A DNA stretch of 64,000 nucleotides from Cetobacterium sp. ZOR0034 (GTDB lineage Bacteria > Fusobacteriota > Fusobacteriia > Fusobacteriales > Fusobacteriaceae), in NCBI RefSeq assembly GCF_000799075.1, contig NZ_JTLI01000008.1, forward strand, positions 62,001 through 126,000. The letters are read 5' to 3'. Below the pieces are notes generated by a model. It did not search any database. It had not been told where the DNA came from and saw nothing but the letters and a program-made list of their open reading frames with translations. Both the position numbers and the translations under genes were made by a program. Shown here piece after piece: positions 1-64,000 of the stretch. Positions within the stretch are counted from its first letter, which is position 1, and the number at the start of each line of letters is the position of its first letter.

Positions 1-1
1 A

Positions 2-811
2 GAGATATTGGACCATGAGATTCTAATGCAGAGACGTGAAACTTATGAAGCTGAGGTTCCAGAAGGAGTATTGTTATTAACAGCTGGTGTCGACGTACAA
101 GATGGCTGGTTAGCAATAGAAGTTGTTGGGCATGGAATGGATAACGAAACTTGGGGTATTCAATATAAGATATTATCTGGCAATTTAGAAAAATCAGAGA
201 TTTGGGAAGAACTAGACGAGTTTTTATCTAAAAAATTTTATTATGAAGATGGCACAGGTATCAATATTTATTCTACATGTATAGATACTGGAGGACATCA
301 TACAGAAGCAGTTTATGATTTTGTAAAACCTCGTGAAACCCACAGAAGAATATTTGGAATCAAAGGTTTAGGCGGAGAAAATGTACCGATTATAAATGGA
401 TTTAGATTAACAAAAAATAAAAAAATAAATCTGTTGTCGTTAGGTGTTAACGCATTAAAAGATATGACTATGGGTAGATTAAAAATTTCTGAACCAGGAC
501 CTGGATATTGTCACTACCCGCTTGATCCGATATTAAAATATGATGAGAGGTATTTTAAGGCTCTAACTGCAGAAACTAAAACGGTTAATAAAAAGAACTG
601 GAAAGTCACATGGACACAAGTTAGAAAAAGAAATGAAGCACTCGATTGTAGAAACTACGCTTTAGCTGCTAAAGAGATATTTACGAAGTTGGATATGAAC
701 AAGTTGGCCAAGTTGAGAAGAGAGCAATTAGGAGAGATTTTCGAGTATAAAATCTCACAGAAGAAAAAGCATAAAATAAAAATAGAGGGAGGTGTAAATA
801 AGTATGACTAG
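2..811 (+). CDS. Phage terminase large subunit, C-terminal part (GpA type)
   Basis: The reading frame is open from base 2, so the gene is cut by the window edge and the N-terminal ATPase domain is missing. The visible 269 residues fit the nuclease half of GpA-type terminases, which cut concatemeric phage DNA during packaging. A beta-strand with an aspartate (AGVDVQDGWLAIEVVG) and a second acidic stretch (CIDTGGHHTEAVYDF) are the expected metal-binding parts of an RNase H-like nuclease. The stop overlaps the next start by 8 bases. The assignment rests on motif pattern and on its position in front of the gpW-like and portal genes. Confidence 0.85.
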   Translation, partial: EILDHEILMQRRETYEAEVPEGVLLLTAGVDVQDGWLAIEVVGHGMDNETWGIQYKILSGNLEKSEIWEELDEFLSKKFYYEDGTGINIYSTCIDTGGHHTEAVYDFVKPRETHRRIFGIKGLGGENVPIINGFRLTKNKKINLLSLGVNALKDMTMGRLKISEPGPGYCHYPLDPILKYDERYFKALTAETKTVNKKNWKVTWTQVRKRNEALDCRNYALAAKEIFTKLDMNKLAKLRREQLGEIFEYKISQKKKHKIKIEGGVNKYD

Positions 812-1028
812 TCCTATAACTCGAGAAATAGCAAAAGAAAAGCTCGAGAAGTATTTAGCCGCCGAGGAAAAGGTTTTGGCTGCACAAGAATACACTTTAG
901 AAGGGAGAAGAGTAACTAGAGCTGATTTGCCCGAGATTAGAAAAGGTATAGAATTTTGGGAAAAAAAATATGAGGGAAAAAATAAAACTAGAATTAAAAG
1001 CTATAGAGTTCAAATTAAGAATGATTAA
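804..1028 (+). CDS. Small head-tail joining protein (DUF6148/gpW-like)
   Basis: This is a 74-residue, highly charged, mostly helical protein. The segment EYTLEGRRVTRADLPEIRKGI is typical of the small DUF6148/gpW-like proteins found between terminase and portal in lambda-like head modules. Such proteins stabilise the packaged head and form part of the connector. It overlaps the terminase stop and is followed by a strong ribosome site for the portal gene. The family placement comes from pattern and position; no catalytic residues are expected. Confidence 0.7.
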   Translation: MTSPITREIAKEKLEKYLAAEEKVLAAQEYTLEGRRVTRADLPEIRKGIEFWEKKYEGKNKTRIKSYRVQIKND

Positions 1029-1039
1029 GGAGGAGAAGT

Positions 1040-2515
1040 GTGTTTAATTTTTTTAAAAATAAAGTAGCAACAAAACAACGGCTACCTCCACCGGTGAAAG
1101 AAGTTAAAATTCTGAACTATGCACAAGGTGCCGCTTCTCCAATAAAAAATATATACAAAAAAACAAGAGATGAAATTAACACAGCGGATGAAGATATTGG
1201 AGAATCAAAAGACTTGCTAATGGCTAGATCATCATATTTATATATGAACAATGCTATAGGAGCTGCAGCGATAAAAAAAATTAGAACAAATGTCATAGGA
1301 AGAGGTTTGAGAGTGAAACCTTCAATAGCGAATGAAATTTTAGGTTTGAAACAAGAGGATGTAGATAGAATTCATAAGGAAATAAGCATATTATGGGAAA
1401 TGTTTACAGATGAATGCGATATAGAGAATTTTTCAAATTTTTATCAAATACAATCACTTGTTCTCATAAATCAACTTGTGTATGGTGAAACATTTGTACT
1501 TTTGCCTCTGAAAAAAAGAGAGGGACAATTATTCGATTTAAAGATAAAGCTTGTGGATTCAACTAGATGTCAAAATCCTAGTGGAGCAAGCGATAGAATA
1601 AAAAATGGTGTTGAAATATCAGAAGATGGAGAGATAATTGGGTATCATTTCACCAAGTCAAATACATCATCTGAAACAGTTAGAGTTGAACCTCGAGGTA
1701 AACAATCAGGGAGAAGAAATGTATTGTGTGTAATGGAGAAAGAAAGAATAGGGCAAAGAAGAGGAGTGCCGATTTTAGCTCCTGTTATAGAGCTACTATA
1801 CCAGTTGTCTGAATATACAGCTACAGAAATCACTTCTGCCTCAGTCGCAGCACTATTTTCAGTATTTATAAAAAACGCTTCGGAAGATACATTTACACCA
1901 GAAGGTCAAGACCCGCTAGATAACGTTGAGACTGATAAAGAAAATGATAAGGATTATATAGTGAAAATGGGTTATGGAACAATTAATGAACTTCCGCCAG
2001 GGAAGGATATTGTTCTAGCGGCTCCAAATAGGAATGGAGCTGGTTTTGAAGAATTTGTGAAAACTCTTCTTAGGCAGCTTGGAGCAGCACTAGAGATTCC
2101 TTATGAAATTCTGTTAACACATTTTACGGCGAGTTATTCAGCTTCCAGAGCAGCACTGCTTGAAGTATGGAAAATGTATTCTATGAGACGTAGTTGGCTT
2201 GTATCTGACTTTTGCAAACCTATTTATGAGGAATTTCTAGATGAATGTGTAGCTAAAGGAATGCTTAAGCTACCTGGTTATGAAAATATTTTATATAGAA
2301 AGTGTTATCAAAAGGCAGAATGGTATGGACCTGTTCAAGGTCAATTAAATCCAGTTCAAGAAGTTAATGCTGCGGTGACAAAAGTTAAAGTTGGGATTTC
2401 AACTTTAGAAAGAGAAACTAGAGAGTTGAATGGCGGAGATTTCGAAGCCAATAATATGCAAAGACATATCGAAAGTGAAAAGAGAGGTGAGTTAAAAAAT
2501 GAGTCAAGCATTTAG
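1040..2515 (+). CDS. Phage portal protein (lambda gpB family)
   Basis: This 491-residue protein has the usual length of lambda-family portals. The portal is the dodecameric ring at one capsid vertex through which DNA enters and to which the tail connector binds. Recognisable parts are the early segment with SYLYMNNAIGAAAIKKIRTNVIG, the middle segment VPILAPVIELLYQLSEYTATE, and the helical segment FTASYSASRAALLEVWKMY. The start is GTG, preceded by an AAGGAGG Shine-Dalgarno at 1028-1034. The C-terminus overlaps the protease gene by 17 bases. Confidence 0.9.
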   Translation: MFNFFKNKVATKQRLPPPVKEVKILNYAQGAASPIKNIYKKTRDEINTADEDIGESKDLLMARSSYLYMNNAIGAAAIKKIRTNVIGRGLRVKPSIANEILGLKQEDVDRIHKEISILWEMFTDECDIENFSNFYQIQSLVLINQLVYGETFVLLPLKKREGQLFDLKIKLVDSTRCQNPSGASDRIKNGVEISEDGEIIGYHFTKSNTSSETVRVEPRGKQSGRRNVLCVMEKERIGQRRGVPILAPVIELLYQLSEYTATEITSASVAALFSVFIKNASEDTFTPEGQDPLDNVETDKENDKDYIVKMGYGTINELPPGKDIVLAAPNRNGAGFEEFVKTLLRQLGAALEIPYEILLTHFTASYSASRAALLEVWKMYSMRRSWLVSDFCKPIYEEFLDECVAKGMLKLPGYENILYRKCYQKAEWYGPVQGQLNPVQEVNAAVTKVKVGISTLERETRELNGGDFEANNMQRHIESEKRGELKNESSI

Positions 2516-3536
2516 TCTTTATAAAACCGGCGAAAAGAAAGCTACGATATTGCTGTATGGAGTTATAGGTGAAACGTTCTCGGAAGAGGGGGTTTCGGAA
2601 AAAGTATTAGCGGAAGAGCTCTTAGAATATGGAGAAATAGATGAATTAACAATTAGAATTAATTCTCCAGGAGGATTGGTTAGTGCTGGTATTGCAATAT
2701 ATAACACGCTTAAAAATCATAAAGCTAAAAAAATTGTAGAAATAGATGGGATATGTGGCTCGATAGCTACGGTTATAGCAATGTGTGGAGAGAAAAGAGT
2801 TATGAACTCAGCAACAATGTTCTATGTTCATAATCCTCTCACGATGGCTTTTGGTGGAGTTAAAGAGTTGGAAAAATCAATAGAACGTTTAAATCAAATA
2901 AAAAATGATGTAGTGCAAATTTATAGCGATGTAACAAAACTGGATAAAGCAGAACTAGAAAAATTGATGGACGAAGAGCCATATTTAACTCCGGAACAAG
3001 CTTTAGAAAAAGGATTTATAACAGAGGTTAACAAAACATCTAACAACGGCAACACAAATATGAAAATGCTAACTCATATGCAAGATTATTTAAACTATGT
3101 AAAAATAAAAAATAAAGATACGGAGGAATTTATGACAAAAGAACAACTTAAATCTCAACACCCAGATGTTTATAATCAAATATTTGGAGAGGGAGAAACG
3201 CAAGGTCAAGCAAAAGAAAGAGAGAGAATTAAAAAATTAGATGAATTCTCAAATAATGCAGTGGTTATAAATATCGAAAATGCACCTGCACTTATAGAAA
3301 ATGCTAAGTATGTAAACTTTAAAAGTTTAGAAGAAGTATCTGCAGATATTTTATTGAACGGAAAAATGAAAGTGCAGTCTCAAGATGTAAACATTGCGAA
3401 TCAAGGTGGAGTAGATCCCCTTAATTTAGGGGCAAGAGCACAAGATGCTTTAAATCTAGGTGGAATACAAGGTTCTACTCAGCTTTCAGATGATGAGAAA
3501 ATGGCTAAATTTTTAAAAGATTTTAACGAAGCGTAA
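2499..3536 (+). CDS. ClpP-like head maturation protease with scaffold tail
   Basis: The 345-residue protein has an N-terminal ClpP/SppA-type protease domain (about 1-185). It shows the segment INSPGG, the nucleophile serine in CGSIAT and the histidine in YVHNP. The charged C-terminal third (from about 212) looks like a scaffold: EGETQGQAKERERIKKL, a glycine/alanine linker, then the acidic helix DDEKMAKFLKDFNEA. In lambda-like phages such a protein directs shell assembly, cleaves the scaffold and portal, and is lost from the mature head. It overlaps the portal end and lies directly before the decoration and capsid genes. Confidence 0.87.
   Translation: MSQAFSLYKTGEKKATILLYGVIGETFSEEGVSEKVLAEELLEYGEIDELTIRINSPGGLVSAGIAIYNTLKNHKAKKIVEIDGICGSIATVIAMCGEKRVMNSATMFYVHNPLTMAFGGVKELEKSIERLNQIKNDVVQIYSDVTKLDKAELEKLMDEEPYLTPEQALEKGFITEVNKTSNNGNTNMKMLTHMQDYLNYVKIKNKDTEEFMTKEQLKSQHPDVYNQIFGEGETQGQAKERERIKKLDEFSNNAVVINIENAPALIENAKYVNFKSLEEVSADILLNGKMKVQSQDVNIANQGGVDPLNLGARAQDALNLGGIQGSTQLSDDEKMAKFLKDFNEA
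3132..3536 (+). CDS. Nested scaffold protein from an internal in-frame start
   Basis: Inside the protease gene, at codon 212, an ATG (3132) is preceded five bases upstream by the perfect Shine-Dalgarno GGAGG (3122-3126). Translation from here would give the last 134 residues as a free scaffold protein without the protease domain. This is the arrangement known for lambda C and Nu3, where the scaffold is made from an internal start. The ribosome site and frame are seen directly; production of the short form is inferred. Its sequence is charged and helical with a small Gly-Ala linker, as expected for a scaffold. Confidence 0.6.
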   Translation: MTKEQLKSQHPDVYNQIFGEGETQGQAKERERIKKLDEFSNNAVVINIENAPALIENAKYVNFKSLEEVSADILLNGKMKVQSQDVNIANQGGVDPLNLGARAQDALNLGGIQGSTQLSDDEKMAKFLKDFNEA

Positions 3537-3550
3537 GGAGGATGTAAAAC

Positions 3551-3886
3551 ATGTTGAAAACGGTAATAAAAACAAAAGAACTTGTGGTTGGAAATGATAT
3601 TACTCCAGCGGTATACAGATTACCTGCAGAAGTTGGAATTTATGAAGCAGGAACAATTGTTGAATTTGATTCAATGGCAAAAAAAATGAAAAAAGCAACA
3701 ACAGCAGCAAATATGTTTGGAATTGTCGCAGACGATTCGGAAGTTAACCTAAAAAATAATGAGTTAGTTGTTTATGTTAAGGGGAGATTTGACTTCAAAG
3801 AATGTGTTTGTCCAGAAGTAGATGGCGAAACAATTCTAGATTATATTGTTAGAGGAAAAGAAACAGGAATATTTTTTGCTGAATAA
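3551..3886 (+). CDS. Head decoration protein (lambda gpD-like)
   Basis: This is a 111-residue protein between the protease/scaffold gene and the capsid gene, the position of lambda gpD. The sequence is beta-rich and carries VVGNDITPAVYRLPAEVG, a pattern close to the start of decoration proteins that bind the outside of the expanded capsid as trimers. A good AAGGAGG site lies ahead of the ATG. The family is assigned from pattern, size and order. It may also resemble the DUF2190 proteins found at the same place in other phages, so the exact family is less sure than the role. Confidence 0.75.
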   Translation: MLKTVIKTKELVVGNDITPAVYRLPAEVGIYEAGTIVEFDSMAKKMKKATTAANMFGIVADDSEVNLKNNELVVYVKGRFDFKECVCPEVDGETILDYIVRGKETGIFFAE

Positions 3887-3907
3887 ATTAAAAAAATAGG
3901 AGGAAAA

Positions 3908-4918
3908 ATGGATCAAAAAACACTAATATTAGCACTTAAACAAGTAAAAGCACCGGTGATGTTTTTATATGATTTATTAATAGGAGCAGAAAAACCAGAA
4001 AAAACAGAAAAATTCGAAATTCAAACTAAATCAGCTTCTAGGTTAAGAGTTCCATTAGTTGGAAGAAGAGAAAATGGGAAATTAGTTAGAAATGAAGCAT
4101 TCGAACAAGCTTTATACAAACCAGGGATGATTAAACCTTATAAACCGATTACAGAAGAAAGTTTATTAGCTCAAAAATTCGGAGAGACTGAGTATGGAAC
4201 AACAGCTTCGTACACAAATGTTCAACTGAAAGGGCTAAAGGAAGATATAAGAGAATTAAAGGAAATAGGGCTAAGAACTAAAATTTGGATGTTAGCAAAA
4301 TTGTTAACAACAGGGACTCTTCCGACTGATAAAGCTGAGGGTATATCATATGGAGAATTTAATGAAGTTATAATGAGCACGGGAGAGAAGTGGTCTGACC
4401 CAGATGCTCCTATCGTTCCTCAACTGAGAGAAAGACAGCTGAAAATTCAGCAAGATACAGGAATTGTAACAGATCATCTAATTATAACACCAGATGTGGT
4501 TGGACATTTCTTAGCTAATAACGGAATAAAAGAAGCTATGAAAAGTACAACGGGTCACTCTTTTGTGTTTGACCCTGATAAAGTTGATGATAGTGTAGCT
4601 TACATCGGATTTATTCCTGAATTAAATCTAAGAATATTTTCTTATATGGATTGGAGCCAAGTTGAAGGTGAAGCGGAGGAAGCTTTATTACCAACAGGGA
4701 CAGCTTTAATGGTAAAGAAAAAGAGTTTCAGAACTCATTATGGAGCGATTCCAGTAAGAGCAAAAGTTGGGACTGGAAAGACGCTTATTGTAGCTACGGA
4801 ATATGTAAAAGTTCAGTACGGAACTAAAGATGAGGAAGATGACGAATTGAGATATTATTCATCACCTTTAATAATACCGAATGACGCTCAAGGTTGGGCA
4901 ATGATGAGAGTTTTATAA
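3908..4918 (+). CDS. Major capsid protein (lambda gpE family)
   Basis: The 336-residue protein matches lambda E-type capsid proteins in length and order. Typical features are KSASRLRVPLVGRRENGKLV near the N-terminus, the segment VTDHLIITPDVVGHFLAN in the middle, and a late segment with the pattern FRTHYGAIPVRAKVGTG. It forms the icosahedral shell. AGGAGG stands just ahead of the ATG, and the next gene starts ten bases after the stop. No delta-domain or cleavage site can be defined by eye. Confidence 0.88.
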   Translation: MDQKTLILALKQVKAPVMFLYDLLIGAEKPEKTEKFEIQTKSASRLRVPLVGRRENGKLVRNEAFEQALYKPGMIKPYKPITEESLLAQKFGETEYGTTASYTNVQLKGLKEDIRELKEIGLRTKIWMLAKLLTTGTLPTDKAEGISYGEFNEVIMSTGEKWSDPDAPIVPQLRERQLKIQQDTGIVTDHLIITPDVVGHFLANNGIKEAMKSTTGHSFVFDPDKVDDSVAYIGFIPELNLRIFSYMDWSQVEGEAEEALLPTGTALMVKKKSFRTHYGAIPVRAKVGTGKTLIVATEYVKVQYGTKDEEDDELRYYSSPLIIPNDAQGWAMMRVL

Positions 4919-4928
4919 GGAGGTAACC

Positions 4929-5210
4929 GTGAAAAAGGTAAAAGTTTTAAAACAGGTATTTTATAAAGGGGATGTTTATAAGAAAAACTCTGAATTAATT
5001 TTAGAAAAAGATGAAGCTATACGGTTAGAAATTCTTGGAGCTATTGAAGTGTTGGAAGAATTGGGAAACAACGAAAACAATAGCACCGATAAAAATATAA
5101 GTAACAATAAAGTTGAAGAAATCACAGAAGGTATAGAAGAAGTTGTAAAAAATAATAAAGGGAGTAGAGGTAAAGGGAAAGGCAGAGGTAAAGAAATTGA
5201 AACTGAATAA
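4929..5210 (+). CDS. Small phage protein of unknown function, head-connector position
   Basis: This is a 93-residue protein starting at GTG with AAGGAGG upstream. The first half is a small beta-rich stretch (KVLKQVFYKGDVYKKNSELI). The second half is low-complexity, rich in Asn, Glu and Lys, and ends in a Lys/Arg/Gly tail with repeated RGKGKG. I do not recognise the family. Its position between the capsid and the next joining protein is where lambda FI-type packaging accessory proteins occur. A link to DNA packaging is only a positional inference, with the basic tail being compatible with nucleic-acid contact. Confidence 0.6.
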   Translation: MKKVKVLKQVFYKGDVYKKNSELILEKDEAIRLEILGAIEVLEELGNNENNSTDKNISNNKVEEITEGIEEVVKNNKGSRGKGKGRGKEIETE

Positions 5211-5520
5211 GCTGTTTGAGGAAGATGTGGATATATTTATGGATTCTGATGAGATGATGGAAGAATTAGAAATTGATGAAATCAAAATAAACGGGATTCT
5301 AATAATGGAATCCCAAATGTCAGCAAAGGGAAAAATTTCTAAAGAGGGATTGACAAAAACTGATGGAAACTCTTTATTTTTAAGATACGATGAAAAAATA
5401 TATAATAGATACAAGCCACATAGGTCTATGGAGGTTAATGGTGTTGAATATCTAATTACAAATAGAGGTGTAGAGTTTGGCATGATGAAATTCAAACTTG
5501 AGGAAATTGAAGGATATTAA
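5197..5520 (+). CDS. Putative head-tail joining protein
   Basis: This 107-residue protein overlaps the end of the previous gene by 14 bases, with a TTG start preceded by a weak AGAGGT site. An acidic N-terminus (EDVDIFMDSDEMMEEL) is followed by a beta-rich core containing FLRYDEKIYNRYKPHRSMEVNGVEYLI. The size, fold impression and place between capsid and minor tail gene suit a head-completion or joining protein of the lambda FII kind. No motif fixes this. A later start could remove the acidic tail. Confidence 0.55.
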   Translation: MKLNKLFEEDVDIFMDSDEMMEELEIDEIKINGILIMESQMSAKGKISKEGLTKTDGNSLFLRYDEKIYNRYKPHRSMEVNGVEYLITNRGVEFGMMKFKLEEIEGY

Positions 5521-5527
5521 GTTTTTA

Positions 5528-5547
5528 ATTTCGAACGCGTTCGAAAT
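5528..5547. promoter_or_regulatory. Perfect 20-bp palindrome in front of the minor tail gene
   Basis: The sequence ATTTCGAACGCGTTCGAAAT is its own reverse complement over all 20 bases. It lies in the 36-base gap between two late genes and directly abuts the GGAGG ribosome site of the gene at 5557. It holds five CG dinucleotides in an otherwise very AT-rich operon. It could be a protein-binding site or could fold in RNA, where the folded arms would sit beside the ribosome site. Function is not known. Confidence 0.6.
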
Positions 5548-5556
5548 GGAGGTTTT

Positions 5557-6126
5557 ATGGTTGAAGTATCGGGAAATAATTTGATGGAAGCTGCAAAAAT
5601 GTTGGGCGGAATAAAAAATGGCATGGAAAGAGTTGCAGCAAGAGCCATTAACCACACTACAGCAAAAGCTAAAAATCATATCAAAAAGCAAGTAACAAAA
5701 GGGTATCATATCAAAAATCAAGATGTAGAGAAAACTTTGGATATAAAAAAAGCTACATGGAACAATCCCTTTGCGTCGATAACTTCAAGGTCTCCAGTGT
5801 TGCCATTAGGAAAATTCAAAATAGCAGCAAGTGGCACAGAATTAAAAGTTGCAGTAAGTAAACTTGAAGGTTACACAGTAAGAAAAAAAGCTTTTATTTC
5901 AAGTGTTAAAGACTTTGGGAAAAATCCAAGTGGCATGAAAAGTATCAGAATTTTCAAAAGAAAAGGAAAAGCAAGGTTACCGATACAGCTCCAATATGGA
6001 GCCTCGGTTCCTGGCATGATTGGAAATCAAAACATAACTAAAGAGCTGGATGAATTTATTAGTAAAAATCTAGAAGTTAGATTAAGCCGCGAGGTTGAAT
6101 ATATGTTGGGTAGGTATAAAAGATGA
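5557..6126 (+). CDS. Minor tail protein (GPZ family)
   Basis: The 189-residue protein fits the GPZ family of lambda-like minor tail and tail-completion proteins. The N-terminal pattern with KNGMERVAARAINHTTAKAKNHIKKQV matches how these proteins begin, and a basic region with RSPVLPLGKFKI follows. GPZ proteins act near the head-proximal end of the tail and are needed for proper joining. The ATG has an ideal GGAGG site, which sits right after the 20-bp palindrome. The end overlaps the next gene by four bases. Confidence 0.8.
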   Translation: MVEVSGNNLMEAAKMLGGIKNGMERVAARAINHTTAKAKNHIKKQVTKGYHIKNQDVEKTLDIKKATWNNPFASITSRSPVLPLGKFKIAASGTELKVAVSKLEGYTVRKKAFISSVKDFGKNPSGMKSIRIFKRKGKARLPIQLQYGASVPGMIGNQNITKELDEFISKNLEVRLSREVEYMLGRYKR

Positions 6127-6569
6127 ATATAGGGACTTTAGAAAATGCTTTAAAAATATTTATTGAAGAAAAAACAAAAGATTTAAAATTTCCAACAAAG
6201 GATAAGCATGAAGGCGAGAGACCTGCAAAGATATTTAGTGGATTTTTACCACCAAATACAGCAACAGATGAGATACCGGCTGTAGCTATAAGGTTTAACA
6301 AGGGCTCGGATGCACCAGAAGAAAGATATTTATACTTTGATTTTTATTTTGCAATCTACAACAAAAATCCAACTGATGGATATAAAGGGTTGGTGTTGTT
6401 AGTGGAGAGGGTTATAAATGAAATAACTAAGCAAAAAATAATTGGGGATTACTTTGCATATGAAGATATTGCAGAGTTTGTGGTAGATGATGAACAACCA
6501 TATCCTTATTGGGTAGCTAATGCAAGAATGAAATTTAGTTCACCTAGAGTGGATTATACAGGAGGATGA
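6123..6569 (+). CDS. Putative tail terminator or tail completion protein
   Basis: This is a 148-residue protein whose start overlaps the GPZ stop (ATGA). It shows a mixed alpha/beta layout with an N-terminal helix (NALKIFIEEKTKDL). The conserved-looking stretch DEIPAVAIRFNKGSD and the end YPYWVANARMKFSSP follow. Size and place suit tail-terminator proteins, which cap the tail tube before head joining. The residues do not prove the family, so it is named by position. Confidence 0.6.
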   Translation: MNIGTLENALKIFIEEKTKDLKFPTKDKHEGERPAKIFSGFLPPNTATDEIPAVAIRFNKGSDAPEERYLYFDFYFAIYNKNPTDGYKGLVLLVERVINEITKQKIIGDYFAYEDIAEFVVDDEQPYPYWVANARMKFSSPRVDYTGG

Positions 6570-6570
6570 G

Positions 6571-6870
6571 ATGGCGAAGAGAAAAACGTCAGAAGAGGTT
6601 GAAGTTTCAGAAAAAGTAGAAGAAAAAAAAGTAGAAGCTGAAGCTTTCGTGTATGTAGGGCCCACATTATTCAACGAAGGATTGAATAATGGAACTGTAT
6701 TTGCAGGAGAGTTCGATAATAGATTGAATGCTCTTGTGGAGAAATATGGAATAAGTTGTTTGTTTGTTCCTGTAAGTAAGTTGGGCTTAGCGAAACAGTT
6801 GATTAAAAAAAATGGAACTATAGAAAATATTGTTTTTAAAAAAACATTAAATAAATTAGGAGGCAAGTAA
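6571..6870 (+). CDS. Small phage tail-module protein of unknown function
   Basis: This is a 99-residue protein with a highly charged N-terminus rich in Glu, Lys and Val (residues 1-25), followed by a compact domain with FVYVGPTLFNEGLNNGTVF and GISCLFVPVSKLGLAKQLI. It starts one base after the previous stop, with AGGAGG ahead of the ATG, and overlaps the sheath start. I do not recognise it. Small proteins are common directly before sheath genes in contractile-tail modules of Firmicutes and Fusobacteria. Its role is not known. Confidence 0.6.
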   Translation: MAKRKTSEEVEVSEKVEEKKVEAEAFVYVGPTLFNEGLNNGTVFAGEFDNRLNALVEKYGISCLFVPVSKLGLAKQLIKKNGTIENIVFKKTLNKLGGK

Positions 6871-8324
6871 TGAATCACGGAATAAGAACTCAAGAGAATC
6901 CAACTTCGGTTATAGCTTCCGTTACATCTGGAGTAACTCCGGTGTATGTTGGAACAGCTCCAGTAAATATGTGTGAAAAGCACAATGTGAATGAACCTAT
7001 ATTATGTTATTCATATGCTGAGGCTGTAAAAAACTTTGGTGCAAGTACTGACTTTGAGAAGTTCACTCTATGTGAAGCTATAGACGCACACTTCAGTAAA
7101 TTTGGAATGGCCCCGATTGTAATGATAAACGTGTTAGACCCGAAGACGCATAAGAAAACCATTACAGATGAAAAAGTAAAAAGATTAAATGGAGTGTATA
7201 AAATCACCAACTTAGGAGTCTTGCCAGATACAGTCGAGGTAACAGGTTATAACGATCTAATAAAAGAGTTTGATGATGAAGGATACATGTTAATAACTCC
7301 AGTAGTGGAGGTTAAAAGTACAGAGTTTGGAGTTGAGGTTCATGGAAGAGCAGTTAAAACTATTGATTTGCCAGGAGAGATAACTGTTAGTTATGACATG
7401 TTGGATACAACACTTGTGACTCCTGCAAATATAATTGGTGGAATAGAGGTTGGGACAGGGAAGAAAAAAGGATTGGAATTAATATCTTCTGTATTCCCGA
7501 AGTATAGGCTTGTACCAACTTTAATTTTAGCACCGAAGTTTTCAACAGATTCAGCAGTAGCTGCGGTGATGGAGACTAAAGCAAGTTTAATAAATGGATG
7601 TTTCAAAGGGTTTGCACTTGTAGATATAGACACAGATGCGGTAAAAACATATACGGATGCTCCAGCTGAAAAAACATCAAACAATCTAATATCAACGTTT
7701 ATGAGTGTGAATTATCCAAAGGTTGCACTAGGCGATAGCCAATATCATTTAAGTACTCAAATAGCTTGTATAATTCAAAAGTTATCTTTTGAGAATGACG
7801 ACATTCCATATAAATCACCTTCGAACAAATCTTTAAAAGCTGACAAAGCTTGTTTGAAGACTGGAGAGGCAGTACTACTTGGAGTTGACGAAGCTAATTA
7901 CTTAAACGGAAATGGAATAACGACAGCTCTAAACTTCATCGGCGGATGGAATAGCTGGGGAAATAGAACGGGTTGTTATCCAGATGTGACAGACCCAAAA
8001 GACTCGTTTATATCTACAAGAATGATGTTTAACTGGGTTGGGAACTCGTTGGTTCAAACATACTGGCAAAAGATAGATGATCCTGCGAATAAAGTGTTGG
8101 TTCAAACGATAATAGATAGTGCGAATATCTGGTTGAACGGCTTGACAAATAAAGGTGTTTTATTAGGAGCGAGGGTAGAGTTTAGAGACGAAGACAATCC
8201 TTCTACAGACCTTATGGATGGGAAGATGGTGTTTAGAATATACTTTACTCCTCCATCACCTGGCGAGGATATACTGTTTATGCAAGAGTTAGATGTAAGT
8301 TACTTCAGCACACTATTCGGATAG
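6870..8324 (+). CDS. Contractile tail sheath protein (P2 FI-like)
   Basis: The 484-residue protein has the layout of sheath proteins: an N-terminal segment with ENPTSVIASVTSGVTPVYVGTAP, a long middle domain, and a conserved C-terminal domain. The last part includes STRMMFNWVGNSLVQTYWQKI and DLMDGKMVFRIYFTPPSPGEDI. Sheath subunits stack around the tube and shorten during DNA injection. Its presence shows that the phage is a myovirus. The ATG overlaps the preceding TAA as TAATG and has AGGAGG upstream. The tube gene follows after 11 bases. Confidence 0.93.
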   Translation: MNHGIRTQENPTSVIASVTSGVTPVYVGTAPVNMCEKHNVNEPILCYSYAEAVKNFGASTDFEKFTLCEAIDAHFSKFGMAPIVMINVLDPKTHKKTITDEKVKRLNGVYKITNLGVLPDTVEVTGYNDLIKEFDDEGYMLITPVVEVKSTEFGVEVHGRAVKTIDLPGEITVSYDMLDTTLVTPANIIGGIEVGTGKKKGLELISSVFPKYRLVPTLILAPKFSTDSAVAAVMETKASLINGCFKGFALVDIDTDAVKTYTDAPAEKTSNNLISTFMSVNYPKVALGDSQYHLSTQIACIIQKLSFENDDIPYKSPSNKSLKADKACLKTGEAVLLGVDEANYLNGNGITTALNFIGGWNSWGNRTGCYPDVTDPKDSFISTRMMFNWVGNSLVQTYWQKIDDPANKVLVQTIIDSANIWLNGLTNKGVLLGARVEFRDEDNPSTDLMDGKMVFRIYFTPPSPGEDILFMQELDVSYFSTLFG

Positions 8325-8335
8325 GAGGATGAAAA

Positions 8336-8860
8336 ATGGCAAATGTACCAGAAAAAATAATAAACTTTCAGTGCTTCGTGGATGGAAGCACTGTATTAGC
8401 AGGAATGGTTGATGCAACCCTTCCTGACATCCAGTTCATGACAGAGAGTATCGAGGGGGCTGGAATAGCCGGGGTTATAGAGTCGATAACTCTGGGGCAC
8501 ACCGACGCAATGTCAATGAGTTTGAATTTTAGAACTCAAACGGACCAAAATTTGAGCTTTACAGCACCTAAATGCTACGCCTTAGAACTTAGAGGAGCAC
8601 TTCAAGAAACTGATCCTTCTACAAAGCAGATAGCTGTAGTTCCTGTTACGATAGCTGTTAGAGCATGGCCTAAAAAGGTTGGGTTGGGTAAAATGGCTGT
8701 AGCTAAAACAACAGATACAAATAACGAGTTTACTGTTGACTTTATAAAAGTTACAAGAAAAGGAAAAACTCATATAGAGATAGATAAATTAAATATGAAA
8801 CATATAGTTGATGGAACTGACTATCTAGCAGAAGTTAGAGCAGCTATGGGTAAAAATTAA
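8336..8860 (+). CDS. Tail tube protein (P2 FII-like)
   Basis: This 174-residue protein directly follows the sheath and has the size of P2 FII-type tube proteins. The opening VPEKIINFQCFVDGSTVLAGMVDATLPDIQ and the following TESIEGAGIAGVIESI are typical of the family. The late segment with VTRKGKTHIEIDKLNMKHIVDGTD also fits. It polymerises into the inner tube of the tail. AGGAGG precedes the ATG. Confidence 0.92.
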   Translation: MANVPEKIINFQCFVDGSTVLAGMVDATLPDIQFMTESIEGAGIAGVIESITLGHTDAMSMSLNFRTQTDQNLSFTAPKCYALELRGALQETDPSTKQIAVVPVTIAVRAWPKKVGLGKMAVAKTTDTNNEFTVDFIKVTRKGKTHIEIDKLNMKHIVDGTDYLAEVRAAMGKN

Positions 8861-8875
8861 AAGGAGTTGAAATCA

Positions 8876-9199
8876 ATGTTAAAACTAGCTACTCCAATAA
8901 CGATTGGGGAAAAAACAATTACAGAGTTAGATATTACCGAAAGTAAATTTACTGCCGGAGTTATAATTGATGCAGAAAAAGAGTTTCTTGTCACTGGTGG
9001 AATATTTCCAACGGGACAATTAGAAGAATCGAAAGCGTTCTTACTTTATGTTGCAGCGAAAATGACTGAATATAACTATAACGATTTTAGAGATAAACTT
9101 TCTGGAAAGGACTTTTTAGCAATAACATCAAGAGTGAGGGGTTTTTTCTCAGGTTCTGCGGTAGAGGATCTAATATCAAAAATCTTAGAGAAACAATAA
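8876..9199 (+). CDS. Tail assembly chaperone, unshifted product
   Basis: This is a 107-residue protein from ATG 8876, which has AAGGAG nine bases upstream. A TTG at 8867 in the same frame touches the Shine-Dalgarno and is less likely. The sequence begins LKLATPITIGEKTITELDIT, the usual opening of gpE/gpG-type chaperones that bind the tape measure protein and help tube assembly. It sits between tube and tape measure, the normal place. A slippery site near its end lets part of the ribosomes make a longer form (see the 8876-9315 entry). Confidence 0.9.
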   Translation: MLKLATPITIGEKTITELDITESKFTAGVIIDAEKEFLVTGGIFPTGQLEESKAFLLYVAAKMTEYNYNDFRDKLSGKDFLAITSRVRGFFSGSAVEDLISKILEKQ

Positions 9200-9315
9200 T
9201 AATTTTAGCAAAAGAGGGAAATAGTAGTATTTCAGAGTGGTTGAAAATGCCGATATATAACCTCGTTGAGTGGATAGATCCTATTATAGAAGTTGCAAAA
9301 AAAATAAATAAATAG
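8876..9315 (+). CDS. Tail assembly chaperone, -1 frameshift product (E/E' or G/GT type)
   Basis: The zero frame carries the heptamer T TTT TTC at 9142-9148, the classic U UUU UUC -1 slip site. The -1 frame is open from before this site to a TAG at 9313-9315. Slipping at the heptamer would join 94 residues of the unshifted protein to 55 new residues ending SISEWLKMPIYNLVEWIDPI. That tail looks like the second domain of frameshifted chaperones in contractile- and flexible-tail phages. The gene order tube, chaperone, tape measure supports this. The slip rate is not known. Confidence 0.82.
9142..9148 (+). promoter_or_regulatory. Programmed -1 ribosomal frameshift site
   Basis: The heptamer TTTTTTC is in phase as T TTT TTC. 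Both the P-site and A-site codons can re-pair after moving one base back (TTT to TTT, TTC to TTT). It is located 49 bases before the zero-frame stop, inside a frame that is open in -1. This is the known recoding mechanism of phage tail chaperones. No clear downstream pseudoknot was identified by eye. Confidence 0.8.
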
Positions 9316-9330
9316 AGTGGTGTAGTATTT

Positions 9331-9359
9331 AGCTACTCAGGCAAACTGGGTAGCTTTTT
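9331..9359 (+). terminator. Terminator-like hairpin between chaperone and tape measure genes
   Basis: The arms AGCTACTCAG and CTGGGTAGCT can form a ten-pair stem with one T-G wobble and the loop GCAAA, followed by five T. It lies in the 58-base gap before the tape measure gene. As the operon must continue, it would act as a partial terminator or an mRNA end that sets a lower level for the long tape measure gene. It could also just stabilise the 3' end of the processed message. Confidence 0.6.
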
Positions 9360-9373
9360 ATTTGGAGGTTTTT

Positions 9374-12300
9374 ATGAAAAAAATGGCAATATCTTTTGGG
9401 ATTGGAGCAACGATAGGAGCTGGATTTTCAACTGCATTTTCAAAAGCTAGCGACAATTTACAAACTTTAAATAAGCATTTAAGTTCATTAGAGGCACAGC
9501 AAAGTGAAACTCAAGTGGCGATGGAAAGATTGAATAGAAGTGTAGACCCTAAAAAGTATGCTGAATGGGGCGAAGAGTTAAAGAAAACAGAGGCTGAGAT
9601 TCAGCTCACTAAAAATAAGATGTCTCAATTGGAAGAGGTAATGAAGTCAAATTCAGAGACGATAGCAACTTTGAATAAGCAACATGCAATGTCAAAGAGT
9701 GAGATTAAGTCGTTAAATAGTGCATATGAAGAAAAAAAGAAAAAGCATAATGATTTAAAAGAATCTTTATCAAATGAAGCTAACCAAATCAATAAAACAA
9801 AAGATAGACTAAAAGAACTAGGAAACGAAATAAAGAATACCTCTGACCCTACAGGAGAACTGAGAAAAGAGCAAGCTTTATTGACAGAATCTTTAAAGAA
9901 AAATCAAGAGAGATATAAGCAGAATAGAAAAGAGTTAAAAGACTCCAGCGAAGCTTTGAAGAAAGAAAAAGAAGCTCTCACAAATTCACGTGCTGAAAAT
10001 AAAAAGTTAGAGCAACAAATTGGTAACACGATAAAAGAGAATAAAAAATTATCAACAGAGCATAAAAAATTAGAAAACGGATTGAAAAAGGTTGAAGAAA
10101 ATTATAAAAAAAATAGTGAAGCTCATAAAAAAGCTAAAGATAACATGTCAAAAGAAGCTAAAGAGTTAGAGGAGCTAGAGAAAAGATATAAAAGTTTAAC
10201 AAGTGAGATAGATAGAGCTAAAAAAGCTAGAGACTTATACTCAAAGTCAGAAAGATTGCAAGAGCGTTCACAGAAACTTTCATCGGCTGGAACAAAATCA
10301 ATTGCAACTGGAACAGCTGGCGTTGGAGTTGTCAGTTTGATGGCAAATGAAGGAATTAAGCAACAAGCTGCATTTTCAGGAGTTAAAAGGATGTTTAACT
10401 TTGAAAATGAGGAAGATGAAGAGGCGTTCAAAGCAAGGTTAGAAAATTTAATCAGAGAAAAGAAAATGGCTGTAGATATTGAGGAGCTTTTTGTAGGGGC
10501 AGCTTCTGTTGGACAAGCTGGAATAACAGATAAAGATGAAGCTATGAAAATAGTTGAACTCGGTGTTAAAGGTGGAATAGCTATGGATATGGCTAGAGAC
10601 GAAGCTATAAGTAATTTTGTAGCTCTAAAAAAAATATTCAAGCTATCTTATTCAGAGCTAGAGCAGTTTGCGGATCAGTTGAATTATTTAGGTAATACAA
10701 CTGGAGCAGGAGCAGCTGAACTGATTGATTTTGCAAAAAGGCTTGGAGCAACAGGGACTAAAGCTGGAATGTCAAAATCAGTTACATCTGCAATTGGAGC
10801 AACAATAATGGATATGGGTATTGACTCTGATAAAGCTGCAACAGGGATGAAGAATATAATAACATCTTTTACAAAAGGCGAGTATGCAACGGACAAACAA
10901 AAAGATATATTATACAGAATGGGGTTGACTCCAAAAGGCTTGGCTAAAAATATGCAAAAAGATGGAGAAGGGACACTTGTTAATTTTTTTGAAAGATTAG
11001 GAAATATAAAGGAAAGTGACGTTCAACTTTCGATATTGCAAGAGTTCTTTGGTAAAGAATCAATAACAAGTGTTTCTAATATAGCTACATCTCTGGATAA
11101 TCTAAAAAATAACTTAGGTAAAGTCAAGGGTGACCAAGCAAAAGGGTCGGTAGATGAAGAGTACGATACAGGTGCAGAGACGATTGAAAACAAAATGAAA
11201 AACTTAATAGCTAACTTTAAACTATCTGCAGGAAGAGCAAGTGAAGCTATATTTCCAGAGCTAGAAAAATTAATTATAAATATAAATAGACTTATGGATG
11301 GCATATATGAGTTCCAAAAAGCAAATCCAAAAACATTCAGCACACTATTCAAAGTGTTTACGTATGGTTCTGTTTCACTGATAGCTTTAGGGGCAGCTTT
11401 AAAGGTTGTTGCTCTAGGAATATCTGCTTATGCTACTTATACCAAGATAGCTGGATTTGCAACTGAAAAGGCTTTCGGAACAAAGATTCTAAGTGGAATC
11501 GGCAAGGTTGCAGGTGGGTTTAAAAGTTTAGGAAATACTGTTATCGGAGGTATAGGAAAAATTGTCGGCGGAGCAAAACTTGCAGGTGGTTATATGCTTA
11601 CTGGGTTAAGTAAAATAGGTGCAGGATTTAAAATAGTAGGAGGTGCTACAGCATCGGGATTAAAAATTGCTGGAGCTGCAATAGCAAAATTTGGTATAGC
11701 TCTTTTAGCTAATCCGATAACTTGGTATATCGCAGCTATAGTTGCATTGATAGGAGCTGGATATGCTCTGTATAAAAACTGGGACAAAATAAAAGCTAAA
11801 GGTGCTGAGCTATGGCAATCTGTAATCGAGTATTGTCAGCCAGTTATGGAACTTTGGGACACTATAAAAGGTAAAGCATCAGATGTTTTTGAAAGTTGGG
11901 TAGATAAAGCTCATCTCTTTAAAGATGGATTAAAAGAGGCACTTGACGGAGTATTTGGATGGATGACTGAAAAGTTTCAAAAGTTGATTGATTTAAAAGA
12001 GAAAGCTTTTAGTTTTTTCTCTGATAAAGCTGAAGCAGGAAAATCTTTTTTAAAAAATATACCTGGGTTTGCAGAAGGTGTATTTGTATCAGCTCCAACA
12101 CTTGCTATGGTTGGAGAAGGAGCTTATTCAGAAACTATAATACCTCACGATAATAGTGAAAGAAGTTTTGGATTGTGGCAAAAAACTGGAGAGTTAATAG
12201 GAGCATTTGATAAAAAAGGAGATACAAGCAACTCTTACTCTGATTCTATCAATTACACTTATGCACCAGTTATTTATGCAAATGATTCAAAAGGAGTTGC

Positions 12301-12400
12301 AGAGGTATTAAAAAAAGATAGAGAAATTAGTGCTAGAGAGTTTGAGAAAAGGTATGAAGAGATGAAAAAAGCTAAAAAAAGGAGAGGGAATGGCAGATAA
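9374..12400 (+). CDS. Phage tail tape measure protein
   Basis: This is the largest phage gene (1008 residues from ATG 9374, with GGAGG just upstream; the TTG at 9362 lies before that site). Residues about 25-290 are a very long charged coiled coil rich in Lys, Glu, Leu and Ser. A globular TMP domain (about 300-600) carries SVGQAGITDKDEAMKIVELG. A glycine- and alanine-rich hydrophobic stretch (about 650-800, with LLANPITWYIAAIVALIGAGY) may contact or cross the membrane on infection. The end has EGVFVSAPTLAMVGEGAYSE, typical for the family. Its length sets tail length. Confidence 0.95.
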   Translation: MKKMAISFGIGATIGAGFSTAFSKASDNLQTLNKHLSSLEAQQSETQVAMERLNRSVDPKKYAEWGEELKKTEAEIQLTKNKMSQLEEVMKSNSETIATLNKQHAMSKSEIKSLNSAYEEKKKKHNDLKESLSNEANQINKTKDRLKELGNEIKNTSDPTGELRKEQALLTESLKKNQERYKQNRKELKDSSEALKKEKEALTNSRAENKKLEQQIGNTIKENKKLSTEHKKLENGLKKVEENYKKNSEAHKKAKDNMSKEAKELEELEKRYKSLTSEIDRAKKARDLYSKSERLQERSQKLSSAGTKSIATGTAGVGVVSLMANEGIKQQAAFSGVKRMFNFENEEDEEAFKARLENLIREKKMAVDIEELFVGAASVGQAGITDKDEAMKIVELGVKGGIAMDMARDEAISNFVALKKIFKLSYSELEQFADQLNYLGNTTGAGAAELIDFAKRLGATGTKAGMSKSVTSAIGATIMDMGIDSDKAATGMKNIITSFTKGEYATDKQKDILYRMGLTPKGLAKNMQKDGEGTLVNFFERLGNIKESDVQLSILQEFFGKESITSVSNIATSLDNLKNNLGKVKGDQAKGSVDEEYDTGAETIENKMKNLIANFKLSAGRASEAIFPELEKLIININRLMDGIYEFQKANPKTFSTLFKVFTYGSVSLIALGAALKVVALGISAYATYTKIAGFATEKAFGTKILSGIGKVAGGFKSLGNTVIGGIGKIVGGAKLAGGYMLTGLSKIGAGFKIVGGATASGLKIAGAAIAKFGIALLANPITWYIAAIVALIGAGYALYKNWDKIKAKGAELWQSVIEYCQPVMELWDTIKGKASDVFESWVDKAHLFKDGLKEALDGVFGWMTEKFQKLIDLKEKAFSFFSDKAEAGKSFLKNIPGFAEGVFVSAPTLAMVGEGAYSETIIPHDNSERSFGLWQKTGELIGAFDKKGDTSNSYSDSINYTYAPVIYANDSKGVAEVLKKDREISAREFEKRYEEMKKAKKRRGNGR

Positions 12401-12599
12401 AGTTTATACAACAGTTTTCGGAGATACATTTGACATAATCGCTTATAAAGTTTATTCAGATAGCAAAGCTGTGAGTAAAATAATAGAAGCGAATACAGAA
12501 TATTCTGGAACTTTTATTTTTGAAGCTGGAGTAAAACTTTTGATTCCAGCTAGCGAAGAGGTGATTGAGAATGGAAATATTGCACCTTGGAGGCGTTGA
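12390..12599 (+). CDS. Tail protein X (LysM-like, P2 gpX)
   Basis: This 69-residue protein overlaps the tape measure end by 11 bases. The sequence with TTVFGDTFDIIAYKVYSDSKAVSKIIEAN is a compact LysM-like fold as in P2 gpX, and the C-terminal GVKLLIPA matches the usual ending of this domain. It belongs to the hub of the baseplate. The next gene starts inside its end in another frame. Confidence 0.9.
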   Translation: MADKVYTTVFGDTFDIIAYKVYSDSKAVSKIIEANTEYSGTFIFEAGVKLLIPASEEVIENGNIAPWRR

Positions 12600-13641
12600 G
12601 CAGTATGCTAGGCGTAGTAAATTAATAATTATATATGAAGGTCAAGATATAACTTCTGAAATAACAGAATCAATATTAGGATGCTCATATAGAGATTCTA
12701 TCAATGAGTTTGACACGATAGAATTGACTCTTGAGGACCGTAAAGGTCTTTGGATGGGTTCGTGGGCTCCGCTAAAAGGCGATAAACTACAAGTGAAATT
12801 TCAAATGATTGATTGGAAAAAAACAGGAATTATCGAGCATAATTTAGGCGATTTCTATATTGATGATATTGGATATAATGGTCCGCCTCAAGTCGTTACT
12901 TTGAGAGGAGTCAGTGTAGATATAGCATCTAATATAATGGATTCTAGAGAGTATAAAAGCTGGGAAGATGTAACTCTTGAAGAGATAGCTAAAGATATAT
13001 CTGAAAAATGTGGAATAGAAGTTGAATGTGATTTCGATTTTAACAGAACATATAAAAGAGTTGAGCAGAAATTAGAAAGTGATTACACTTTACTAAAAAG
13101 GTTGTGTCGAGAGGCGGGTGTAACGGTAAAACTTTATAGCAATAGATTGATATTGTTTGAAGAGTCGGAGTATGAAAAACGAGATCCTCAGATAAGCTTA
13201 TCTAAATTAGATTGCAAAGACTATAGTTTTAACATCCAAGATGCAGACACTTATAGTTCTTGCAAAATATCATACTATGATTATATTCTCGATGAAAACA
13301 TAGAGCACACTTTTAAAACTAAAAATAGAGTAGGATATAAAAAAAATACTCAAAGAGTTTTATTTCTAAATTATGATGCAGCTGTTCCAGGGGAAACTTT
13401 ACAACAAAAAAAAGAATATTTGCTTAAAGTTGCTGAAAAGGAGTTGCGTGAAAAAAATAAATCAGAAACTTTAGGAAGTGTAACTTTGATGGGAACAGAA
13501 ACACAACTGAGTGCCTCAGATGTTATATCTTTGCATAGTTTTGGAAGGTTTGATGGGAGTTACATTATAACGGATATAACAACTGAGTTTGCTCAATATG
13601 AACAAACTCTAACTATAAGAAGATGTTTGGAGGGATATTAA
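12571..13641 (+). CDS. Baseplate hub protein (late control D, gpD)
   Basis: The 356-residue protein from ATG 12571 has GAGGTGAT upstream and follows gpX as in P2. It has the layout of gpD/gp27-like hub proteins. The N-terminal barrel includes ILGCSYRDSINEFDTIELTLEDR, a second domain includes the segment YTLLKRLCREAGVTVKLYSN, and the C-terminal barrel ends with FDGSYIITDITTEF. Hub trimers bind the spike and the tube. Its stop overlaps the next start as TAATG. Confidence 0.88.
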   Translation: MEILHLGGVEQYARRSKLIIIYEGQDITSEITESILGCSYRDSINEFDTIELTLEDRKGLWMGSWAPLKGDKLQVKFQMIDWKKTGIIEHNLGDFYIDDIGYNGPPQVVTLRGVSVDIASNIMDSREYKSWEDVTLEEIAKDISEKCGIEVECDFDFNRTYKRVEQKLESDYTLLKRLCREAGVTVKLYSNRLILFEESEYEKRDPQISLSKLDCKDYSFNIQDADTYSSCKISYYDYILDENIEHTFKTKNRVGYKKNTQRVLFLNYDAAVPGETLQQKKEYLLKVAEKELREKNKSETLGSVTLMGTETQLSASDVISLHSFGRFDGSYIITDITTEFAQYEQTLTIRRCLEGY

Positions 13642-14174
13642 TGTGGCGAGCTGGTAAAGTTTCTATTTTGAATCATGATAAGGGCTCTGTGAGGTGTGTT
13701 TTTCCTGATACAGGTGAACAGTCCGGAGAATTAGTTGTAGTGATGGGCAGAACAACAGGTAGAATGGACTACTCGATGCCAGAGCTAGAAGAAGTTGGTG
13801 TTTGTTTGTTGGATAAAAATGGAGCTGGGTATTATATAGGTAGTGGCTATACTAAAGCATTTCCAAAACCAGACGAAGGCATAGAAGATAAAGAAGTAGC
13901 AAAATTCAAAGACGGGAGCTTAATTGAATTCGATGCTAAAAATTCAACATTTAGAATATATAGTAAAAATAAAATTATTATAGAGGCTGAAAATGAAATT
14001 CTATTGAAATCAAATTTAATAAAAATAGAAGGGCCACAAGAGAATACAGATACCATAACAGCTAAAGGAATAATCAAATCTTTAGAAGATGTGATAGCTC
14101 AAGCAATATCGTTGATTAAACACATCCATGGAGGAGTTCAAGGTGGACCAAGTGATACAGGAGTACCGAAATGA
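13641..14174 (+). CDS. Baseplate assembly protein V (tail spike)
   Basis: This 177-residue protein starts at ATG 13641. The upstream ATG at 13623 lies before the GGAGGG ribosome site and is unlikely. The N-terminal OB-like domain (about 5-80) has GSVRCVFPDTGEQSGELVVV. It is followed by a beta-helical stretch with short repeats (GSLIEFDAKNSTFRIYSKNK) and ends with KHIHGGVQGGPSDTGVP, the usual metal-binding-like tip pattern of gpV spikes. The spike pierces the outer membrane, which fits a didermic host such as a Fusobacterium. Confidence 0.9.
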   Translation: MWRAGKVSILNHDKGSVRCVFPDTGEQSGELVVVMGRTTGRMDYSMPELEEVGVCLLDKNGAGYYIGSGYTKAFPKPDEGIEDKEVAKFKDGSLIEFDAKNSTFRIYSKNKIIIEAENEILLKSNLIKIEGPQENTDTITAKGIIKSLEDVIAQAISLIKHIHGGVQGGPSDTGVPK

Positions 14175-14557
14175 TAGTTGGAGCTTTAGGAAAAACCGTG
14201 TTTGTAGTTAGTTCTGAATATGTTAAGACAATAAATGACCTAGCTGTTTCAAGAGGTGTAGAGTATGCGAGTCATCAAATAATAAAAAATAAAGCTAAAC
14301 TAGAATATTTAAATCCACGATTGAGTGATCTAACATTTAAAATCATTCTTAGTGCAACTTTTAGAGTGAATCCTCTTGGTGCGGCAAAAGAATTAGAAGG
14401 ATACATGACTAAAGGCGAAGTGTTGAGATTTGTTTTAGGAATGCAAAGCAAGGGTAAATTTGTTATTACCGATTTGAAAGAAATTCATAAAAAGTTTTCG
14501 CCAATTGGAACTGTTATGTTTATGGAATTGGAAGTCACGTTGAAGGAGTATAACTAA
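14171..14557 (+). CDS. Tail protein U-like (P2 GpU family)
   Basis: This is a 128-residue protein overlapping the spike stop by four bases. It starts MIVGALGKTVFVVSSEYV and ends with a beta-rich stretch including SPIGTVMFMELEVTLKEY, the pattern seen in P2 gpU proteins. The segment SKGKFVITDLKEIHK is also typical. GpU takes part in tail formation. It lies between spike and gp25, slightly displaced from the P2 order, which is common in mosaic phages. Confidence 0.75.
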   Translation: MIVGALGKTVFVVSSEYVKTINDLAVSRGVEYASHQIIKNKAKLEYLNPRLSDLTFKIILSATFRVNPLGAAKELEGYMTKGEVLRFVLGMQSKGKFVITDLKEIHKKFSPIGTVMFMELEVTLKEYN

Positions 14558-14877
14558 TGATAGAGATAAACTTCGATATTTCATCTACTAGAAATTACAA
14601 ATTTAAAAAAACCAGAAGTGAAGAAATAGTTCAAAATATTGAAAATATTTTATCACGAGTAAAAGGAAATGTGCCGTTGAATAGAGGTAAAGGGATTGAT
14701 TCGGAGTTAATTGATGAAAATACGGATTATATAAAAACTGTGTTGGCATCTATCGTAATGGATGAAATAGAACGCGATGAAACTAGATTCAAAGTAGATA
14801 GTATCAGTTACGATACTAGTAGCGAGAGTGATGGAAAAATGATTGTGATTGTAAGGGGTGAAATAATAGATGAGTGA
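14557..14877 (+). CDS. Baseplate wedge protein gp25-like (gpW)
   Basis: This 106-residue protein precedes baseplate J, the normal place of the gp25/gpW wedge protein. It contains the pattern EEIVQNIENILSRVKGNVPLNRGKG near the N-terminus and ends with a beta strand, KMIVIVRGEI. Gp25-like proteins start sheath assembly at the baseplate. Start and stop overlap both neighbours by a few bases, suggesting coupled translation. Confidence 0.85.
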   Translation: MIEINFDISSTRNYKFKKTRSEEIVQNIENILSRVKGNVPLNRGKGIDSELIDENTDYIKTVLASIVMDEIERDETRFKVDSISYDTSSESDGKMIVIVRGEIIDE

Positions 14878-15973
14878 TTTTAAGTTTGTTGATTATGACC
14901 CTGCAGTAATTAGAAATGAGCTTGAAAAAGCTTATATAAATATATTTGGAAGCAAGATTGAGCAAGGAGACCCAATGTCAGACTTTCTTGATTATATAAC
15001 ATTTATATTTTGCTTAGTGTTATCAAAAATTGACAACAGTGGAAAAATGAATCTTTTGAGATTTTCAAAAGCTGAATATTTAGAAGCTATCGCCGAGAAT
15101 GTTGGAGAGGCTAGAGAAGATGCAAAAGGAGCTATAACAACGATTAGATATACATTCTCGAAATCGTTCGATGGAGTTGTTGTTATACCAAAACGCCACA
15201 AAACAGAAGCGTTTGGATTGTATTTTGAAACGATGAACGATTCCGAGCTGAGAATCGGGCAAAAAGAAATAGATATAGAGTGCCAGTGCTCAACAAAGGG
15301 TATTTCTGGGAACGGGATTGGAATTGGAGAAATTGTCAATATAGTAGATCCTATTGCTTATTTGCAAAAAGTTTCAAACTTAACCGAAACGGCTGGCGGT
15401 GTAGATGTGGAATCGGACGATAGTTTGAGAGAAAAAACTAGAACAAATCCCGCCTCTAAAAGCGTTGCAGGTCCGGAGGCGGCATATATCTATCATACCA
15501 AAAATGCCCATCATGGAATTGTTGATGTACATATAGATACTATTAAAGGGACTGGAATTGTTAAAGTGTATCCTCTTCTTGAAGATGGAGTGATTCCATC
15601 TCAGGAAGTTCTCAATATTGTTGGTTCTGCATTGAATGCAAAAGAAGTCAGGCCTTTAACTGATTATGTTGAGCCGACAAAGCCTGGTGCGGTTAGTTAT
15701 AACATTGATTTAACATATTATATAGTTGACGACAGCTCTATAAATGAAGTTGAAATTAGGGCTGCAATAGAAACTTCAGTAGAGAATTATATAAAGTGGC
15801 AATGCGAAAAACTGGGTAGAGATATAAACCCTGATAGACTAACAGCTTTAATTATCGCAGCAGGAGCTAAAAGGGTTGACATAGTATCACCTGTTCGTGT
15901 GAGTTTAAGCAAGACACAGGTTGCTAGTCTAGGGTCTAAAAACATTAAGTATGGAGGTAAGGAGATTGAATAA
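14870..15973 (+). CDS. Baseplate assembly protein J
   Basis: The 367-residue protein has the length and key segments of baseplate J proteins. GDPMSDFLDYITFIFCL stands near the start, and SLREKTRTNPASKSVAGPEAAYIYHT is the usual conserved core. A tail domain follows with AIETSVENYIKWQCEKLGRDI and DRLTALIIAAGAKRVDI. It makes up the wedge arms of the baseplate and links gp25 to protein I and the fibres. Confidence 0.93.
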   Translation: MSDFKFVDYDPAVIRNELEKAYINIFGSKIEQGDPMSDFLDYITFIFCLVLSKIDNSGKMNLLRFSKAEYLEAIAENVGEAREDAKGAITTIRYTFSKSFDGVVVIPKRHKTEAFGLYFETMNDSELRIGQKEIDIECQCSTKGISGNGIGIGEIVNIVDPIAYLQKVSNLTETAGGVDVESDDSLREKTRTNPASKSVAGPEAAYIYHTKNAHHGIVDVHIDTIKGTGIVKVYPLLEDGVIPSQEVLNIVGSALNAKEVRPLTDYVEPTKPGAVSYNIDLTYYIVDDSSINEVEIRAAIETSVENYIKWQCEKLGRDINPDRLTALIIAAGAKRVDIVSPVRVSLSKTQVASLGSKNIKYGGKEIE

Positions 15974-16520
15974 AAGTGATGTGGTTTTCTTGCTTCCAGA
16001 AAACTTAAAGAAATATAAAAATTTGAATGCTGTTACCGTTGCATTTTCTGAAGTTTTAGAAAAAATAGAACCTGCAATAGAAACTTTGAATACCTATAAA
16101 GATATGGAGAAGTTAAATGATTCTATTCTAGATGAATTAGCATGGCAACATTATGTAGAGTTCTACAATCCAAATCTTACACAAGAGAAAAAAATAGACA
16201 TGATAAAAAAATCATATAAACATCATGTTAGAAAAGGAACCGCTGGAGCAGTAGAATCTGCGATAAAGACAATCGTTGGAGATGCAGAAGTTCTAGAGTG
16301 GTTTCATTATAATGGAGAGCCATTTACATTTAGAATTCTTTCTAGAAGTAAAGTTCCAGCTAACGGAGATATAACAGAATTAGTTAAATTAGCTAATGCT
16401 TTTAAAAATGCAAGGTCAACATTAGATGGGATAATATTTATTCAAAAAGACCACTCTTCTCTCAACACGTATGGTGTAGTTCATACGTATGGTAGGACAA
16501 TAAACAGGGAGGTGAAATAG
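15966..16520 (+). CDS. Tail protein I
   Basis: The 184-residue protein matches gpI of P2-like phages. LDELAWQHYVEFYNPNLTQEKKIDMIKKSY is followed by HVRKGTAGAVESAIKTIVGDAEVLEWF, both family hallmarks. It attaches the fibres to the baseplate. The chosen start is TTG 15966, eight bases after GGAGG at 15953-15957. An in-frame ATG at 15951 touches this site and lacks its own, so it is less likely. The gene overlaps the end of J. Confidence 0.9.
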   Translation: MNKSDVVFLLPENLKKYKNLNAVTVAFSEVLEKIEPAIETLNTYKDMEKLNDSILDELAWQHYVEFYNPNLTQEKKIDMIKKSYKHHVRKGTAGAVESAIKTIVGDAEVLEWFHYNGEPFTFRILSRSKVPANGDITELVKLANAFKNARSTLDGIIFIQKDHSSLNTYGVVHTYGRTINREVK

Positions 16521-17488
16521 TGGAAACAGGTGGAATAGTTATAACGAATAGCGGATTAAAGCTTTTAAATGATGCTATTGTTGCAGGAAAGGCTTTGCAG
16601 TTTACAACTATGAAAATAGGAACTGGAGAGCTTATAACAATAGAAACAGCTAAGACTTTAACAAAATTGATAAACACATATATGGACATCGGAATTACTA
16701 CAGTCACTAAAACTGAAAGTGGTGAAACTAATATCAGAGGAGCTTTTACAAATGAGGATTTCAAAACCTCTGTAAATATTCGTGAAGTGGGATTATTTGC
16801 AAAGATAGATGGAGTTTCAGAAACTCTATTTGCTTATGTAAATGATGGAACAGGAGAGATATATCCTCCAGGATCTTCAGGAAATATCGTAGAAAAAGCA
16901 AGAGACTTTATAATTGGAATCACAGATAATGTAACAGTGACAGTGGTTCTAGATAAAAAGAAAATCTATGTAACTATCTATGATTTAGAGGATGCTATTA
17001 ATGCTCATATGCACGATGATTACAAAAGGCTCATAGGTTCTAGATACAAAGGAACATATCAGAATGGAGAATATCTTTTAGGAGATGTTTATTTCAAAGA
17101 TGAAATAATATCTATAGGAGCAGAAGTTCCAGACAATTCTAGCCCAGGGCTTCAAAATTTTGTGGAAAAAACTTCAGAAAGAAGTTTAAAAACACTGAAT
17201 GGAGATGTGGAATCACCTTTCTATCTAAACATGCCACACTCAGCTCCAGTTGCTGGAGTAGAGCTAGAAAGTGGAGTTAGAATAGCTAGTGAAAACTACA
17301 CAGTTGGATTTAGCATTCATAAAGATATTAGAATAGTTACTGTAGAAGTTCAAAACTCTGCGGATCCTGCTCTAATATCTAGCATGATAGAGGATATAAA
17401 TTCTAGTCCAAAGTTAATAGAAGTAGAAAGTTTATATACACCAATTCACGATACAACAGAAGCAAATCCAAGCGGATTTGTATATTAA
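16520..17488 (+). CDS. Tail fibre protein (gpH-like N-terminus)
   Basis: This 322-residue protein starts at GTG, overlapping the stop of gene I. The N-terminal domain (about 1-150) shows ITNSGLKLLNDAIVAGKALQFTTMKIGTG and VNIREVGLFAKIDG, typical of fibre proteins that dock to the baseplate. The rest is less conserved and may form the shaft. The DGR target gene follows ten bases later, so this protein is probably the stalk that holds the variable tip protein. Confidence 0.85.
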   Translation: METGGIVITNSGLKLLNDAIVAGKALQFTTMKIGTGELITIETAKTLTKLINTYMDIGITTVTKTESGETNIRGAFTNEDFKTSVNIREVGLFAKIDGVSETLFAYVNDGTGEIYPPGSSGNIVEKARDFIIGITDNVTVTVVLDKKKIYVTIYDLEDAINAHMHDDYKRLIGSRYKGTYQNGEYLLGDVYFKDEIISIGAEVPDNSSPGLQNFVEKTSERSLKTLNGDVESPFYLNMPHSAPVAGVELESGVRIASENYTVGFSIHKDIRIVTVEVQNSADPALISSMIEDINSSPKLIEVESLYTPIHDTTEANPSGFVY

Positions 17489-17497
17489 GGAGGAATA

Positions 17498-18670
17498 ATG
17501 GCAATAATAGATTTAACAGTACCAACTAAGGCACATCTGCCTCATTTGAATCAAACTTACTCATCAAATTTTGACTCTGTTTACCCTTGGAAAGATATGG
17601 GTAGATGGGTTGCAGATACAACAACTGGAGCTTTAAAGTACAAGCTTCACAAAACTGACTCATCTAAGAAGACAGATGGCAGTGCTGCCAATCTAACTGG
17701 AACAGATGGAGACGTAATGGTTAAGATACCAGCTTACGCTTATAGAGTTACATATAGTTCAACTGGAAAGCCACGATATGAAGTAGATACCACTGTTCCT
17801 GATAAATACGGAAGTAACATAAGAGCAGGATTTAAGGTTCATCCTTATTTCAAGAATCCAGATGGCTCAGTTGCACCTTATAGAACAATGGGGGCATTCC
17901 CTGGTTATGTTGATGCAAATAATCAAATGAGAAGTATAGCTGGAGTTATACCTACAAGGTCTATAACACAAGCGGCTGCACTTGATAAATCTAGACAAGG
18001 TAGAAATACTAGATTTAGTATAGATTGCAAATATGGAATAGCAGCAGTAACACTTCTGTTCTTAGTTGAGTTCCAATCTCTTAATTCTCAAGATGTTGCG
18101 GGAAGAGGAAAAGTAGACTATGATTATCAAACTGTGGTTGATAATGGATATGTTGAACTAACGACAGGAGACACAATAGCTCTAGGAGATAGAACTGGTT
18201 ATTTAGAAGTTAGAGGAGAGACTAATGGTAAAACTTCAATGTCATACAGAGGTATTGAAGATTATTACGGTGGTATTTGGAGACATGTGACAGGATTCTA
18301 TGTTACTGATGAAGGGTATCATCACACTGGAGATTACACAAAGTTTGGAACAATTGGTTCATATACGTTGACTAAGGCTAATCCGCTTATGGGTGTTGAG
18401 GATGGTAAAGAGGTATCTGGATATGTTACAGGGATGGAGAGAATATCTGCTTTAGATTTTGATTTCCTGCCTAACGCAATCGGCGGAGCTGCCTCTACGT
18501 ACTATTGCGACAATTTCTGGTCGCACCGTAAAGGGCAAACCAATATCGCCCTGTTCGGTGGTTCTTGGTATTATGGCTCGGCTTGTGGCGTGTTCTGCTG
18601 GGCTTGGACTCATGTCGCTTCGAGTGCGCATGTGTATCTCGGTGCTCGGCTTGTGTTCCGTCCTGAGTAG
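17498..18670 (+). CDS. DGR-diversified receptor-binding protein (C-type-lectin-like)
   Basis: This is a 390-residue protein. The N-terminal half is probably a fibre-linked domain. The C-terminal region has the C-type-lectin/FGE-like pattern known from phage variable proteins, including SYRGIEDYYGGIWRHVTGFYV and the final strands with FGGSWYYGSACGVFCW. The last 42 codons fall in the variable repeat. Compared with the template, 12 codons differ, mostly Asn (AAT) changed to Tyr, Ala, Thr, His or Ser. This is the known result of adenine-directed mutagenesis and should alter the host surface structure that is bound. A good AGGAGG site precedes the ATG. Confidence 0.93.
   Translation: MAIIDLTVPTKAHLPHLNQTYSSNFDSVYPWKDMGRWVADTTTGALKYKLHKTDSSKKTDGSAANLTGTDGDVMVKIPAYAYRVTYSSTGKPRYEVDTTVPDKYGSNIRAGFKVHPYFKNPDGSVAPYRTMGAFPGYVDANNQMRSIAGVIPTRSITQAAALDKSRQGRNTRFSIDCKYGIAAVTLLFLVEFQSLNSQDVAGRGKVDYDYQTVVDNGYVELTTGDTIALGDRTGYLEVRGETNGKTSMSYRGIEDYYGGIWRHVTGFYVTDEGYHHTGDYTKFGTIGSYTLTKANPLMGVEDGKEVSGYVTGMERISALDFDFLPNAIGGAASTYYCDNFWSHRKGQTNIALFGGSWYYGSACGVFCWAWTHVASSAHVYLGARLVFRPE
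18546..18647 (+). repeat. DGR variable repeat (VR)
   Basis: This 102-bp block at the 3' end of the target gene aligns without gaps to 18799-18900. Of 21 adenines in the template copy, 14 are replaced here by C, G or T. Among the 81 other bases only one differs (C in the template at 18816, T here at 18563). Similarity fades just after the block: CTTATGTT in the template against CTTGTGTT here, with a one-base gap. This is as expected for the initiation-of-mutagenic-homing part. Confidence 0.96.
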
Positions 18671-18701
18671 CAGCGGCAGCAGCGGTTTTATTTTTTCAAA
18701 G

Positions 18702-18735
18702 TACCACTCTAGACTCCTAAAAGTCTAGAGTGGTA
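18702..18735. promoter_or_regulatory. 14-bp perfect inverted repeat downstream of VR
   Basis: The arms TACCACTCTAGACT (18702-18715) and AGTCTAGAGTGGTA (18722-18735) are exact complements around the loop CCTAAA. The repeat starts 31 bases after the stop of the variable gene. In known DGRs a DNA hairpin or cruciform just behind the VR helps target recognition, and this one is in a suitable place. The following bases are ATAAAATAGG, so it has no strong T-run and is a poor terminator. Confidence 0.75.
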
Positions 18736-18798
18736 TAAAATAGGTTTTTAAAATTGTGGGAGACCTACACATTATGACAATAGAAAAATATTAAATAT

Positions 18799-18900
18799 TC
18801 GCCCTGTTCGGTGGTCATTGGAATAATGGCTCGAATTGTGGCGTGTTCTACTGGAATTGGAATAATGTCGCTTCGAATGCGAATGTGAATATCGGTGCTC
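18799..18900 (+). repeat. DGR template repeat (TR)
   Basis: This is the invariant donor copy of the variable repeat, in the non-coding stretch between target gene and RT and on the same strand. It is rich in AAT triplets placed in the reading phase of the VR (nine Asn codons), so that adenine mutation changes exposed residues. Its GC content is well above that of the flanking DNA. The transcript covering it should be the RNA template for the RT. The rest of the 376-base gap (18671-19046) holds the hairpin and the RT ribosome site. Confidence 0.95.
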
Positions 18901-19046
18901 ACACTTATGTTGAGTGTATTAAAAAAACAGAATTAAATTTTAAAACCTTGCCTCTTGGCAAAACATAAGAGTACAAAAAAGTGTGTTGGTAGATGAAAAA
19001 TCGAAAACTCACGAAAACTTTCAACACAAAAGGAGATACTTGAACA

Positions 19047-20111
19047 ATGAAAAGGTTTGGTGATTTATATGATAGAATATCTAGCTACGATAATCTATTA
19101 AAAGCTCATATGATGGCACGTAAAGGAAAGGCTCATTATAGAGAAGTTAAGAAATTAAACGAAGACCCAGAGGGGTATTTAAAAAATTTAGAATGGCATT
19201 TAAAAAATGAAACTTACTATGTTACTGCTTCTGATTATAGAATTCAGAAAATAGTAGACAGAGGAAAGGAGCGAGAACTTAAAAAATTAAGTTACTACCC
19301 TCATAGAATCGTACAATGGGCAGTGATGTTACAGATAGAACACATACTAATAAAGCATTTCATACATAATACTTTTGCATCCATACCAGGAAGAGGTCTA
19401 CATGGAGCAGCTGATATTATAAAGAGAGATTTAAAAAATGAAGAAGCAACAAAGTATTGTTTAAAGATAGATGTTAAAAAATTCTATCCATCTATAGATA
19501 ATAAAATTTTATATAATCTTTTAGAAAAAAAGATAAAAGATAAAAGACTTCTAAGACTTTTGAAAATTATAATATTTTCAGTTGGAGACAAAGGTCAGCC
19601 AATCGGGTCGCTCTGGTCACAATATGCTGGAAATTACTATCTGAGTGGATTAGATCATCATATAAAAGAGAATTACAGAATTAAATACTATTATAGATAT
19701 TGTGATGATATTGTAATTTTACATAGTGATAAAAAATATCTGCACGAACTCAGAAAAGAGATTCAAAGATATATAAGTGAAAATTTAAATCTCACACTAA
19801 AAGAGAATTGGCAAGTGTTCCCTGTGAATATTAGAGGGATTGATTTTTTAGGTTATCGTTTCTTTAGAAATTATGCTCTTCTTAGAAAAAGAACAGCAAA
19901 AAAATTAAAAAGAAAAATAAGCAAGATTAAAAATAAAAGAGTTCTTAGTTTTACAGATGTCTGTTCATTGAACAGCTACCTTGGATGGACTAAACATTGT
20001 GATAGTTATAGATTTAACCAAAAATATTTTGAGCCGTTACAGGGAAAAAGTTATTACAATCACGAAAGTGAGATAAAAAATATAAAATTGGAGGTAAAAA
20101 AGTATGAATAA
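19047..20111 (+). CDS. DGR reverse transcriptase
   Basis: The 354-residue protein carries the motifs of DGR reverse transcriptases. KIDVKKFYPS holds the first catalytic Asp (about 142), QPIGSLWSQ (about 184-192) is the DGR form of the motif that reads QGxxxSP in group II intron enzymes, and YRYCDD (about 216-221) is the active-site pair. GRGLHGA lies near 115-121. There is no maturase or endonuclease domain. It copies the TR transcript with errors at adenines and the cDNA replaces the VR. AGGAGA precedes the ATG. No avd gene is adjacent. Confidence 0.96.
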   Translation: MKRFGDLYDRISSYDNLLKAHMMARKGKAHYREVKKLNEDPEGYLKNLEWHLKNETYYVTASDYRIQKIVDRGKERELKKLSYYPHRIVQWAVMLQIEHILIKHFIHNTFASIPGRGLHGAADIIKRDLKNEEATKYCLKIDVKKFYPSIDNKILYNLLEKKIKDKRLLRLLKIIIFSVGDKGQPIGSLWSQYAGNYYLSGLDHHIKENYRIKYYYRYCDDIVILHSDKKYLHELRKEIQRYISENLNLTLKENWQVFPVNIRGIDFLGYRFFRNYALLRKRTAKKLKRKISKIKNKRVLSFTDVCSLNSYLGWTKHCDSYRFNQKYFEPLQGKSYYNHESEIKNIKLEVKKYE

Positions 20112-20352
20112 TTATTCTTACGCACTAAATCCCAATGTCGTTACAGTTGGGGAAACAGAGTTACATGAAGGAGCTATTTTAAAAAGAAAGTTCTTACCAG
20201 GAACAGAGGACCAATATGAATGCAAATTAGTATTTTTCCCAGTTGCAATGGAGGAAAATGGTGTAGAGGTTGAAGAAGTGAAACCTTTTGTTATTAGAGT
20301 TAATAACCCTGATTGGGTAATGGAATTTATTCCAGAGGAGTACGAATTATAA
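20104..20352 (+). CDS. Unidentified small protein coupled to the DGR RT
   Basis: This 82-residue protein overlaps the last eight bases of the RT, with GGAGG eight bases ahead of its ATG, so its translation is probably coupled to the RT. The sequence is acidic and beta-rich (VVTVGETELHEGAILKRKF, then VKPFVIRVNNPDWVMEFI). I do not recognise the family. It is not the Avd accessory protein, which is a basic four-helix bundle of about 120 residues. It could be a fibre-related protein or a DGR partner; only position suggests either. Confidence 0.6.
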   Translation: MNNYSYALNPNVVTVGETELHEGAILKRKFLPGTEDQYECKLVFFPVAMEENGVEVEEVKPFVIRVNNPDWVMEFIPEEYEL

Positions 20353-20355
20353 AAA

Positions 20356-20856
20356 ATGGATAATATAAAAGAAAATCTCAACTATATCATATCTGAAGAG
20401 GATAATGATAAAATTAAATTTAACAAGCTCTACAAGAAGATGAATGACAACAGTATTAAACTTAATGTTGAGAGAGTTGATGTTACAAGCGTCACAGAGA
20501 CGCATGTGTTTGGTAATATCAGCTTGAACTTACAAGATAAGGTAAAAGTATACCCTTTCATTTGTAAGCCTTTAGAATTGAATACAGAGCTTCATAATAT
20601 AATTATAAATTTAAAAAAGTTAATTATATTTGAGGAACTTGGAATTGTTCCAACTGTTCCAACTGCTTCAGAGAAAAGTGCAGCAGGTGGTATAACAGAT
20701 AAACAAAAAGTTTTGTTAAGGGATAAATTGGAATCAAACTTAAAAGATACAATAAATTCTAAATTAACAGAATTTGGAGTATCTAGTATAGATGAATTAA
20801 ATAAACAACAAGCTTCGCAAATTATAGATATATTCCATAAAAGTTCTAGGAGGTGA
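20356..20856 (+). CDS. Unidentified protein with C-terminal helical domain
   Basis: This 166-residue protein starts three bases after the previous stop. The N-terminal 110 residues are mixed alpha/beta with no recognised motif. The C-terminal part (about 115-160) has GITDKQKVLLRDKL and SIDELNKQQASQIID. That pattern resembles short helical domains at the ends of some phage recombination and nucleic-acid-binding proteins. This resemblance is weak. It lies between the RT and the membrane proteins and is neither a tail nor a lysis protein by appearance. Confidence 0.6.
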   Translation: MDNIKENLNYIISEEDNDKIKFNKLYKKMNDNSIKLNVERVDVTSVTETHVFGNISLNLQDKVKVYPFICKPLELNTELHNIIINLKKLIIFEELGIVPTVPTASEKSAAGGITDKQKVLLRDKLESNLKDTINSKLTEFGVSSIDELNKQQASQIIDIFHKSSRR

Positions 20857-20860
20857 TTTT

Positions 20861-21100
20861 ATAAAAAGTAGTATAATCATTAAAGTTTTAGAACTATTTA
20901 CTAAAAGAGTTAAATCAGGGGAAAAAGGACAAGAGATTGAGATAAAAAAAATAGATGAATTTAAATTGTTTATAGCTATAATAGCATTGATATTTGTAGC
21001 TGTATGTAGTTTAAATGAGCTTATACCATCGCTTGAGGTAAGCCCATGGTGGTATGAGAATACAGAAAAGGTACTTGCTTACCTATTTGGAGGGAATTAA
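20861..21100 (+). CDS. Small membrane protein, apparent ATA start
   Basis: A frame of 79 codons runs from 20861 to the TAA at 21098-21100. It has a perfect AGGAGG (20848-20853) seven bases before ATA at 20861, but no ATG, GTG or TTG near that place. The only later alternative is an internal TTG near 20948 without a ribosome site. The product has a charged N-terminus, one hydrophobic segment (LFIAIIALIFVAVCSL) and ends with KVLAYLFGGN. With the next membrane gene it could be part of the holin/lysis unit. Either a rare start codon or a mutated start explains it. Confidence 0.5.
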   Translation: MKSSIIIKVLELFTKRVKSGEKGQEIEIKKIDEFKLFIAIIALIFVAVCSLNELIPSLEVSPWWYENTEKVLAYLFGGN

Positions 21101-21342
21101 TGCAGCTAGATGTGGGAATGATTAGGGAGGTTGGACTACTGGGGGCAATAGCTATCTTAGCTTTTAAATTGTATGTCTCAAAAGATGTACAACAGAATGC
21201 CCAGAACGATTTATTAGTACAAAATTTAATGGAATCAAATAAGAAAAAAGATGAACTGTTAGAAAGAACAGTTTCAAACTTTGAAAAAACAATGGACAGT
21301 ATAGTTAAGAAATTAGAGGATATAGATAAGAAAATTGGATAA
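21100..21342 (+). CDS. Small membrane protein with coiled coil, holin-like
   Basis: This 80-residue protein overlaps the previous stop by one base (TAATG). It has one N-terminal hydrophobic segment (VGLLGAIAILAFKLYV) and a charged helical tail (about 35-80) with heptad-like spacing. This is similar in layout to BhlA/UviB holin-like proteins and to small phage spacer proteins. It is the last gene of the prophage operon and is followed by a strong terminator. The lysis role is inferred from size, topology and place; no endolysin is nearby. Confidence 0.65.
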   Translation: MQLDVGMIREVGLLGAIAILAFKLYVSKDVQQNAQNDLLVQNLMESNKKKDELLERTVSNFEKTMDSIVKKLEDIDKKIG

Positions 21343-21343
21343 T

Positions 21344-21370
21344 AAAAAGAGCTTGAAAAGCTCTTTTTTT
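21344..21370 (+). terminator. Terminator of the prophage late operon
   Basis: The arms AAAAAGAGCTT and AAGCTCTTTTT pair around a GAA loop, and the T-run continues to seven T. It lies two bases after the last phage stop codon and marks the transcriptional end of the late region. Confidence 0.88.
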
Positions 21371-21770
21371 GTTTTATATATAATTTCTATCTGCCTGCAC
21401 TTAAAATGCACTCAAAAATTTTAAAAAACAGTAGAATGAACTATCGAAAAAAAGATAAAGTCAATAAAATCAAGCAAAATAAACTGTATAGAATAGAATA
21501 AAAAGTAATGGATATTACGGATATATATGAGTAATTCTTTAATTTCCCTTGAGTTTATCAAGGGTATTTATTAACTTAATAATATTGCTCTTAAAGTGTA
21601 ATTTTAAAATAAAATTTAATGAAAATTAGTGAATTTAAGAACGTTTATTTATGAGAGATAATACCATAAATTCATAAATAATTCAACCATTTTTTAACAT
21701 ATAGAGGATTCTAATTTTTTATATGCAATAAACAAACTTCAAGGTTTACAAAATATTTAATATAAAAAGT
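21371..21770. other. Gene-less AT-rich junction between prophage and selC
   Basis: No believable coding frame was seen on either strand. There is one short hairpin, CCCTTG/CAAGGG, around 21548-21566. The right attachment site of the prophage probably lies here or at the tRNA, but the left end is not in the window, so no repeat can be matched. Confidence 0.5.
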
Positions 21771-21799
21771 TTGACAAACAAACAGTTATATAATACAAT
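21771..21799 (+). promoter_or_regulatory. Strong sigma-70-type promoter
   Basis: TTGACA at 21771-21776 and TACAAT at 21794-21799 are 17 bases apart. An inverted repeat (21802-21825) starts three bases later, so it covers the expected start of transcription and could be an operator or the 5' end of the RNA. Confidence 0.65.
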
Positions 21800-21801
21800 A
21801 C

Positions 21802-21878
21802 GGTGTAAATGTTGTTATTTACGCCAACCAAAAAATTAGTCAAAAAAATGAAGACCATTCCCAGGGTCTTCTTTTTTT
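21802..21878 (+). ncRNA. Candidate small RNA of about 70 nt
   Basis: A good promoter is followed after about 70 bases by a clear terminator (GAAGACC / GGTCTTC, eight-base loop, seven T at 21872-21878), with no coding frame of note between them. A first inverted repeat, GGTGTAAAT / ATTTACGCC, lies at 21802-21825 with loop GTTGTT. If transcription starts at its left edge, the RNA has a 5' hairpin, a single-stranded A-rich middle and the terminator hairpin. It matches no family known to me. It may be a host RNA or a phage-border element. Confidence 0.45.
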
Positions 21879-21895
21879 ATATAATTTATTGTAAT

Positions 21896-21923
21896 AAAAA
21901 AAGCCTCACTATTTAGTGAGGCT
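21896..21923 (-). terminator. selC: Terminator behind the selC tRNA gene
   Basis: On the minus strand, AGCCTCACT / AGTGAGGCT forms a nine-pair stem with a four-base loop, followed by seven T. It begins 15 bases after the tRNA CCA end and should stop the tRNA transcript. Confidence 0.88.
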
Positions 21924-21937
21924 GAAATTTTTTAAAT

Positions 21938-22031
21938 TGGCGGAAGCGTGTAGGAATCGAACCTACCAGCGATTTGACTCGCCAAGACAGTTTTGAAGAC
22001 TGCTGAGTACACCAGTAGCTCACCCGCTTCC
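21938..22031 (-). tRNA. selC: tRNA-Sec (UCA anticodon)
   Basis: The minus strand folds as a long tRNA of 94 bases including an encoded CCA. It has the acceptor start GGAAGCGG, an anticodon loop with CTTCAAA (anticodon TCA reading UGA), a long extra arm (TTGGCGAGTC...), TTCGATTC in the T loop, and the closing CACGCTTCC with G then CCA. This is the shape of bacterial selenocysteine tRNA, which is first charged with serine. TATAAT at 22045-22050 is a good -10 box, with only a weak -35. The gene fits the selA, selB and selD genes nearby. Confidence 0.97.
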
Positions 22032-22060
22032 AATTTATAAAATTATTATAGCATAAAAAA

Positions 22061-22336
22061 TTAAAAATTAAAAGGGGAAAAAGTTTTTTTAAAACCAATT
22101 TTTTCACAAAGATAGATACTGTATATATTCTCTTCAATATCATTTTCTTTAAAAAGTGAAATTATTTTATGTATATCTTCTATTTCAGCTTTAATAGAAA
22201 ATCCACAACTAGACTTTAATTCTCCAGGAAGTGGAATTATTTGTACAGAAACTCCAGCTTCAAGTAAAAATTTCTCAATTTTCATAACTAAATGAGTAGA
22301 ATCAAAGGTTATAATTAAAAATTTTTCAATATTCAT
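22061..22336 (-). CDS. DUF3343 protein, putative Se/S carrier-like
   Basis: This 91-residue protein begins MNIEKFLIITFDSTHLVMKIEK and contains LPGELKSSCGFSIKAE, the segment typical of DUF3343. These small proteins often stand next to yedF and are thought to handle selenium or sulfur. The Cys in SSCG is the likely carrier residue. Its ATG overlaps the yedF stop by one base, so both form a two-gene operon. The selC promoter lies just behind its end. The exact function is not known. Confidence 0.85.
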   Translation of the reverse strand: MNIEKFLIITFDSTHLVMKIEKFLLEAGVSVQIIPLPGELKSSCGFSIKAEIEDIHKIISLFKENDIEENIYSIYLCEKIGFKKTFSPFNF

Positions 22337-22923
22337 TATGGTCTAATCACCTTTTTAGCTTTTATTTGTTGTTCTATAATATTATACATGTTAGTTACTG
22401 AACCAGTACCTAAAGATGTTTCTAAATGATAGAAATTAAGACAAGCTCCACAAGATAAAATTTCGACTCCTCTTTCCTCTAAAGTTTTTAAGTCTTTTAT
22501 AGTTGATTCATTTGAAGCTGTTAAAAATACACCTCTGTTATAGAAGAGAATAGCTTTAGGAAGATTTTCCATCTCTGTAAGGGTGTAGATAAATCCTTTC
22601 ATAAGTGTTTCTCCTAGTGCTGAATCCCCATCTCCCATTTTGTCAGAAGCTATAACAATAACAGTATCATCATTTTCTAATTTAACAGATTCATTTACAT
22701 TTAAAAGTGAAGATTTTTTTTCTATTTGGATTAAAAAGATATCGCCTTCACTTTTAGAAGAAAAAGAATATCCCATCTCTTTAGAGAATTTTTCAATATT
22801 TTCTTTAGAGATTTTATTGTCGACAGATATTTCGATAGTACCTTCTGTTATATTTTTTAAAGCGTTTTTAGTCATAATAACTGGCATAGGACAAGTTTGC
22901 CCAATTGCATTAACTTTTATCAT
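22336..22923 (-). CDS. yedF: Selenium metabolism protein YedF
   Basis: The 195-residue protein starts at ATG 22923. A further ATG at 22938 lies ahead of the AGGAGGAG ribosome site and is not used. The N-terminal TusA/SirA-like domain (1-70) has the signature GQTCPMP with the active Cys. The C-terminal DsrE-like domain (about 90-195) has VFLTASNESTIKDLKTLEERGVEILSCGACL. YedF is found in organisms that use selenium and may pass selenide toward selenophosphate synthesis. The sel genes nearby support that role. Confidence 0.9.
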   Translation of the reverse strand: MIKVNAIGQTCPMPVIMTKNALKNITEGTIEISVDNKISKENIEKFSKEMGYSFSSKSEGDIFLIQIEKKSSLLNVNESVKLENDDTVIVIASDKMGDGDSALGETLMKGFIYTLTEMENLPKAILFYNRGVFLTASNESTIKDLKTLEERGVEILSCGACLNFYHLETSLGTGSVTNMYNIIEQQIKAKKVIRP

Positions 22924-23020
22924 AAAACTCCTCCTCATAATTATTTATATACGTTTAATTATACAATATTTAAAACAAAAATTATACTTTTAAATTAAGA
23001 AACTTAGTGAAATAAAATCG

Positions 23021-23049
23021 TTGATTTTTGATGTAAAAGATGGTACTAT
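23021..23049 (+). promoter_or_regulatory. Likely promoter of the permease gene
   Basis: TTGATT at 23021-23026 and TACTAT at 23044-23049 are separated by 17 bases. The start codon of the permease follows 45 bases later, after AAGGAG. Confidence 0.5.
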
Positions 23050-23093
23050 AAAGGCTGTTTTTAAAAGATAATATAAAAAATAAGGAGTTGAGA

Positions 23094-24518
23094 ATGAACA
23101 AGAAATATCTATCTGTATCATCTTTAGTAATGATGATATTCTTAGGAGTATTTGGATTTGGAAATATTGCCAATAATTTTAAAGAAGTAGGAATGTCTTC
23201 CGCCACGATGTTAGTTATCGGAATTGTTTTTTACTTCTTACCACTATGTTTGATAATGGCTGAATTTGGATCTTATGCTAAAGATAGAACAAGTGGAATA
23301 TACTCATGGATAGAGATTGGATTAGGAAAGAAAATGGCATATTTTGCGATATGGTCATATTTTATAGCAAATATATTTTATCTACCAACACTAGCAACAA
23401 GAGTACCTACATATTTAAGTTTTGGATTATTTGGTGATGCTAACATGTCAAATTCAGAGACAGCGTTGTTATCACTTGTAGCATTAGTTATATCATTGGT
23501 TATTGGAGTTAAATATCAGAAAGCAATAGGGGCTTTATCAAAACCAGTTGGATATATCTCTTTATTTACAGTTTTAATATTTTTATTAGCGGGAGTATAT
23601 TTACATATGACAGGTGGAAGTGCGACTGAGTTAACAGTTGATATGTTTACGATAGATGTATCTTCTAAAACAGAGCTAGCAAAAGCCTTGGGGTCATTCT
23701 CTTGGATACTATTTGCATTTGGAGGAGGAGAAGTTGTAGGTCCATATGTAAATCAAGTAAAAGAACCTGAGAAAAATTTTGTAAAAGGATTATTAATAGC
23801 ATCACTTTTAATAGGAGCTCTTTATGTGATTGGAATCATTTCTGTTTCAGCGTTTGGAACTCAAGAAGATTTTTCGAAAATATCTTTAATAAATGCAGTT
23901 TTAGCAGGATTTAAATTTATGGGAGATAAAATTGGACTAGGAATGTGGTTTGTTAAACTGATGGGGTTAGCATACACGTTGATAACATTGGTGGCATTGA
24001 TTTTATGGAGTACATCATTAGCAGCGGGAGTATTCAGTGAGGCACCAGAAGGAACATTCCCGGATTGGTTAACTAAAAAATCTGAGAAAACAGGAATTTT
24101 AATAAACGCTTTGGTATTCCAAACAATATTAGCATTTTTATTTATAGCTTTAACGATTTTCGGAGGAGAGGCAGCAGGAGAGTTATATTATAGAGTTTAT
24201 GATATGACAACAATGGCATTGATAGTTCCATACTTCTGTTTGGGAATAAGTTACATATTCTTTAGAAAGAAAGGGATTAAATCACCATTCCAAATTTCTA
24301 AAAATGATACATTATCAATATTTGCTGGAATTTCAGTATCAGCGATGACATTTATAGCCTTTATTTTTGCAGGATATAATTTTACTGTTCCAGTTCTTCA
24401 ACAGATGGAAAAAATTAAATTATATTATGGTGGTTTATTGATGTTTATGTTAATTGGAATATCAATTAAGTATCTAAGTGAGAAGAGTCATAAAGCAAAA
24501 GAGAATAGAAATAAGTAA
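23094..24518 (+). CDS. APC-family amino-acid permease
   Basis: The 474-residue protein (ATG 23094; a TTG at 23088 touches the ribosome site) has about 12 hydrophobic segments. The opening with MIFLGVFGFGNIANNFKEVG is the APC-type first helix, and FGGGEVVGPYVNQVKEPEKN matches the conserved loop after helix 6 in glutamate/GABA antiporter-like and YjeM-like proteins. It imports or exchanges an amino acid across the inner membrane. The substrate cannot be read from the sequence. It is a single-gene unit inserted between the yedF and sel genes, with its own promoter and terminator. Confidence 0.88.
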   Translation: MNKKYLSVSSLVMMIFLGVFGFGNIANNFKEVGMSSATMLVIGIVFYFLPLCLIMAEFGSYAKDRTSGIYSWIEIGLGKKMAYFAIWSYFIANIFYLPTLATRVPTYLSFGLFGDANMSNSETALLSLVALVISLVIGVKYQKAIGALSKPVGYISLFTVLIFLLAGVYLHMTGGSATELTVDMFTIDVSSKTELAKALGSFSWILFAFGGGEVVGPYVNQVKEPEKNFVKGLLIASLLIGALYVIGIISVSAFGTQEDFSKISLINAVLAGFKFMGDKIGLGMWFVKLMGLAYTLITLVALILWSTSLAAGVFSEAPEGTFPDWLTKKSEKTGILINALVFQTILAFLFIALTIFGGEAAGELYYRVYDMTTMALIVPYFCLGISYIFFRKKGIKSPFQISKNDTLSIFAGISVSAMTFIAFIFAGYNFTVPVLQQMEKIKLYYGGLLMFMLIGISIKYLSEKSHKAKENRNK

Positions 24519-24525
24519 AAACAGA

Positions 24526-24555
24526 GGGTAGTATTATACTACCCTTTATTTTTTT
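24526..24555. terminator. Terminator between convergent permease and selB genes
   Basis: GGGTAGTA / TACTACCC pairs over eight bases around TTA, followed on the + strand by TTTATTTTTTT. On the minus strand the stem is followed by a weaker T-rich stretch, so it may serve both genes. Confidence 0.85.
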
Positions 24556-24557
24556 AA

Positions 24558-26393
24558 TTATAGTAAAACTCTATAATCATCTATTTTTTTAGTTATTTTA
24601 TTATGATCAAATTCTTCAAGATATATTAAAGCAATTTTTCGACTACAGCCTAAAAGATCTTTAAATTGAGCAAGAGTAATTTTGTCATTGTTATTGAAAA
24701 AGAGATTTAATTGAGTTAAAGCTTCTTTATAAAAACCATTTAAAATAAAAATCTCGCCAATCTCTATTATAAAATTATTTTTTAAAAGATATATGAAAAT
24801 ATCTTTAAACAATTTATTCTTAAAGAGGTCATTTAATTTATTCTTGTTAATGCCATTAAATTTTTCTTTTTTTAAAATAGAATAAATTTCATCTTTCATA
24901 TTTTTTTCGTCTTTAGATAATTTAACTTTAAAACTTTCCAAAGAAACGAATCCATTAACCTCTTTAAAATATTCTGGAAAAAGTTTAATTATATTTAGAT
25001 TATTAAAAAAGATACTGTTAATAGTGGCTGAAGATACTCCAAGACTTAGAGGATTCTGTTTGTGGAAATTCTCTAGGTAAAGAGATATGTTTGACTTTAT
25101 TTTTTCAAAATTATTTTTATGAATCAATAGATCTTCATCATGAAATAAAAGGATATCTTTTTCTTTCGAAAGATCTATCTCTTTTAAATTAAACTCTTTT
25201 TTTAGATTTTGAATTGAAACGAAAAAACCTTCATCTAAAAGATATTCAGAGAAATTGATTTTTTTATTTAAAAAATAGTTTAACTTTTTGAGATATTTTA
25301 AATTATTTTTTTTAGTTGGAACAGCATTTGGGTTTAAAATACGAATACCACCTAATAATGTAGACTGAGAAAGGCTCCTTAATATTCCAATATCGTCAAA
25401 GTCAACACAGATATACTCATCCATTATTAATTGAAAGAAAATAGAATCTGAATATTCATCTTTAAGATATTTTAGCTTACCGTAATATTCAGCAGTTCCT
25501 ATATTTAATCTTATTTTTGTATTATTCTTTGGAGTTTCACCATTATATATTTTAGAGAATAAGACATCTAATATTTTTGTATAAATAATAGAACCATTAC
25601 TAAGAATCGCCCCTCTTTTAACATCTTTTGCATTTATATTACTAATATTCAGAGCACATCTTTGATGAGAGAAAACTTGTTCGACATCTTTTCCATGAAC
25701 TTGAATTCCTTTAATTTTAACTTTTTGCCCTTGTGGAAAAATAGTTAAAATATCACCTTTTCGAATATTTCCAATAGAGGTCCCACTAACAATAGTTCCA
25801 ATTCCTTTAGGAGAATAGATTTTATCGATATCCAATCTGAAGAAATCAGAACTCTTCGAAGTAGATTGTTTAGAGGTTTCGAATAAACTTAATTCAGATA
25901 TAATTAAGTTATAAAGAGTTTTAAAGGTTTGAGGATCTTTTGAACTAACTTCAATAATTGGAAAATTATTAAAGTAACCATCTGAAAAAGTTTGAGATAT
26001 TTCAGCTTTGAGTTCTGAAACTCTAGAATCACTGACTAAATCTCTTTTTGATAAAACGATAATTCCGTGTTCAACTCCTAATAATTTTAAAATCTCTTTA
26101 TGTTCAATAGTTTGTGGCATAATTCCATCATCAGCAGCAATAAGAAAAAGAACAAAATCAATTCCTTTAGCTCCAGCAACCATATTTTTTATAAATTTTT
26201 CATGTCCAGGAACGTCAATTATGCTTATAGTTTTTCCATCAGGTGTAAGGAGAGGGGCAAAACCAAGATCAATGGTCATGCCCCTTTCTTTTTCCTCTTT
26301 TGAATTATCAGTATCTATATCTGTTAACATTTTTACTAAAGTTGTTTTACCGTGATCAATATGACCAGCAGTTCCTATAACCCAGTTTCTCAT
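24558..26393 (-). CDS. selB: Selenocysteine-specific elongation factor SelB
   Basis: The 611-residue protein opens with the GTPase domain: GTAGHIDHGKTTL (P-loop), DVPGHEKFIKNM (G3) and SKRDL (a variant of the usual NKxD G4 motif). The EF-Tu-like barrels follow to about 350. The rest contains the winged-helix domains that bind the SECIS hairpin. It delivers charged tRNA-Sec to UGA codons. The length agrees with the family. The ATG overlaps the selA stop, so selD, selA and selB are one operon. Strongly supported. Confidence 0.97.
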   Translation of the reverse strand: MRNWVIGTAGHIDHGKTTLVKMLTDIDTDNSKEEKERGMTIDLGFAPLLTPDGKTISIIDVPGHEKFIKNMVAGAKGIDFVLFLIAADDGIMPQTIEHKEILKLLGVEHGIIVLSKRDLVSDSRVSELKAEISQTFSDGYFNNFPIIEVSSKDPQTFKTLYNLIISELSLFETSKQSTSKSSDFFRLDIDKIYSPKGIGTIVSGTSIGNIRKGDILTIFPQGQKVKIKGIQVHGKDVEQVFSHQRCALNISNINAKDVKRGAILSNGSIIYTKILDVLFSKIYNGETPKNNTKIRLNIGTAEYYGKLKYLKDEYSDSIFFQLIMDEYICVDFDDIGILRSLSQSTLLGGIRILNPNAVPTKKNNLKYLKKLNYFLNKKINFSEYLLDEGFFVSIQNLKKEFNLKEIDLSKEKDILLFHDEDLLIHKNNFEKIKSNISLYLENFHKQNPLSLGVSSATINSIFFNNLNIIKLFPEYFKEVNGFVSLESFKVKLSKDEKNMKDEIYSILKKEKFNGINKNKLNDLFKNKLFKDIFIYLLKNNFIIEIGEIFILNGFYKEALTQLNLFFNNNDKITLAQFKDLLGCSRKIALIYLEEFDHNKITKKIDDYRVLL

Positions 26394-27781
26394 AAACTTC
26401 TACTTTCTAAAAAAACTTTAAAACTATTTAAAATAATTGAGTACTCATCACTGTGAATAGTTTTTAAATCTATAATAAAATGATCATTTTGAATTCTACC
26501 TACGATTGGTGTAGAAGCTTTTAAGAAAAACCTATTCAATTGCACAGAATCTAGAGATTTTATAAGAACACCATAACTTTCAATACTTGCATCAGGCATT
26601 GAACCTCCACCAATAATTGCAGAAGTTTTGATGATGTCGCAATCAATGTTAAGAGTTTCTAATAGACTTTTTAAAATATTGGCTCTATCTAAAACGTTTT
26701 CTAGAGGTTCTAAGATTCTATTTAAAGTAGGATTTTTTTCAACAGCCACTTTTTCATCACAATATTGTTTAAAAACAAACTCAAGAGCTGTTATAGTCAT
26801 TTTACAAACTCTAAAAGCTCTTAAAAATTGATTTTTTTTAAGTCTATCGATTAAAGATTTTTTACCTATAATAACTCCACATTGAGGACCACCAAGAAGT
26901 TTGTCGCCGCTAAAAGTTATTAAATCCATTCCTGATTGGATAGAATCAAAAATAGTTGGTTCTTTTTTTATTCCATATTTCGAAAAATCAACAAGTACAC
27001 CACTACCTAAATCTTCCATAGAGATTATGTTTTTATCTTTTGCTAAATCAGCAATCTCTTTATTGCTAACAGATTTGGTAAATCCGGAGATATGGTAGTT
27101 CGATGTATGTACTTTCAAAAGCATAGATGTGTTTTCATTTATAGCTTTTTCATAGTCGATAAGATGAGTTCTATTTGTAGTTCCAATTTCAACTAACTTA
27201 GCGTTAGATAATTCCATAATATCTGGAATTCTAAAAGAACCACCAACTTCAACAAGTTCTCCTCTTGAAATAACAACCTCAGTGTTTTTACTAAATTCAT
27301 TTAAACACAACATAACAGCAGCAGCATTGTTATTAACAACAAGAGCTGCTTCAGCTCCAGTTACCTTGGCTATAAGGTCTTCAACATGAGAATATCTGCT
27401 TCCTCTTTCACCAGTCTTTAGATCGAACTCTAAGTTACTGTATCCAGCAAGTGAATTAGCTAGATGATCAATTAGTTCTTTAGAAAATAGAGCTCTACCT
27501 AAATTTGTATGTAGAATAGTTCCAGTTCCATTTATAACTCTTTTTAAGTTGAATTCTAAATTTTTTGATAATGATTTAGTAATCTCAATCTCTATATCAT
27601 CTAATGAATAGCTAGAGATAGTTTCATTTAAAATATTTTTTCTGAAAAGATTAATGCTTTCATTTACAGCATCATAAATTTCTTTATATGGTTTATCTTT
27701 AAAAAACTCTTTCTCTTTAAGTAGATCAATTATTTTATCTACTTTTGGTAGGTTTCTTAAAAGAGTTTGTTTGTTATTCAT
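26390..27781 (-). CDS. selA: L-seryl-tRNA(Sec) selenium transferase SelA
   Basis: This 463-residue PLP enzyme converts seryl-tRNA-Sec to selenocysteyl-tRNA-Sec with selenophosphate. The PLP lysine is in FSGDKLLGGPQCG (Lys about 294). Other family segments are INGTGTILHTNLGRA and MEDLGSGVLVDFSKYG. The N-terminal domain that binds the tRNA is present. It stands between selD (ten bases upstream) and selB (four-base overlap). The length is as usual for bacteria. Confidence 0.97.
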   Translation of the reverse strand: MNNKQTLLRNLPKVDKIIDLLKEKEFFKDKPYKEIYDAVNESINLFRKNILNETISSYSLDDIEIEITKSLSKNLEFNLKRVINGTGTILHTNLGRALFSKELIDHLANSLAGYSNLEFDLKTGERGSRYSHVEDLIAKVTGAEAALVVNNNAAAVMLCLNEFSKNTEVVISRGELVEVGGSFRIPDIMELSNAKLVEIGTTNRTHLIDYEKAINENTSMLLKVHTSNYHISGFTKSVSNKEIADLAKDKNIISMEDLGSGVLVDFSKYGIKKEPTIFDSIQSGMDLITFSGDKLLGGPQCGVIIGKKSLIDRLKKNQFLRAFRVCKMTITALEFVFKQYCDEKVAVEKNPTLNRILEPLENVLDRANILKSLLETLNIDCDIIKTSAIIGGGSMPDASIESYGVLIKSLDSVQLNRFFLKASTPIVGRIQNDHFIIDLKTIHSDEYSIILNSFKVFLESRSL

Positions 27782-27791
27782 AATTTTCCCC

Positions 27792-28817
27792 TTATCTAAC
27801 TACAATATATTTTCCAGTAAATTTATCAACAGTTCCAATTAAAGCTGATTTTATTTTTAAGTTATTTAGTTTTTGCATAACTTCTGCAGCATATTTTGAA
27901 GGAAGAGAAAATAGTAGTCCACCAGATGTTTGTGGATCTAACATAATCTCTTGTAGCCAGAATGGAACAGAGGATATATCTACTTTATTGTTTAAGTAGT
28001 TTCTATTTTTTTGTCCCATAGAGTTTATATAGAACTCTTTAGCAAAATCTTTTGCAATATCAATATATGGAATAAGTTCCTGTTCTAAAGTAAATGTTTT
28101 TTCTGATGCGACAGCCATCTCGTAAGCATGACCTAAGAATCCAAATCCTGTGATATCTGTACATGCAGAAACAGGATAGTTCTTAATGATCTCAGCAGAG
28201 TATTTATTTAAAGTAGTCATAACTTCAATCCACTCTTCTCTTACATCTTCAGATAAAGTTTCCACTTTTGTAGCTGTTGATATAATACCAGTTCCTAAAG
28301 GTTTTGTAATAATTAAAACATCCCCATCTTCAGAACCGTAGTTTTTAAAAACTTTATCTGGATGTACTAAACCAGTTACAGATAATCCATACTTTATTTC
28401 AGGATCGTGAATAGAGTGTCCACCACTTAGAACAGCTCCTGATTCAGCTATTTTTTCTGCTCCTCCTCTTAAAATCTCACCTAAGATTTCAATATTTTCC
28501 TTTTCAGGGAAACAAACGATATTCATTGCGGTTCTAGGTTCTCCGCCCATCGCATAAACATCACTTAAAGAGTTCGCAGCAGCGATTTGCCCGAATATAT
28601 ACGGGTCGTCAATCATAGGAGTGAAAAAATCTAAAGTTTGTATTAAAGCTATATCATCTGTTAATTTATATATAGCAGCATCATCAGATTTTTCAAATCC
28701 TACAATAAGATTTTTATCTTCCACACTCGGAAGATTTTTTAATAAATTTGAAAGAACCTCCGGTCCTATTTTACTCGCTCAACCACCGATTGAACATCTA
28801 TCTAATAAAAGTTTCAT
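27792..28817 (-). CDS. selD: Selenophosphate synthetase SelD, itself a selenoprotein
   Basis: The full gene starts at ATG 28817 and has an in-frame TGA at 28779-28781 (codon 13). The N-terminal 31 residues read MKLLLDRCSIGG-U-ASKIGP..., the family's active-site segment, with Sec where other species have Cys. If TGA were read as a stop, only a fragment from GTG 28724 would remain, without the active site. The rest contains the usual ATP-binding and catalytic parts (for example TSGGLLFSLPSKYAAE). It makes selenophosphate for SelA. The gene follows the aroB/ppx fusion after 46 bases. Confidence 0.95.
28753..28781 (-). promoter_or_regulatory. selD: UGA-Sec codon and bacterial SECIS-like hairpin in selD
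   Basis: Behind the UGA (28779-28781), the mRNA can form the stem AGGACC / GGUUCU (six pairs with one G-U) closed by the loop GGA. The loop begins 17 bases after the UGA and starts with G, which agrees with the known rules for bacterial SECIS elements read by SelB. Confidence 0.8.
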
Positions 28818-28863
28818 TATAACCTCCTCTATCATTAAAATGAATTTTTAAATTATACCATAT

Positions 28864-30843
28864 TTATATGTTTAATACCATACCACCTTCTAAATTATCA
28901 ACAGTAGAAACAGTGATACTAGATTTATTTAGAATTTCTAAAAGTGTCAATAAAATTAAATTTCCAGCGATAATCACATCGGCTCTGTTAGGCTCTAATC
29001 CAATTATCTTTTTTCTATCATCTAAAGTTTTACTTAAAAATAGGAAAAGATTTTCTTCTAAATCGAATTTAGTAAGAACATGGCCATTAACTTCATTTTC
29101 TATAAACTTAGGAAGCCTTTTGACAATACTGACATTTGTGGTTACTGTTCCAGCCACTCCAATAATTTTAAATGAATTTTGACTAAATTTACTCAATTCA
29201 TTGAAAAACCCTTTTAAATAGTTACGAGCTGAAAGTAGTGTCTCTTCGTTATAGTTTTCACCAGCAAAGAACATCTCTGTTAATTTTACAACTCCGATTG
29301 GAAAACTTTTAACATAATCTATTCCATTGTAGTTACCAATAGTTATTTCGCTACTTCCACCACCGACATCAATAGTAGCAATTTTTTCTCTGTATATATT
29401 GCTATTCCCGTTGAAGCTTAACTTCGCTTCGATCTCGCCAGGAATAACAAGAGTATTTATATCAAATTCATTTTTGATTCCTTGAACAAACATACTTCCA
29501 TTGCTAGCTTCTCTAGTAGCGGCCGTAGCAAAAGCGATAAGTTCAGTGACTCCCATAGAATCAGATTTTTCTTTGAATTTTTTAATTATTTCATAAGTTT
29601 TTTCAATAGATTCTTTAGATAATACACCAGTTTGATTTAGATTTTTTCCTAATCTAGAAACTTCTAAATCTTTAAAAATAGGAGTTATTATCTCAATTTT
29701 ATTATTAGACTTCTCAACTTCAGCAATAAAAATTCTACATGAGTTAGTTCCAATATCGATAACACCTTTTAAAATCCTATTTTTGAAATGTCTATTAGCT
29801 TCTAAAATAATATCTTTTTCAACAGGTAGATTTTCAAAAACTCCATTTTTATCTATAATAAATTTAATTTTGCTATAACTATTTTTTTTGTCTTTTTTCA
29901 TTACATTGATTAACATCTCTTCATCTATATAGATAGGATTTGAATCGATTCTATATAGTTTAAAAAGTTCAATGATAGAATTTATATATACATCAGTTGT
30001 AAAACCTAAAAGTTTTGATATTTGAAGTTCAAATACAATTCCTTTTGCAACCCCTTCACCATGGGACATGTGTTCATAGTCAAAAAGTGTTTCTAGTGCA
30101 TGTCCATAAGTGTGGCCAAGATTTAGAAATGCTCTATCGGCTTTTTCAAATTCATCTTTTTCAACAAAATCTTTTTTAATTTTACAAGATTCATAAATCA
30201 TCTCAATTAAAACTTCAGGCTTTAATTTTAGAATCTCTCGGTATGAATCTATAAGGAATTTTTGATAAGATTTATCTGTAGAAATTATGCTATGCTTTAT
30301 AACTTCTCCCATTCCAGATTTAAATTGACACTGTGGAAGTGTTTTTAAAAAATCAATATCAATAATTACAGCTATTGGCTGTTTAAAAGCACCGATTAAA
30401 TTTTTTCCAAGTGGATGATTAATAGCAACCTTTCCACCAATACTAGCATCAACCTGTGCCAATAAAGATGTTGGAACTTGTAAAAAATCTAGACCTCTCA
30501 TAAATGTAGAGGCGATAAAACCACCTAAATCACAGATAACTCCACCACCGACACAGATGATTAAAGAGTTTCTAGAAAAATTATTTTCTATTAAAAATGA
30601 ATATATCTCCATAGTGGTATCCATATTTTTATGAATCTCACCATCTTCAATTTTATATGTATAGGTTTTCTTTTTTGGTAGATTAGATAAAACTTTATGA
30701 GCATATAAATCTCCGATAGTTTTATTTGTTAAAAGTAGTATTTTGTCGTAATTTTCAGTAAACTCATTAAGTCTATTTATTGTATTTTGTCCAATAAGAA
30801 TGTCGTATGAATTTATAGAGGTTTTCATAACTAAATTTTTCAT
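28864..30843 (-). CDS. Fusion of 3-dehydroquinate synthase (AroB) and Ppx/GppA phosphatase
   Basis: One unbroken frame of 659 residues holds two enzymes. Residues 1 to about 350 are AroB: CVGGGVICDLGGFIASTFMRG, SLLAQVDASIGGK, and the metal ligands in GEVIKH and NLGHTYGHALE. Residues about 355-659 are a Ppx/GppA exopolyphosphatase or pppGpp hydrolase: GVIDIGTNSCRIFIAEV, FATAATREASNG, ATIDVGGGSSEITIG and GVAGTVTTN. No start codon with a ribosome site is seen at the join. AroB makes 3-dehydroquinate in the shikimate pathway; the second half acts on polyphosphate or alarmones. The functional link between halves is unknown. Confidence 0.93.
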   Translation of the reverse strand: MKNLVMKTSINSYDILIGQNTINRLNEFTENYDKILLLTNKTIGDLYAHKVLSNLPKKKTYTYKIEDGEIHKNMDTTMEIYSFLIENNFSRNSLIICVGGGVICDLGGFIASTFMRGLDFLQVPTSLLAQVDASIGGKVAINHPLGKNLIGAFKQPIAVIIDIDFLKTLPQCQFKSGMGEVIKHSIISTDKSYQKFLIDSYREILKLKPEVLIEMIYESCKIKKDFVEKDEFEKADRAFLNLGHTYGHALETLFDYEHMSHGEGVAKGIVFELQISKLLGFTTDVYINSIIELFKLYRIDSNPIYIDEEMLINVMKKDKKNSYSKIKFIIDKNGVFENLPVEKDIILEANRHFKNRILKGVIDIGTNSCRIFIAEVEKSNNKIEIITPIFKDLEVSRLGKNLNQTGVLSKESIEKTYEIIKKFKEKSDSMGVTELIAFATAATREASNGSMFVQGIKNEFDINTLVIPGEIEAKLSFNGNSNIYREKIATIDVGGGSSEITIGNYNGIDYVKSFPIGVVKLTEMFFAGENYNEETLLSARNYLKGFFNELSKFSQNSFKIIGVAGTVTTNVSIVKRLPKFIENEVNGHVLTKFDLEENLFLFLSKTLDDRKKIIGLEPNRADVIIAGNLILLTLLEILNKSSITVSTVDNLEGGMVLNI

Positions 30844-30973
30844 AGAACTCTCCTTTTCTTTTTTGTTGTTACACTATATAAAGTATAATATTTTTATTAA
30901 AAAAAAGCAAATTTACAAAATATAAAAAGTATGGTATTTTATAGAAAAGTCAAAAAGAATCTGGAGGTTAAAA

Positions 30974-31810
30974 ATGCAAGGATTTAAAACATTTATATTA
31001 ATGCTAGTAATGACTTTCCTATTGCTATTTATAGGTGGAGCTATAGGTGGAAGAAATGGAATGACAATCGCTTTAGTTTTTGCAGGAGTAATGAATTTTG
31101 TATCATATTGGTTTAGTGATAGAATTGTTTTATCTATGTATAGAGCACAAGAGTTACCAGAGAATCATAAAGTATATTGGATAACTAAAAAATTAGCTGA
31201 AAGTGCAGGATTACCTATGCCCAAGGTCTATATGATAAACGAAAGTCAGCCAAATGCATTTGCAACAGGAAGAAATCCGCACCATGCAGCAGTTGCTGTT
31301 ACAAGAGGATTGGTAGAATTGATGGATGATAATGAGCTAGCAGGAGTTATAGGTCACGAGTTAGGCCATGTATCAAATAGAGATATACTAATTCAAAGTG
31401 TAGCTGCGACATTAGCTGGAGCTATTGCTTATATGGCTAACATGGCAAAATGGGCTGCAATTTTTGGTGGTGGAAGAAGAGATGATGATGATAATCATGG
31501 TGGAATTTTTGGTCTTTTAGCGATAAGTATTTTCGCACCATTAGCAGCAATGATGATCCAGATGGCTATTTCAAGAAGTAGAGAGTATAAAGCTGATAAG
31601 TTTGGAGCAAAAGTAGCGGGACATCCAAGATATCTAGCTAATGCTTTAAGAAAGTTGGAATCATACTCAACAAGAATTCCAATGGATGCAGCACCGGCAA
31701 CAGAAAATATGTTTATTGTATCACCACTAGCTGGAAATAAGATGGCTAATTTATTTAGTACGCATCCAAGTACAGCTGAAAGAATAAGAAGATTAGAAGA
31801 GATGAATTAA
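30974..31810 (+). CDS. htpX: Membrane metalloprotease HtpX
   Basis: The 278-residue protein has two N-terminal membrane segments (about 5-25 and 31-47), the zinc motif HELGH (128-132) and a further glutamate in SREYKADKFGAKVAG that completes the site. A second hydrophobic pair lies around 145-200. HtpX degrades damaged membrane proteins and is usually stress-induced. The length is typical. It is read divergently from the aroB/ppx operon, with GGAGG ahead of the ATG, and is followed by a terminator. Confidence 0.96.
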   Translation: MQGFKTFILMLVMTFLLLFIGGAIGGRNGMTIALVFAGVMNFVSYWFSDRIVLSMYRAQELPENHKVYWITKKLAESAGLPMPKVYMINESQPNAFATGRNPHHAAVAVTRGLVELMDDNELAGVIGHELGHVSNRDILIQSVAATLAGAIAYMANMAKWAAIFGGGRRDDDDNHGGIFGLLAISIFAPLAAMMIQMAISRSREYKADKFGAKVAGHPRYLANALRKLESYSTRIPMDAAPATENMFIVSPLAGNKMANLFSTHPSTAERIRRLEEMN

Positions 31811-31817
31811 TAAGTTT

Positions 31818-31848
31818 GAGCTAGATTTAAATCTGGCTCTTTTTATTT
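31818..31848 (+). terminator. Terminator after htpX
   Basis: GAGCTAGAT / ATCTGGCTC forms a stem with one wobble pair and a short A/T loop, followed by TTTTTATTT. It begins eight bases after the htpX stop. Confidence 0.8.
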
Positions 31849-31876
31849 GACAACAGATGAGATATTGTTATATACT
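31847..31876 (+). promoter_or_regulatory. Promoter of the DUF2156 gene
   Basis: TTGACA (31847-31852) and TATACT (31871-31876) are 18 bases apart. They directly adjoin the htpX terminator and lie about 30 bases before the start codon. Confidence 0.65.
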
Positions 31877-31906
31877 TTCAATAGTATATAAAGGCGGTGT
31901 AGAATA

Positions 31907-32755
31907 ATGAACTGGAAGAGATTGTTAACAGAAAGTAGAGCTGAAATTAATGAATTTTTAGAAAATAGATTTGAGACATCAGATCTAAACTTTACAAATT
32001 TTTATTTATGGAGTTTTAGCGAAAATATAGAATACGCAATTCAAGATGATGTTCTTTATATAAGAGGTTATTACGAAGGAAAAGAGTATTACTTTGCACC
32101 AATTTCTAGAGAGAGAAATCAGAAAAAAATAATAGATGCAGTTAAATGGATAAAAAACCAAAATGGAAAACTAGTATTTATTCCTGAGGAGTATGCACAG
32201 TTTTTAGAAGGTGATTTTGAATTGAAAGAGGAGAGAGATTCCTTTGATTATATCTATCTAAGAGAAGATTTAGCATTTTTAAAAGGAAGAAAATTTTCTT
32301 CGAAAAAAAATAAAGTAAATAAATTTATAAAAACATATGAGTATACATATGAAAAAATTTCAGATAGTAATATTGAAGAGGTTAGAGCTTTTCAACAAAA
32401 ATGGAGTGAAAATAGAAAAGATGATGAGATAATTTTATCTGAAACTCTAGGAATTGAAGGAGTTTTAAATAACTATGAGAAACTGAAGTTGAGAGGTGGA
32501 GTTTTAAAGGTAGATAACAGGATTGTAGCTTATGCAATTGGTGAGAAGTTAACAGAAAATATGGGTGTCGTTCATATAGAGAAGGGAGACTTTGAATACA
32601 TGGGAAGTTATCAGATGATAAATATGCTTCTTGCTAGAGAGGAGTTTCCAGATGTTGAATTTTTAAATAGAGAGGATGACTTTGGAAGCTTAGGTTTGAG
32701 AGAGGCTAAATTGTCATATCAACCGATTAAATTTTTAAAAAAATATAGTATGTAA
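31907..32755 (+). CDS. DUF2156 protein (phosphatidylglycerol lysyltransferase-like fold)
   Basis: This is a 282-residue soluble protein of the DUF2156 type, two GNAT-like halves as in the catalytic domain of MprF. Typical segments are NFTNFYLWSFSENIEYAI near the N-terminus, the KxxxNKFIKTY stretch, and the end DVEFLNREDDFGSLGLREAKLSYQP. Members without membrane segments may transfer an amino acid or acyl group to an unknown acceptor. No lipid flippase part is present. The gene precedes pepA by 28 bases and may share its message. Confidence 0.85.
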   Translation: MNWKRLLTESRAEINEFLENRFETSDLNFTNFYLWSFSENIEYAIQDDVLYIRGYYEGKEYYFAPISRERNQKKIIDAVKWIKNQNGKLVFIPEEYAQFLEGDFELKEERDSFDYIYLREDLAFLKGRKFSSKKNKVNKFIKTYEYTYEKISDSNIEEVRAFQQKWSENRKDDEIILSETLGIEGVLNNYEKLKLRGGVLKVDNRIVAYAIGEKLTENMGVVHIEKGDFEYMGSYQMINMLLAREEFPDVEFLNREDDFGSLGLREAKLSYQPIKFLKKYSM

Positions 32756-32783
32756 GATAATACAAGAGCTGAGGAGGTAATTT

Positions 32784-34202
32784 ATGTTTAACGTTATTAA
32801 TAAGATAGGGAAAAGTTATGATTTAAATGTTGCTTTAACATTTGAAGGTGAAGTGGAGATTTGTGAGCATATCTCGGCAGGGAATAGGGAATTAATAAAG
32901 AAGTTGATAGATAAAAAAGAGTTTACAGGGAAAAAAGGCGAGTTATTAAAAGTAGATTTTTTAGAGGGAGAGTATCTGATTTCAATGGCTTTTCTTGGAA
33001 TGGGAAAAGAGGATGAGTTTAGCCTTGATATCTATAGAGAAGTGATGTTTGATTTCTTATCTAAAGAGAAAGGTTCTATTTTAATATCTTCAGATAAAAC
33101 TATTCTTACAAATTATGAAATCTTAGGAGAGATAGTATCTAATGTTAACTATTCATTTGATTCGTTCAAAGAGAAGAAAGCTGAAAAATTACAAGTAGAA
33201 TTATTCATCTCAGGAGAGGAGAAAAACATTTCAGAAACTGTTCTATTAGGAGAAGCTACGGATATAGCGAGAGATTTAGTTGATCAACCAGCAAATGTTA
33301 TTAATCCAGTTACTTTAGCACAAAAAGTGGTTGAGTTAGGAGCTGTATACGGATTTGAAGTAGAGATCTTAGATGAAAATGATATAGAGAGATTAGATAT
33401 GAATCTACTATTAGCTGTTGGAAGAGCGTCAATAACAAAACCTAGATTAATAGTGATGAGATATTTAAATGGAAAAGACAAGAATGAAAGAATAGGATTG
33501 ATAGGAAAAGGGTTAACTTATGATACAGGGGGTCTTTGTATAAAACCAGCAGACTCTATGTTTGAAATGAAAAGCGATATGGCAGGAGCAGCCTCTGTTA
33601 TAGGTGCTATGTGTGCTATTGCAGCAGGAAAAGTGGAGAGAGATGTTATAGCGATTGTTCCAGCTTGTGAAAATGCTATAAATGAAAATGCTTATAGACC
33701 TGGAGATATTATAAAATCAATGAATGGAAAAACAGTAGAGATTATAAATACAGATGCAGAAGGAAGATTAGCTTTAGCGGATGCAATAACTTATGCTGTA
33801 AGAAATGAAAAGGTTACTGAGATTGTAGATATAGCAACACTAACTGGAGCGATAATGGTAGCCTTAGGAAGTTTAACTACAGGAGTATTCTCAAATTGTG
33901 ATGAGAAATATAATATGATAGAAAAGGCAAGTAAAATCCATGGAGAAAAAGTTTGGAGAATGCCATTATTTGAGGAGTATGCAGAACAATTAAAATCTAC
34001 AGTTGCAGATGTCAAGCATACAGGTGGAAGAATGGGAGGTTCTGTAACAGCGGCTAAATTCTTAGAAGGATTTGCTGAAGGATTACCATGGATACATATG
34101 GATATAGCGGGAACTTCATTTAATAGTAGTGTTAAATGGCTTAAAAAAGGTGCAACAGGTGTAGGAGTAAAAGCTTTATATTCTTATGTAAAAAATAGAT
34201 AA
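32784..34202 (+). CDS. pepA: Leucyl aminopeptidase (M17)
   Basis: The 472-residue protein has the M17 C-terminal catalytic domain with two metal sites: GLTYDTGGLCIKP (catalytic Lys and Asp), KSDMAGAASV, and the signature NTDAEGRLALADA. The N-terminal domain (1-150) is less conserved, as usual. It removes N-terminal residues from peptides and helps supply amino acids for fermentation. AGGAGG precedes the ATG. A terminator hairpin follows. Confidence 0.95.
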   Translation: MFNVINKIGKSYDLNVALTFEGEVEICEHISAGNRELIKKLIDKKEFTGKKGELLKVDFLEGEYLISMAFLGMGKEDEFSLDIYREVMFDFLSKEKGSILISSDKTILTNYEILGEIVSNVNYSFDSFKEKKAEKLQVELFISGEEKNISETVLLGEATDIARDLVDQPANVINPVTLAQKVVELGAVYGFEVEILDENDIERLDMNLLLAVGRASITKPRLIVMRYLNGKDKNERIGLIGKGLTYDTGGLCIKPADSMFEMKSDMAGAASVIGAMCAIAAGKVERDVIAIVPACENAINENAYRPGDIIKSMNGKTVEIINTDAEGRLALADAITYAVRNEKVTEIVDIATLTGAIMVALGSLTTGVFSNCDEKYNMIEKASKIHGEKVWRMPLFEEYAEQLKSTVADVKHTGGRMGGSVTAAKFLEGFAEGLPWIHMDIAGTSFNSSVKWLKKGATGVGVKALYSYVKNR

Positions 34203-34210
34203 AAATTTTA

Positions 34211-34246
34211 AAAGGTGAGATAAGAAAGTTATGCTCACCTTTAATT
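34211..34246 (+). terminator. Terminator after pepA
   Basis: AAAGGTGAG / CTCACCTTT pairs over nine bases with a 14-base loop, followed by AATTTTAT. The loop holds an ATG in frame with the next gene, which is therefore unlikely to be its start. Confidence 0.7.
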
Positions 34247-34266
34247 TTATAGGTGGTGAAATTTTC

Positions 34267-35409
34267 ATGATAGAAAATCAATTGAAAAAAATGTGGAGAG
34301 ATCTTTTTTGTGATGAAATTGAATACATAAATTGGTATTTTGAGAGGATTTATAAAGAGAAAACTACAAATGTAGCCCTAGAAAATGAGATATTAGTAGG
34401 TATGTTATATCAAAACTATTATCATTTATCCATAGATAGAGATAGGTTTTTAGGACGTTATCTTGTTGGGGTTGGGGTAACGCCAGAAAAAAGAGGAGAG
34501 GGAGTTATGAAATCTCTTCTTTTAAAAACCATGAAAGAAGCTTATGAATATGGAGAAGAGTTTATATATTTGACTCCAATCGATAAAAATATCTATGAGA
34601 GATTTGGATTTGGATTTATATCAAAACTTTCGATGTATAATCTACCTTTTTTTAAACTAGAAGATATGAAAAAAGAGTTTAGAGTTCAAAAAATTTCAGA
34701 AGAGAATTATGATGAAAAACTTTTAATAGATTTAAAAGAATTTTATAGAGAGATTACAAAAGAGTTTTACATAAGTGTGGCTAGAGAGAAAGATGACTAT
34801 AAAAATATTTTATCAGAGATATTTTGTGAAGAGGGAAATGTTTATCTAAGTTATGATATAAGTGGGAAAATAAATGGGTATATGAGTATACTCAGAGATG
34901 AGAGTATATTTATAAAAGAGCTTTTATTTAAAGAGAAAGCTGCGTTAGAAACACTACTATCGGTTGTTTATGGATATAAGGATTACGCAGATGAAATTAA
35001 AATCATATTACCTGAAAACACATATTTAGAAGATTACTTTAAAAGTGAAAACCAAATAAGAAAAACTTCGAAGAATAAAATTCAAGTTAGAATTTTAAGA
35101 GTTGAAAAGACTTTAAATAGGCTTTCAAAGGAGATGTTTGATGGTGAAGACTTAACTATTTATATTCAAGATAACTACATACATGAAAATACAGGGGTAT
35201 ATAAAGTAAGAAAAAATAATGTAGAAAAAACAGAAGGTGAATTTGATATAAGTTTAAGCATAAGAGATTTCACAGTCATGGCTTATGGATTTAGAGATTT
35301 TAACTCTTTAAAAAAAATAGAAAGTTTTTATATAAAAAATAAGGATAAAGAGGAGATGTTAAGTAGAATATTTAAGAAGAGAATAAACTATTTTAACCAA
35401 GACTTTTAA
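34267..35409 (+). CDS. GNAT acetyltransferase, Eis-like
   Basis: The 380-residue protein from ATG 34267 has AGGTGG ahead of it; an upstream ATG (34231) lies in the terminator loop. The GNAT core contains GVGVTPEKRGEGVMKSLLL, the acetyl-CoA-binding loop, and IYERFGFGFISKLSMYNL, which is typical of Eis-type proteins. A second GNAT-like half and a C-terminal sterol-carrier-like part (DLTIYIQDNYIHENTGVY) complete the Eis layout. The substrate is unknown; Eis relatives acetylate amines. Confidence 0.85.
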   Translation: MIENQLKKMWRDLFCDEIEYINWYFERIYKEKTTNVALENEILVGMLYQNYYHLSIDRDRFLGRYLVGVGVTPEKRGEGVMKSLLLKTMKEAYEYGEEFIYLTPIDKNIYERFGFGFISKLSMYNLPFFKLEDMKKEFRVQKISEENYDEKLLIDLKEFYREITKEFYISVAREKDDYKNILSEIFCEEGNVYLSYDISGKINGYMSILRDESIFIKELLFKEKAALETLLSVVYGYKDYADEIKIILPENTYLEDYFKSENQIRKTSKNKIQVRILRVEKTLNRLSKEMFDGEDLTIYIQDNYIHENTGVYKVRKNNVEKTEGEFDISLSIRDFTVMAYGFRDFNSLKKIESFYIKNKDKEEMLSRIFKKRINYFNQDF

Positions 35410-35428
35410 TTATTTTTAAGGAGGGGCC

Positions 35429-35902
35429 ATGGAGAGTAGGATAGACTATGTAGATAAACACCTCGGAAGTTTAGAGGATTTTGTAAGAGGGAGTTCAAAA
35501 TATTATTTAGAAACTTGGAGAAGTGACAAAATAAAATTTAATTTCGCTGCATTTTTATTTGAAGCTCTGTGGTTTGCTTATAGAAAAATGTATGATTGGG
35601 CATTTGTCTTGTTGACAATAAATATTTCAATAAATCTATTGACATTTTTGGTTCTTATAAAAACTAAGTTTTACATGGGAGGAATGTTATTAACCCTTGT
35701 AATTAGAATTTTTTTAGGTTTTAAAGCAAATGATATATATTATAACAGAGCAAAAAAAATTCTTGAAAAGTGTGAGTTTGAACCCGAAGATAAAGATTGT
35801 GGGACAAGTTTATTGGGTGTTTCCTTAATAGTATTTTTAGGGATAATATTTCAAGTTTTATTGGATTTTTATTTGGGGATTACTTTATATTATCAAAGTT
35901 AA
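35429..35902 (+). CDS. DUF2628 membrane protein
   Basis: This 157-residue protein has a soluble N-terminus followed by the DUF2628 pattern KFNFAAFLFEALWFAYRKMYDWA. It contains at least three membrane segments (about 40-75, 80-95 and 130-150). The family is widespread and of unknown function. It follows the GNAT gene by 19 bases, with AAGGAGG ahead of its ATG, and is ended by a strong hairpin. Confidence 0.85.
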   Translation: MESRIDYVDKHLGSLEDFVRGSSKYYLETWRSDKIKFNFAAFLFEALWFAYRKMYDWAFVLLTINISINLLTFLVLIKTKFYMGGMLLTLVIRIFLGFKANDIYYNRAKKILEKCEFEPEDKDCGTSLLGVSLIVFLGIIFQVLLDFYLGITLYYQS

Positions 35903-35906
35903 AAAG

Positions 35907-35942
35907 AGCTAGACAAGGTGACTAAAACTTGTCTAGCTTTAT
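35907..35942. terminator. Terminator between convergent genes
   Basis: AGCTAGACAAG / CTTGTCTAGCT is an 11-pair perfect stem with a ten-base loop, with a T-rich end on the + strand and AAAAAG ahead, so it can act in both directions. Confidence 0.88.
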
Positions 35943-35958
35943 TAAATTTGAATTAAAA

Positions 35959-36645
35959 TTATTTCTCCATATAGAAAGTGACGTTTAAACTGGCAGTAAC
36001 TTCGATGTTACTTGGAACAGTTACTGGAATTGGAGCACTATCACCTTTGAATGTTCCATTGAGCATAAATGGAAGTGGTCTAGGTGAATTGAAGTTTAAA
36101 TCGATATTTTTAGGAGTTATTTTTAAATTTTCTAAGTTTGCAATTAAAGAAGCTTTAGATTTTGCATCCTCATAAGCTAATTTATAAGCGTTATTTTCAA
36201 GCTCTTTTCTATCTGCAATATAAAAATTTACTTCTCCAATATTATTTACTCCGCCTTTATTTAAAGCTGTTAAAATTTCACCTGCGTTTTTCAAATCGTT
36301 GCTTGTTATTGTTATTTGATTTCTAACAAAATATTTCATATCGTTATTAGAATTGCTGTTTGTATTGTAGTCAGTTCTATAATTTAAAGTATAATTTTCG
36401 GTTTTTAGGTTACTATCTTTTAGTCCAGCTTTCTTTAGAAGCTTTATTGTGTTGTTGATGATATTTGTGTTTTCAGTTATAGCTGTTTTAGATTCTTTAT
36501 CAGAAGTTTCAACGGTAGCTATAAGTGAAAATGTATCTGGTTTTCCAGAGACAGTTCCTGTTCCTGTAACGGATATTGTCGGAGTATCATTAGCAAGAAC
36601 TACAGAAGATGCTAAAATGAAAATAGAAGTTACTATCTTTTTCAT
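35959..36645 (-). CDS. Exported SIMPL-domain (DUF541) protein
   Basis: The 228-residue protein begins with a signal peptide (MKKIVTSIFILASSVVLAND, cleavage near residue 18). The SIMPL domain follows: ISVTGTGTVSGKPDTFSLIATVETSD at the start and AYKLAYEDAKSKASLIANL in the middle. These proteins are periplasmic or outer-membrane-linked and form ring-like oligomers; their function is unclear, with links to oxidative stress. It starts 13 bases after the nitroreductase stop and is likely co-transcribed with it. Confidence 0.88.
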   Translation of the reverse strand: MKKIVTSIFILASSVVLANDTPTISVTGTGTVSGKPDTFSLIATVETSDKESKTAITENTNIINNTIKLLKKAGLKDSNLKTENYTLNYRTDYNTNSNSNNDMKYFVRNQITITSNDLKNAGEILTALNKGGVNNIGEVNFYIADRKELENNAYKLAYEDAKSKASLIANLENLKITPKNIDLNFNSPRPLPFMLNGTFKGDSAPIPVTVPSNIEVTASLNVTFYMEK

Positions 36646-36657
36646 GATTAAAACCTC

Positions 36658-37236
36658 CTAGAATTTTTTTAATATTAAATTTTTTAATGATAATTTAGGA
36701 ACATAATGAATATTATTTTCTAAATCTCTATGATATTTTAAATTATCTTCATTTCCTTCAGTAAGAACTACTCTATCTGTAGGTTTACCTAAAGCTACAA
36801 GAATTTGAGGAGAGTATTTCTCAAGGTCTAAATCAAGGATTTTAGGAATTTCCATCTTATTAAAAGAACCAATTAAACATCCTCCTAAATTAAGCTCAGT
36901 TGCTTTTAAGAGAATATTTTGCGAAGCGATTCCAATATCCATTCCTAAAGTAATCGGAGGTAAAGGAGAATCCTTTAAGCTACTAATAAGGATGTAGGCT
37001 TTAGGTCCCTCTTCTAAAGTAGGGCTCCAAGGGATTGCTCCTGCCCAAGCTGTATGTGGAAATATTTTGTGACATAAGCTTGCAGAGTTTACAAGAGTAT
37101 ATCTTAATGTTTGACTATTTCTAGCTGAGCCACCTAATCTAGCAGCATTAATCATCTTTTCTAAAGTGTCAAAATCAATCTCTGTTGAATCAAATGTTCT
37201 ATAAGAACGAGTCTTTAATAGTAATTCATCTAACAT
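36658..37236 (-). CDS. Nitroreductase-family FMN protein
   Basis: This 192-residue protein starts at ATG 37236; the ATG at 37254 lies ahead of the AAGGAGG site. The N-terminal pattern LLLKTRSYRTFDSTEIDFDTLEKMINAARLGGSARNSQTLRY is the typical FMN-binding part (Arg and Ser contacts). Later segments are GMDIGIASQNILLKATELNLGGCLIGSFN and QILVALGKP. It reduces nitro or quinone-like compounds with NAD(P)H. The physiological substrate is unknown. Confidence 0.9.
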   Translation of the reverse strand: MLDELLLKTRSYRTFDSTEIDFDTLEKMINAARLGGSARNSQTLRYTLVNSASLCHKIFPHTAWAGAIPWSPTLEEGPKAYILISSLKDSPLPPITLGMDIGIASQNILLKATELNLGGCLIGSFNKMEIPKILDLDLEKYSPQILVALGKPTDRVVLTEGNEDNLKYHRDLENNIHYVPKLSLKNLILKKF

Positions 37237-37379
37237 AAAAAACCTCCTTAACATTTTAAATCAATACTACTTCATAAACAGTAAAAAGTCAACATCCTAA
37301 GAGGAAAAAGTAGACAATTGCTGTAAGTTATTATAAAATAGGTTATTATTTCTAAGCAAAATAGGGAGGATTGAAATTT

Positions 37380-39893
37380 ATGAATTTTATATATGATAGA
37401 AAAAAAACTGCAGTAGTTTATAAAGATAAAGAATATTCATACTATGAACTTATTAAAATGGCTAAAATATATTCTGAGTTATTAAACATAGAAAAAGAAG
37501 ATAGGGTTGTTGTGTTCATGGAGAATAGACCTGAATATATGGCTGCTGTTTTAGGTGTATGGGATAAAAAAGGAACGTGTACAAATTTAGATGCTAGTTA
37601 TAATTCAGATCAATTGGAGTATGTTTTTAATGATTCTCATCCTAAGTATATAATAACGTCTAATGAGAATATAGAGGTTGTAAATATAGCAAAGTTAAAT
37701 TCAAATTCTGACATAATTATTTTAAATGTAGATGAAATTGATATAAAAAAAGAGATAAGAATGGAAAATGTAGCAATTGAGTGTCTGGAAAAAGAGGCAG
37801 TAGCGGTTATGTTATATACATCTGGAACAACAGGAAACCCTAAAGGAGTAATGTTAACATTTGATAATATAATGTCTAATGTTGAAGCAATTAAAGAGAT
37901 AAAAATGGTAGGGGCAGAAGATAGATTATTAGCTTTATTACCGTTTCACCACATATTACCATTATCATTTACAGTATTGATGCCTTTGAATTTTGGATGT
38001 TTTGTTGTTATTTTAGATGAACTTTCTTCAGAAGCTATAAAAAGAAATTTACAAAAATATAAAATCACTATTGTAATAGGAGTCCCTAGAGTATGGGAGA
38101 TGTTCCATAAGGGAATAATGGGTAAAATAAAAAGTAGTCCAGTTACTTATAAACTATTTAATATTTGTAAATCTTTAAATATTATTCCATTAAACAAAAT
38201 AATATTTAAAAAAATTCAAGAGGCTTTCGGAGGAAATATAAACTTTTTAGTTTCAGGAGGAGCGAAGTTAGATAAGGAGATATGCGAGGACTTCAATGCC
38301 TTTGGATTTAAAATGTTAGAAGGGTATGGGTTAACAGAAACATCACCAATTATATCTTTTAATAGAAAAGATAATATTATTCCAGGAACAGTAGGAGTGC
38401 CATTACCTGGAGTAAAAGTAAAGTTAGAAACAGATGGAGAGATTGTAGTTAAGGGTAGAAACGTAATGAAGGGCTATTATAATAAACCTGAAGCGACAGC
38501 AGAAGCTATAGATGAGGATGGATGGTTCCATACAGGAGATTTAGGGCAATTTGATGGAGACCATTTAAAAATAATTGGAAGAAAAAAAGAGATGATAGTT
38601 TTATCAAATGGAAAAAATATAAATCCATCAGATGTAGAAGCTGAAATTATAAGAGAAACAGATTTGATTGAAGAGGTTGCAGTAACTGAGTACCATAAAC
38701 ATTTGGTAGCGATTGTATATCCTAACTTTAAAGTTTTAGAGGAGAGAGGAATAGCAAATGCAAAAGATGCTCTTAAATGGGAGGTTATTGATAAATATAA
38801 TGTAACAGCTCCAGCTTACAGAAAAATATTGGATATAGTCGTAGTAAAAGAAGAACTTCCAAAAACAAAATTAGGTAAATTAAGAAGATTTATGTTAAAA
38901 GATTTAGTAGCTGGAGTGACTGCGAAAATCGAGGGATCAGAAGATGAAATTGCGCCTTCAAAAACTGTTGAGAAAAAAATATCAACTTCAAAGGAGATAA
39001 ATACAGAAGAGTTTAAACAGATTTCTAAATTTATAAATACTTTGCACGATGATGCACATATAATACCAGAATCTCATTTGGAAATTGATTTAGGGTTGGA
39101 TTCTTTGGATATAGTTGAGATTATAACATATATTCAGAATACATTTGGAGTAACTATAGCAGAGGAGGATTTTGCAAGAATAAAAACAGTAGAAGCGTTA
39201 TGTCAGTTCGTAAGAGAGAAGGGTGGAAATTTTGAAGAGGGTGAAGTAAATTGGAAAAAGATATTTGATGAACCAGTTGAGTTAGATATGCCAACTTCAA
39301 AGGTTGTCGTACCAATTACAAATATCTTAAAACCGTTATTTACTCATTATATAAAATTAGAAAAGGATACGAGTAAACTTCAAGGTAGCTCACCAGTTAT
39401 ATATGTTGGAAATCATCAAAGTATGTTAGATGCATTTGCCTTTAGTCAAACTTTACCAAAGGATATTCTGAAAAATACATATTTCTTAGCAATAAATATT
39501 CATTTCGAAGGAAAAGTGAAAAAATATTTAGCGCAAAATGGAAATGTAATATTAGTTGATATGAATAAAAATCTAAAAGAAACATTGAAGATAGCAGCAA
39601 AAGTTTTAAAAGAGGGTAAAAATTTAGTTATATTCCCAGAAGGAGCAAGAACTAGAGATGGAGAGATTCAAGAATTTAAAAAGACATTTGCAATATTGTC
39701 AAAAGAGTTGAATATTCCAGTAGTTCCATTTGCAATAAAAGGGGCTTATGAGTTAATGCCGTATGGAAAGAATAAACCATCTTCAGGAAAAATGAGTGTA
39801 ACAATATTAGATAAAGTATCTTCTGAAAATAAGACGGTTGAAGAGATTTTAAAACTTACAAAGCAAGAGATTATGAATAGCTTAAATTCATAA
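37380..39893 (+). CDS. Acyl-CoA/ACP synthetase - ACP - acyltransferase three-domain protein, copy 1
   Basis: The 837-residue protein (ATG 37380, GGGAGG upstream) has three parts. Residues 1 to about 520 are an AMP-forming ligase: VMLYTSGTTGNPKGVM, EGYGLTETSP and GWFHTGDLG. About 540-620 is an acyl carrier domain with the attachment Ser in GLDSLDIVE (about 574). About 640-837 is a PlsC-type acyltransferase with VGNHQSMLDAF and FPEGARTRDGE. It resembles Aas-type lipid remodelling enzymes with a built-in carrier: activate a fatty acid, hold it on the ACP domain, pass it to a lysolipid. A paralogue follows directly. Confidence 0.93.
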   Translation: MNFIYDRKKTAVVYKDKEYSYYELIKMAKIYSELLNIEKEDRVVVFMENRPEYMAAVLGVWDKKGTCTNLDASYNSDQLEYVFNDSHPKYIITSNENIEVVNIAKLNSNSDIIILNVDEIDIKKEIRMENVAIECLEKEAVAVMLYTSGTTGNPKGVMLTFDNIMSNVEAIKEIKMVGAEDRLLALLPFHHILPLSFTVLMPLNFGCFVVILDELSSEAIKRNLQKYKITIVIGVPRVWEMFHKGIMGKIKSSPVTYKLFNICKSLNIIPLNKIIFKKIQEAFGGNINFLVSGGAKLDKEICEDFNAFGFKMLEGYGLTETSPIISFNRKDNIIPGTVGVPLPGVKVKLETDGEIVVKGRNVMKGYYNKPEATAEAIDEDGWFHTGDLGQFDGDHLKIIGRKKEMIVLSNGKNINPSDVEAEIIRETDLIEEVAVTEYHKHLVAIVYPNFKVLEERGIANAKDALKWEVIDKYNVTAPAYRKILDIVVVKEELPKTKLGKLRRFMLKDLVAGVTAKIEGSEDEIAPSKTVEKKISTSKEINTEEFKQISKFINTLHDDAHIIPESHLEIDLGLDSLDIVEIITYIQNTFGVTIAEEDFARIKTVEALCQFVREKGGNFEEGEVNWKKIFDEPVELDMPTSKVVVPITNILKPLFTHYIKLEKDTSKLQGSSPVIYVGNHQSMLDAFAFSQTLPKDILKNTYFLAINIHFEGKVKKYLAQNGNVILVDMNKNLKETLKIAAKVLKEGKNLVIFPEGARTRDGEIQEFKKTFAILSKELNIPVVPFAIKGAYELMPYGKNKPSSGKMSVTILDKVSSENKTVEEILKLTKQEIMNSLNS

Positions 39894-39908
39894 TAAGAGA
39901 TAAAATAT

Positions 39909-39940
39909 AAAGCTGAGAGAAAAAAGATACTCTCAGCTTT
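39909..39940 (+). terminator. Terminator between the two synthetase copies
   Basis: AAAGCTGAGAG / CTCTCAGCTTT forms an 11-pair stem with a ten-base loop. The T-run is short (TTTCC), so read-through into the second copy is possible. Confidence 0.7.
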
Positions 39941-40028
39941 CCTTATTTCATTGAGTTGAAATAATAACACAAGTATGTTATAATCATTCTGAGATTAAAA
40001 AAACACCTGTAATAATTGGGAGGAAAAA

Positions 40029-42491
40029 TTGGAATTTGTAAAAAATCATAATAAAACAGCGATATTTTATGAGGGTAGAGAATATTCATATAAAGAGTTA
40101 ATAGCTGGAGCAAAAGAATATGCTACTATGCTAGATTTAGAAAAAGAGGGGAAAGCCGTAGTATTTATGGAAAATAGGCCAGAATTACTATATGCTTTTT
40201 TAGGAATCTGGGATAAAAAAGGAACATGTGTGTGTTTAGATGCAGCTTCAAAAGTTTCTGAGTTTCAATACTTTATAGAGGATTGTAGGCCAAAGTACAT
40301 ATTTGTATCAGAGAATACTTATGAGGTTGCAAGGGAAGCAGTAGAGATTTCTGGCGTGGATACAACAATTTTAAATGTAGATAAAATTGATTTATCAAAT
40401 GCAAATAAAGAGGGGATAATCTATTCTCCAGATGGGGATGCGGTTGCTTTAATCCTTTATACGTCGGGGACAACAGGAAGTCCAAAAGGAGTAATGCTAA
40501 CATTTGATAATATTTTAGTAAATATAGAAGGTCTTAATAAGTATAATATGTATCAACCAACAGATAGAGTATTAGCTCTATTACCGATGCATCATATATT
40601 CCCACTTTTGGGTTCTGGAATAGTTCCATTACAACAAGGAGCAACTATAGCATTTTTAAAAGAGTTATCATCACAAGCTATGGTAGATGCGTTAAAAAAC
40701 TATAAAATAACTATGATGATAGGAGTTCCTAGACTTTGGGAGATGCTTCATAAAAAAATAATGGAGAAAATTAACTCAAATAAAGTTATAAAAACATTGT
40801 TTAAAGCTGCAGAGAAAGTAGATAGTAAAGATTTCAGTAAGAAATTATTTAAAAAGGTTCATGAAGGATTTGGAGGAAATATAAGATTCTTTGTATCGGG
40901 AGGATCAAAATTAAATCCAGAAGTTTCAAGAGATTTTAAAACTTTAGGAATAGATGTCTGTGAAGGATATGGACTTACAGAGACGGCACCGATGATATCA
41001 TTTACTCCGATAAATCAAGTTGTACCAGGTTCAGCTGGAAAAATAATGGATGGAGTAGAAGTTAAGATAGCTGAAGATGGAGAGATTCTTTCAAGAGGAA
41101 GAAACCTAATGAAAGGATATTATAATAAACCAGAGGCAACGGCAGAAGTAATAGATACTGATGGTTGGTTCCATACAGGAGATTTAGGAGAGGTAAAAGG
41201 AGAGTATCTGTATGTAACTGGAAGAAAAAAAGAGATGATAGTTTTATCAAATGGAAAAAATATCAATCCTATTGAGATAGAACAATGGATAATGTCGAAT
41301 ACTGATTTAATAGAAGAGATGGTTGTAACTGAATATAACGCTTTATTAACAGCAGTTGTATATCCTAACTTTGCAAAGGTGAAGGAGCATAGAGTTACAA
41401 ATATAGCTGAAACATTAAAAAATGAAGTTATTGATAAATATAATGGAACTGCACCAAATTATAAAAAGATTTTAGATTTAAAAATAGTTCAACAAGAGTT
41501 GCCGAAAACAAAAATCGGAAAAATAAGAAGATTTATGGTTACTGATTTGTTAGAGGGTAAAGTTGAAATAGAAAAAGAGGAGAATGCTCCAACATTTGAA
41601 GAATATGTTGTAATTTCAGAGTATTTAAGTAATTTAAAAAGTAAAAAAGTTACATCTAAGGCACATTTAGAATTGGATTTAGGATTGGATTCGCTAGATT
41701 TAGTTGAATTTATGGCATTTGTTCAAAGTAGTTTTGGAGTGAACTTAACAGAAGAGATTTTAACAGAAAATCCAACGGTTATAGCAATATCTGAATATTT
41801 AAAAGAAAATTCAAAAGGTTTAGAAGTAAAGGATATAGATTGGAAAACAATATTAGAGAAGGAGAGTTTAGAAGGATTCCCTAAATCTAACTGTGCCGGA
41901 AAAATAGTAAAAACAATTTTAAAACCTTTATTCTCTGGATATATTAAAATAGAAAAAGAAACAGTGGAAAACTTAGATGTAAATAAGCCGACTATCTTTA
42001 TAGGAAATCATCAAAGTTTCTTAGATGGATTTATATTTAATCAAAGTGTAGATAATAAAATATTAGATAATACATATTATTTAGCGAAAGTAGCTCACTT
42101 CCAAAAAGGATTTATGAAATCTTTAGGTGAAAACTCAAATGTGATGTTAATAGATATAAATAAAAATTTAGCAGAGACACTACAAAGTGCAGCGACAGCT
42201 TTAAGAAAAGGAAAGAATATAGTTATATTCCCAGAGGGAACAAGAACTAGAGATGGAGAGATGAAGGAGTTCAAAAAGTTCTATGCAATTTTAGCTAAAG
42301 AGTTAAACGCAGATATAGTTCCGTTTGGAATTAAAGGTGCTTATGAACTGTTCCCAGCTCATAGAAAAACTCCGATGAAAGGAACTGTAAAAGTTAAATT
42401 CTTCCCTAAAGTTTTACCAGCAACTTTAACTGTTGAAGAGATTGTAGAGAAGAACTCTAATGATATAAAGAGATGGTTAGAAATAAAATAG
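40029..42491 (+). CDS. Acyl-CoA/ACP synthetase - ACP - acyltransferase three-domain protein, copy 2
   Basis: This 820-residue protein has the same domain order as its upstream neighbour: ligase (LILYTSGTTGSPKGVM, EGYGLTETAP, GWFHTGDLG), ACP with GLDSLDLVEF (Ser about 555), then acyltransferase with IGNHQSFLDGF and FPEGTRTRDGE. The TTG start aligns with the ATG of copy 1 and has GGGAGG six bases upstream. The copies are clearly related but well diverged over their whole length, so the duplication is old. They may differ in fatty acid or lipid acceptor. Confidence 0.93.
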   Translation: MEFVKNHNKTAIFYEGREYSYKELIAGAKEYATMLDLEKEGKAVVFMENRPELLYAFLGIWDKKGTCVCLDAASKVSEFQYFIEDCRPKYIFVSENTYEVAREAVEISGVDTTILNVDKIDLSNANKEGIIYSPDGDAVALILYTSGTTGSPKGVMLTFDNILVNIEGLNKYNMYQPTDRVLALLPMHHIFPLLGSGIVPLQQGATIAFLKELSSQAMVDALKNYKITMMIGVPRLWEMLHKKIMEKINSNKVIKTLFKAAEKVDSKDFSKKLFKKVHEGFGGNIRFFVSGGSKLNPEVSRDFKTLGIDVCEGYGLTETAPMISFTPINQVVPGSAGKIMDGVEVKIAEDGEILSRGRNLMKGYYNKPEATAEVIDTDGWFHTGDLGEVKGEYLYVTGRKKEMIVLSNGKNINPIEIEQWIMSNTDLIEEMVVTEYNALLTAVVYPNFAKVKEHRVTNIAETLKNEVIDKYNGTAPNYKKILDLKIVQQELPKTKIGKIRRFMVTDLLEGKVEIEKEENAPTFEEYVVISEYLSNLKSKKVTSKAHLELDLGLDSLDLVEFMAFVQSSFGVNLTEEILTENPTVIAISEYLKENSKGLEVKDIDWKTILEKESLEGFPKSNCAGKIVKTILKPLFSGYIKIEKETVENLDVNKPTIFIGNHQSFLDGFIFNQSVDNKILDNTYYLAKVAHFQKGFMKSLGENSNVMLIDINKNLAETLQSAATALRKGKNIVIFPEGTRTRDGEMKEFKKFYAILAKELNADIVPFGIKGAYELFPAHRKTPMKGTVKVKFFPKVLPATLTVEEIVEKNSNDIKRWLEIK

Positions 42492-42503
42492 TGAGATAAA
42501 AAT

Positions 42504-42532
42504 AAAGGTTGCCTTTCAGGCAACCTTTTTCT
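42504..42532. terminator. Terminator between convergent genes
   Basis: AAAGGTTGCC / GGCAACCTTT pairs over ten bases with loop TTTCA and is followed by TTC. The A-run in front lets it also act for the leftward HIT gene. Confidence 0.85.
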
Positions 42533-42540
42533 TATTACTA

Positions 42541-42885
42541 TTAAATTGATAGCATAGGTCCAAGGTGTTGACCACCTAAGATGTGGAAGTGTAAATGAAA
42601 CACCTCTTGCCCACCATGAGAATTACAATTAGTAATTACTCTATACCCATCTTCAGAAATATTTAAATCTTTAGTAATATCTTTAATTGCTAAATACATA
42701 GCTGTAAGATATTCTGAATCCTCTGCTGTAATATCATTTAAAGTTGGAATCTCCTTTTTGGGAACAACTAAAATATGAATTGGTGCTGCAGGATTTATAT
42801 CTTTAAAAGCAATTACTTTATCATTTTCAAAAACGATAGAAGCTGGAATCTCTCTATTTATAATTTTTGTAAATATAGTAGCCAT
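42541..42885 (-). CDS. HIT-family (Hint) nucleotide hydrolase
   Basis: The 114-residue protein has the histidine triad HLHFHILGG near its C-terminus and the N-terminal pattern TIFTKIINREIPASIVFENDKVIAF of Hint proteins. It hydrolyses AMP-linked amines and related nucleotides. The length is normal. It lies 19 bases downstream of rpiB and is probably co-transcribed with it. Confidence 0.95.
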   Translation of the reverse strand: MATIFTKIINREIPASIVFENDKVIAFKDINPAAPIHILVVPKKEIPTLNDITAEDSEYLTAMYLAIKDITKDLNISEDGYRVITNCNSHGGQEVFHLHFHILGGQHLGPMLSI

Positions 42886-42904
42886 AAGTTCACTCCTTTT
42901 TTAA

Positions 42905-43333
42905 TTAAAGTTCTATAGCTTCGATTCTTGTTAAGTGTCTACCACCTTCGAATTCAGTTCTTAAGAATTCATCTACAATTTCAAGAGCTAAAATATCTCC
43001 AGTCATTCTAGCACCAAGAGCTAAAATATTAGCATCATTGTGCTCTCTAGTAAGTTTAGCCATAGTTGTATTTGAGCAAAGAGCCGCTCTGATTCCTTTA
43101 AATCTATTAGCTGCAATTGAAATTCCAATTCCAGTTCCACAGATAAGTATTCCAAAATCAGCTTCTTTTTCTAGAATAGAGTTAGCAACAGATTTTGCAT
43201 AAGTTGGATAATCAACAGAATCAGTTGAATAACATCCTTTATCTAAAACTTCAAATCCTTTTCCTTCTAAGTGTTTCTTAACAATTTCTTTTAAAGCAAA
43301 TCCACCATGATCTGCACCTAAAGCTATTTTCAT
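42905..43333 (-). CDS. rpiB: Ribose-5-phosphate isomerase B
   Basis: This 142-residue protein starts MKIALGADHGGFALK and contains ILICGTGIGISIAANRFKGIRAALC, where the Cys and the GTGIG loop make up the active site, and SNTTMAKLTREHNDANILALGAR. It interconverts ribose-5-phosphate and ribulose-5-phosphate in the pentose phosphate pathway. Length and motifs fit the family fully. Confidence 0.96.
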   Translation of the reverse strand: MKIALGADHGGFALKEIVKKHLEGKGFEVLDKGCYSTDSVDYPTYAKSVANSILEKEADFGILICGTGIGISIAANRFKGIRAALCSNTTMAKLTREHNDANILALGARMTGDILALEIVDEFLRTEFEGGRHLTRIEAIEL

Positions 43334-43373
43334 TTATTTATACTCCTTAAACTCTTATAGTAATGTTTTTAGA

Positions 43374-43859
43374 TTAGTCTTCAAATCCGTGGAAGTGAGC
43401 GTGACCGTGCTCAATCTCTTCTTCAGTAGCTTCTCTAACATCAGAAACTACAACATCGAATTTTAAGTTTTTACCTGCAAATGGGTGGTTTCCATCAGCA
43501 GTAACAATTTCATCTTCGATTTTTGTGATGATGAATGATTGCTCAGTATCGTCGTCCATATCAGCTATGAAGTCAAGCCCTTCATAAAGATCATCGAATT
43601 CAACGAACTCTGATTTTTCCATTTCAACGATTAAATCTTCGTCGTATTCTCCGTATCCTTCTTCTGGAGTTAATTCAATAGTAGTAGTATATCCTTTTTC
43701 TTTACCTTCTAAAGCTTCTTCGATAGCAGGAACAAAGTTTCCAAATCCGTGAATGTAGAAAAATGGTCCTACGTCTTGTGTATCCTCTAAAAGTTCTCCG
43801 TTGTTTTTGTCGTAAACTTTAAACTCAAGTGTTACTACTTTTCCTTCTTCTATTTTCAT
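43374..43859 (-). CDS. FKBP-type peptidyl-prolyl isomerase, SlyD-like
   Basis: The 161-residue protein starts at ATG 43859, with GAGGTG upstream; a longer reading from 43922 lacks a site. The N-terminal FKBP half has KVVTLEFKVYDKNNGELLEDT, then the inserted-flap domain of SlyD-type enzymes with VEMEKSEF, and DGNHPFAGKNLKFDVVV. The end is His-rich (EHGHAHFHGFED), short compared with the E. coli metal-binding tail. It helps protein folding and may bind nickel or other metals. Confidence 0.92.
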   Translation of the reverse strand: MKIEEGKVVTLEFKVYDKNNGELLEDTQDVGPFFYIHGFGNFVPAIEEALEGKEKGYTTTIELTPEEGYGEYDEDLIVEMEKSEFVEFDDLYEGLDFIADMDDDTEQSFIITKIEDEIVTADGNHPFAGKNLKFDVVVSDVREATEEEIEHGHAHFHGFED

Positions 43860-43954
43860 ATAAAACACCTCACTAAAATCCCTATATATAATAGGGTTAT
43901 TTGACACTTTAAAGCATAGCATAAAATAGAATAAATTTCATTAAAAATCTTAAA

Positions 43955-44548
43955 TTATTTAAAAAATCCCATATTTTTTTTGACAATCTTACAATTTTCC
44001 TCATCCGTAAACTTTTTTAATAGATAAAATGCAACATCAATTGCTGTACTAGGTCCAGAGGAAGTAATGATGTTGTCAGAGATGACTATATCTTCAGATA
44101 TAGGAATAGCTCCGTATTGCTTTAGCTGTTTAAAATATCTTTCATTATCTAATAGATAAGTAGTTGCGGGAATATTTTTTAAAAAACCATGAATTGCAAT
44201 AGCAAGGGAACCAGTACAGATTCCAATAACAACTTTTTTATTTAAAATAAAATGATTTAACAAGGATTTTAACTCATGAGATTGAATATCATTAAAGAAT
44301 CCGGCTTTACCAAATCCGCCAGGGATAACAAGAGCATCAAATTCGTTGAGAGGTAATTCTGTAGTTCTTAAGTTAATCTCAGGTACAATTTTTAAGTTCC
44401 AAGTTGCATTAAGTTCATCATGAAGGGCACAAATCGTGGAAAAAATTTTTTTATTTCCTACAATATTATTCCAACCGAAGACATCAAGAAATGGTGCTAG
44501 TTCTAGTGTTTCAAAGCCATTTGAGACAAAAATTAAAATTTTTTTCAT
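43955..44548 (-). CDS. DJ-1/PfpI-family protein
   Basis: This 197-residue protein starts at ATG 44548; the ATG at 44569 lies before its ribosome site. KILIFVSNGFETLELAPFLDVFGW is the family opening, with the acidic residue in GFETLE. The nucleophile Cys lies in VIGICTGSLAIAIHG. The overall layout is that of DJ-1-like glyoxalases or thiol-dependent chaperones. Its exact reaction is not known. Confidence 0.9.
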   Translation of the reverse strand: MKKILIFVSNGFETLELAPFLDVFGWNNIVGNKKIFSTICALHDELNATWNLKIVPEINLRTTELPLNEFDALVIPGGFGKAGFFNDIQSHELKSLLNHFILNKKVVIGICTGSLAIAIHGFLKNIPATTYLLDNERYFKQLKQYGAIPISEDIVISDNIITSSGPSTAIDVAFYLLKKFTDEENCKIVKKNMGFFK

Positions 44549-44576
44549 AAAAATTATATTTCCTTTCAAAAAATAG

Positions 44577-44605
44577 TTGACTTAATTTCTAAAAAGCTCT
44601 ACAAT
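44577..44605 (+). promoter_or_regulatory. Promoter of the decarboxylase-arginase gene
   Basis: TTGACT (44577-44582) and TACAAT (44600-44605) are 17 bases apart. The leader up to the start codon is about 95 bases, AT-rich and without an obvious riboswitch fold. Confidence 0.65.
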
Positions 44606-44706
44606 ATCTCGTATTTTAAAAGAAATTAATAATGTAAATTATATATTATTTTGTAACTTTTTAATATCATTTTTTAAGAACAAAATTTATTAAACAAGGA
44701 GGTAAG

Positions 44707-47058
44707 ATGACTAAATTAAATCAATATCAAACACCTATATTCTCAACACTGAAGGACGTATATGCGAAAAGAGACATAGTTCCATTCCATGTTCCAGGGC
44801 ATAAGAGAGGAAAGGGAATGGATAAAGAGTTTTACGAGTTTATGGGACCAAATCCCTTTTCAATTGATGTAACTATCTTTAAGATGGTTGATGGATTACA
44901 CAATCCAAAAAGTTGTATAAAAGAAGCACAAGAATTAGCAGCTGACGCTTATGGAGTAAAGAAGACCTTCTTCGCTGTCAACGGAACATCAGGAGCAATT
45001 CAAGCTATGATAATGTCTGTTGTAAAGCCAGGAGAGAAGATATTAGTCCCGAGAAACGTTCATAAATCGGTTTCTGGAGGAATCATATTAAGTGGATCAA
45101 TTCCAGTTTACATGAATCCTGAAGTGGATGATGAATTAGGAATAGCTCATGGAGTTAGACCAGAGGTTGTTGAAAATATGCTGAAACAGCATCCAGATAC
45201 AAAAGCTGTTTTAATTATTAACCCAACATACTATGGAGCAGCAACTGATATTAAAAAGATTGCAGATATAGTTCATAGCTACGATATTCCTTTAATAGTT
45301 GATGAGGCTCACGGAGCTCACTTACACTTCCATGAAGAGTTACCAATATCAGCGATAGATGCAGGAGCGGATATTTGTTGTCAAAGTACACATAAAATAA
45401 TTGGAGCGATGACACAAATGTCAATGTTACACGTAAACTCAACAAGAGTTGACGTTAACAGAATTCAACAAATATTAAGTTTATTACATACAACATCTCC
45501 TTCATACCCGTTAATGGCATCATTAGACTGTGCTAGAAGACAGATAGCTACTGAAGGTAGAGAGTTATTGACAAGAACATTGAAATTAGCGAGAGATTTA
45601 AGAGCTGAAATCAATAAAATCCCAGGAATTTTCTCATTTGGAAAAGAAATCGTTGGAAGATATGGAATTCATGACTTTGATGATACAAAACTTTCTATAT
45701 CAGCAAGAGAGTTAGGATTAACAGGATTTGAATTAGAAACTTTATTAGTTGATGATTACAACATCCAAGTTGAGTTATCAGATTTCTATAATGTTTTAGG
45801 ATTAGTAACATTAGGAGATGATGAAACAAGTACTGGAAGACTTTTAGAAGCTTTAAAAGATATCAGTAAGAGATTCTTTGGAAAGGGAAAAACTATTGCA
45901 GAATCAGTTGGAAAGATGCCAGCTATTCCAGAATCAGTTTTAATTCCGAGAGAAGCATTCTACAGTGAAAACAATAGAATTAAATTCTTAGAAAGTGAAG
46001 GAAAGATTTGTGCTGAGATGGTAATGGCATATCCACCAGGAATTCCAGTAATCACTCCAGGAGAAAGAATATCAAAAGATACAATCACTTATATTCAAAA
46101 TCTGAAAGCAGCAAAACTTCATGTTCAAGGAATGGAAGATCCAGAATTAGAGTTTATAAAAGTTATAGACGAAGAGGATGCAGTATACCTATATACAGAG
46201 AAAATGAAAAATAAGATGTTTGCTGTTCCAATGAACTTAGGAGCTAATAAAGCAGGAATCGAGTTTGGACCAGAAGTATTAGAAGAGCATTTCCCAGATA
46301 CATTTGGAGAGATGACTTATATAGATGTAGAAAAACAAAGAGAAAACTTCAATGAGTGGTCATTAAAGTATAAAAATACTATATTAAACACTTGTGAAAA
46401 GTTAGCTACAGCAGTAAATGCAGCAGTAAGAGATGGGTATAGACCAATAACTGTTGGTGGAGATCACTCTATCGCTTTAGGATCAATATCTGGAGTTGCA
46501 TTAGAAAAAGAGGTTGGAGTAGTATGGATTGATGCTCATGGAGATATGAATACAGATGAAACAACAATGTCAGGAAATATTCATGGAATGCCTCTTGCAC
46601 TTTTACAAGGAGCTGGAGATAGAGATTTAGTTAACTGTTTCTATGAGGGTGCTAAAATAGAAAGCAAGAATGTTGTAATCTTAGGTGCTAGAGATCTTGA
46701 TGTAAAAGAGAGAGAAGTAATTGAAGAGTTAGGAGTTAAAGTAATTCCTTACGATGAGGTTGTACATAAAGGATTAGAAAATGTTTTAGATGAAATTAGA
46801 GATTACTTAAAAATTGATAATATTCATATAAGTTTTGACGTAGATTCAGTTGATCCTGAGTTTGCACCAGGAGTAAGTACACCAGTAAGAAACGGATTTA
46901 CACCTGAGGAAATGTTTAAAACATTTAGATTCTTATTTAAGAATTACTCTATCACATCGGTAGATATAGTAGAGTTTAATCCAGTAAATGACAAAAATGA
47001 AAAAACGATGAATTTTGTAAATGATTTAACGGAGTTTGTATTAAATCCAAACGTATAG
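44707..47058 (+). CDS. Fusion of Orn/Arg/Lys decarboxylase and arginase-family ureohydrolase
   Basis: One frame of 783 residues. The N-terminal part (1 to about 490) is a PLP decarboxylase of the short SpeA/YaaO group: PFHVPGHKRG, FFAVNGTSGAIQAM, IVDEAHGAHLHFH and the PLP lysine in QSTHKIIGAMTQ (about 230). The C-terminal part (about 500-783) is a ureohydrolase: TVGGDHSIALGS, WIDAHGDMN and SFDVDSVDPEFAPGVSTPV. SGNIHGMPLALL resembles arginase more than agmatinase. The likely route is arginine to ornithine and urea, then to putrescine, but an arginine decarboxylase/agmatinase order gives the same end product. Confidence 0.93.
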   Translation: MTKLNQYQTPIFSTLKDVYAKRDIVPFHVPGHKRGKGMDKEFYEFMGPNPFSIDVTIFKMVDGLHNPKSCIKEAQELAADAYGVKKTFFAVNGTSGAIQAMIMSVVKPGEKILVPRNVHKSVSGGIILSGSIPVYMNPEVDDELGIAHGVRPEVVENMLKQHPDTKAVLIINPTYYGAATDIKKIADIVHSYDIPLIVDEAHGAHLHFHEELPISAIDAGADICCQSTHKIIGAMTQMSMLHVNSTRVDVNRIQQILSLLHTTSPSYPLMASLDCARRQIATEGRELLTRTLKLARDLRAEINKIPGIFSFGKEIVGRYGIHDFDDTKLSISARELGLTGFELETLLVDDYNIQVELSDFYNVLGLVTLGDDETSTGRLLEALKDISKRFFGKGKTIAESVGKMPAIPESVLIPREAFYSENNRIKFLESEGKICAEMVMAYPPGIPVITPGERISKDTITYIQNLKAAKLHVQGMEDPELEFIKVIDEEDAVYLYTEKMKNKMFAVPMNLGANKAGIEFGPEVLEEHFPDTFGEMTYIDVEKQRENFNEWSLKYKNTILNTCEKLATAVNAAVRDGYRPITVGGDHSIALGSISGVALEKEVGVVWIDAHGDMNTDETTMSGNIHGMPLALLQGAGDRDLVNCFYEGAKIESKNVVILGARDLDVKEREVIEELGVKVIPYDEVVHKGLENVLDEIRDYLKIDNIHISFDVDSVDPEFAPGVSTPVRNGFTPEEMFKTFRFLFKNYSITSVDIVEFNPVNDKNEKTMNFVNDLTEFVLNPNV

Positions 47059-47074
47059 TTTATAGAGGTGTGAG

Positions 47075-47920
47075 ATGAAAAAGGCGGTATTAGCTAATTT
47101 AGAGCAGAATTATTCAACGTATAGTAAAAGTTTTAAAAAAATTGTAGATTTTATAAAACATAACCAGAGCATAGTTTCATTTATTTCTATAAATGAGTTA
47201 GCTAAGGAGACAGGAACTAGTCCGGCTACAATAACAAGATTTTCAAAAAATTTAGGATTTAAAGGGTATCCTGATTTCCAAAGAGTTTTTCAAAAGGATG
47301 TTGAAATTTCGACTTCTCAAATGAAAGAATTTAGAGAAGAGATTGATTCAATGTCAGGTGATGGAATACTTTCTGAGATCATAACTACAAACATTGAGCT
47401 TTTAGAAGAGATGGATGTTACATCTATTGAAGATCAATTAGAGTCAGCAATGGAAATGATAAAAAGTAGTAGAAAGTTATATATTTTAGGAGCTAGAGGT
47501 TCTTATGCACTAGCATATTATTTATACTTTATGTTAAAGGAATTAAGAGAAGATGTAGAGTTGATGATATCAGGAGCTTCTGATTTCACAGATAAGCTAT
47601 TATACTCGAGCCCAGATGATGTGCTGTTTACAATATCATTCCACCCATATACAAACTTCACGTGTCAAGTTACTGAGTTTTTTAAAGAGCAAGGTAATAA
47701 AATAATTACTATGACGGATAAGAAGGATTCTGTGTTAGGTAATATATCTGACTTAGTAATCACAACTAAAAATGGAGGAAAAGCTTATACTTTTGTTCCA
47801 GGAATAATAATTTTAAATGCGCTACTTCTGAAGTTTGGAAAGCAAAATAAAGAGGAAAGTATTGAAAGATTAGATAAACTGAAAAAAATAACAGATAGAT
47901 TTAATATCTATCAAAGATAA
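47075..47920 (+). CDS. MurR/RpiR-family transcription regulator
   Basis: The 281-residue protein has an N-terminal winged helix of the RpiR type (about 1-77) with FISINELAKETGTSPATITRFSKNLGFKGYPDFQ. A SIS sugar-phosphate-binding domain (about 115-240) has KLYILGARGSYALAYYLYF and VLFTISFHPYTNFTCQVTEF. It starts 16 bases after the decarboxylase-arginase gene and is probably in its operon. Its ligand and target are unknown; a link to polyamine formation is only by place. Confidence 0.9.
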   Translation: MKKAVLANLEQNYSTYSKSFKKIVDFIKHNQSIVSFISINELAKETGTSPATITRFSKNLGFKGYPDFQRVFQKDVEISTSQMKEFREEIDSMSGDGILSEIITTNIELLEEMDVTSIEDQLESAMEMIKSSRKLYILGARGSYALAYYLYFMLKELREDVELMISGASDFTDKLLYSSPDDVLFTISFHPYTNFTCQVTEFFKEQGNKIITMTDKKDSVLGNISDLVITTKNGGKAYTFVPGIIILNALLLKFGKQNKEESIERLDKLKKITDRFNIYQR

Positions 47921-47921
47921 A

Positions 47922-47949
47922 AAAAAAGAGAGCGAAAGCTCTCTTTTTT
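47922..47949. terminator. Bidirectional terminator
   Basis: AAAAAAGAGAGC / GCTCTCTTTTTT pairs around GAAA. It has T-runs on both strands and ends the RpiR gene on the + strand and a small gene on the minus strand. Confidence 0.9.
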
Positions 47950-48085
47950 ATCTTTGGTATTTTAACTTTAAAAATAGATTATCTATAGTTCTAAGAAGTA
48001 ATCCAATTAAAAGTAGTGGAAATAGATAGAACTTTGCTGAATAATCTACAATAGAGTTATTATTAGCTCTTTTTTTGTCTAGCAT
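47948..48085 (-). CDS. Small membrane protein of 45 residues
   Basis: A short frame from ATG 48085 to a TAA at 47948-47950 gives a protein with a charged start (MLDKKRANNNSIVDY), one hydrophobic stretch (YLFPLLLIGLLL) and a basic end (LKLKYQR). GGGGTGAAG stands ahead of the ATG at a loose distance. The stop falls exactly at the bidirectional terminator, which supports transcription. I do not recognise a family. It could be a small membrane regulator or a chance frame. Confidence 0.45.
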   Translation of the reverse strand: MLDKKRANNNSIVDYSAKFYLFPLLLIGLLLRTIDNLFLKLKYQR

Positions 48086-48267
48086 TTTATTTTTTCTTCA
48101 CCCCTTTTATTTACAAAAATCATTATATACCACTTTTTCTATTTATGCAAGAAATAAAAAACAGTTGTTTTAGAAGTTGATTTATGCTAAAATAATTAAT
48201 TGAAAAGTGCTTTTAAATAAGTAAGTTGATACTAAAAAAATAGAACAGAATAATGAAGGAGAAAAAA

Positions 48268-49599
48268 ATGAGTGAAAATTTAGAAAAAAGATATGGGTTT
48301 TCTGTAGCATTTTCAATGGTTGTAGGAATTGTTATTGGAATCGGAATCTTCTTTAAAGCAGGACAGATTTTAACCGCAGCAAACATGAATCCTAAAATAG
48401 CAATAGCTGCTTGGGTTCTTGGAGGAGTAATTTCTATCTTATCAGGATTAACAGCGGCAGAAGTTGGAGCGGCAATTCCTGAAACAGGTGGAATGATAGC
48501 TTGGATAAAAAGAATTTATGGTGAAAGAATTGCATTTTTAGTTGGATGGGCTCAGTTGATAATATATTTCCCAGCTTTAATAGCTTTAATAGCATATTAT
48601 TTTGCAGTTTTTACAGGAAACTTTTTAAATGTAGATCCTAGTAACACAGCATTTTTAGGAGGAACAGCTTTTGTCGCAATAACATTCTTATTTGGAATAA
48701 ATATATTTACAAAAAATATAGGTGGAAAAATTCAAACAGCAGCAACAGCAGCAAAAATAATTCCATTATTATTAATAACTATTTTTGGATTCTTATCTGG
48801 AGATAACTCTTCTGGAGTATTTTACATGACAGAAGTTACAAGAGAGGCAACATCATCATCGCCGTTAGTACTTCTTGGATTATCTTTGGTTCCAATAATG
48901 TTTGCATTTGATGGTTGGATATATGTAGGAACAATTGCCGGAGATTTGAAAAATGTAAAAAAAGATCTTCCAAAAGCGATTATATTAGGATTAGGATTTA
49001 TTGCTGTTTTCTATGTAGCATTGAACGTAGCACTTTTAAATGTATTTACAGCTGAAGAGATTGTAAAGCAAGGTATGTTTGGAGTTGCAACAAAGTTATT
49101 TGGACCTATGGGAGCAAAATTCATATTCTTAGGAATTATGATTTCAGCTTTTGGAGGATTAAATGGAATGACTTTAGCTTCAACAAGAATTCCTTATACT
49201 TTAGCAATAGAAGGACATCTTCCAAAGAAAGAGTTCTTCTCTAAGATAGATGAAAAATATAAGCAACCAGTTAACTCGTCGATTGTTATGTATGTATTGG
49301 GAATATTTTTCTTAATTGCGATGTTAGCAACTGGAAATCCAGATATTTTTGGAGATGTTCCTGTAGCATTGTTCTGGTTATTCTATTGTCTAGTATTTTT
49401 AGGGTTATTTATTTTAAGAAAAAAAGAACCAAACTTAGAAAGACCATACAAGGTTCCTTTCTATCCAGTGGTACCAATATTAGCCTTAATTGGAGGAGCT
49501 TCTATATTTATATATGCAGCAATATCTAATCCAGCATATATGGCTATATCAGTGGCTTTAACACTAACAGGATTATTTGTTTATAGAGATAATAAATAA
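48268..49599 (+). CDS. APC-family amino-acid permease (LAT/SteT-like)
   Basis: The 443-residue protein starts at ATG 48268, with AAGGAG just upstream; the ATG at 48253 lies before that site. About 12 membrane helices are seen. The first has GFSVAFSMVVGIVIGIGIFFKAG, the unwound substrate-binding helix of APC exchangers, and MFAFDGWIYVGTIAGDLKN marks helix 6. It resembles serine/threonine exchangers of the LAT type. It could supply amino acids to the nearby fermentation enzymes, but its substrate is not shown. A clean terminator follows. Confidence 0.9.
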   Translation: MSENLEKRYGFSVAFSMVVGIVIGIGIFFKAGQILTAANMNPKIAIAAWVLGGVISILSGLTAAEVGAAIPETGGMIAWIKRIYGERIAFLVGWAQLIIYFPALIALIAYYFAVFTGNFLNVDPSNTAFLGGTAFVAITFLFGINIFTKNIGGKIQTAATAAKIIPLLLITIFGFLSGDNSSGVFYMTEVTREATSSSPLVLLGLSLVPIMFAFDGWIYVGTIAGDLKNVKKDLPKAIILGLGFIAVFYVALNVALLNVFTAEEIVKQGMFGVATKLFGPMGAKFIFLGIMISAFGGLNGMTLASTRIPYTLAIEGHLPKKEFFSKIDEKYKQPVNSSIVMYVLGIFFLIAMLATGNPDIFGDVPVALFWLFYCLVFLGLFILRKKEPNLERPYKVPFYPVVPILALIGGASIFIYAAISNPAYMAISVALTLTGLFVYRDNK

Positions 49600-49626
49600 A
49601 AAAAGGTTGCTATGCAACCTTTTTTT
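49598..49626. terminator. Terminator between permease and etfA
   Basis: AAAAAAAGGTTGC / GCAACCTTTTTTT pairs around TAT with T-runs on both strands, so it can end both convergent transcripts. It overlaps the etfA stop codon. Confidence 0.9.
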
Positions 49627-50626
49627 ATTTCTCAGCCTTAGCTTTTTTAATCTCTTCTATTAAATATGTTGCAGTTTTAGCTAGATCAGTAACTAATCCT
49701 AAATCAGCACTTCCAAAAATAGGTGCTGCCTTATCTTTATTTATCGCAATAATATATTCAGATTCTTCCATTCCCGCTAAATGTTGAATAGCTCCAGAGA
49801 TTCCAAATGCAAAGTAAACATCAGGTCTTACAGTTTTTCCTGTTTGCCCTACTTGTCTATCGTGGTTAACTATTCCTGCATCAACAAGAGCTCTAGAAGC
49901 CGCAGCCACTCCTCCAAGTTCATTAGCTAAAAGTTCTAAATTATCAAATCCATTAGCTGCTCCTCTACCACCTGCAACTAAAATTTTAGCTTCTGTTATA
50001 TCAACTTTAGCTTTAGCTTCTTTTATTATATTTAAAACTTTAACCTTCATTTTTGAATGATTAAAGTCAACTTTAAAATTAGTTATAACCCCTTCTCTAT
50101 TTAAGTCTTTTGATAATCTAGTCATAACACCTGGTCTAACAGTTGACATCTGTGGTCTGTGATCAGGGCATATGATTGTTGCCATTAGATTTCCACCAAA
50201 AGCTGGTCTAGTCATAAGTAGTTCTCTATTCTCACCTATTTCTAGCATTGTACAGTCAGCTGTAAGTCCAGTTTCTACTCTTGACGAGATTCTAGGTCCA
50301 AGGTCTCTTCCTAAAGTTGTTGCACCGATTAAAACGATTTCAGGTTTTACAGTATCTATAATTTTTGAAAACGCTTGAGTATAAGCTTCAGTATCGTAGA
50401 TATCTAGTTCTTTAGAATCTACAATAATAACTTCATCAGCACCATAGGCGATAAGCTCTTTAGATAGATTTTCAATATTATATCCTAAAAGTACTGCAGT
50501 AACTTTCTCATTTAAAGATTCTGCTAACTCTTTTCCTTTTCCAATTAGTTCTAAACCAACATTTTGTAATACTCCCTCTCTTTGCTCAGCAAAAACAAGG
50601 ATTCCTTTATATTCATTTAAATTCAT
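49625..50626 (-). CDS. etfA: Electron transfer flavoprotein alpha subunit
   Basis: The 333-residue protein has the C-terminal FAD-binding domain with VAGGRGAANGFDNLELLANELGG, GQTGKTVRPDVYFAFGISGAIQHLAGM and FGSADLGLVTDL. The N-terminal domain (1-190) pairs with EtfB. With EtfB and Bcd it forms the complex that reduces crotonyl-CoA and, in anaerobes, can bifurcate electrons to ferredoxin. It is the last gene of the ato-bcd-etf operon and lies 22 bases behind etfB. Confidence 0.96.
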   Translation of the reverse strand: MNLNEYKGILVFAEQREGVLQNVGLELIGKGKELAESLNEKVTAVLLGYNIENLSKELIAYGADEVIIVDSKELDIYDTEAYTQAFSKIIDTVKPEIVLIGATTLGRDLGPRISSRVETGLTADCTMLEIGENRELLMTRPAFGGNLMATIICPDHRPQMSTVRPGVMTRLSKDLNREGVITNFKVDFNHSKMKVKVLNIIKEAKAKVDITEAKILVAGGRGAANGFDNLELLANELGGVAAASRALVDAGIVNHDRQVGQTGKTVRPDVYFAFGISGAIQHLAGMEESEYIIAINKDKAAPIFGSADLGLVTDLAKTATYLIEEIKKAKAEK

Positions 50627-50648
50627 GCTATTCTCCTTTTTTAAAGTT

Positions 50649-51434
50649 TTAGATTATAAATTTTTCCTTTAGCTTTTCAACAATAATTTTTGCAGCTTCT
50701 TGAGGGTCAACTTCATGAAGTTGTCCAGCAGCTTTAACTCCCTTAGTAAATGATTTTTTTACTTTTGTTGGCGAACCTTTTAATCCTAATTTCTCCTCTA
50801 CAACATCAGATAATCTATCTACACCCCAGATTTCAACCTCTTTATTAAAAGCTTCAACAATATTTTTAACATTCATATATCTAGGTTTATTTGCTTCAGC
50901 TAAAACTGTCATTAGACATGGAGATTCTACTCCAAGTAGCATATATCCTTCCTCTGTAGCTCTTTTAACTGTAAAACTATTTTTTCCATCAAATTCGATA
51001 TCTTTTACATAAGTGATTTGAGGAATATCTAAAAATTCAGCAATTTGTGGACCAACTTGTGCAGTATCTCCATCAATAGCTTGTCTTCCTGCGATAATAA
51101 GGTCATATTCTAACTCTTTAAGAGCAGAAGAGATTGCATGTGATGTAGCTAGTGTATCTGCTCCTGCAAACTTTCTATCAGTTAAAAGAATGGCTCTATC
51201 AACTCCCATAGCGATGGCTTCTCTAAGAGCTGCATCGGCTTGAAGAGGTCCCATAGTGATAGCTGTGATATGAGCCCCAAACTTATCTTTTAATTTTAAT
51301 GCTTCCTCTAAACCACCTTTATCGTCTGGATTTATAATACTAGGGACACCATCTCTAATAAGAGTTCCTTTTATTGGATCTAATTTAATCTCTGTAGTAT
51401 CAGGTACTTGTTTTATACATACAACTATTTTCAT
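50649..51434 (-). CDS. etfB: Electron transfer flavoprotein beta subunit
   Basis: This 261-residue protein starts at ATG 51434; the ATG at 51452 precedes the GGGAGG site. MKIVVCIKQVPDTTEIKLDP is the typical opening, and DGDTAQVGPQIAEFLDIPQITYV and VESPCLMTVLAEANKPRYMNVK are family signatures. In bifurcating EtfB proteins this subunit holds an extra FAD. Whether this one bifurcates cannot be decided by eye, but its pairing with bcd in a butyrate former makes it likely. The gene is tightly linked to bcd. Confidence 0.96.
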   Translation of the reverse strand: MKIVVCIKQVPDTTEIKLDPIKGTLIRDGVPSIINPDDKGGLEEALKLKDKFGAHITAITMGPLQADAALREAIAMGVDRAILLTDRKFAGADTLATSHAISSALKELEYDLIIAGRQAIDGDTAQVGPQIAEFLDIPQITYVKDIEFDGKNSFTVKRATEEGYMLLGVESPCLMTVLAEANKPRYMNVKNIVEAFNKEVEIWGVDRLSDVVEEKLGLKGSPTKVKKSFTKGVKAAGQLHEVDPQEAAKIIVEKLKEKFII

Positions 51435-51453
51435 TCTCTTTAATCCTCCCAAT

Positions 51454-52599
51454 TTACTTTAGTAATGAACCAGCAATAACCATTCTTTGAACTTCAGATG
51501 TTCCTTCGTATATTTCTGTGATTTTAGCATCTCTCATCATTCTTTCAACAGGATATTCTCTAGTGTATCCGTATCCACCATGAAGTTGAACAGCTTTTGT
51601 TGTAACTTCCATAGCTGTTTCAGCGGCAAATAGCTTTGCAGTAGCTGCATCAACAGAGTAATTTTCTTTTCTAGATTTTTTCCAAGCAGCTTTATACACA
51701 AGAAGTTTTGAAGCTTCAACTTTCGCATACATATCAGCTATTTGGAATTGTGTATTTTGGAACTGTCCTAATGCTCTTCCGAATTGTTTTCTTTCTTTTA
51801 CATATTTTATAGTTTCATCTAAAGCTCCACCGGCGATTCCAAGAGCTTGTGCAGCAATTCCAATTCTACCACCATCAAGAGTCATCATAGCTATTTTAAA
51901 TCCTTTACCAATTGCACCAAGAAGATTATCTTTTGGAATTCTGCAATTCTCAAATATTAGCTCACAAGTAGCTGAACCTTTGATTCCAAGTTTTTTCTCT
52001 TTTTTTCCGATAGAGAAACCAGTAGTATCAGCTTCAACAATAAAAGCTGAGATACCTTTTAAACCTAGAGATTTATCTGTCATAGCAAAGATTATATATA
52101 CATGAGCATATCCAGCGTTAGTTATGAATATTTTAGAGCCATTTAAAACCCATTCGTTAGTGCTCTCATCAAAAATAGCTGTAGTTTGTTGTCCAGCAGC
52201 ATCAGTTCCAGCGTTTGGTTCAGTTAAACCAAAGGCTCCAATCCATTCTCCAGAAGCCATCTTAGGAAGATATTTTTGTTTTTGATCTTCAGTTCCAAAC
52301 TCTAAGATAGGAGCAACACCTAAAGATGTATGAGCTGAAAGGATAACACCAGTAGTACCACAAACTTTTGAAAGCTCTTCAACAGCCATAGTATACATGA
52401 TTTGGTCTCCACCAGCACCGCCATATTGAGTAGGGATAACAATTCCCATAAGTCCAGTATCACACATTTTTTTTACAGTTTCTTCGGGGAATCTTTCCTC
52501 TTCATCAATTTCAGCAGCAAGAGGTTTTGCCTCGTTTTCAGCAAAAGCTGTGATCATCTGCTTAAAAAGTTCTTGTGATTTAGTCAAAGTAAAATCCAT
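51454..52599 (-). CDS. bcd: Butyryl-CoA dehydrogenase
   Basis: The 381-residue acyl-CoA dehydrogenase has all family parts: GLTEPNAGTDAAGQQTTA (FAD contact), KKLGIKGSATCELIFENCRIP, the helix ERKQFGRALGQFQNTQFQIADM, and IYEGTSEVQRM, which holds the catalytic glutamate of short-chain enzymes. It reduces crotonyl-CoA to butyryl-CoA with EtfAB. The gene order thiolase-bcd-etfB-etfA is that of butyrate clusters. Confidence 0.95.
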   Translation of the reverse strand: MDFTLTKSQELFKQMITAFAENEAKPLAAEIDEEERFPEETVKKMCDTGLMGIVIPTQYGGAGGDQIMYTMAVEELSKVCGTTGVILSAHTSLGVAPILEFGTEDQKQKYLPKMASGEWIGAFGLTEPNAGTDAAGQQTTAIFDESTNEWVLNGSKIFITNAGYAHVYIIFAMTDKSLGLKGISAFIVEADTTGFSIGKKEKKLGIKGSATCELIFENCRIPKDNLLGAIGKGFKIAMMTLDGGRIGIAAQALGIAGGALDETIKYVKERKQFGRALGQFQNTQFQIADMYAKVEASKLLVYKAAWKKSRKENYSVDAATAKLFAAETAMEVTTKAVQLHGGYGYTREYPVERMMRDAKITEIYEGTSEVQRMVIAGSLLK

Positions 52600-52619
52600 T
52601 TATTTCCTCCTAATATATT

Positions 52620-53828
52620 TTATTGAATATTTTTAACGATTATAGCTGTTCCCATTCCTCCACCGATACAAAGACTAGCAAGACCATATTCAGAATTTTT
52701 CTTTTTCATCTCATGTATCAAAGTTGTTAAAATTCTAGCTCCACTAGCTCCAACAGGATGCCCCAAGGCGATAGCTCCACCGTTTATATTTGTTTTATCT
52801 TTAAACCACTCTGGGTCAACAGAATAAATTTTAGAAAGCTCTTTAATTACTCCGAGAGCCTGAGCAGCAAAAGCCTCATTAAGTTCAAGTAGATCCATAT
52901 CTTTTAAATTTAAATTTGTTTTTTGTAGAACATTTTGTATAGCTGGAACAGGTCCAAGTCCCATAAATAGAGGATCTACTCCTCCTTGTCCAACACCTAT
53001 TATTTGAACTAGAGGTGTAAGATTGTATTTTTTTATGGCCGATTCAGAAGCTAGTAAAAGAAGTGCAGAACCATCATTTAAGCCAGATGAATTTCCAGCA
53101 GTGACAGAGCCCTCCTTTTTAAAAGCAGGTCTAAGCTGTAAAAGTTTTTCTAAAGATGTATTTTTATTTGGATACTCATCTGTATCTATACTAACAGTTC
53201 CTTTTCGATCAGTTATTACTATTGGAACAATTTCATCTTTAAATCTACCACTTTGAACTGCAGCGATTGCTTTTTCCTGTGAAGATATAGCAAAAGAATC
53301 TTGTTCTTCACGAGAGATAGAATATTTTTCAACAATGTTTTCTGCGGTTATTCCCATATGGACTCCATGAAAGGCGTCTGTTAAAGCATCTAAAATCATG
53401 TGATCCTTAGCAAGAGTATCTCCCATTTTAACTCCAGTTCTAAGGTTACTGTTCATAAGAAGAGGAGCTCCAGACATTGATTCTGTACCGCCAGCTAAAA
53501 TAAGATTAGCCTCTCCAGATTTAATAATTTGATAAGCAGACATGACGGCTTTCATACCACTACCACAAATCTGGTTTAAAGAGTATGCTGGAACAGTATG
53601 TGGAACTCCACCTTTGATAGAGGCCTGTCTTGCAATTCCTTGTCCTTGTCCAGCGGATAAAACGTTTCCGATGATAACTTCATCTAAAAAGTTTGGATCT
53701 AACTTAGTTTCTTCAAAAATATTTTTGATAACTGTTCCAGCAAGATCGCTTGGAGATACCTTGCTTAAAGAACCTAGAAACGAACCGATAGGGGTTCGTT
53801 TGGCACTAACAATATAAATTTTTTCCAT
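52620..53828 (-). CDS. atoB: Acetyl-CoA C-acetyltransferase (thiolase)
   Basis: The 402-residue protein carries the thiolase residues: the nucleophile Cys in NQICGSGMKAVMSAYQ (about 88), His in ALGHPVGASGARI and the second Cys in SLCIGGGMGTAI. The opening EKIYIVSAKRTPIGSFLGSL is typical. It interconverts two acetyl-CoA and acetoacetyl-CoA and so uses the acetoacetyl-CoA formed by the AtoDA transferase. The gene lies between atoA and bcd on the same message. Confidence 0.95.
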   Translation of the reverse strand: MEKIYIVSAKRTPIGSFLGSLSKVSPSDLAGTVIKNIFEETKLDPNFLDEVIIGNVLSAGQGQGIARQASIKGGVPHTVPAYSLNQICGSGMKAVMSAYQIIKSGEANLILAGGTESMSGAPLLMNSNLRTGVKMGDTLAKDHMILDALTDAFHGVHMGITAENIVEKYSISREEQDSFAISSQEKAIAAVQSGRFKDEIVPIVITDRKGTVSIDTDEYPNKNTSLEKLLQLRPAFKKEGSVTAGNSSGLNDGSALLLLASESAIKKYNLTPLVQIIGVGQGGVDPLFMGLGPVPAIQNVLQKTNLNLKDMDLLELNEAFAAQALGVIKELSKIYSVDPEWFKDKTNINGGAIALGHPVGASGARILTTLIHEMKKKNSEYGLASLCIGGGMGTAIIVKNIQ

Positions 53829-53851
53829 TTCAATCCTCCCAATAAAGCAGT

Positions 53852-54517
53852 TTAAATCTCCATAGTTTTTAAATTATCATCTATTACCAATTCAGCCTCA
53901 GTAAAATTTTTTATATCTTCAATTGAAGAATATGGACTAATCTCTTTTAGAATAATTCTATTCTCTTGAACTTCCATTACTCCTTTTTCAGTGACAATAA
54001 GATTTACTTGATTAGCTGCTGTAAGTGGAAGAGTACAGTTCTTTAATATTTTAGGAGCTCCTTTAGCAGTGTGTTCCATAGCGATGATAACTTTTTTAGC
54101 ACCAACAACAAGATCCATAGCTCCCCCCATTCCAGGAACCATTTTCCCAGGGACCATCCAGTTAGCTAAATTCCCATTTTGATCAACTTGTAAAGCTCCT
54201 AGAACTGTAGCGTCGACATGTCCACCACGGATAATTCCAAAGGACATAAAACTATCAAAGAAACACCCACCATCAGCAATAGTGACAAGAGAACCTCCAG
54301 CATTTGAGATTCTAGAATCAGCATTGTCATCACAAGGCGTTGGTCCCATTCCAATTAAACCATTTTCAGATTGAAGTGCAACATATATCGAATTTGGAAT
54401 ATAGTTGGCAACTTCAGTTGGAAGTCCAATTCCTAAATTTACAACGTCGCCATCATTAAATTCTTTAGCGACTCTTTTGGCGATTATTTCTCGTATTTTT
54501 TCTTTTGTAAGTTCCAT
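53852..54517 (-). CDS. atoA: Butyrate/acetoacetate CoA-transferase subunit B
   Basis: This 221-residue protein has the beta-subunit signature [16 protein letters not shown] and the catalytic glutamate in [12 protein letters not shown], which forms the CoA thioester. [40 protein letters not shown] is also typical. With AtoD it moves CoA from butyryl-CoA to acetoacetate, releasing butyrate, the last step of lysine fermentation. It begins directly after the atoD stop. Confidence 0.95.
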
Positions 54518-55168
54518 CTATTTCCCTCCTTTAACAACATAGTCAACAAATATTCCAGGAATAACAATTTCATTAGGTTCTAGAGATCCTTCTATAATTT
54601 CATCAGCTTCAACAATGACAATATCAGCAGCTGTAGCCATAATTGTATTAAAATTTCTAGTTGAACCAAAGAAAGAGATGTTTCCGAAGGAGTCTACTTT
54701 GGTACCGTAAATAAGAGCGACATCGGCTTTCAATGGTTTTTCAAGTAGATATTTCTTATTGTCTACTTCGATAATATCCTTTCCCTCTTGAACAATAGTT
54801 CCAACACCAGTAGGAGTAAGAACTCCTCCTAACCCAGCACCTGCAGCTCGAATTCTTTCAGCAAGAGTTCCTTGAGGAACAAGTTCTACTTCTAGTTCAC
54901 CACTATTCATCTGTTTTCCTGTTTCAGGATTAGTACCAATGTGTGAAACAATAGCTTTTTTAACTCTTTTATTGACAATTAGTTTACCTCTTTCAAAATC
55001 AGGAAAACTTGTATCGTTTGCAATAATAGTTAAATCTTTAGTGCCATTCTCTAATAGCTTTTCAATAATCTCTTTGGGAGAACCACATTTTAAAAATCCT
55101 CCAATCATAAGAGATGAATCGTTTTTTATAAGTGAAGCTGCAAAATCAATAGAGACCAATTTTTTCAT
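54518..55168 (-). CDS. atoD: Butyrate/acetoacetate CoA-transferase subunit A
   Basis: The 216-residue protein has the alpha-subunit pattern SLMIGGFLKCGSPKEIIEKLLENG and GLGGVLTPTGVGTIVQEGK, and ends with the IVEADEIIEGSLEPNEIVIPGIFVDYVV segment. It forms the transferase together with AtoA. It is the first gene of the leftward operon. Its promoter has a 16-bp near-palindrome just downstream of the start of transcription. Confidence 0.95.
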   Translation of the reverse strand: MKKLVSIDFAASLIKNDSSLMIGGFLKCGSPKEIIEKLLENGTKDLTIIANDTSFPDFERGKLIVNKRVKKAIVSHIGTNPETGKQMNSGELEVELVPQGTLAERIRAAGAGLGGVLTPTGVGTIVQEGKDIIEVDNKKYLLEKPLKADVALIYGTKVDSFGNISFFGSTRNFNTIMATAADIVIVEADEIIEGSLEPNEIVIPGIFVDYVVKGGK

Positions 55169-55190
55169 AACTCACTCCTTTTTTAAGTTA

Positions 55191-55206
55191 GCAAGTACAT
55201 ACTTGC
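55191..55206. promoter_or_regulatory. Operator-like inverted repeat in front of atoD
   Basis: GCAAGTACATACTTGC has perfect seven-base arms around CA. It lies about ten bases downstream of the expected transcription start of the ato operon and faces the TetR gene. A related 16-mer lies at the same place in the kal/kam operon (57916-57931), with 11 of 16 bases equal. Confidence 0.7.
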
Positions 55207-55222
55207 GTATTTTCAGTATGAA

Positions 55223-55252
55223 TATATACCTCACATAAAAAGGAAATGTCAA
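55223..55252 (-). promoter_or_regulatory. Promoter of the ato-bcd-etf operon
   Basis: On the minus strand TTGACA (55252-55247) and TATATA (55228-55223) are 18 bases apart. The operator-like repeat lies next to the start of transcription. Confidence 0.7.
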
Positions 55253-55360
55253 TAGTTAAAAGAAAAATATTTTTTTCGAACATAAAAAGTATATTATAAA
55301 CATTCTTGTGGTGGGAGTTTTTAAAAAATGAAAATATTTTTTTATTTTTTTTTAAAAGAA

Positions 55361-55392
55361 TTGACAAAGAGGTCAAGAATAAGGTATATAAT
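55361..55392 (+). promoter_or_regulatory. Promoter of the TetR-type regulator
   Basis: TTGACA (55361-55366) is followed by TATATAAT at 55385-55392, 18 to 20 bases away depending on which hexamer is used. No copy of the 16-bp operator is seen here. Confidence 0.55.
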
Positions 55393-55431
55393 TGGGATAG
55401 TGGAAAATACTGGAGAAATCAGGAGGCATTG

Positions 55432-56004
55432 ATGAAAACACGGGATAGAATTTTAGAGTGCGCACAAAAGCTTTTTTCAGAAGAGGGATTTGAAAAGGTA
55501 TCAACAAAGCGAATAGCAAAAGAAGCTGAATGTAATGAAGTTACAATTTTTAGATTGTTTGGAACAAAGAATAATATTTTAGAGGAAATTATAAATAAAT
55601 TTGTTGAAGAGAGCAAGATAATAAAATCTTTACATGAGAGTTTGACGGGAAACTTAGAGCAAGATATTGCAAAAAGTATTTTATTATATCAAAGTTTTTT
55701 ACAGCAACATGAAATAATTTTTAGATTACAATTGAAACTATCGGATAGTGAAAATCAAAAGTTTATAAGAACGATTGATTTTAGAAATTATTTAGTAGAT
55801 CATTTTATTGGAGTTTTTTATGAGAATAAAATTCAATATGCTCCAGAAATTTTTGTAAATGATATGTTGAGTAGTATTATGGGTGGATTTCTTTTAAAAA
55901 TATTAACTCAAGGAAATTTCACTGGAGATAGAGATGGATATTTTTTAGAAGAGAAGATAAAATTTTATCAAAACTCGCTTAATAGATATAAAAAATTGGA
56001 TTAA
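55432..56004 (+). CDS. TetR-family transcription regulator
   Basis: The 190-residue protein from ATG 55432 has AGGAGG at 55421-55426. The frame extends upstream to 55306, but that part contains the promoter. The N-terminal helix-turn-helix (about 5-50) reads DRILECAQKLFSEEGFEKVSTKRIAKEAECNEVTIFRLFGTK. The C-terminal ligand domain has no recognised effector pattern. It stands between the ato operon and crt-hbd and close to the kal/kam operon. Related palindromes in both promoters make it the likely common repressor, perhaps sensing an acyl-CoA. Confidence 0.9.
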   Translation: MKTRDRILECAQKLFSEEGFEKVSTKRIAKEAECNEVTIFRLFGTKNNILEEIINKFVEESKIIKSLHESLTGNLEQDIAKSILLYQSFLQQHEIIFRLQLKLSDSENQKFIRTIDFRNYLVDHFIGVFYENKIQYAPEIFVNDMLSSIMGGFLLKILTQGNFTGDRDGYFLEEKIKFYQNSLNRYKKLD

Positions 56005-56039
56005 AAAAGAGAGAATACCAAGAGGTTTCTCTCTTTTTC
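56003..56039. terminator. Terminator between TetR gene and hbd
   Basis: AAAAAGAGAGAA / TTCTCTCTTTTT forms a long stem with an 11-base loop; the flanking A and T runs allow use from both sides. Confidence 0.8.
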
Positions 56040-56042
56040 TTT

Positions 56043-56882
56043 TTAATATTTATAGAATCCTTCACCAGATTTTCTACCAAGCTTTCCAGCACGAACCATT
56101 TTCTTTAGAAGAGGATGAGCTCTATATTTAGTATCACCAAATTCAGAACTTAAAACATCCATAATAGCTAAAACAACATCTAAACCAACTAAATCTGCAA
56201 GAGCAAGTGGTCCGATAGGATGATTAGCACCATATTTCATGGCATTATCTATATCTTCTATAGTTGCAATTCCATCAGCCAAAATACCGATAGCCTCATT
56301 AATCATAGGGATTAAAATTCTATTTACAATAAATCCAGGTGCTTCTTCACATAAAACAGGTTCTTTTCCTAATTCTTTTGAAAGAGAAAAAATAGTTTCA
56401 TAAACTTCAGAACTTGTCGTGTATCCTTTGATGATTTCAACAAGTTTCATGACAGGAGCAGGATTAAAGAAATGCATTCCGATAACTCTTTCAGGATGCT
56501 TTGTAGATGTCGCTATCTCTGTGATTGAAAGAGAGGATGTATTTGTAGCAAAGATAGCTTTCTTTGAACAGATCAAATCTAATTTAGAAAAAAGTTCTTT
56601 TTTTAGAGAGATTTTTTCAGATATAGCCTCGATAACTAAGTCAGCCTCTTTTGCATCCTCTAAGTTTAAAGTAGTTTCAATTTTGCTTAAAATACTAATT
56701 TTAGTGTCTTCTGTAATTTTCTCTTTTTCTACAAGTTTACTTAAAGATTTCGTTATACTTTTTTTAGAGTTCAAAAGAGCATTTTCAGAGATATCAGTGA
56801 TTAAAACATCATGCCCTCCTGTTGCAAAAACTTGAGCAATACCAGTAGACATAACTCCAGCACCAATAATAAATACTTTCAT
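56043..56882 (-). CDS. hbd: 3-hydroxybutyryl-CoA dehydrogenase
   Basis: The 279-residue protein opens with an NAD-binding fold (FIIGAGVMSTGIAQVFATGGHDVLITD). Active-site segments are VIEAISEKISLKKELF, GMHFFNPAPVMKLVEII (catalytic His) and EAPGFIVNRILIPMINEA. The end GRKSGEGFYKY is the usual family ending. It reduces acetoacetyl-CoA to 3-hydroxybutyryl-CoA. The gene follows crt by 19 bases in a two-gene leftward operon. Confidence 0.96.
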   Translation of the reverse strand: MKVFIIGAGVMSTGIAQVFATGGHDVLITDISENALLNSKKSITKSLSKLVEKEKITEDTKISILSKIETTLNLEDAKEADLVIEAISEKISLKKELFSKLDLICSKKAIFATNTSSLSITEIATSTKHPERVIGMHFFNPAPVMKLVEIIKGYTTSSEVYETIFSLSKELGKEPVLCEEAPGFIVNRILIPMINEAIGILADGIATIEDIDNAMKYGANHPIGPLALADLVGLDVVLAIMDVLSSEFGDTKYRAHPLLKKMVRAGKLGRKSGEGFYKY

Positions 56883-56901
56883 ATCATTTCCTCCTAGAAT
56901 T

Positions 56902-57681
56902 TTATTTGTTAGTAAAATTTGGTTTTCTTTTTTCTAAAAATGCAGCCATTCCCTCTTTTTGATCATCGGTAGAGAAGCAAAGTCCAAAAAGACTACTTTC
57001 GATAAACATAGATGTTGCTTCATCAACTTGGATTCCTTTATTTATAGCTTCTTTTGAATATTGAACAGCTAACTTAGCATTAGAGCTTATTTTTTTCGCC
57101 ATTTCAAAAGCTGAATCCATAAGTTTGTCGTGTTCAATTACTTTATTGACTAATCCAATTTTTTCCGCTTCATAAGCATCGATTATAGATCCAGTGTAAA
57201 TAAGTTCTTTTGCTTTTGCTAATCCGACAAGTCTAGGTAATCTTTGTGTTCCACCAGAACCTGGAGTTATACCTAGCGCAACCTCTGGTTGGCCAAGTTT
57301 AGCTTTGTCAGAAGCCAAACGAATATCACAAGCCATTGCAAGTTCACAACCACCGCCAAGAGCAAATCCGTTTATAACTCCAATAACAACTTTATTGATA
57401 TTTTCAACTGCGTTGAATGCATTAGTACCTAAAATACCAAACTCTTTGGCTGCTTTTGTAGTTAAATCTTTCATAAAAGATATATCCGCTCCAGCAACAA
57501 AAGATCTTCCTTCACCAGTTAAAAGAATAACATCAATATCACTATTTTTTTCAAGCTCTAAAAAACACTCATAAATCTCTTTGTATGTTTTTTCATTTAA
57601 GGCATTTAAAGATTCTGGTCTGTTTATTTTCACAACACAGATCTTTTCATAAAACTGAATTATAATATTCTCAAATACCAT
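56902..57681 (-). CDS. crt: Enoyl-CoA hydratase (crotonase)
   Basis: This 259-residue protein has the crotonase motifs: GRSFVAGADISFMKDL (oxyanion hole), NGFALGGGCELAMACDIRLASDKAKLGQPEVALGITPGSGGTQRLPRL in which the two catalytic glutamates are kept, and KRKPNF near the end. It converts 3-hydroxybutyryl-CoA to crotonyl-CoA. Together with hbd and thiolase it allows butyrate from acetyl-CoA besides the lysine route. Confidence 0.95.
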   Translation of the reverse strand: MVFENIIIQFYEKICVVKINRPESLNALNEKTYKEIYECFLELEKNSDIDVILLTGEGRSFVAGADISFMKDLTTKAAKEFGILGTNAFNAVENINKVVIGVINGFALGGGCELAMACDIRLASDKAKLGQPEVALGITPGSGGTQRLPRLVGLAKAKELIYTGSIIDAYEAEKIGLVNKVIEHDKLMDSAFEMAKKISSNAKLAVQYSKEAINKGIQVDEATSMFIESSLFGLCFSTDDQKEGMAAFLEKRKPNFTNK

Positions 57682-57731
57682 TTTTTCCTCCTTATTTTCG
57701 AAATCGTAATTAAAAAATATTTAACGGTCCC

Positions 57732-57761
57732 TTATTACCTCGAAATAATTAAATTTGTCAA
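57732..57761 (-). promoter_or_regulatory. Promoter of crt-hbd
   Basis: On the minus strand TTGACA (57761-57756) and TAATAA (57737-57732) are 18 bases apart. No copy of the operator palindrome was found between it and crt. Confidence 0.5.
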
Positions 57762-57866
57762 ATTTTTTTTAAATTCAAAAATATTTTTTTAACTCAAAAG
57801 TGTCTGTAATATGTAGTTTTAGAACTGAAATGAGACTTTAAAATATTTTTTTTGAAAAAATGACTA

Positions 57867-57895
57867 TTGACTTAGGAAAAAAGGTGGGGTATATA
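57867..57895 (+). promoter_or_regulatory. Promoter of the antiporter-kal-kce-kdd-kamA operon
   Basis: TTGACT (57867-57872) and TATATA (57890-57895) are 17 bases apart. The operator-like repeat starts about 14 bases behind the expected transcription start. Confidence 0.7.
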
Positions 57896-57915
57896 TAGCT
57901 AATGACAAAACTAAA

Positions 57916-57931
57916 GTAAGCACTCACTTAC
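57916..57931. promoter_or_regulatory. Operator-like near-palindrome in front of the kal/kam operon
   Basis: GTAAGCACTCACTTAC has five-base outer arms (GTAAG / CTTAC) and shares 11 of 16 bases with the ato site, including AAG-AC-ACTT in the same spacing. Its place just behind the promoter suits repression by a TetR-type protein. Confidence 0.6.
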
Positions 57932-57978
57932 ATCCTACTTGAAATTTTATGAGAAAATAAACATTTTAGGAGGAAGAT

Positions 57979-59475
57979 ATGGGAACGGTAACGGCGATAA
58001 TAAAGCTCAGTCCAGTTTTAGTTTTAGCAGGACTGATGATGAGTGGGTATGATGCATTATTAGCAGCACCTTTAGCAACAGTTTATGCGGCATTGGTAGC
58101 AGGTTTAGTAGCAAAGAAGAAAATAAATGAGATTATCGATGCGTGTATAAAAAATGCAAGAGAGATGCAAATAGCCTTTTTTATCCTAATGATGGCATAT
58201 GCAATGGCCGAAGCTTTTATGGCTACGGGGGTTGGAGCTTCTATTATAAATATAGCTTTAGGATTTGGATTGACAGCAAGAACAGTAGCAGTAGTTGGAA
58301 TAATCGTAACATCAATTCTATCAATTGCGACTGGAACAAGCTGGGGAACATTTGCAGCATGTGCACCAATATTTTTATGGCTGAATCATATAGTTGGAGG
58401 AGATATGTATTTAACTTTAGCAGCTATTGCTGGAGGAGCATGTTTTGGTGACAACATAGGTCTTATTTCAGATACAACAATCGTAAGTTCAGGAATTCAA
58501 AGAGTTGAAGTTGTAAAAAGAATAAGACATCAAGGAGTATGGTCGGCACTTGTATTGGTTTGTGCAGTAATAACTTTCTATGTAGTTAGTGTTGCTATGG
58601 GATTACCAACTGAGGTTGGAAGTCCAGTTGAAGCTATAAATCAAATACCTGAATCAGCATGGGCCGCTCTAGCAGAGAAAAGAGAGAGTGCAGTTGCATT
58701 ACTTAACCAAGTTAAAAGTGGAGTGCCTTATTATATGGTTATTCCTCTAATATTAGTTTTAATTTCAGCTTTTAAAGGAGTAAATACTTTATTATGCTTA
58801 TTCCTTGGTATATTTGCATCGTTTATATGTGGTATGTTTGCAGGAACTGTAGAGAGTCCAGGAGCTTTTTTAGACTTAATTTATACTGGTTTTGAAGGAG
58901 CGGGATCTTGGGTAATTGTAATGATGATGTGGGTTGCAGCGTTTGGTGGAATAATGAAAATTATGGATGCGTTTAGACCGATATCAACTTTGATTAAAAA
59001 GATTTCTGGAAATGTTAGACAACTTATGTTCTATAATGGAGTTTTATCAGTTTTAGGAAATGCAGCATTGGCTGATGAGATGGCGCAGATAGTTACAATA
59101 GGTCCAATTATAAAAGAGCTTGTGGAGAAAAATGTTAAGGGAAGTCCTGAAGCAATCGAAACTTTGAGATTAAGAAATGCTACTTTTAGTGATGCACTAG
59201 GAGTTTTTGGATCTCAGTTAATTCCATGGCACGTTTATATAGGATTCTATTTAGGAATTGCAAACGCAGTTTATCCATTGGCATCGTTCACAGCAATGAG
59301 TATTATAAAATTTAATTTTATGGCTTATATAGCTGTGGGAAGTATCTTGATACTGACTTTAACAGGGTTAGATAGACTTATTCCACGATTTGCACTTCCA
59401 GCAGAACCAGAAGTGAGTTTGATGGGTGAAAATGAAGAGATTGATATGATGGTAGAAACAGAGGAGTTAGTATAA
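57979..59475 (+). CDS. NhaC-family Na+/H+ antiporter-like transporter
   Basis: The 498-residue protein has 11 to 12 membrane helices. [19 protein letters not shown] and [20 protein letters not shown] are the hallmark segments of the NhaC group, and [18 protein letters not shown] comes from the second repeat. As first gene of the lysine fermentation operon, it may move lysine or a fermentation product in exchange for Na+ or H+ rather than act in general ion balance. The substrate is inferred from context only. Confidence 0.88.
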
Positions 59476-59503
59476 TAAAAAAAGAGTAAAGGAGACAGGA
59501 GTT

Positions 59504-59890
59504 ATGACAAAATCGATGATAAGACTAAGAATGAGTACAGCAGACGCTCATTATGGTGGGAATTTAGTAGACGGAGCAAGAATTTTACAGTTGTTTGGAG
59601 ATGTAGCAACAGAGCTATTGATAAAACATGATGGGGATGAGGGTTTATTTAAGGCTTATAGTGAGGTAGAGTTTATGGCTCCTGTTTATGCTGGAGATTA
59701 TTTAGAGGTTGTTGGAGAGATTACAAAAATTGGAAATACATCTAGAGTTATGTGCTTTGAAGCAAGAAAGGTAATAGTTCCAAGAGTTGATATATGTGAT
59801 TCAGCAGCAGATTTTTTAGAAGAACCTATTGTAGTATGTAAAGCAGTTGGGACATGTGTAGTTCCAAAAGCTGTTCAAAGAAAGGGGTAA
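59504..59890 (+). CDS. kal: 3-aminobutyryl-CoA ammonia-lyase
   Basis: This 128-residue hot-dog-fold protein matches the small Kal enzymes in length and in [64 protein letters not shown] is the typical second half. It removes ammonia from 3-aminobutyryl-CoA to give crotonyl-CoA. The gene is followed at two bases by kce, as in known lysine fermentation clusters. Confidence 0.93.
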
Positions 59891-59892
59891 TT

Positions 59893-60711
59893 ATGGAGAA
59901 ATTAATAATAACAGCCGCAATTTGTGGAGCTGAGGTTACAAAGGATCATAATCCAGCTGTTCCATACACAGTAGAAGAGATAGCTAGAGAAGCTTATAGT
60001 GCATATAGTGCGGGGGCGAGTGTTATTCATCTTCACGTTAGAGAGGATGATGGAACTCCAACTCAGAGAAAAGAGCGATATGATGAGTGTATAAAAGCCA
60101 TCAGAGAAAAGTGTCCAGATGTAATTATTCAACCATCGACAGGAGGGTCAGTGGGGATGACTTCAGAGGAGAGATTGGAGCCAGTTTATCTAAATCCTGA
60201 GATGGCAACATTAGATTGTGGTACTTTAAATTTTGGTGGAGATGAAATTTTCGTAAACACTGAGAATATGATAAAAGAGTTTGGAAAAAAGATGATAGAT
60301 TTGGGTGTTAAGCCAGAGGTTGAAGTTTTTGATAAGTCGATGATAGATATGGCAGTTAGATTATCTAAAAAGGGGTTTATTAAAGAACCGGTTCACTTTA
60401 GTTTTGTAATGGGAGTAAATGGTGGAATCTCAGGAGAGTTAAGAGATTTTATCTTTTTAAAAGAAAGCATTCCATGTGGATCTACATATTCGGTTGCAGG
60501 TATAGGAAAATTTGAATTCACTCTTGCGGCGGCTTCTATAATTTCAGGAGGTCACGTAAGAGTTGGATTTGAAGACAATATATATATAAGTAAGGGAGTT
60601 TTAGCAAAGAGTAATGGAGAGTTGGTTGAAAAGGTTGTGAGAATTGCAAAAGAGTTTGGAAGAGAGATAGCAAATCCAACTGAAGCAAGAAAAATATTAG
60701 GTTTAAACTAG
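59893..60711 (+). CDS. kce: 3-keto-5-aminohexanoate cleavage enzyme
   Basis: The 272-residue protein from ATG 59893, with AAAGGGG upstream, belongs to the BKACE (DUF849) family. MEKLIITAAICGAEVTKDHNPAVPYT is the Kce opening. The zinc histidines lie in VIHLHVREDDGTP and HFSFVMGVNGG. The end has VRVGFEDNIYISKG. With acetyl-CoA it splits 5-amino-3-oxohexanoate into 3-aminobutyryl-CoA and acetoacetate. A longer frame from 59854 overlaps kal and lacks a ribosome site. Confidence 0.95.
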   Translation: MEKLIITAAICGAEVTKDHNPAVPYTVEEIAREAYSAYSAGASVIHLHVREDDGTPTQRKERYDECIKAIREKCPDVIIQPSTGGSVGMTSEERLEPVYLNPEMATLDCGTLNFGGDEIFVNTENMIKEFGKKMIDLGVKPEVEVFDKSMIDMAVRLSKKGFIKEPVHFSFVMGVNGGISGELRDFIFLKESIPCGSTYSVAGIGKFEFTLAAASIISGGHVRVGFEDNIYISKGVLAKSNGELVEKVVRIAKEFGREIANPTEARKILGLN

Positions 60712-60723
60712 GAGGATATTATT

Positions 60724-61758
60724 ATGAAAAAAGGATGTAAATTTGGAACACACAGAGTAATAGAACCAGTTGGATCACTGCCACAAGGAGCTTTAAAAAT
60801 TTGTAATAGCATGGATATTATGTCTAATGAAGTTTTAATTAACGTTCAAACTTTAAATATAGATTCAGCTAGTTTTACACAAATAAAAGAAGCTTGTAAT
60901 AGAGATGAAAAAAAGATGGCTGAAATGATAGAAAACATAGTTGCAGAAAGAGGAAAAATGCAAAACCCTGTAACGGGATCTGGTGGAATGTTAATAGGAA
61001 CAATTGAAAAGGTTGGAGAGGATTTCCCAGATAAAAATCTAAAAATTGGAGATAAAATTGCGACATTGGTTTCATTATCATTGACACCTTTAAAAATAGA
61101 GGAAATAAAGAATGTAAATATATCAAATGATCAAGTTGATGTAGATGCAAAAGCAGTACTTTTTGAAAGTGGAATATATGCAGTGTTACCAGAGGATATT
61201 CCAGAGAAGTTAGCACTTGCAGCTTTAGACGTAGCTGGTGCACCAGCTCAAGTTGAAAAACTAGTAAAGGAAGGCGATACAGTTTGTATAATAGGAGGAG
61301 GAGGTAAATCTGGAATCCTTTGTTGTTATCAAGCTATGAAAAATGTAGGGAAAGATGGAAAAGTTATAGTATTTGAATATTCTGAAAGTAACGCTGCAAG
61401 AATAAGAGATTTAGGATTAGCTCATGTTGTATTAGTGGGAGATGCAACAAAGCCAGTGGAGATATATAACAAAATAAATGAGATTACAAATGGGGAACTT
61501 TGTGATGTTGTTATAAATAATGTGAATGTTCCAGGGACAGAGATGTCATCAATTCTTATAGCAAAAGATGATGGGGTTGTATATTTCTTCTCAATGGCAA
61601 CTTCATTTACAAAAGCAGCATTAGGAGCAGAAGGAGTGGGGAAAGATGTATCTATGATTGTTGGAAATGGATACACGAAAGGTCATGCTAATTTGACATT
61701 AGAAATCATAAGAGAATCAAAGGCGATTAAAGAGCTATTTGAAAAATTATATGTTTAG
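60724..61758 (+). CDS. kdd: 3,5-diaminohexanoate dehydrogenase
   Basis: The 344-residue protein has the opening with KFGTHRVIEPVGSLPQGALKI and a Rossmann fold with CIIGGGGKSGILCCYQAMK (about 195-215), as expected of the MDR-like Kdd enzyme. It oxidises erythro-3,5-diaminohexanoate to 5-amino-3-oxohexanoate with NAD+. Order kce-kdd-kamA agrees with the lysine cluster. AGGAGG stands ahead of the ATG. Confidence 0.94.
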   Translation: MKKGCKFGTHRVIEPVGSLPQGALKICNSMDIMSNEVLINVQTLNIDSASFTQIKEACNRDEKKMAEMIENIVAERGKMQNPVTGSGGMLIGTIEKVGEDFPDKNLKIGDKIATLVSLSLTPLKIEEIKNVNISNDQVDVDAKAVLFESGIYAVLPEDIPEKLALAALDVAGAPAQVEKLVKEGDTVCIIGGGGKSGILCCYQAMKNVGKDGKVIVFEYSESNAARIRDLGLAHVVLVGDATKPVEIYNKINEITNGELCDVVINNVNVPGTEMSSILIAKDDGVVYFFSMATSFTKAALGAEGVGKDVSMIVGNGYTKGHANLTLEIIRESKAIKELFEKLYV

Positions 61759-61809
61759 TCAATGTTAAAAAATAAAAAGGGTTAAATAGAAAATTTGGAG
61801 GAGTCTAGT

Positions 61810-63051
61810 ATGATGAATTTGAGAGAGAGATTTAATGTAGCTGATGAGCAGTGGAATGATTGGAAGTGGCAGATAAGAAACAGAATTGAAAACATGGAAC
61901 AGTTAGAAACTATGATGACTTTGACTGATGAGGAAAAAGAGGGAATAGAAAAGTCGTTAGAAACAATAAGAATGGGAATTACACCATATTATTTAAGCAC
62001 TATGGATTTGAACGACCCAAAGTGCCCTGTGAGAATGCAAGCTGTTCCTTCAATAAATGAACTACATAGATCAGAAGCGGATCAATTAGATCCTTTGCAT
62101 GAAGATGGAGATTCACCAGTTCCAGGATTAACTCATAGATATCCAGATAGAGTGTTATTACTAGTTACAGATATGTGTGCAATGTATTGTAGACACTGTA
62201 CAAGAAGAAGATTTGCTGGTCAAACAGATCAAGCTGTTCCTATGGAAAGAATTGAAAAGGCGATAGAATATATTAGAAATACTCCACAAGTTAGAGATGT
62301 ATTGCTTTCGGGAGGAGATGCTTTACTTTTATCGGATGAAAAATTAGAGCACATTATAAGTAAACTTAGAGCTATTCCACATGTAGAAATCATTAGAATA
62401 GGATCAAGAACTCCTGTTGTTATGCCACAAAGAATTACACCTGAGCTTTGTGATATGTTAAAAAAATATCATCCAATCTGGTTAAATACTCATTTTAATC
62501 ATTCAAAAGAGATTACGCCTGAAGCGAAAAAAGCTTGTGAGATGCTTGCTAATGCGGGAGTTCCATTAGGAAACCAATCAGTGTTATTAAAAGGAGTAAA
62601 TGACTGCGTTCATGTTATGAAAGAGCTAGTTCATAACTTAGTAAAGATGAGAGTTAGACCGTACTATATATATCAATGTGATTTATCAATGGGAATTGAG
62701 CACTTTAGAACTCCAGTTTCAAAAGGAATTGAAATAATAGAGGGATTAAGAGGACATACATCAGGATATGCTGTTCCAACATTTGTTGTGGATGCTCCAG
62801 GAGGAGGAGGGAAAACTCCAGTTATGCCAAATTACATAATTTCGCAATCACCAGATAAAGTTATATTAAGAAACTTTGAAGGAGTAATAACAACATATAC
62901 TCAACCGACAAACTATGTGAATACATGTGAATGTGAAGTTTGTAAAGGAGAGGTTAAGAGAAAACAAGTTGGAGTAGCAGGACTTATGAGCGGATGTGAG
63001 GAAACATTAGAGCCAAGACAACTTGATAGAAAACAAAGAAACGCTCATTAA
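61810..63051 (+). CDS. kamA: Lysine 2,3-aminomutase
   Basis: This 413-residue radical SAM/PLP enzyme starts at ATG 61810, behind GGAGGAG; the TTG at 61795 lies before that site. The iron-sulfur motif is [15 protein letters not shown] (CxxxCxxC). [15 protein letters not shown] and [18 protein letters not shown], the latter with the PLP lysine, are typical. The last part carries CECEVC, known as a zinc site. It makes beta-lysine from lysine, the first step of the fermentation. The next enzymes, KamD and KamE, are probably beyond the window edge. Confidence 0.97.
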
Positions 63052-63083
63052 AATATAGAAGATTCATTTAAAGGAGGAAAATC

Positions 63084-64000
63084 ATGCCCTTTATAAAAGA
63101 TATAAAAAAATATAGAAGTATAGCAACGATTGGACTGGAAAAAAATGTGGGGAAAACAGAAACTATGAATTATATCTTAAAGAGATTTAATACTGAAAGG
63201 GTTTTAGCGGGGGTTACATCTATAGGTATAGATGGAGAGACAGTGGATATAGTTACAGCTACATCAAAGCCAGAGATAACAATATATGAGGGCATGGTTT
63301 TCGTAACAAGTGAAAAACACTATTGTAAAAAAAGATTTGAAGCAGAGATTTTAAATGTGAGTGAGAAATCGACAGCTTTAGGAAGAGTTGTAACTGCACG
63401 AGCACTTGGAGAAGGCAAGGTTTTACTCTCTGGACCCTCGAACAGTTCTTGGATAAAAGAGATAATAGATGAGATGTTGGAAAAAGGTATGGATTGTGTT
63501 TTAGTAGATGGGGCCCTGTCACGAATGAGTGTGGGGTCTCCTATTATTACAGAGGGGATAGTTTTATCTACAGGAGCTTCAGTTTCAATAAATGCAAAAG
63601 AGGTTGTAAAGAAAACTAAACATGTTATAAATCTTTTGAAACTAGAAAGAGTTGATTGGGTAAATCGAGATGAAATTTTAAGATTGAAGGATGGAATATA
63701 CAAAATAGTTTTAAATGGAGAGATTATAAACAAACTTCCAATAAGATCAATTCTAAATTTTTCAGAATTAGAGGAAAATATATTTGAGGAACCATGTACT
63801 CTTTACATAACAGGAGTTTTAACTGAAAGGTTCGTAGAGAATATGATAAAACAGAGCTTTATAGAAAATGTTGAAATTTTAGTTAAAGATTTTACAAAAA
63901 TATTTTTATCACCAGATGTTCTAAATAGATTTATTCGACGAGGTGGAAAATTGAAAGTTCTTTTAAATACAGAGTTAGTTGCGATTACTGTAAATCCAGT
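63084..64000 (+). CDS. Conserved protein of the lysine fermentation cluster, partial
   Basis: A frame from ATG 63084, with AAAGGAGG upstream, stays open to the window end (305 codons), so the gene is cut. The N-terminus has SIATIGLEKNVGKTETMNYIL, a GKT phosphate-binding-like motif, and DCVLVDGALSRMSVGSP resembles a Walker-B-like strand. It may therefore bind a nucleotide. Genes for such proteins are known directly downstream of kamA in lysine fermenters, where they have been thought to help or reactivate the aminomutases. I cannot assign the function with certainty. Confidence 0.8.
   Translation, partial: MPFIKDIKKYRSIATIGLEKNVGKTETMNYILKRFNTERVLAGVTSIGIDGETVDIVTATSKPEITIYEGMVFVTSEKHYCKKRFEAEILNVSEKSTALGRVVTARALGEGKVLLSGPSNSSWIKEIIDEMLEKGMDCVLVDGALSRMSVGSPIITEGIVLSTGASVSINAKEVVKKTKHVINLLKLERVDWVNRDEILRLKDGIYKIVLNGEIINKLPIRSILNFSELEENIFEEPCTLYITGVLTERFVENMIKQSFIENVEILVKDFTKIFLSPDVLNRFIRRGGKLKVLLNTELVAITVNP

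Follow-up and report, generated by a model that had tools for sequence, protein, structure and literature searches.

Diversity-generating retroelements (DGRs) usually come with a helper protein, Avd, and the locus described here makes testable the question of what, if anything, replaces Avd in DGRs that lack it. The window, i.e. the whole stretch of 64,000 nucleotides that was analyzed, is best read as carrying an intact-looking, complete Avd-less phage DGR in which target, variable repeat (VR), template repeat (TR) and reverse transcriptase (RT) follow in that order, a reading given a probability of about 95%. It is a DGR of a known kind, notable mainly for the missing helper protein and for its host group. 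No described example of a DGR in Fusobacteriaceae was found in the open literature searched.

Adenine-limited differences between template and variable repeat

The locus spans positions 17498 to 20111 of the window. Target, VR, palindrome, TR and RT were found in that order on the forward strand, the same succession that the original prediction had described with the palindrome as its hairpin. The features are listed below.

17498-18670, + strand: target ORF, 390 aa; DGR target gene, a tail-tip protein with a predicted C-type-lectin-like fold
18546-18647, + strand: VR, in frame at the 3' end of the target and 85% identical to the TR
18641-18657, + strand: IMH-like end of the VR, GGTGCTCGGCTTGTGTT; compared with TR positions 18894-18911, GGTGCTCACACTTATGTT, there are one gap and A/G differences
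18702-18735, no strand assigned: perfect 14-bp palindrome with a 6-nt loop (CCTAAA), between the target stop and the TR, at +55 from the VR end
18799-18900, + strand: TR, containing 21 adenines
18944-19039, + strand: RT-17 RNA (Rfam RF03020), 45.0 bits against a gathering score of 40.4
19047-20111, + strand: DGR reverse transcriptase, 354 aa, with IGSLWSQ and YCDD

A recount of the TR/VR pair returned the figures first claimed, namely 15 mismatches in 102 gap-free bases, with changes at 14 of the 21 adenine sites and at one of the 81 other bases. This concentration at adenines corresponds to a hypergeometric P of 2.7e-11. The changed adenines are read in the VR as C (seven sites), G (four) and T (three), while the sole non-adenine mismatch is a C to T difference at VR position 18563, beside a changed adenine. 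With only one non-adenine difference, the VR appears to have been overwritten recently in evolutionary terms. Ten of the TR adenines fall at codon position 1, 11 at position 2 and none at position 3, so that a stop codon cannot arise. With its TR adenines placed in this way, the locus is a clean Avd-less example. The adenine-bearing TR codons number 12, nine of them AAT and none convertible to a stop, and about 2.5e12 protein variants are encodable through the TR adenines. The TR is single copy in the 2.74-Mb genome, with no second VR and no third copy of the repeat elsewhere, and a search of viral contigs for the exact TR/VR pattern yielded no match and no close strain for comparison.

Past a 1-nt gap, TR/VR homology resumes at VR positions 18650-18657 (CTTGTGTT) and TR positions 18904-18911 (CTTATGTT), and many relatives have G at the VR end where the TR end has A. 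Judged from sequence, these homologous, non-identical 3' ends look like the expected IMH/IMH* pair and may function as one.

The original prediction proposed as a check that VR changes in relatives should be limited to TR adenines. In 69 non-redundant relative loci, picked without a filter for adenine, the changes were concentrated there, with 1424 of 1661 mismatches at TR adenines against an adenine share of 27.5% among all positions. For eight loci the fraction of mismatches at adenines was below 75%, and most of these are explained by the presence of two VRs, so that one VR was compared with another. The Fusobacteriaceae DGRs G056:C2, G017:C4 and G046:C3 resemble that of the window, with RTs 55-58% and targets 40-49% identical to its own. 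They share RT-17, an adenine-biased TR/VR pair and two small genes after the RT, but differ in TR sequence, each having its own TR/VR pair. Furthermore, the open frame that contains the G017 target is far longer (864 aa, compared to 390 aa in the window).

Absence of Avd and the RNA preceding the reverse transcriptase

A complete DGR in the window was confirmed, as the original prediction had stated. Target, VR, TR, RT and RT-17 are all present, but this completeness does not extend to an avd gene. The bAvd profile PF22296 had no match in the genome of the window, in G017 or in G046, nor in the subset of the RT clade that was searched (21 viral records and two other phages), and all of its positive controls (BPP-1, G056:C1 and G021:C9) were found. 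The Avd-like family PF05635 (23S_rRNA_IVP) had no match in the genome of the window (G000). In G056, which has two DGRs, Avd was located at the other DGR and not at the relative of the window DGR.

As described in the literature, lineage 3 DGRs, with target-TR-RT order, lack avd, and about one quarter of DGRs are without an accessory gene (PMC7290462). The absence of Avd from the window agrees with the lineage 3 description. In the second of two phylogenetic trees, the window RT fell within a clade (support 100/99) that includes crAssphage LMMB and other RTs of the Avd-less group. This clade, the target-VR-TR-RT order and the lack of avd point to membership of the window DGR in the Avd-less lineage (crAssphage LMMB, lineage 3). 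The DGR of LMMB (PMC7290462) is similar in its TG-VR-TR-RT order, lack of avd, tail-collar fibre target and RT clade, with a TR/VR spacing of 270 compared to 253 in the window. It differs in that RT identity is only about 36%, the phage is crAss-like rather than a contractile-tailed prophage, and RT-17 is not reached in LMMB.

An Avd-bearing DGR type also occurs in the same bacterial family, at G056:C1:109837-111520 (L012) and G021:C9:39691-41309 (L011). G056 thus has both types in one genome, and L012 carries RT-14 RNA.

The gap between TR and RT is filled by the structured RNA RT-17, which scores above its gathering score in the window and was over threshold in 13 of 16 members of the RT clade in one scan and 9 of 15 in another. 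Most relatives have RT-17 at this position too, and at the matching place BPP-1 has the Phage_DGR RNA RF03022 (L123:2750-2882). The BPP-1 spacer RNA recruits RT-Avd and primes cDNA synthesis (PMC12875486), and by analogy RT-17 may recruit the RT and prime cDNA in the same way. TR and the downstream RT-17 would be transcribed together, and the RT would prime on this RNA and make a cDNA copy of the TR in which positions opposite template adenines receive random bases. Through mutagenic retrohoming, with the IMH-like 3' end as anchor, this cDNA would then take the place of the VR, so altering the side chains of the tail protein at up to 12 codons on a C-type-lectin-like surface, with other residues fixed. 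Priming, retrohoming and present activity of the window DGR are proposed here by analogy with known systems.

The BPP-1 DGR (mtd/avd/brt) is similar to that of the window in its tail-tip target, C-terminal VR, adenine-specific differences, C-type-lectin-like fold, structured RNA between TR and RT, homologous RT, and a gene order that is the same except for avd. In contrast to BPP-1, the window has no avd, carries RT-17 in place of the Phage_DGR RNA, has a TR of 102 rather than 134 nt, and is without the 8-bp GC-rich stem with GRNA loop that follows the BPP-1 VR. Furthermore, the window RT belongs to a well-supported clade separate from that of BPP-1.

The hairpin of the original prediction survives in part. 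The palindrome is real and far stronger than chance (z = -5.0 compared to shuffles), but its place as a DGR component was not upheld. The DGR target hairpin has been described as a GC-rich stem of 7-10 bp with a 4-nt GRNA loop, located 4-34 bp after the VR (PMC3240598), and no such BPP-1-type hairpin (GC-rich stem, GRNA loop) was found downstream of the window VR. A significant downstream hairpin (p<0.05) was present in five of 73 VRs tested, the window's included, which is about the number expected by chance, and the 14-bp palindrome is absent from the DGRs of G056:C2, G017:C4 and G046:C3. The palindrome is not counted as part of the DGR, since it departs from the BPP-1-type definition and the hairpin is not common to relatives. 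Its identity as a conserved DGR cruciform was rejected on the chance-level count among VRs. It was also considered as an intrinsic terminator and set aside, as the terminator scan did not call it.

Target hairpin and Avd are both important in BPP-1 (PMC3240598, PMC12875486), and the locus could on these grounds be a fossil, once active and now silent through loss of one or the other. Consistent with this are the lack of a PF22296 or PF05635 gene in the genome and the lack of a BPP-1-type hairpin. A fossil is nevertheless unlikely, given that every DGR part is open and intact, that no Avd was detected in any of the RT-clade records searched and yet the clade has adenine-limited TR/VR pairs, that the same architecture is already known from DGRs without Avd (PMC7290462), and that the VR is a single non-adenine difference away from the TR.

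Target protein and tail module of the prophage

The prophage that contains the complete Avd-less DGR is integrated and contractile-tailed, with a length of about 41.9 kb and a 40-bp att repeat at either end, and the DGR lies towards its right end. The host is placed in the Fusobacteriaceae, as the closest named match to a host gene came from Ilyobacter polytropus and the next from Fusobacterium, which agrees with the fusobacterial-type prophage first proposed. Two further features define its setting.

16520-17488, + strand: tail (collar) fibre gene upstream of the target; Phage_tail_fib E 3e-4, phrog_7037 tail fiber E 5e-33
21513-21552, + strand: attR, 40-bp direct repeat; exact copy at G000:C8 41684-41723

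An integrase is encoded at about C8 41787-42833, beside the C8 copy of the repeat, and the prophage also encodes a CI-like repressor, replication initiator, terminase, portal, head, sheath and tape measure. In the stretches read, no gene for an endolysin was identified. The gene for tRNA-SeC (21938-22031, - strand) was considered as the att site and rejected in favor of the repeat at 21513-21552. This tRNA gene lies just right of the prophage and adjoins TusA/DsrE-type genes.

The genes before the target encode baseplate J, tail protein I and the tail fibre, and the target directly follows the fibre gene, as predicted. The target matched the tail protein family phrog_5302 (E 4e-60). Its AlphaFold2 model, for which the input was an alignment of 39 sequences (the window target and VR-bearing relatives), reached a pLDDT of 81.5 and a pTM of 0.87. 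The best PDB matches to this confident model were DGR variable proteins, i.e. TaqVP (5vf4, E 1.9e-11) and Mtd (1yu0, E 2.6e-5), with modest global TM-scores of 0.47 and 0.29, respectively. The predicted C-type-lectin fold of the target is well supported, in keeping with the C-type-lectin-like end ascribed to it beforehand. TaqVP, from a Thermus aquaticus prophage DGR (PMC6328139), is the best solved fold match and likewise has its VR at the very C-terminus, with AAY codons. It differs in showing 17% identity to the target in the structural alignment and in belonging to a DGR that carries avd.

In the relative L016, the VR domain is fused to the N-terminal domain of the fibre in one protein that matches phrog_5302 end to end (E 1.9e-147). 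This single fused protein argues for joint action of the fibre and target proteins of the window at the tip of the tail. By analogy with established DGR biology, the surface that varies is most likely the part of the contractile tail tip that binds the receptor. The varied protein might instead serve something other than receptor choice, such as attachment to debris of the host surface or a function in the lysogen, and most DGR targets are known by sequence only. Such a role is quite improbable for a protein that has the fold of Mtd, the BPP-1 receptor-binding protein, and whose gene belongs to the tail module, downstream of those for baseplate J, tail protein I and the fibre.

Reverse transcriptase and the small genes after it

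The RT contains IGSLWSQ at residues 186-192 and YCDD at residues 218-221, both as predicted, so that the DGR RT motifs [I/V/L]GxxxSQ and YxDD are present in an RT next to the TR. It matched phrog_1423 (E 1e-107), the PHROG into which BPP-1 brt also falls, and by far the closest PDB entry was 8ub7, 'Reverse transcriptase' (E 1.9e-38), which we take to be the BPP-1 DGR enzyme. Both trees place the window RT inside the DGR RTs and not with group II introns, the grouping that the original prediction had anticipated. In the second tree, support for the split between DGR and group II RTs is 100/100. The first tree, which was larger, gave weak support to a common origin of all DGRs, and this is attributed to long outgroup branches. 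The RT scored 100 bits against TIGR04416 (cut-off 300), group II/retron family models also gave 65 bits against a cut-off of 235, and cross-matches to NF038233 and the PADLOC RT models were weak.

A group II intron or retron identity was rejected on these scores and on both trees; despite the weak cross-matches to TIGR04416, NF038233 and PADLOC RT models, a group II intron, retron or defence (DRT) enzyme with an unrelated repeat nearby is virtually precluded by matches well below cut-off wherever a cut-off exists, by the 100/100 separation of the DGR clade from group II RTs, and by a DGR-type RNA and TR/VR pair directly adjoining the RT. The same genome contains a group II intron RT above the family cut-off at G000:C47:2910-4061 (L137), unrelated to the DGR.

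Returning to the Avd-less DGR, two small genes follow its RT.

20104-20352, + strand: ORF of 82 aa overlapping the RT stop; present after the RT in all four related DGRs
20356-20856, + strand: ORF of 166 aa, the next gene in the same module

Avd-less phage DGRs could conceivably use another helper, a small protein co-translated with the RT from a gene immediately downstream, which in many cases overlaps the RT stop. The candidate in the window would be ORF 20104-20352, perhaps together with ORF 20356-20856, and in a sister group the family C2 described below. The proposal is speculative and on balance rather unlikely to hold.

ORF 20104-20352 was found in four of 149 relatives, the same four that carry this DGR, with no match in phages or viral contigs. 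It is known from these four genomes, in which linkage to the phage module and linkage to the DGR are inseparable. ORF 20356-20856 occurs in the same four genomes, with two further weak or partial matches and no phage match, and it has a conserved C-terminal motif, ITxKQ...ASxIL/IID. In most cases across the RT clade, only a few bases separate the RT stop from the start of a small ORF, roughly 80-140 aa long. A single accessory family after the RT throughout the clade was considered and rejected, as these ORFs form several families, and no relationship between the family of the window (C4) and the others was detectable by hhalign. Family C1 is probably a tail-module gene, as 10 of its loci have enough upstream DNA and yet lack an RT.

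Family C2 comprises proteins of 93-105 aa with an FTGS motif (e.g. L274:3001-3294 and L240:3001-3288, with other loci in L233-L296). When C2 was searched independently, a DGR-type RT was located within 3 kb in 63 of 64 loci. The RT was on the same strand as C2 in 56 of 57 complete viral loci, and in most of them it immediately precedes C2 and overlaps it slightly. The remaining locus of the 57 is cut off. No convincing Pfam match was obtained for C2. The confident C2 model (pLDDT 88.8) is a beta-rich, OB-fold-like domain, and its PDB matches, all of them weak (E > 0.02), include many OB-fold nucleic-acid binders (RuvB-like, RPA, HIN, SSB). C2 is a candidate DGR accessory protein that could bind template RNA or cDNA.
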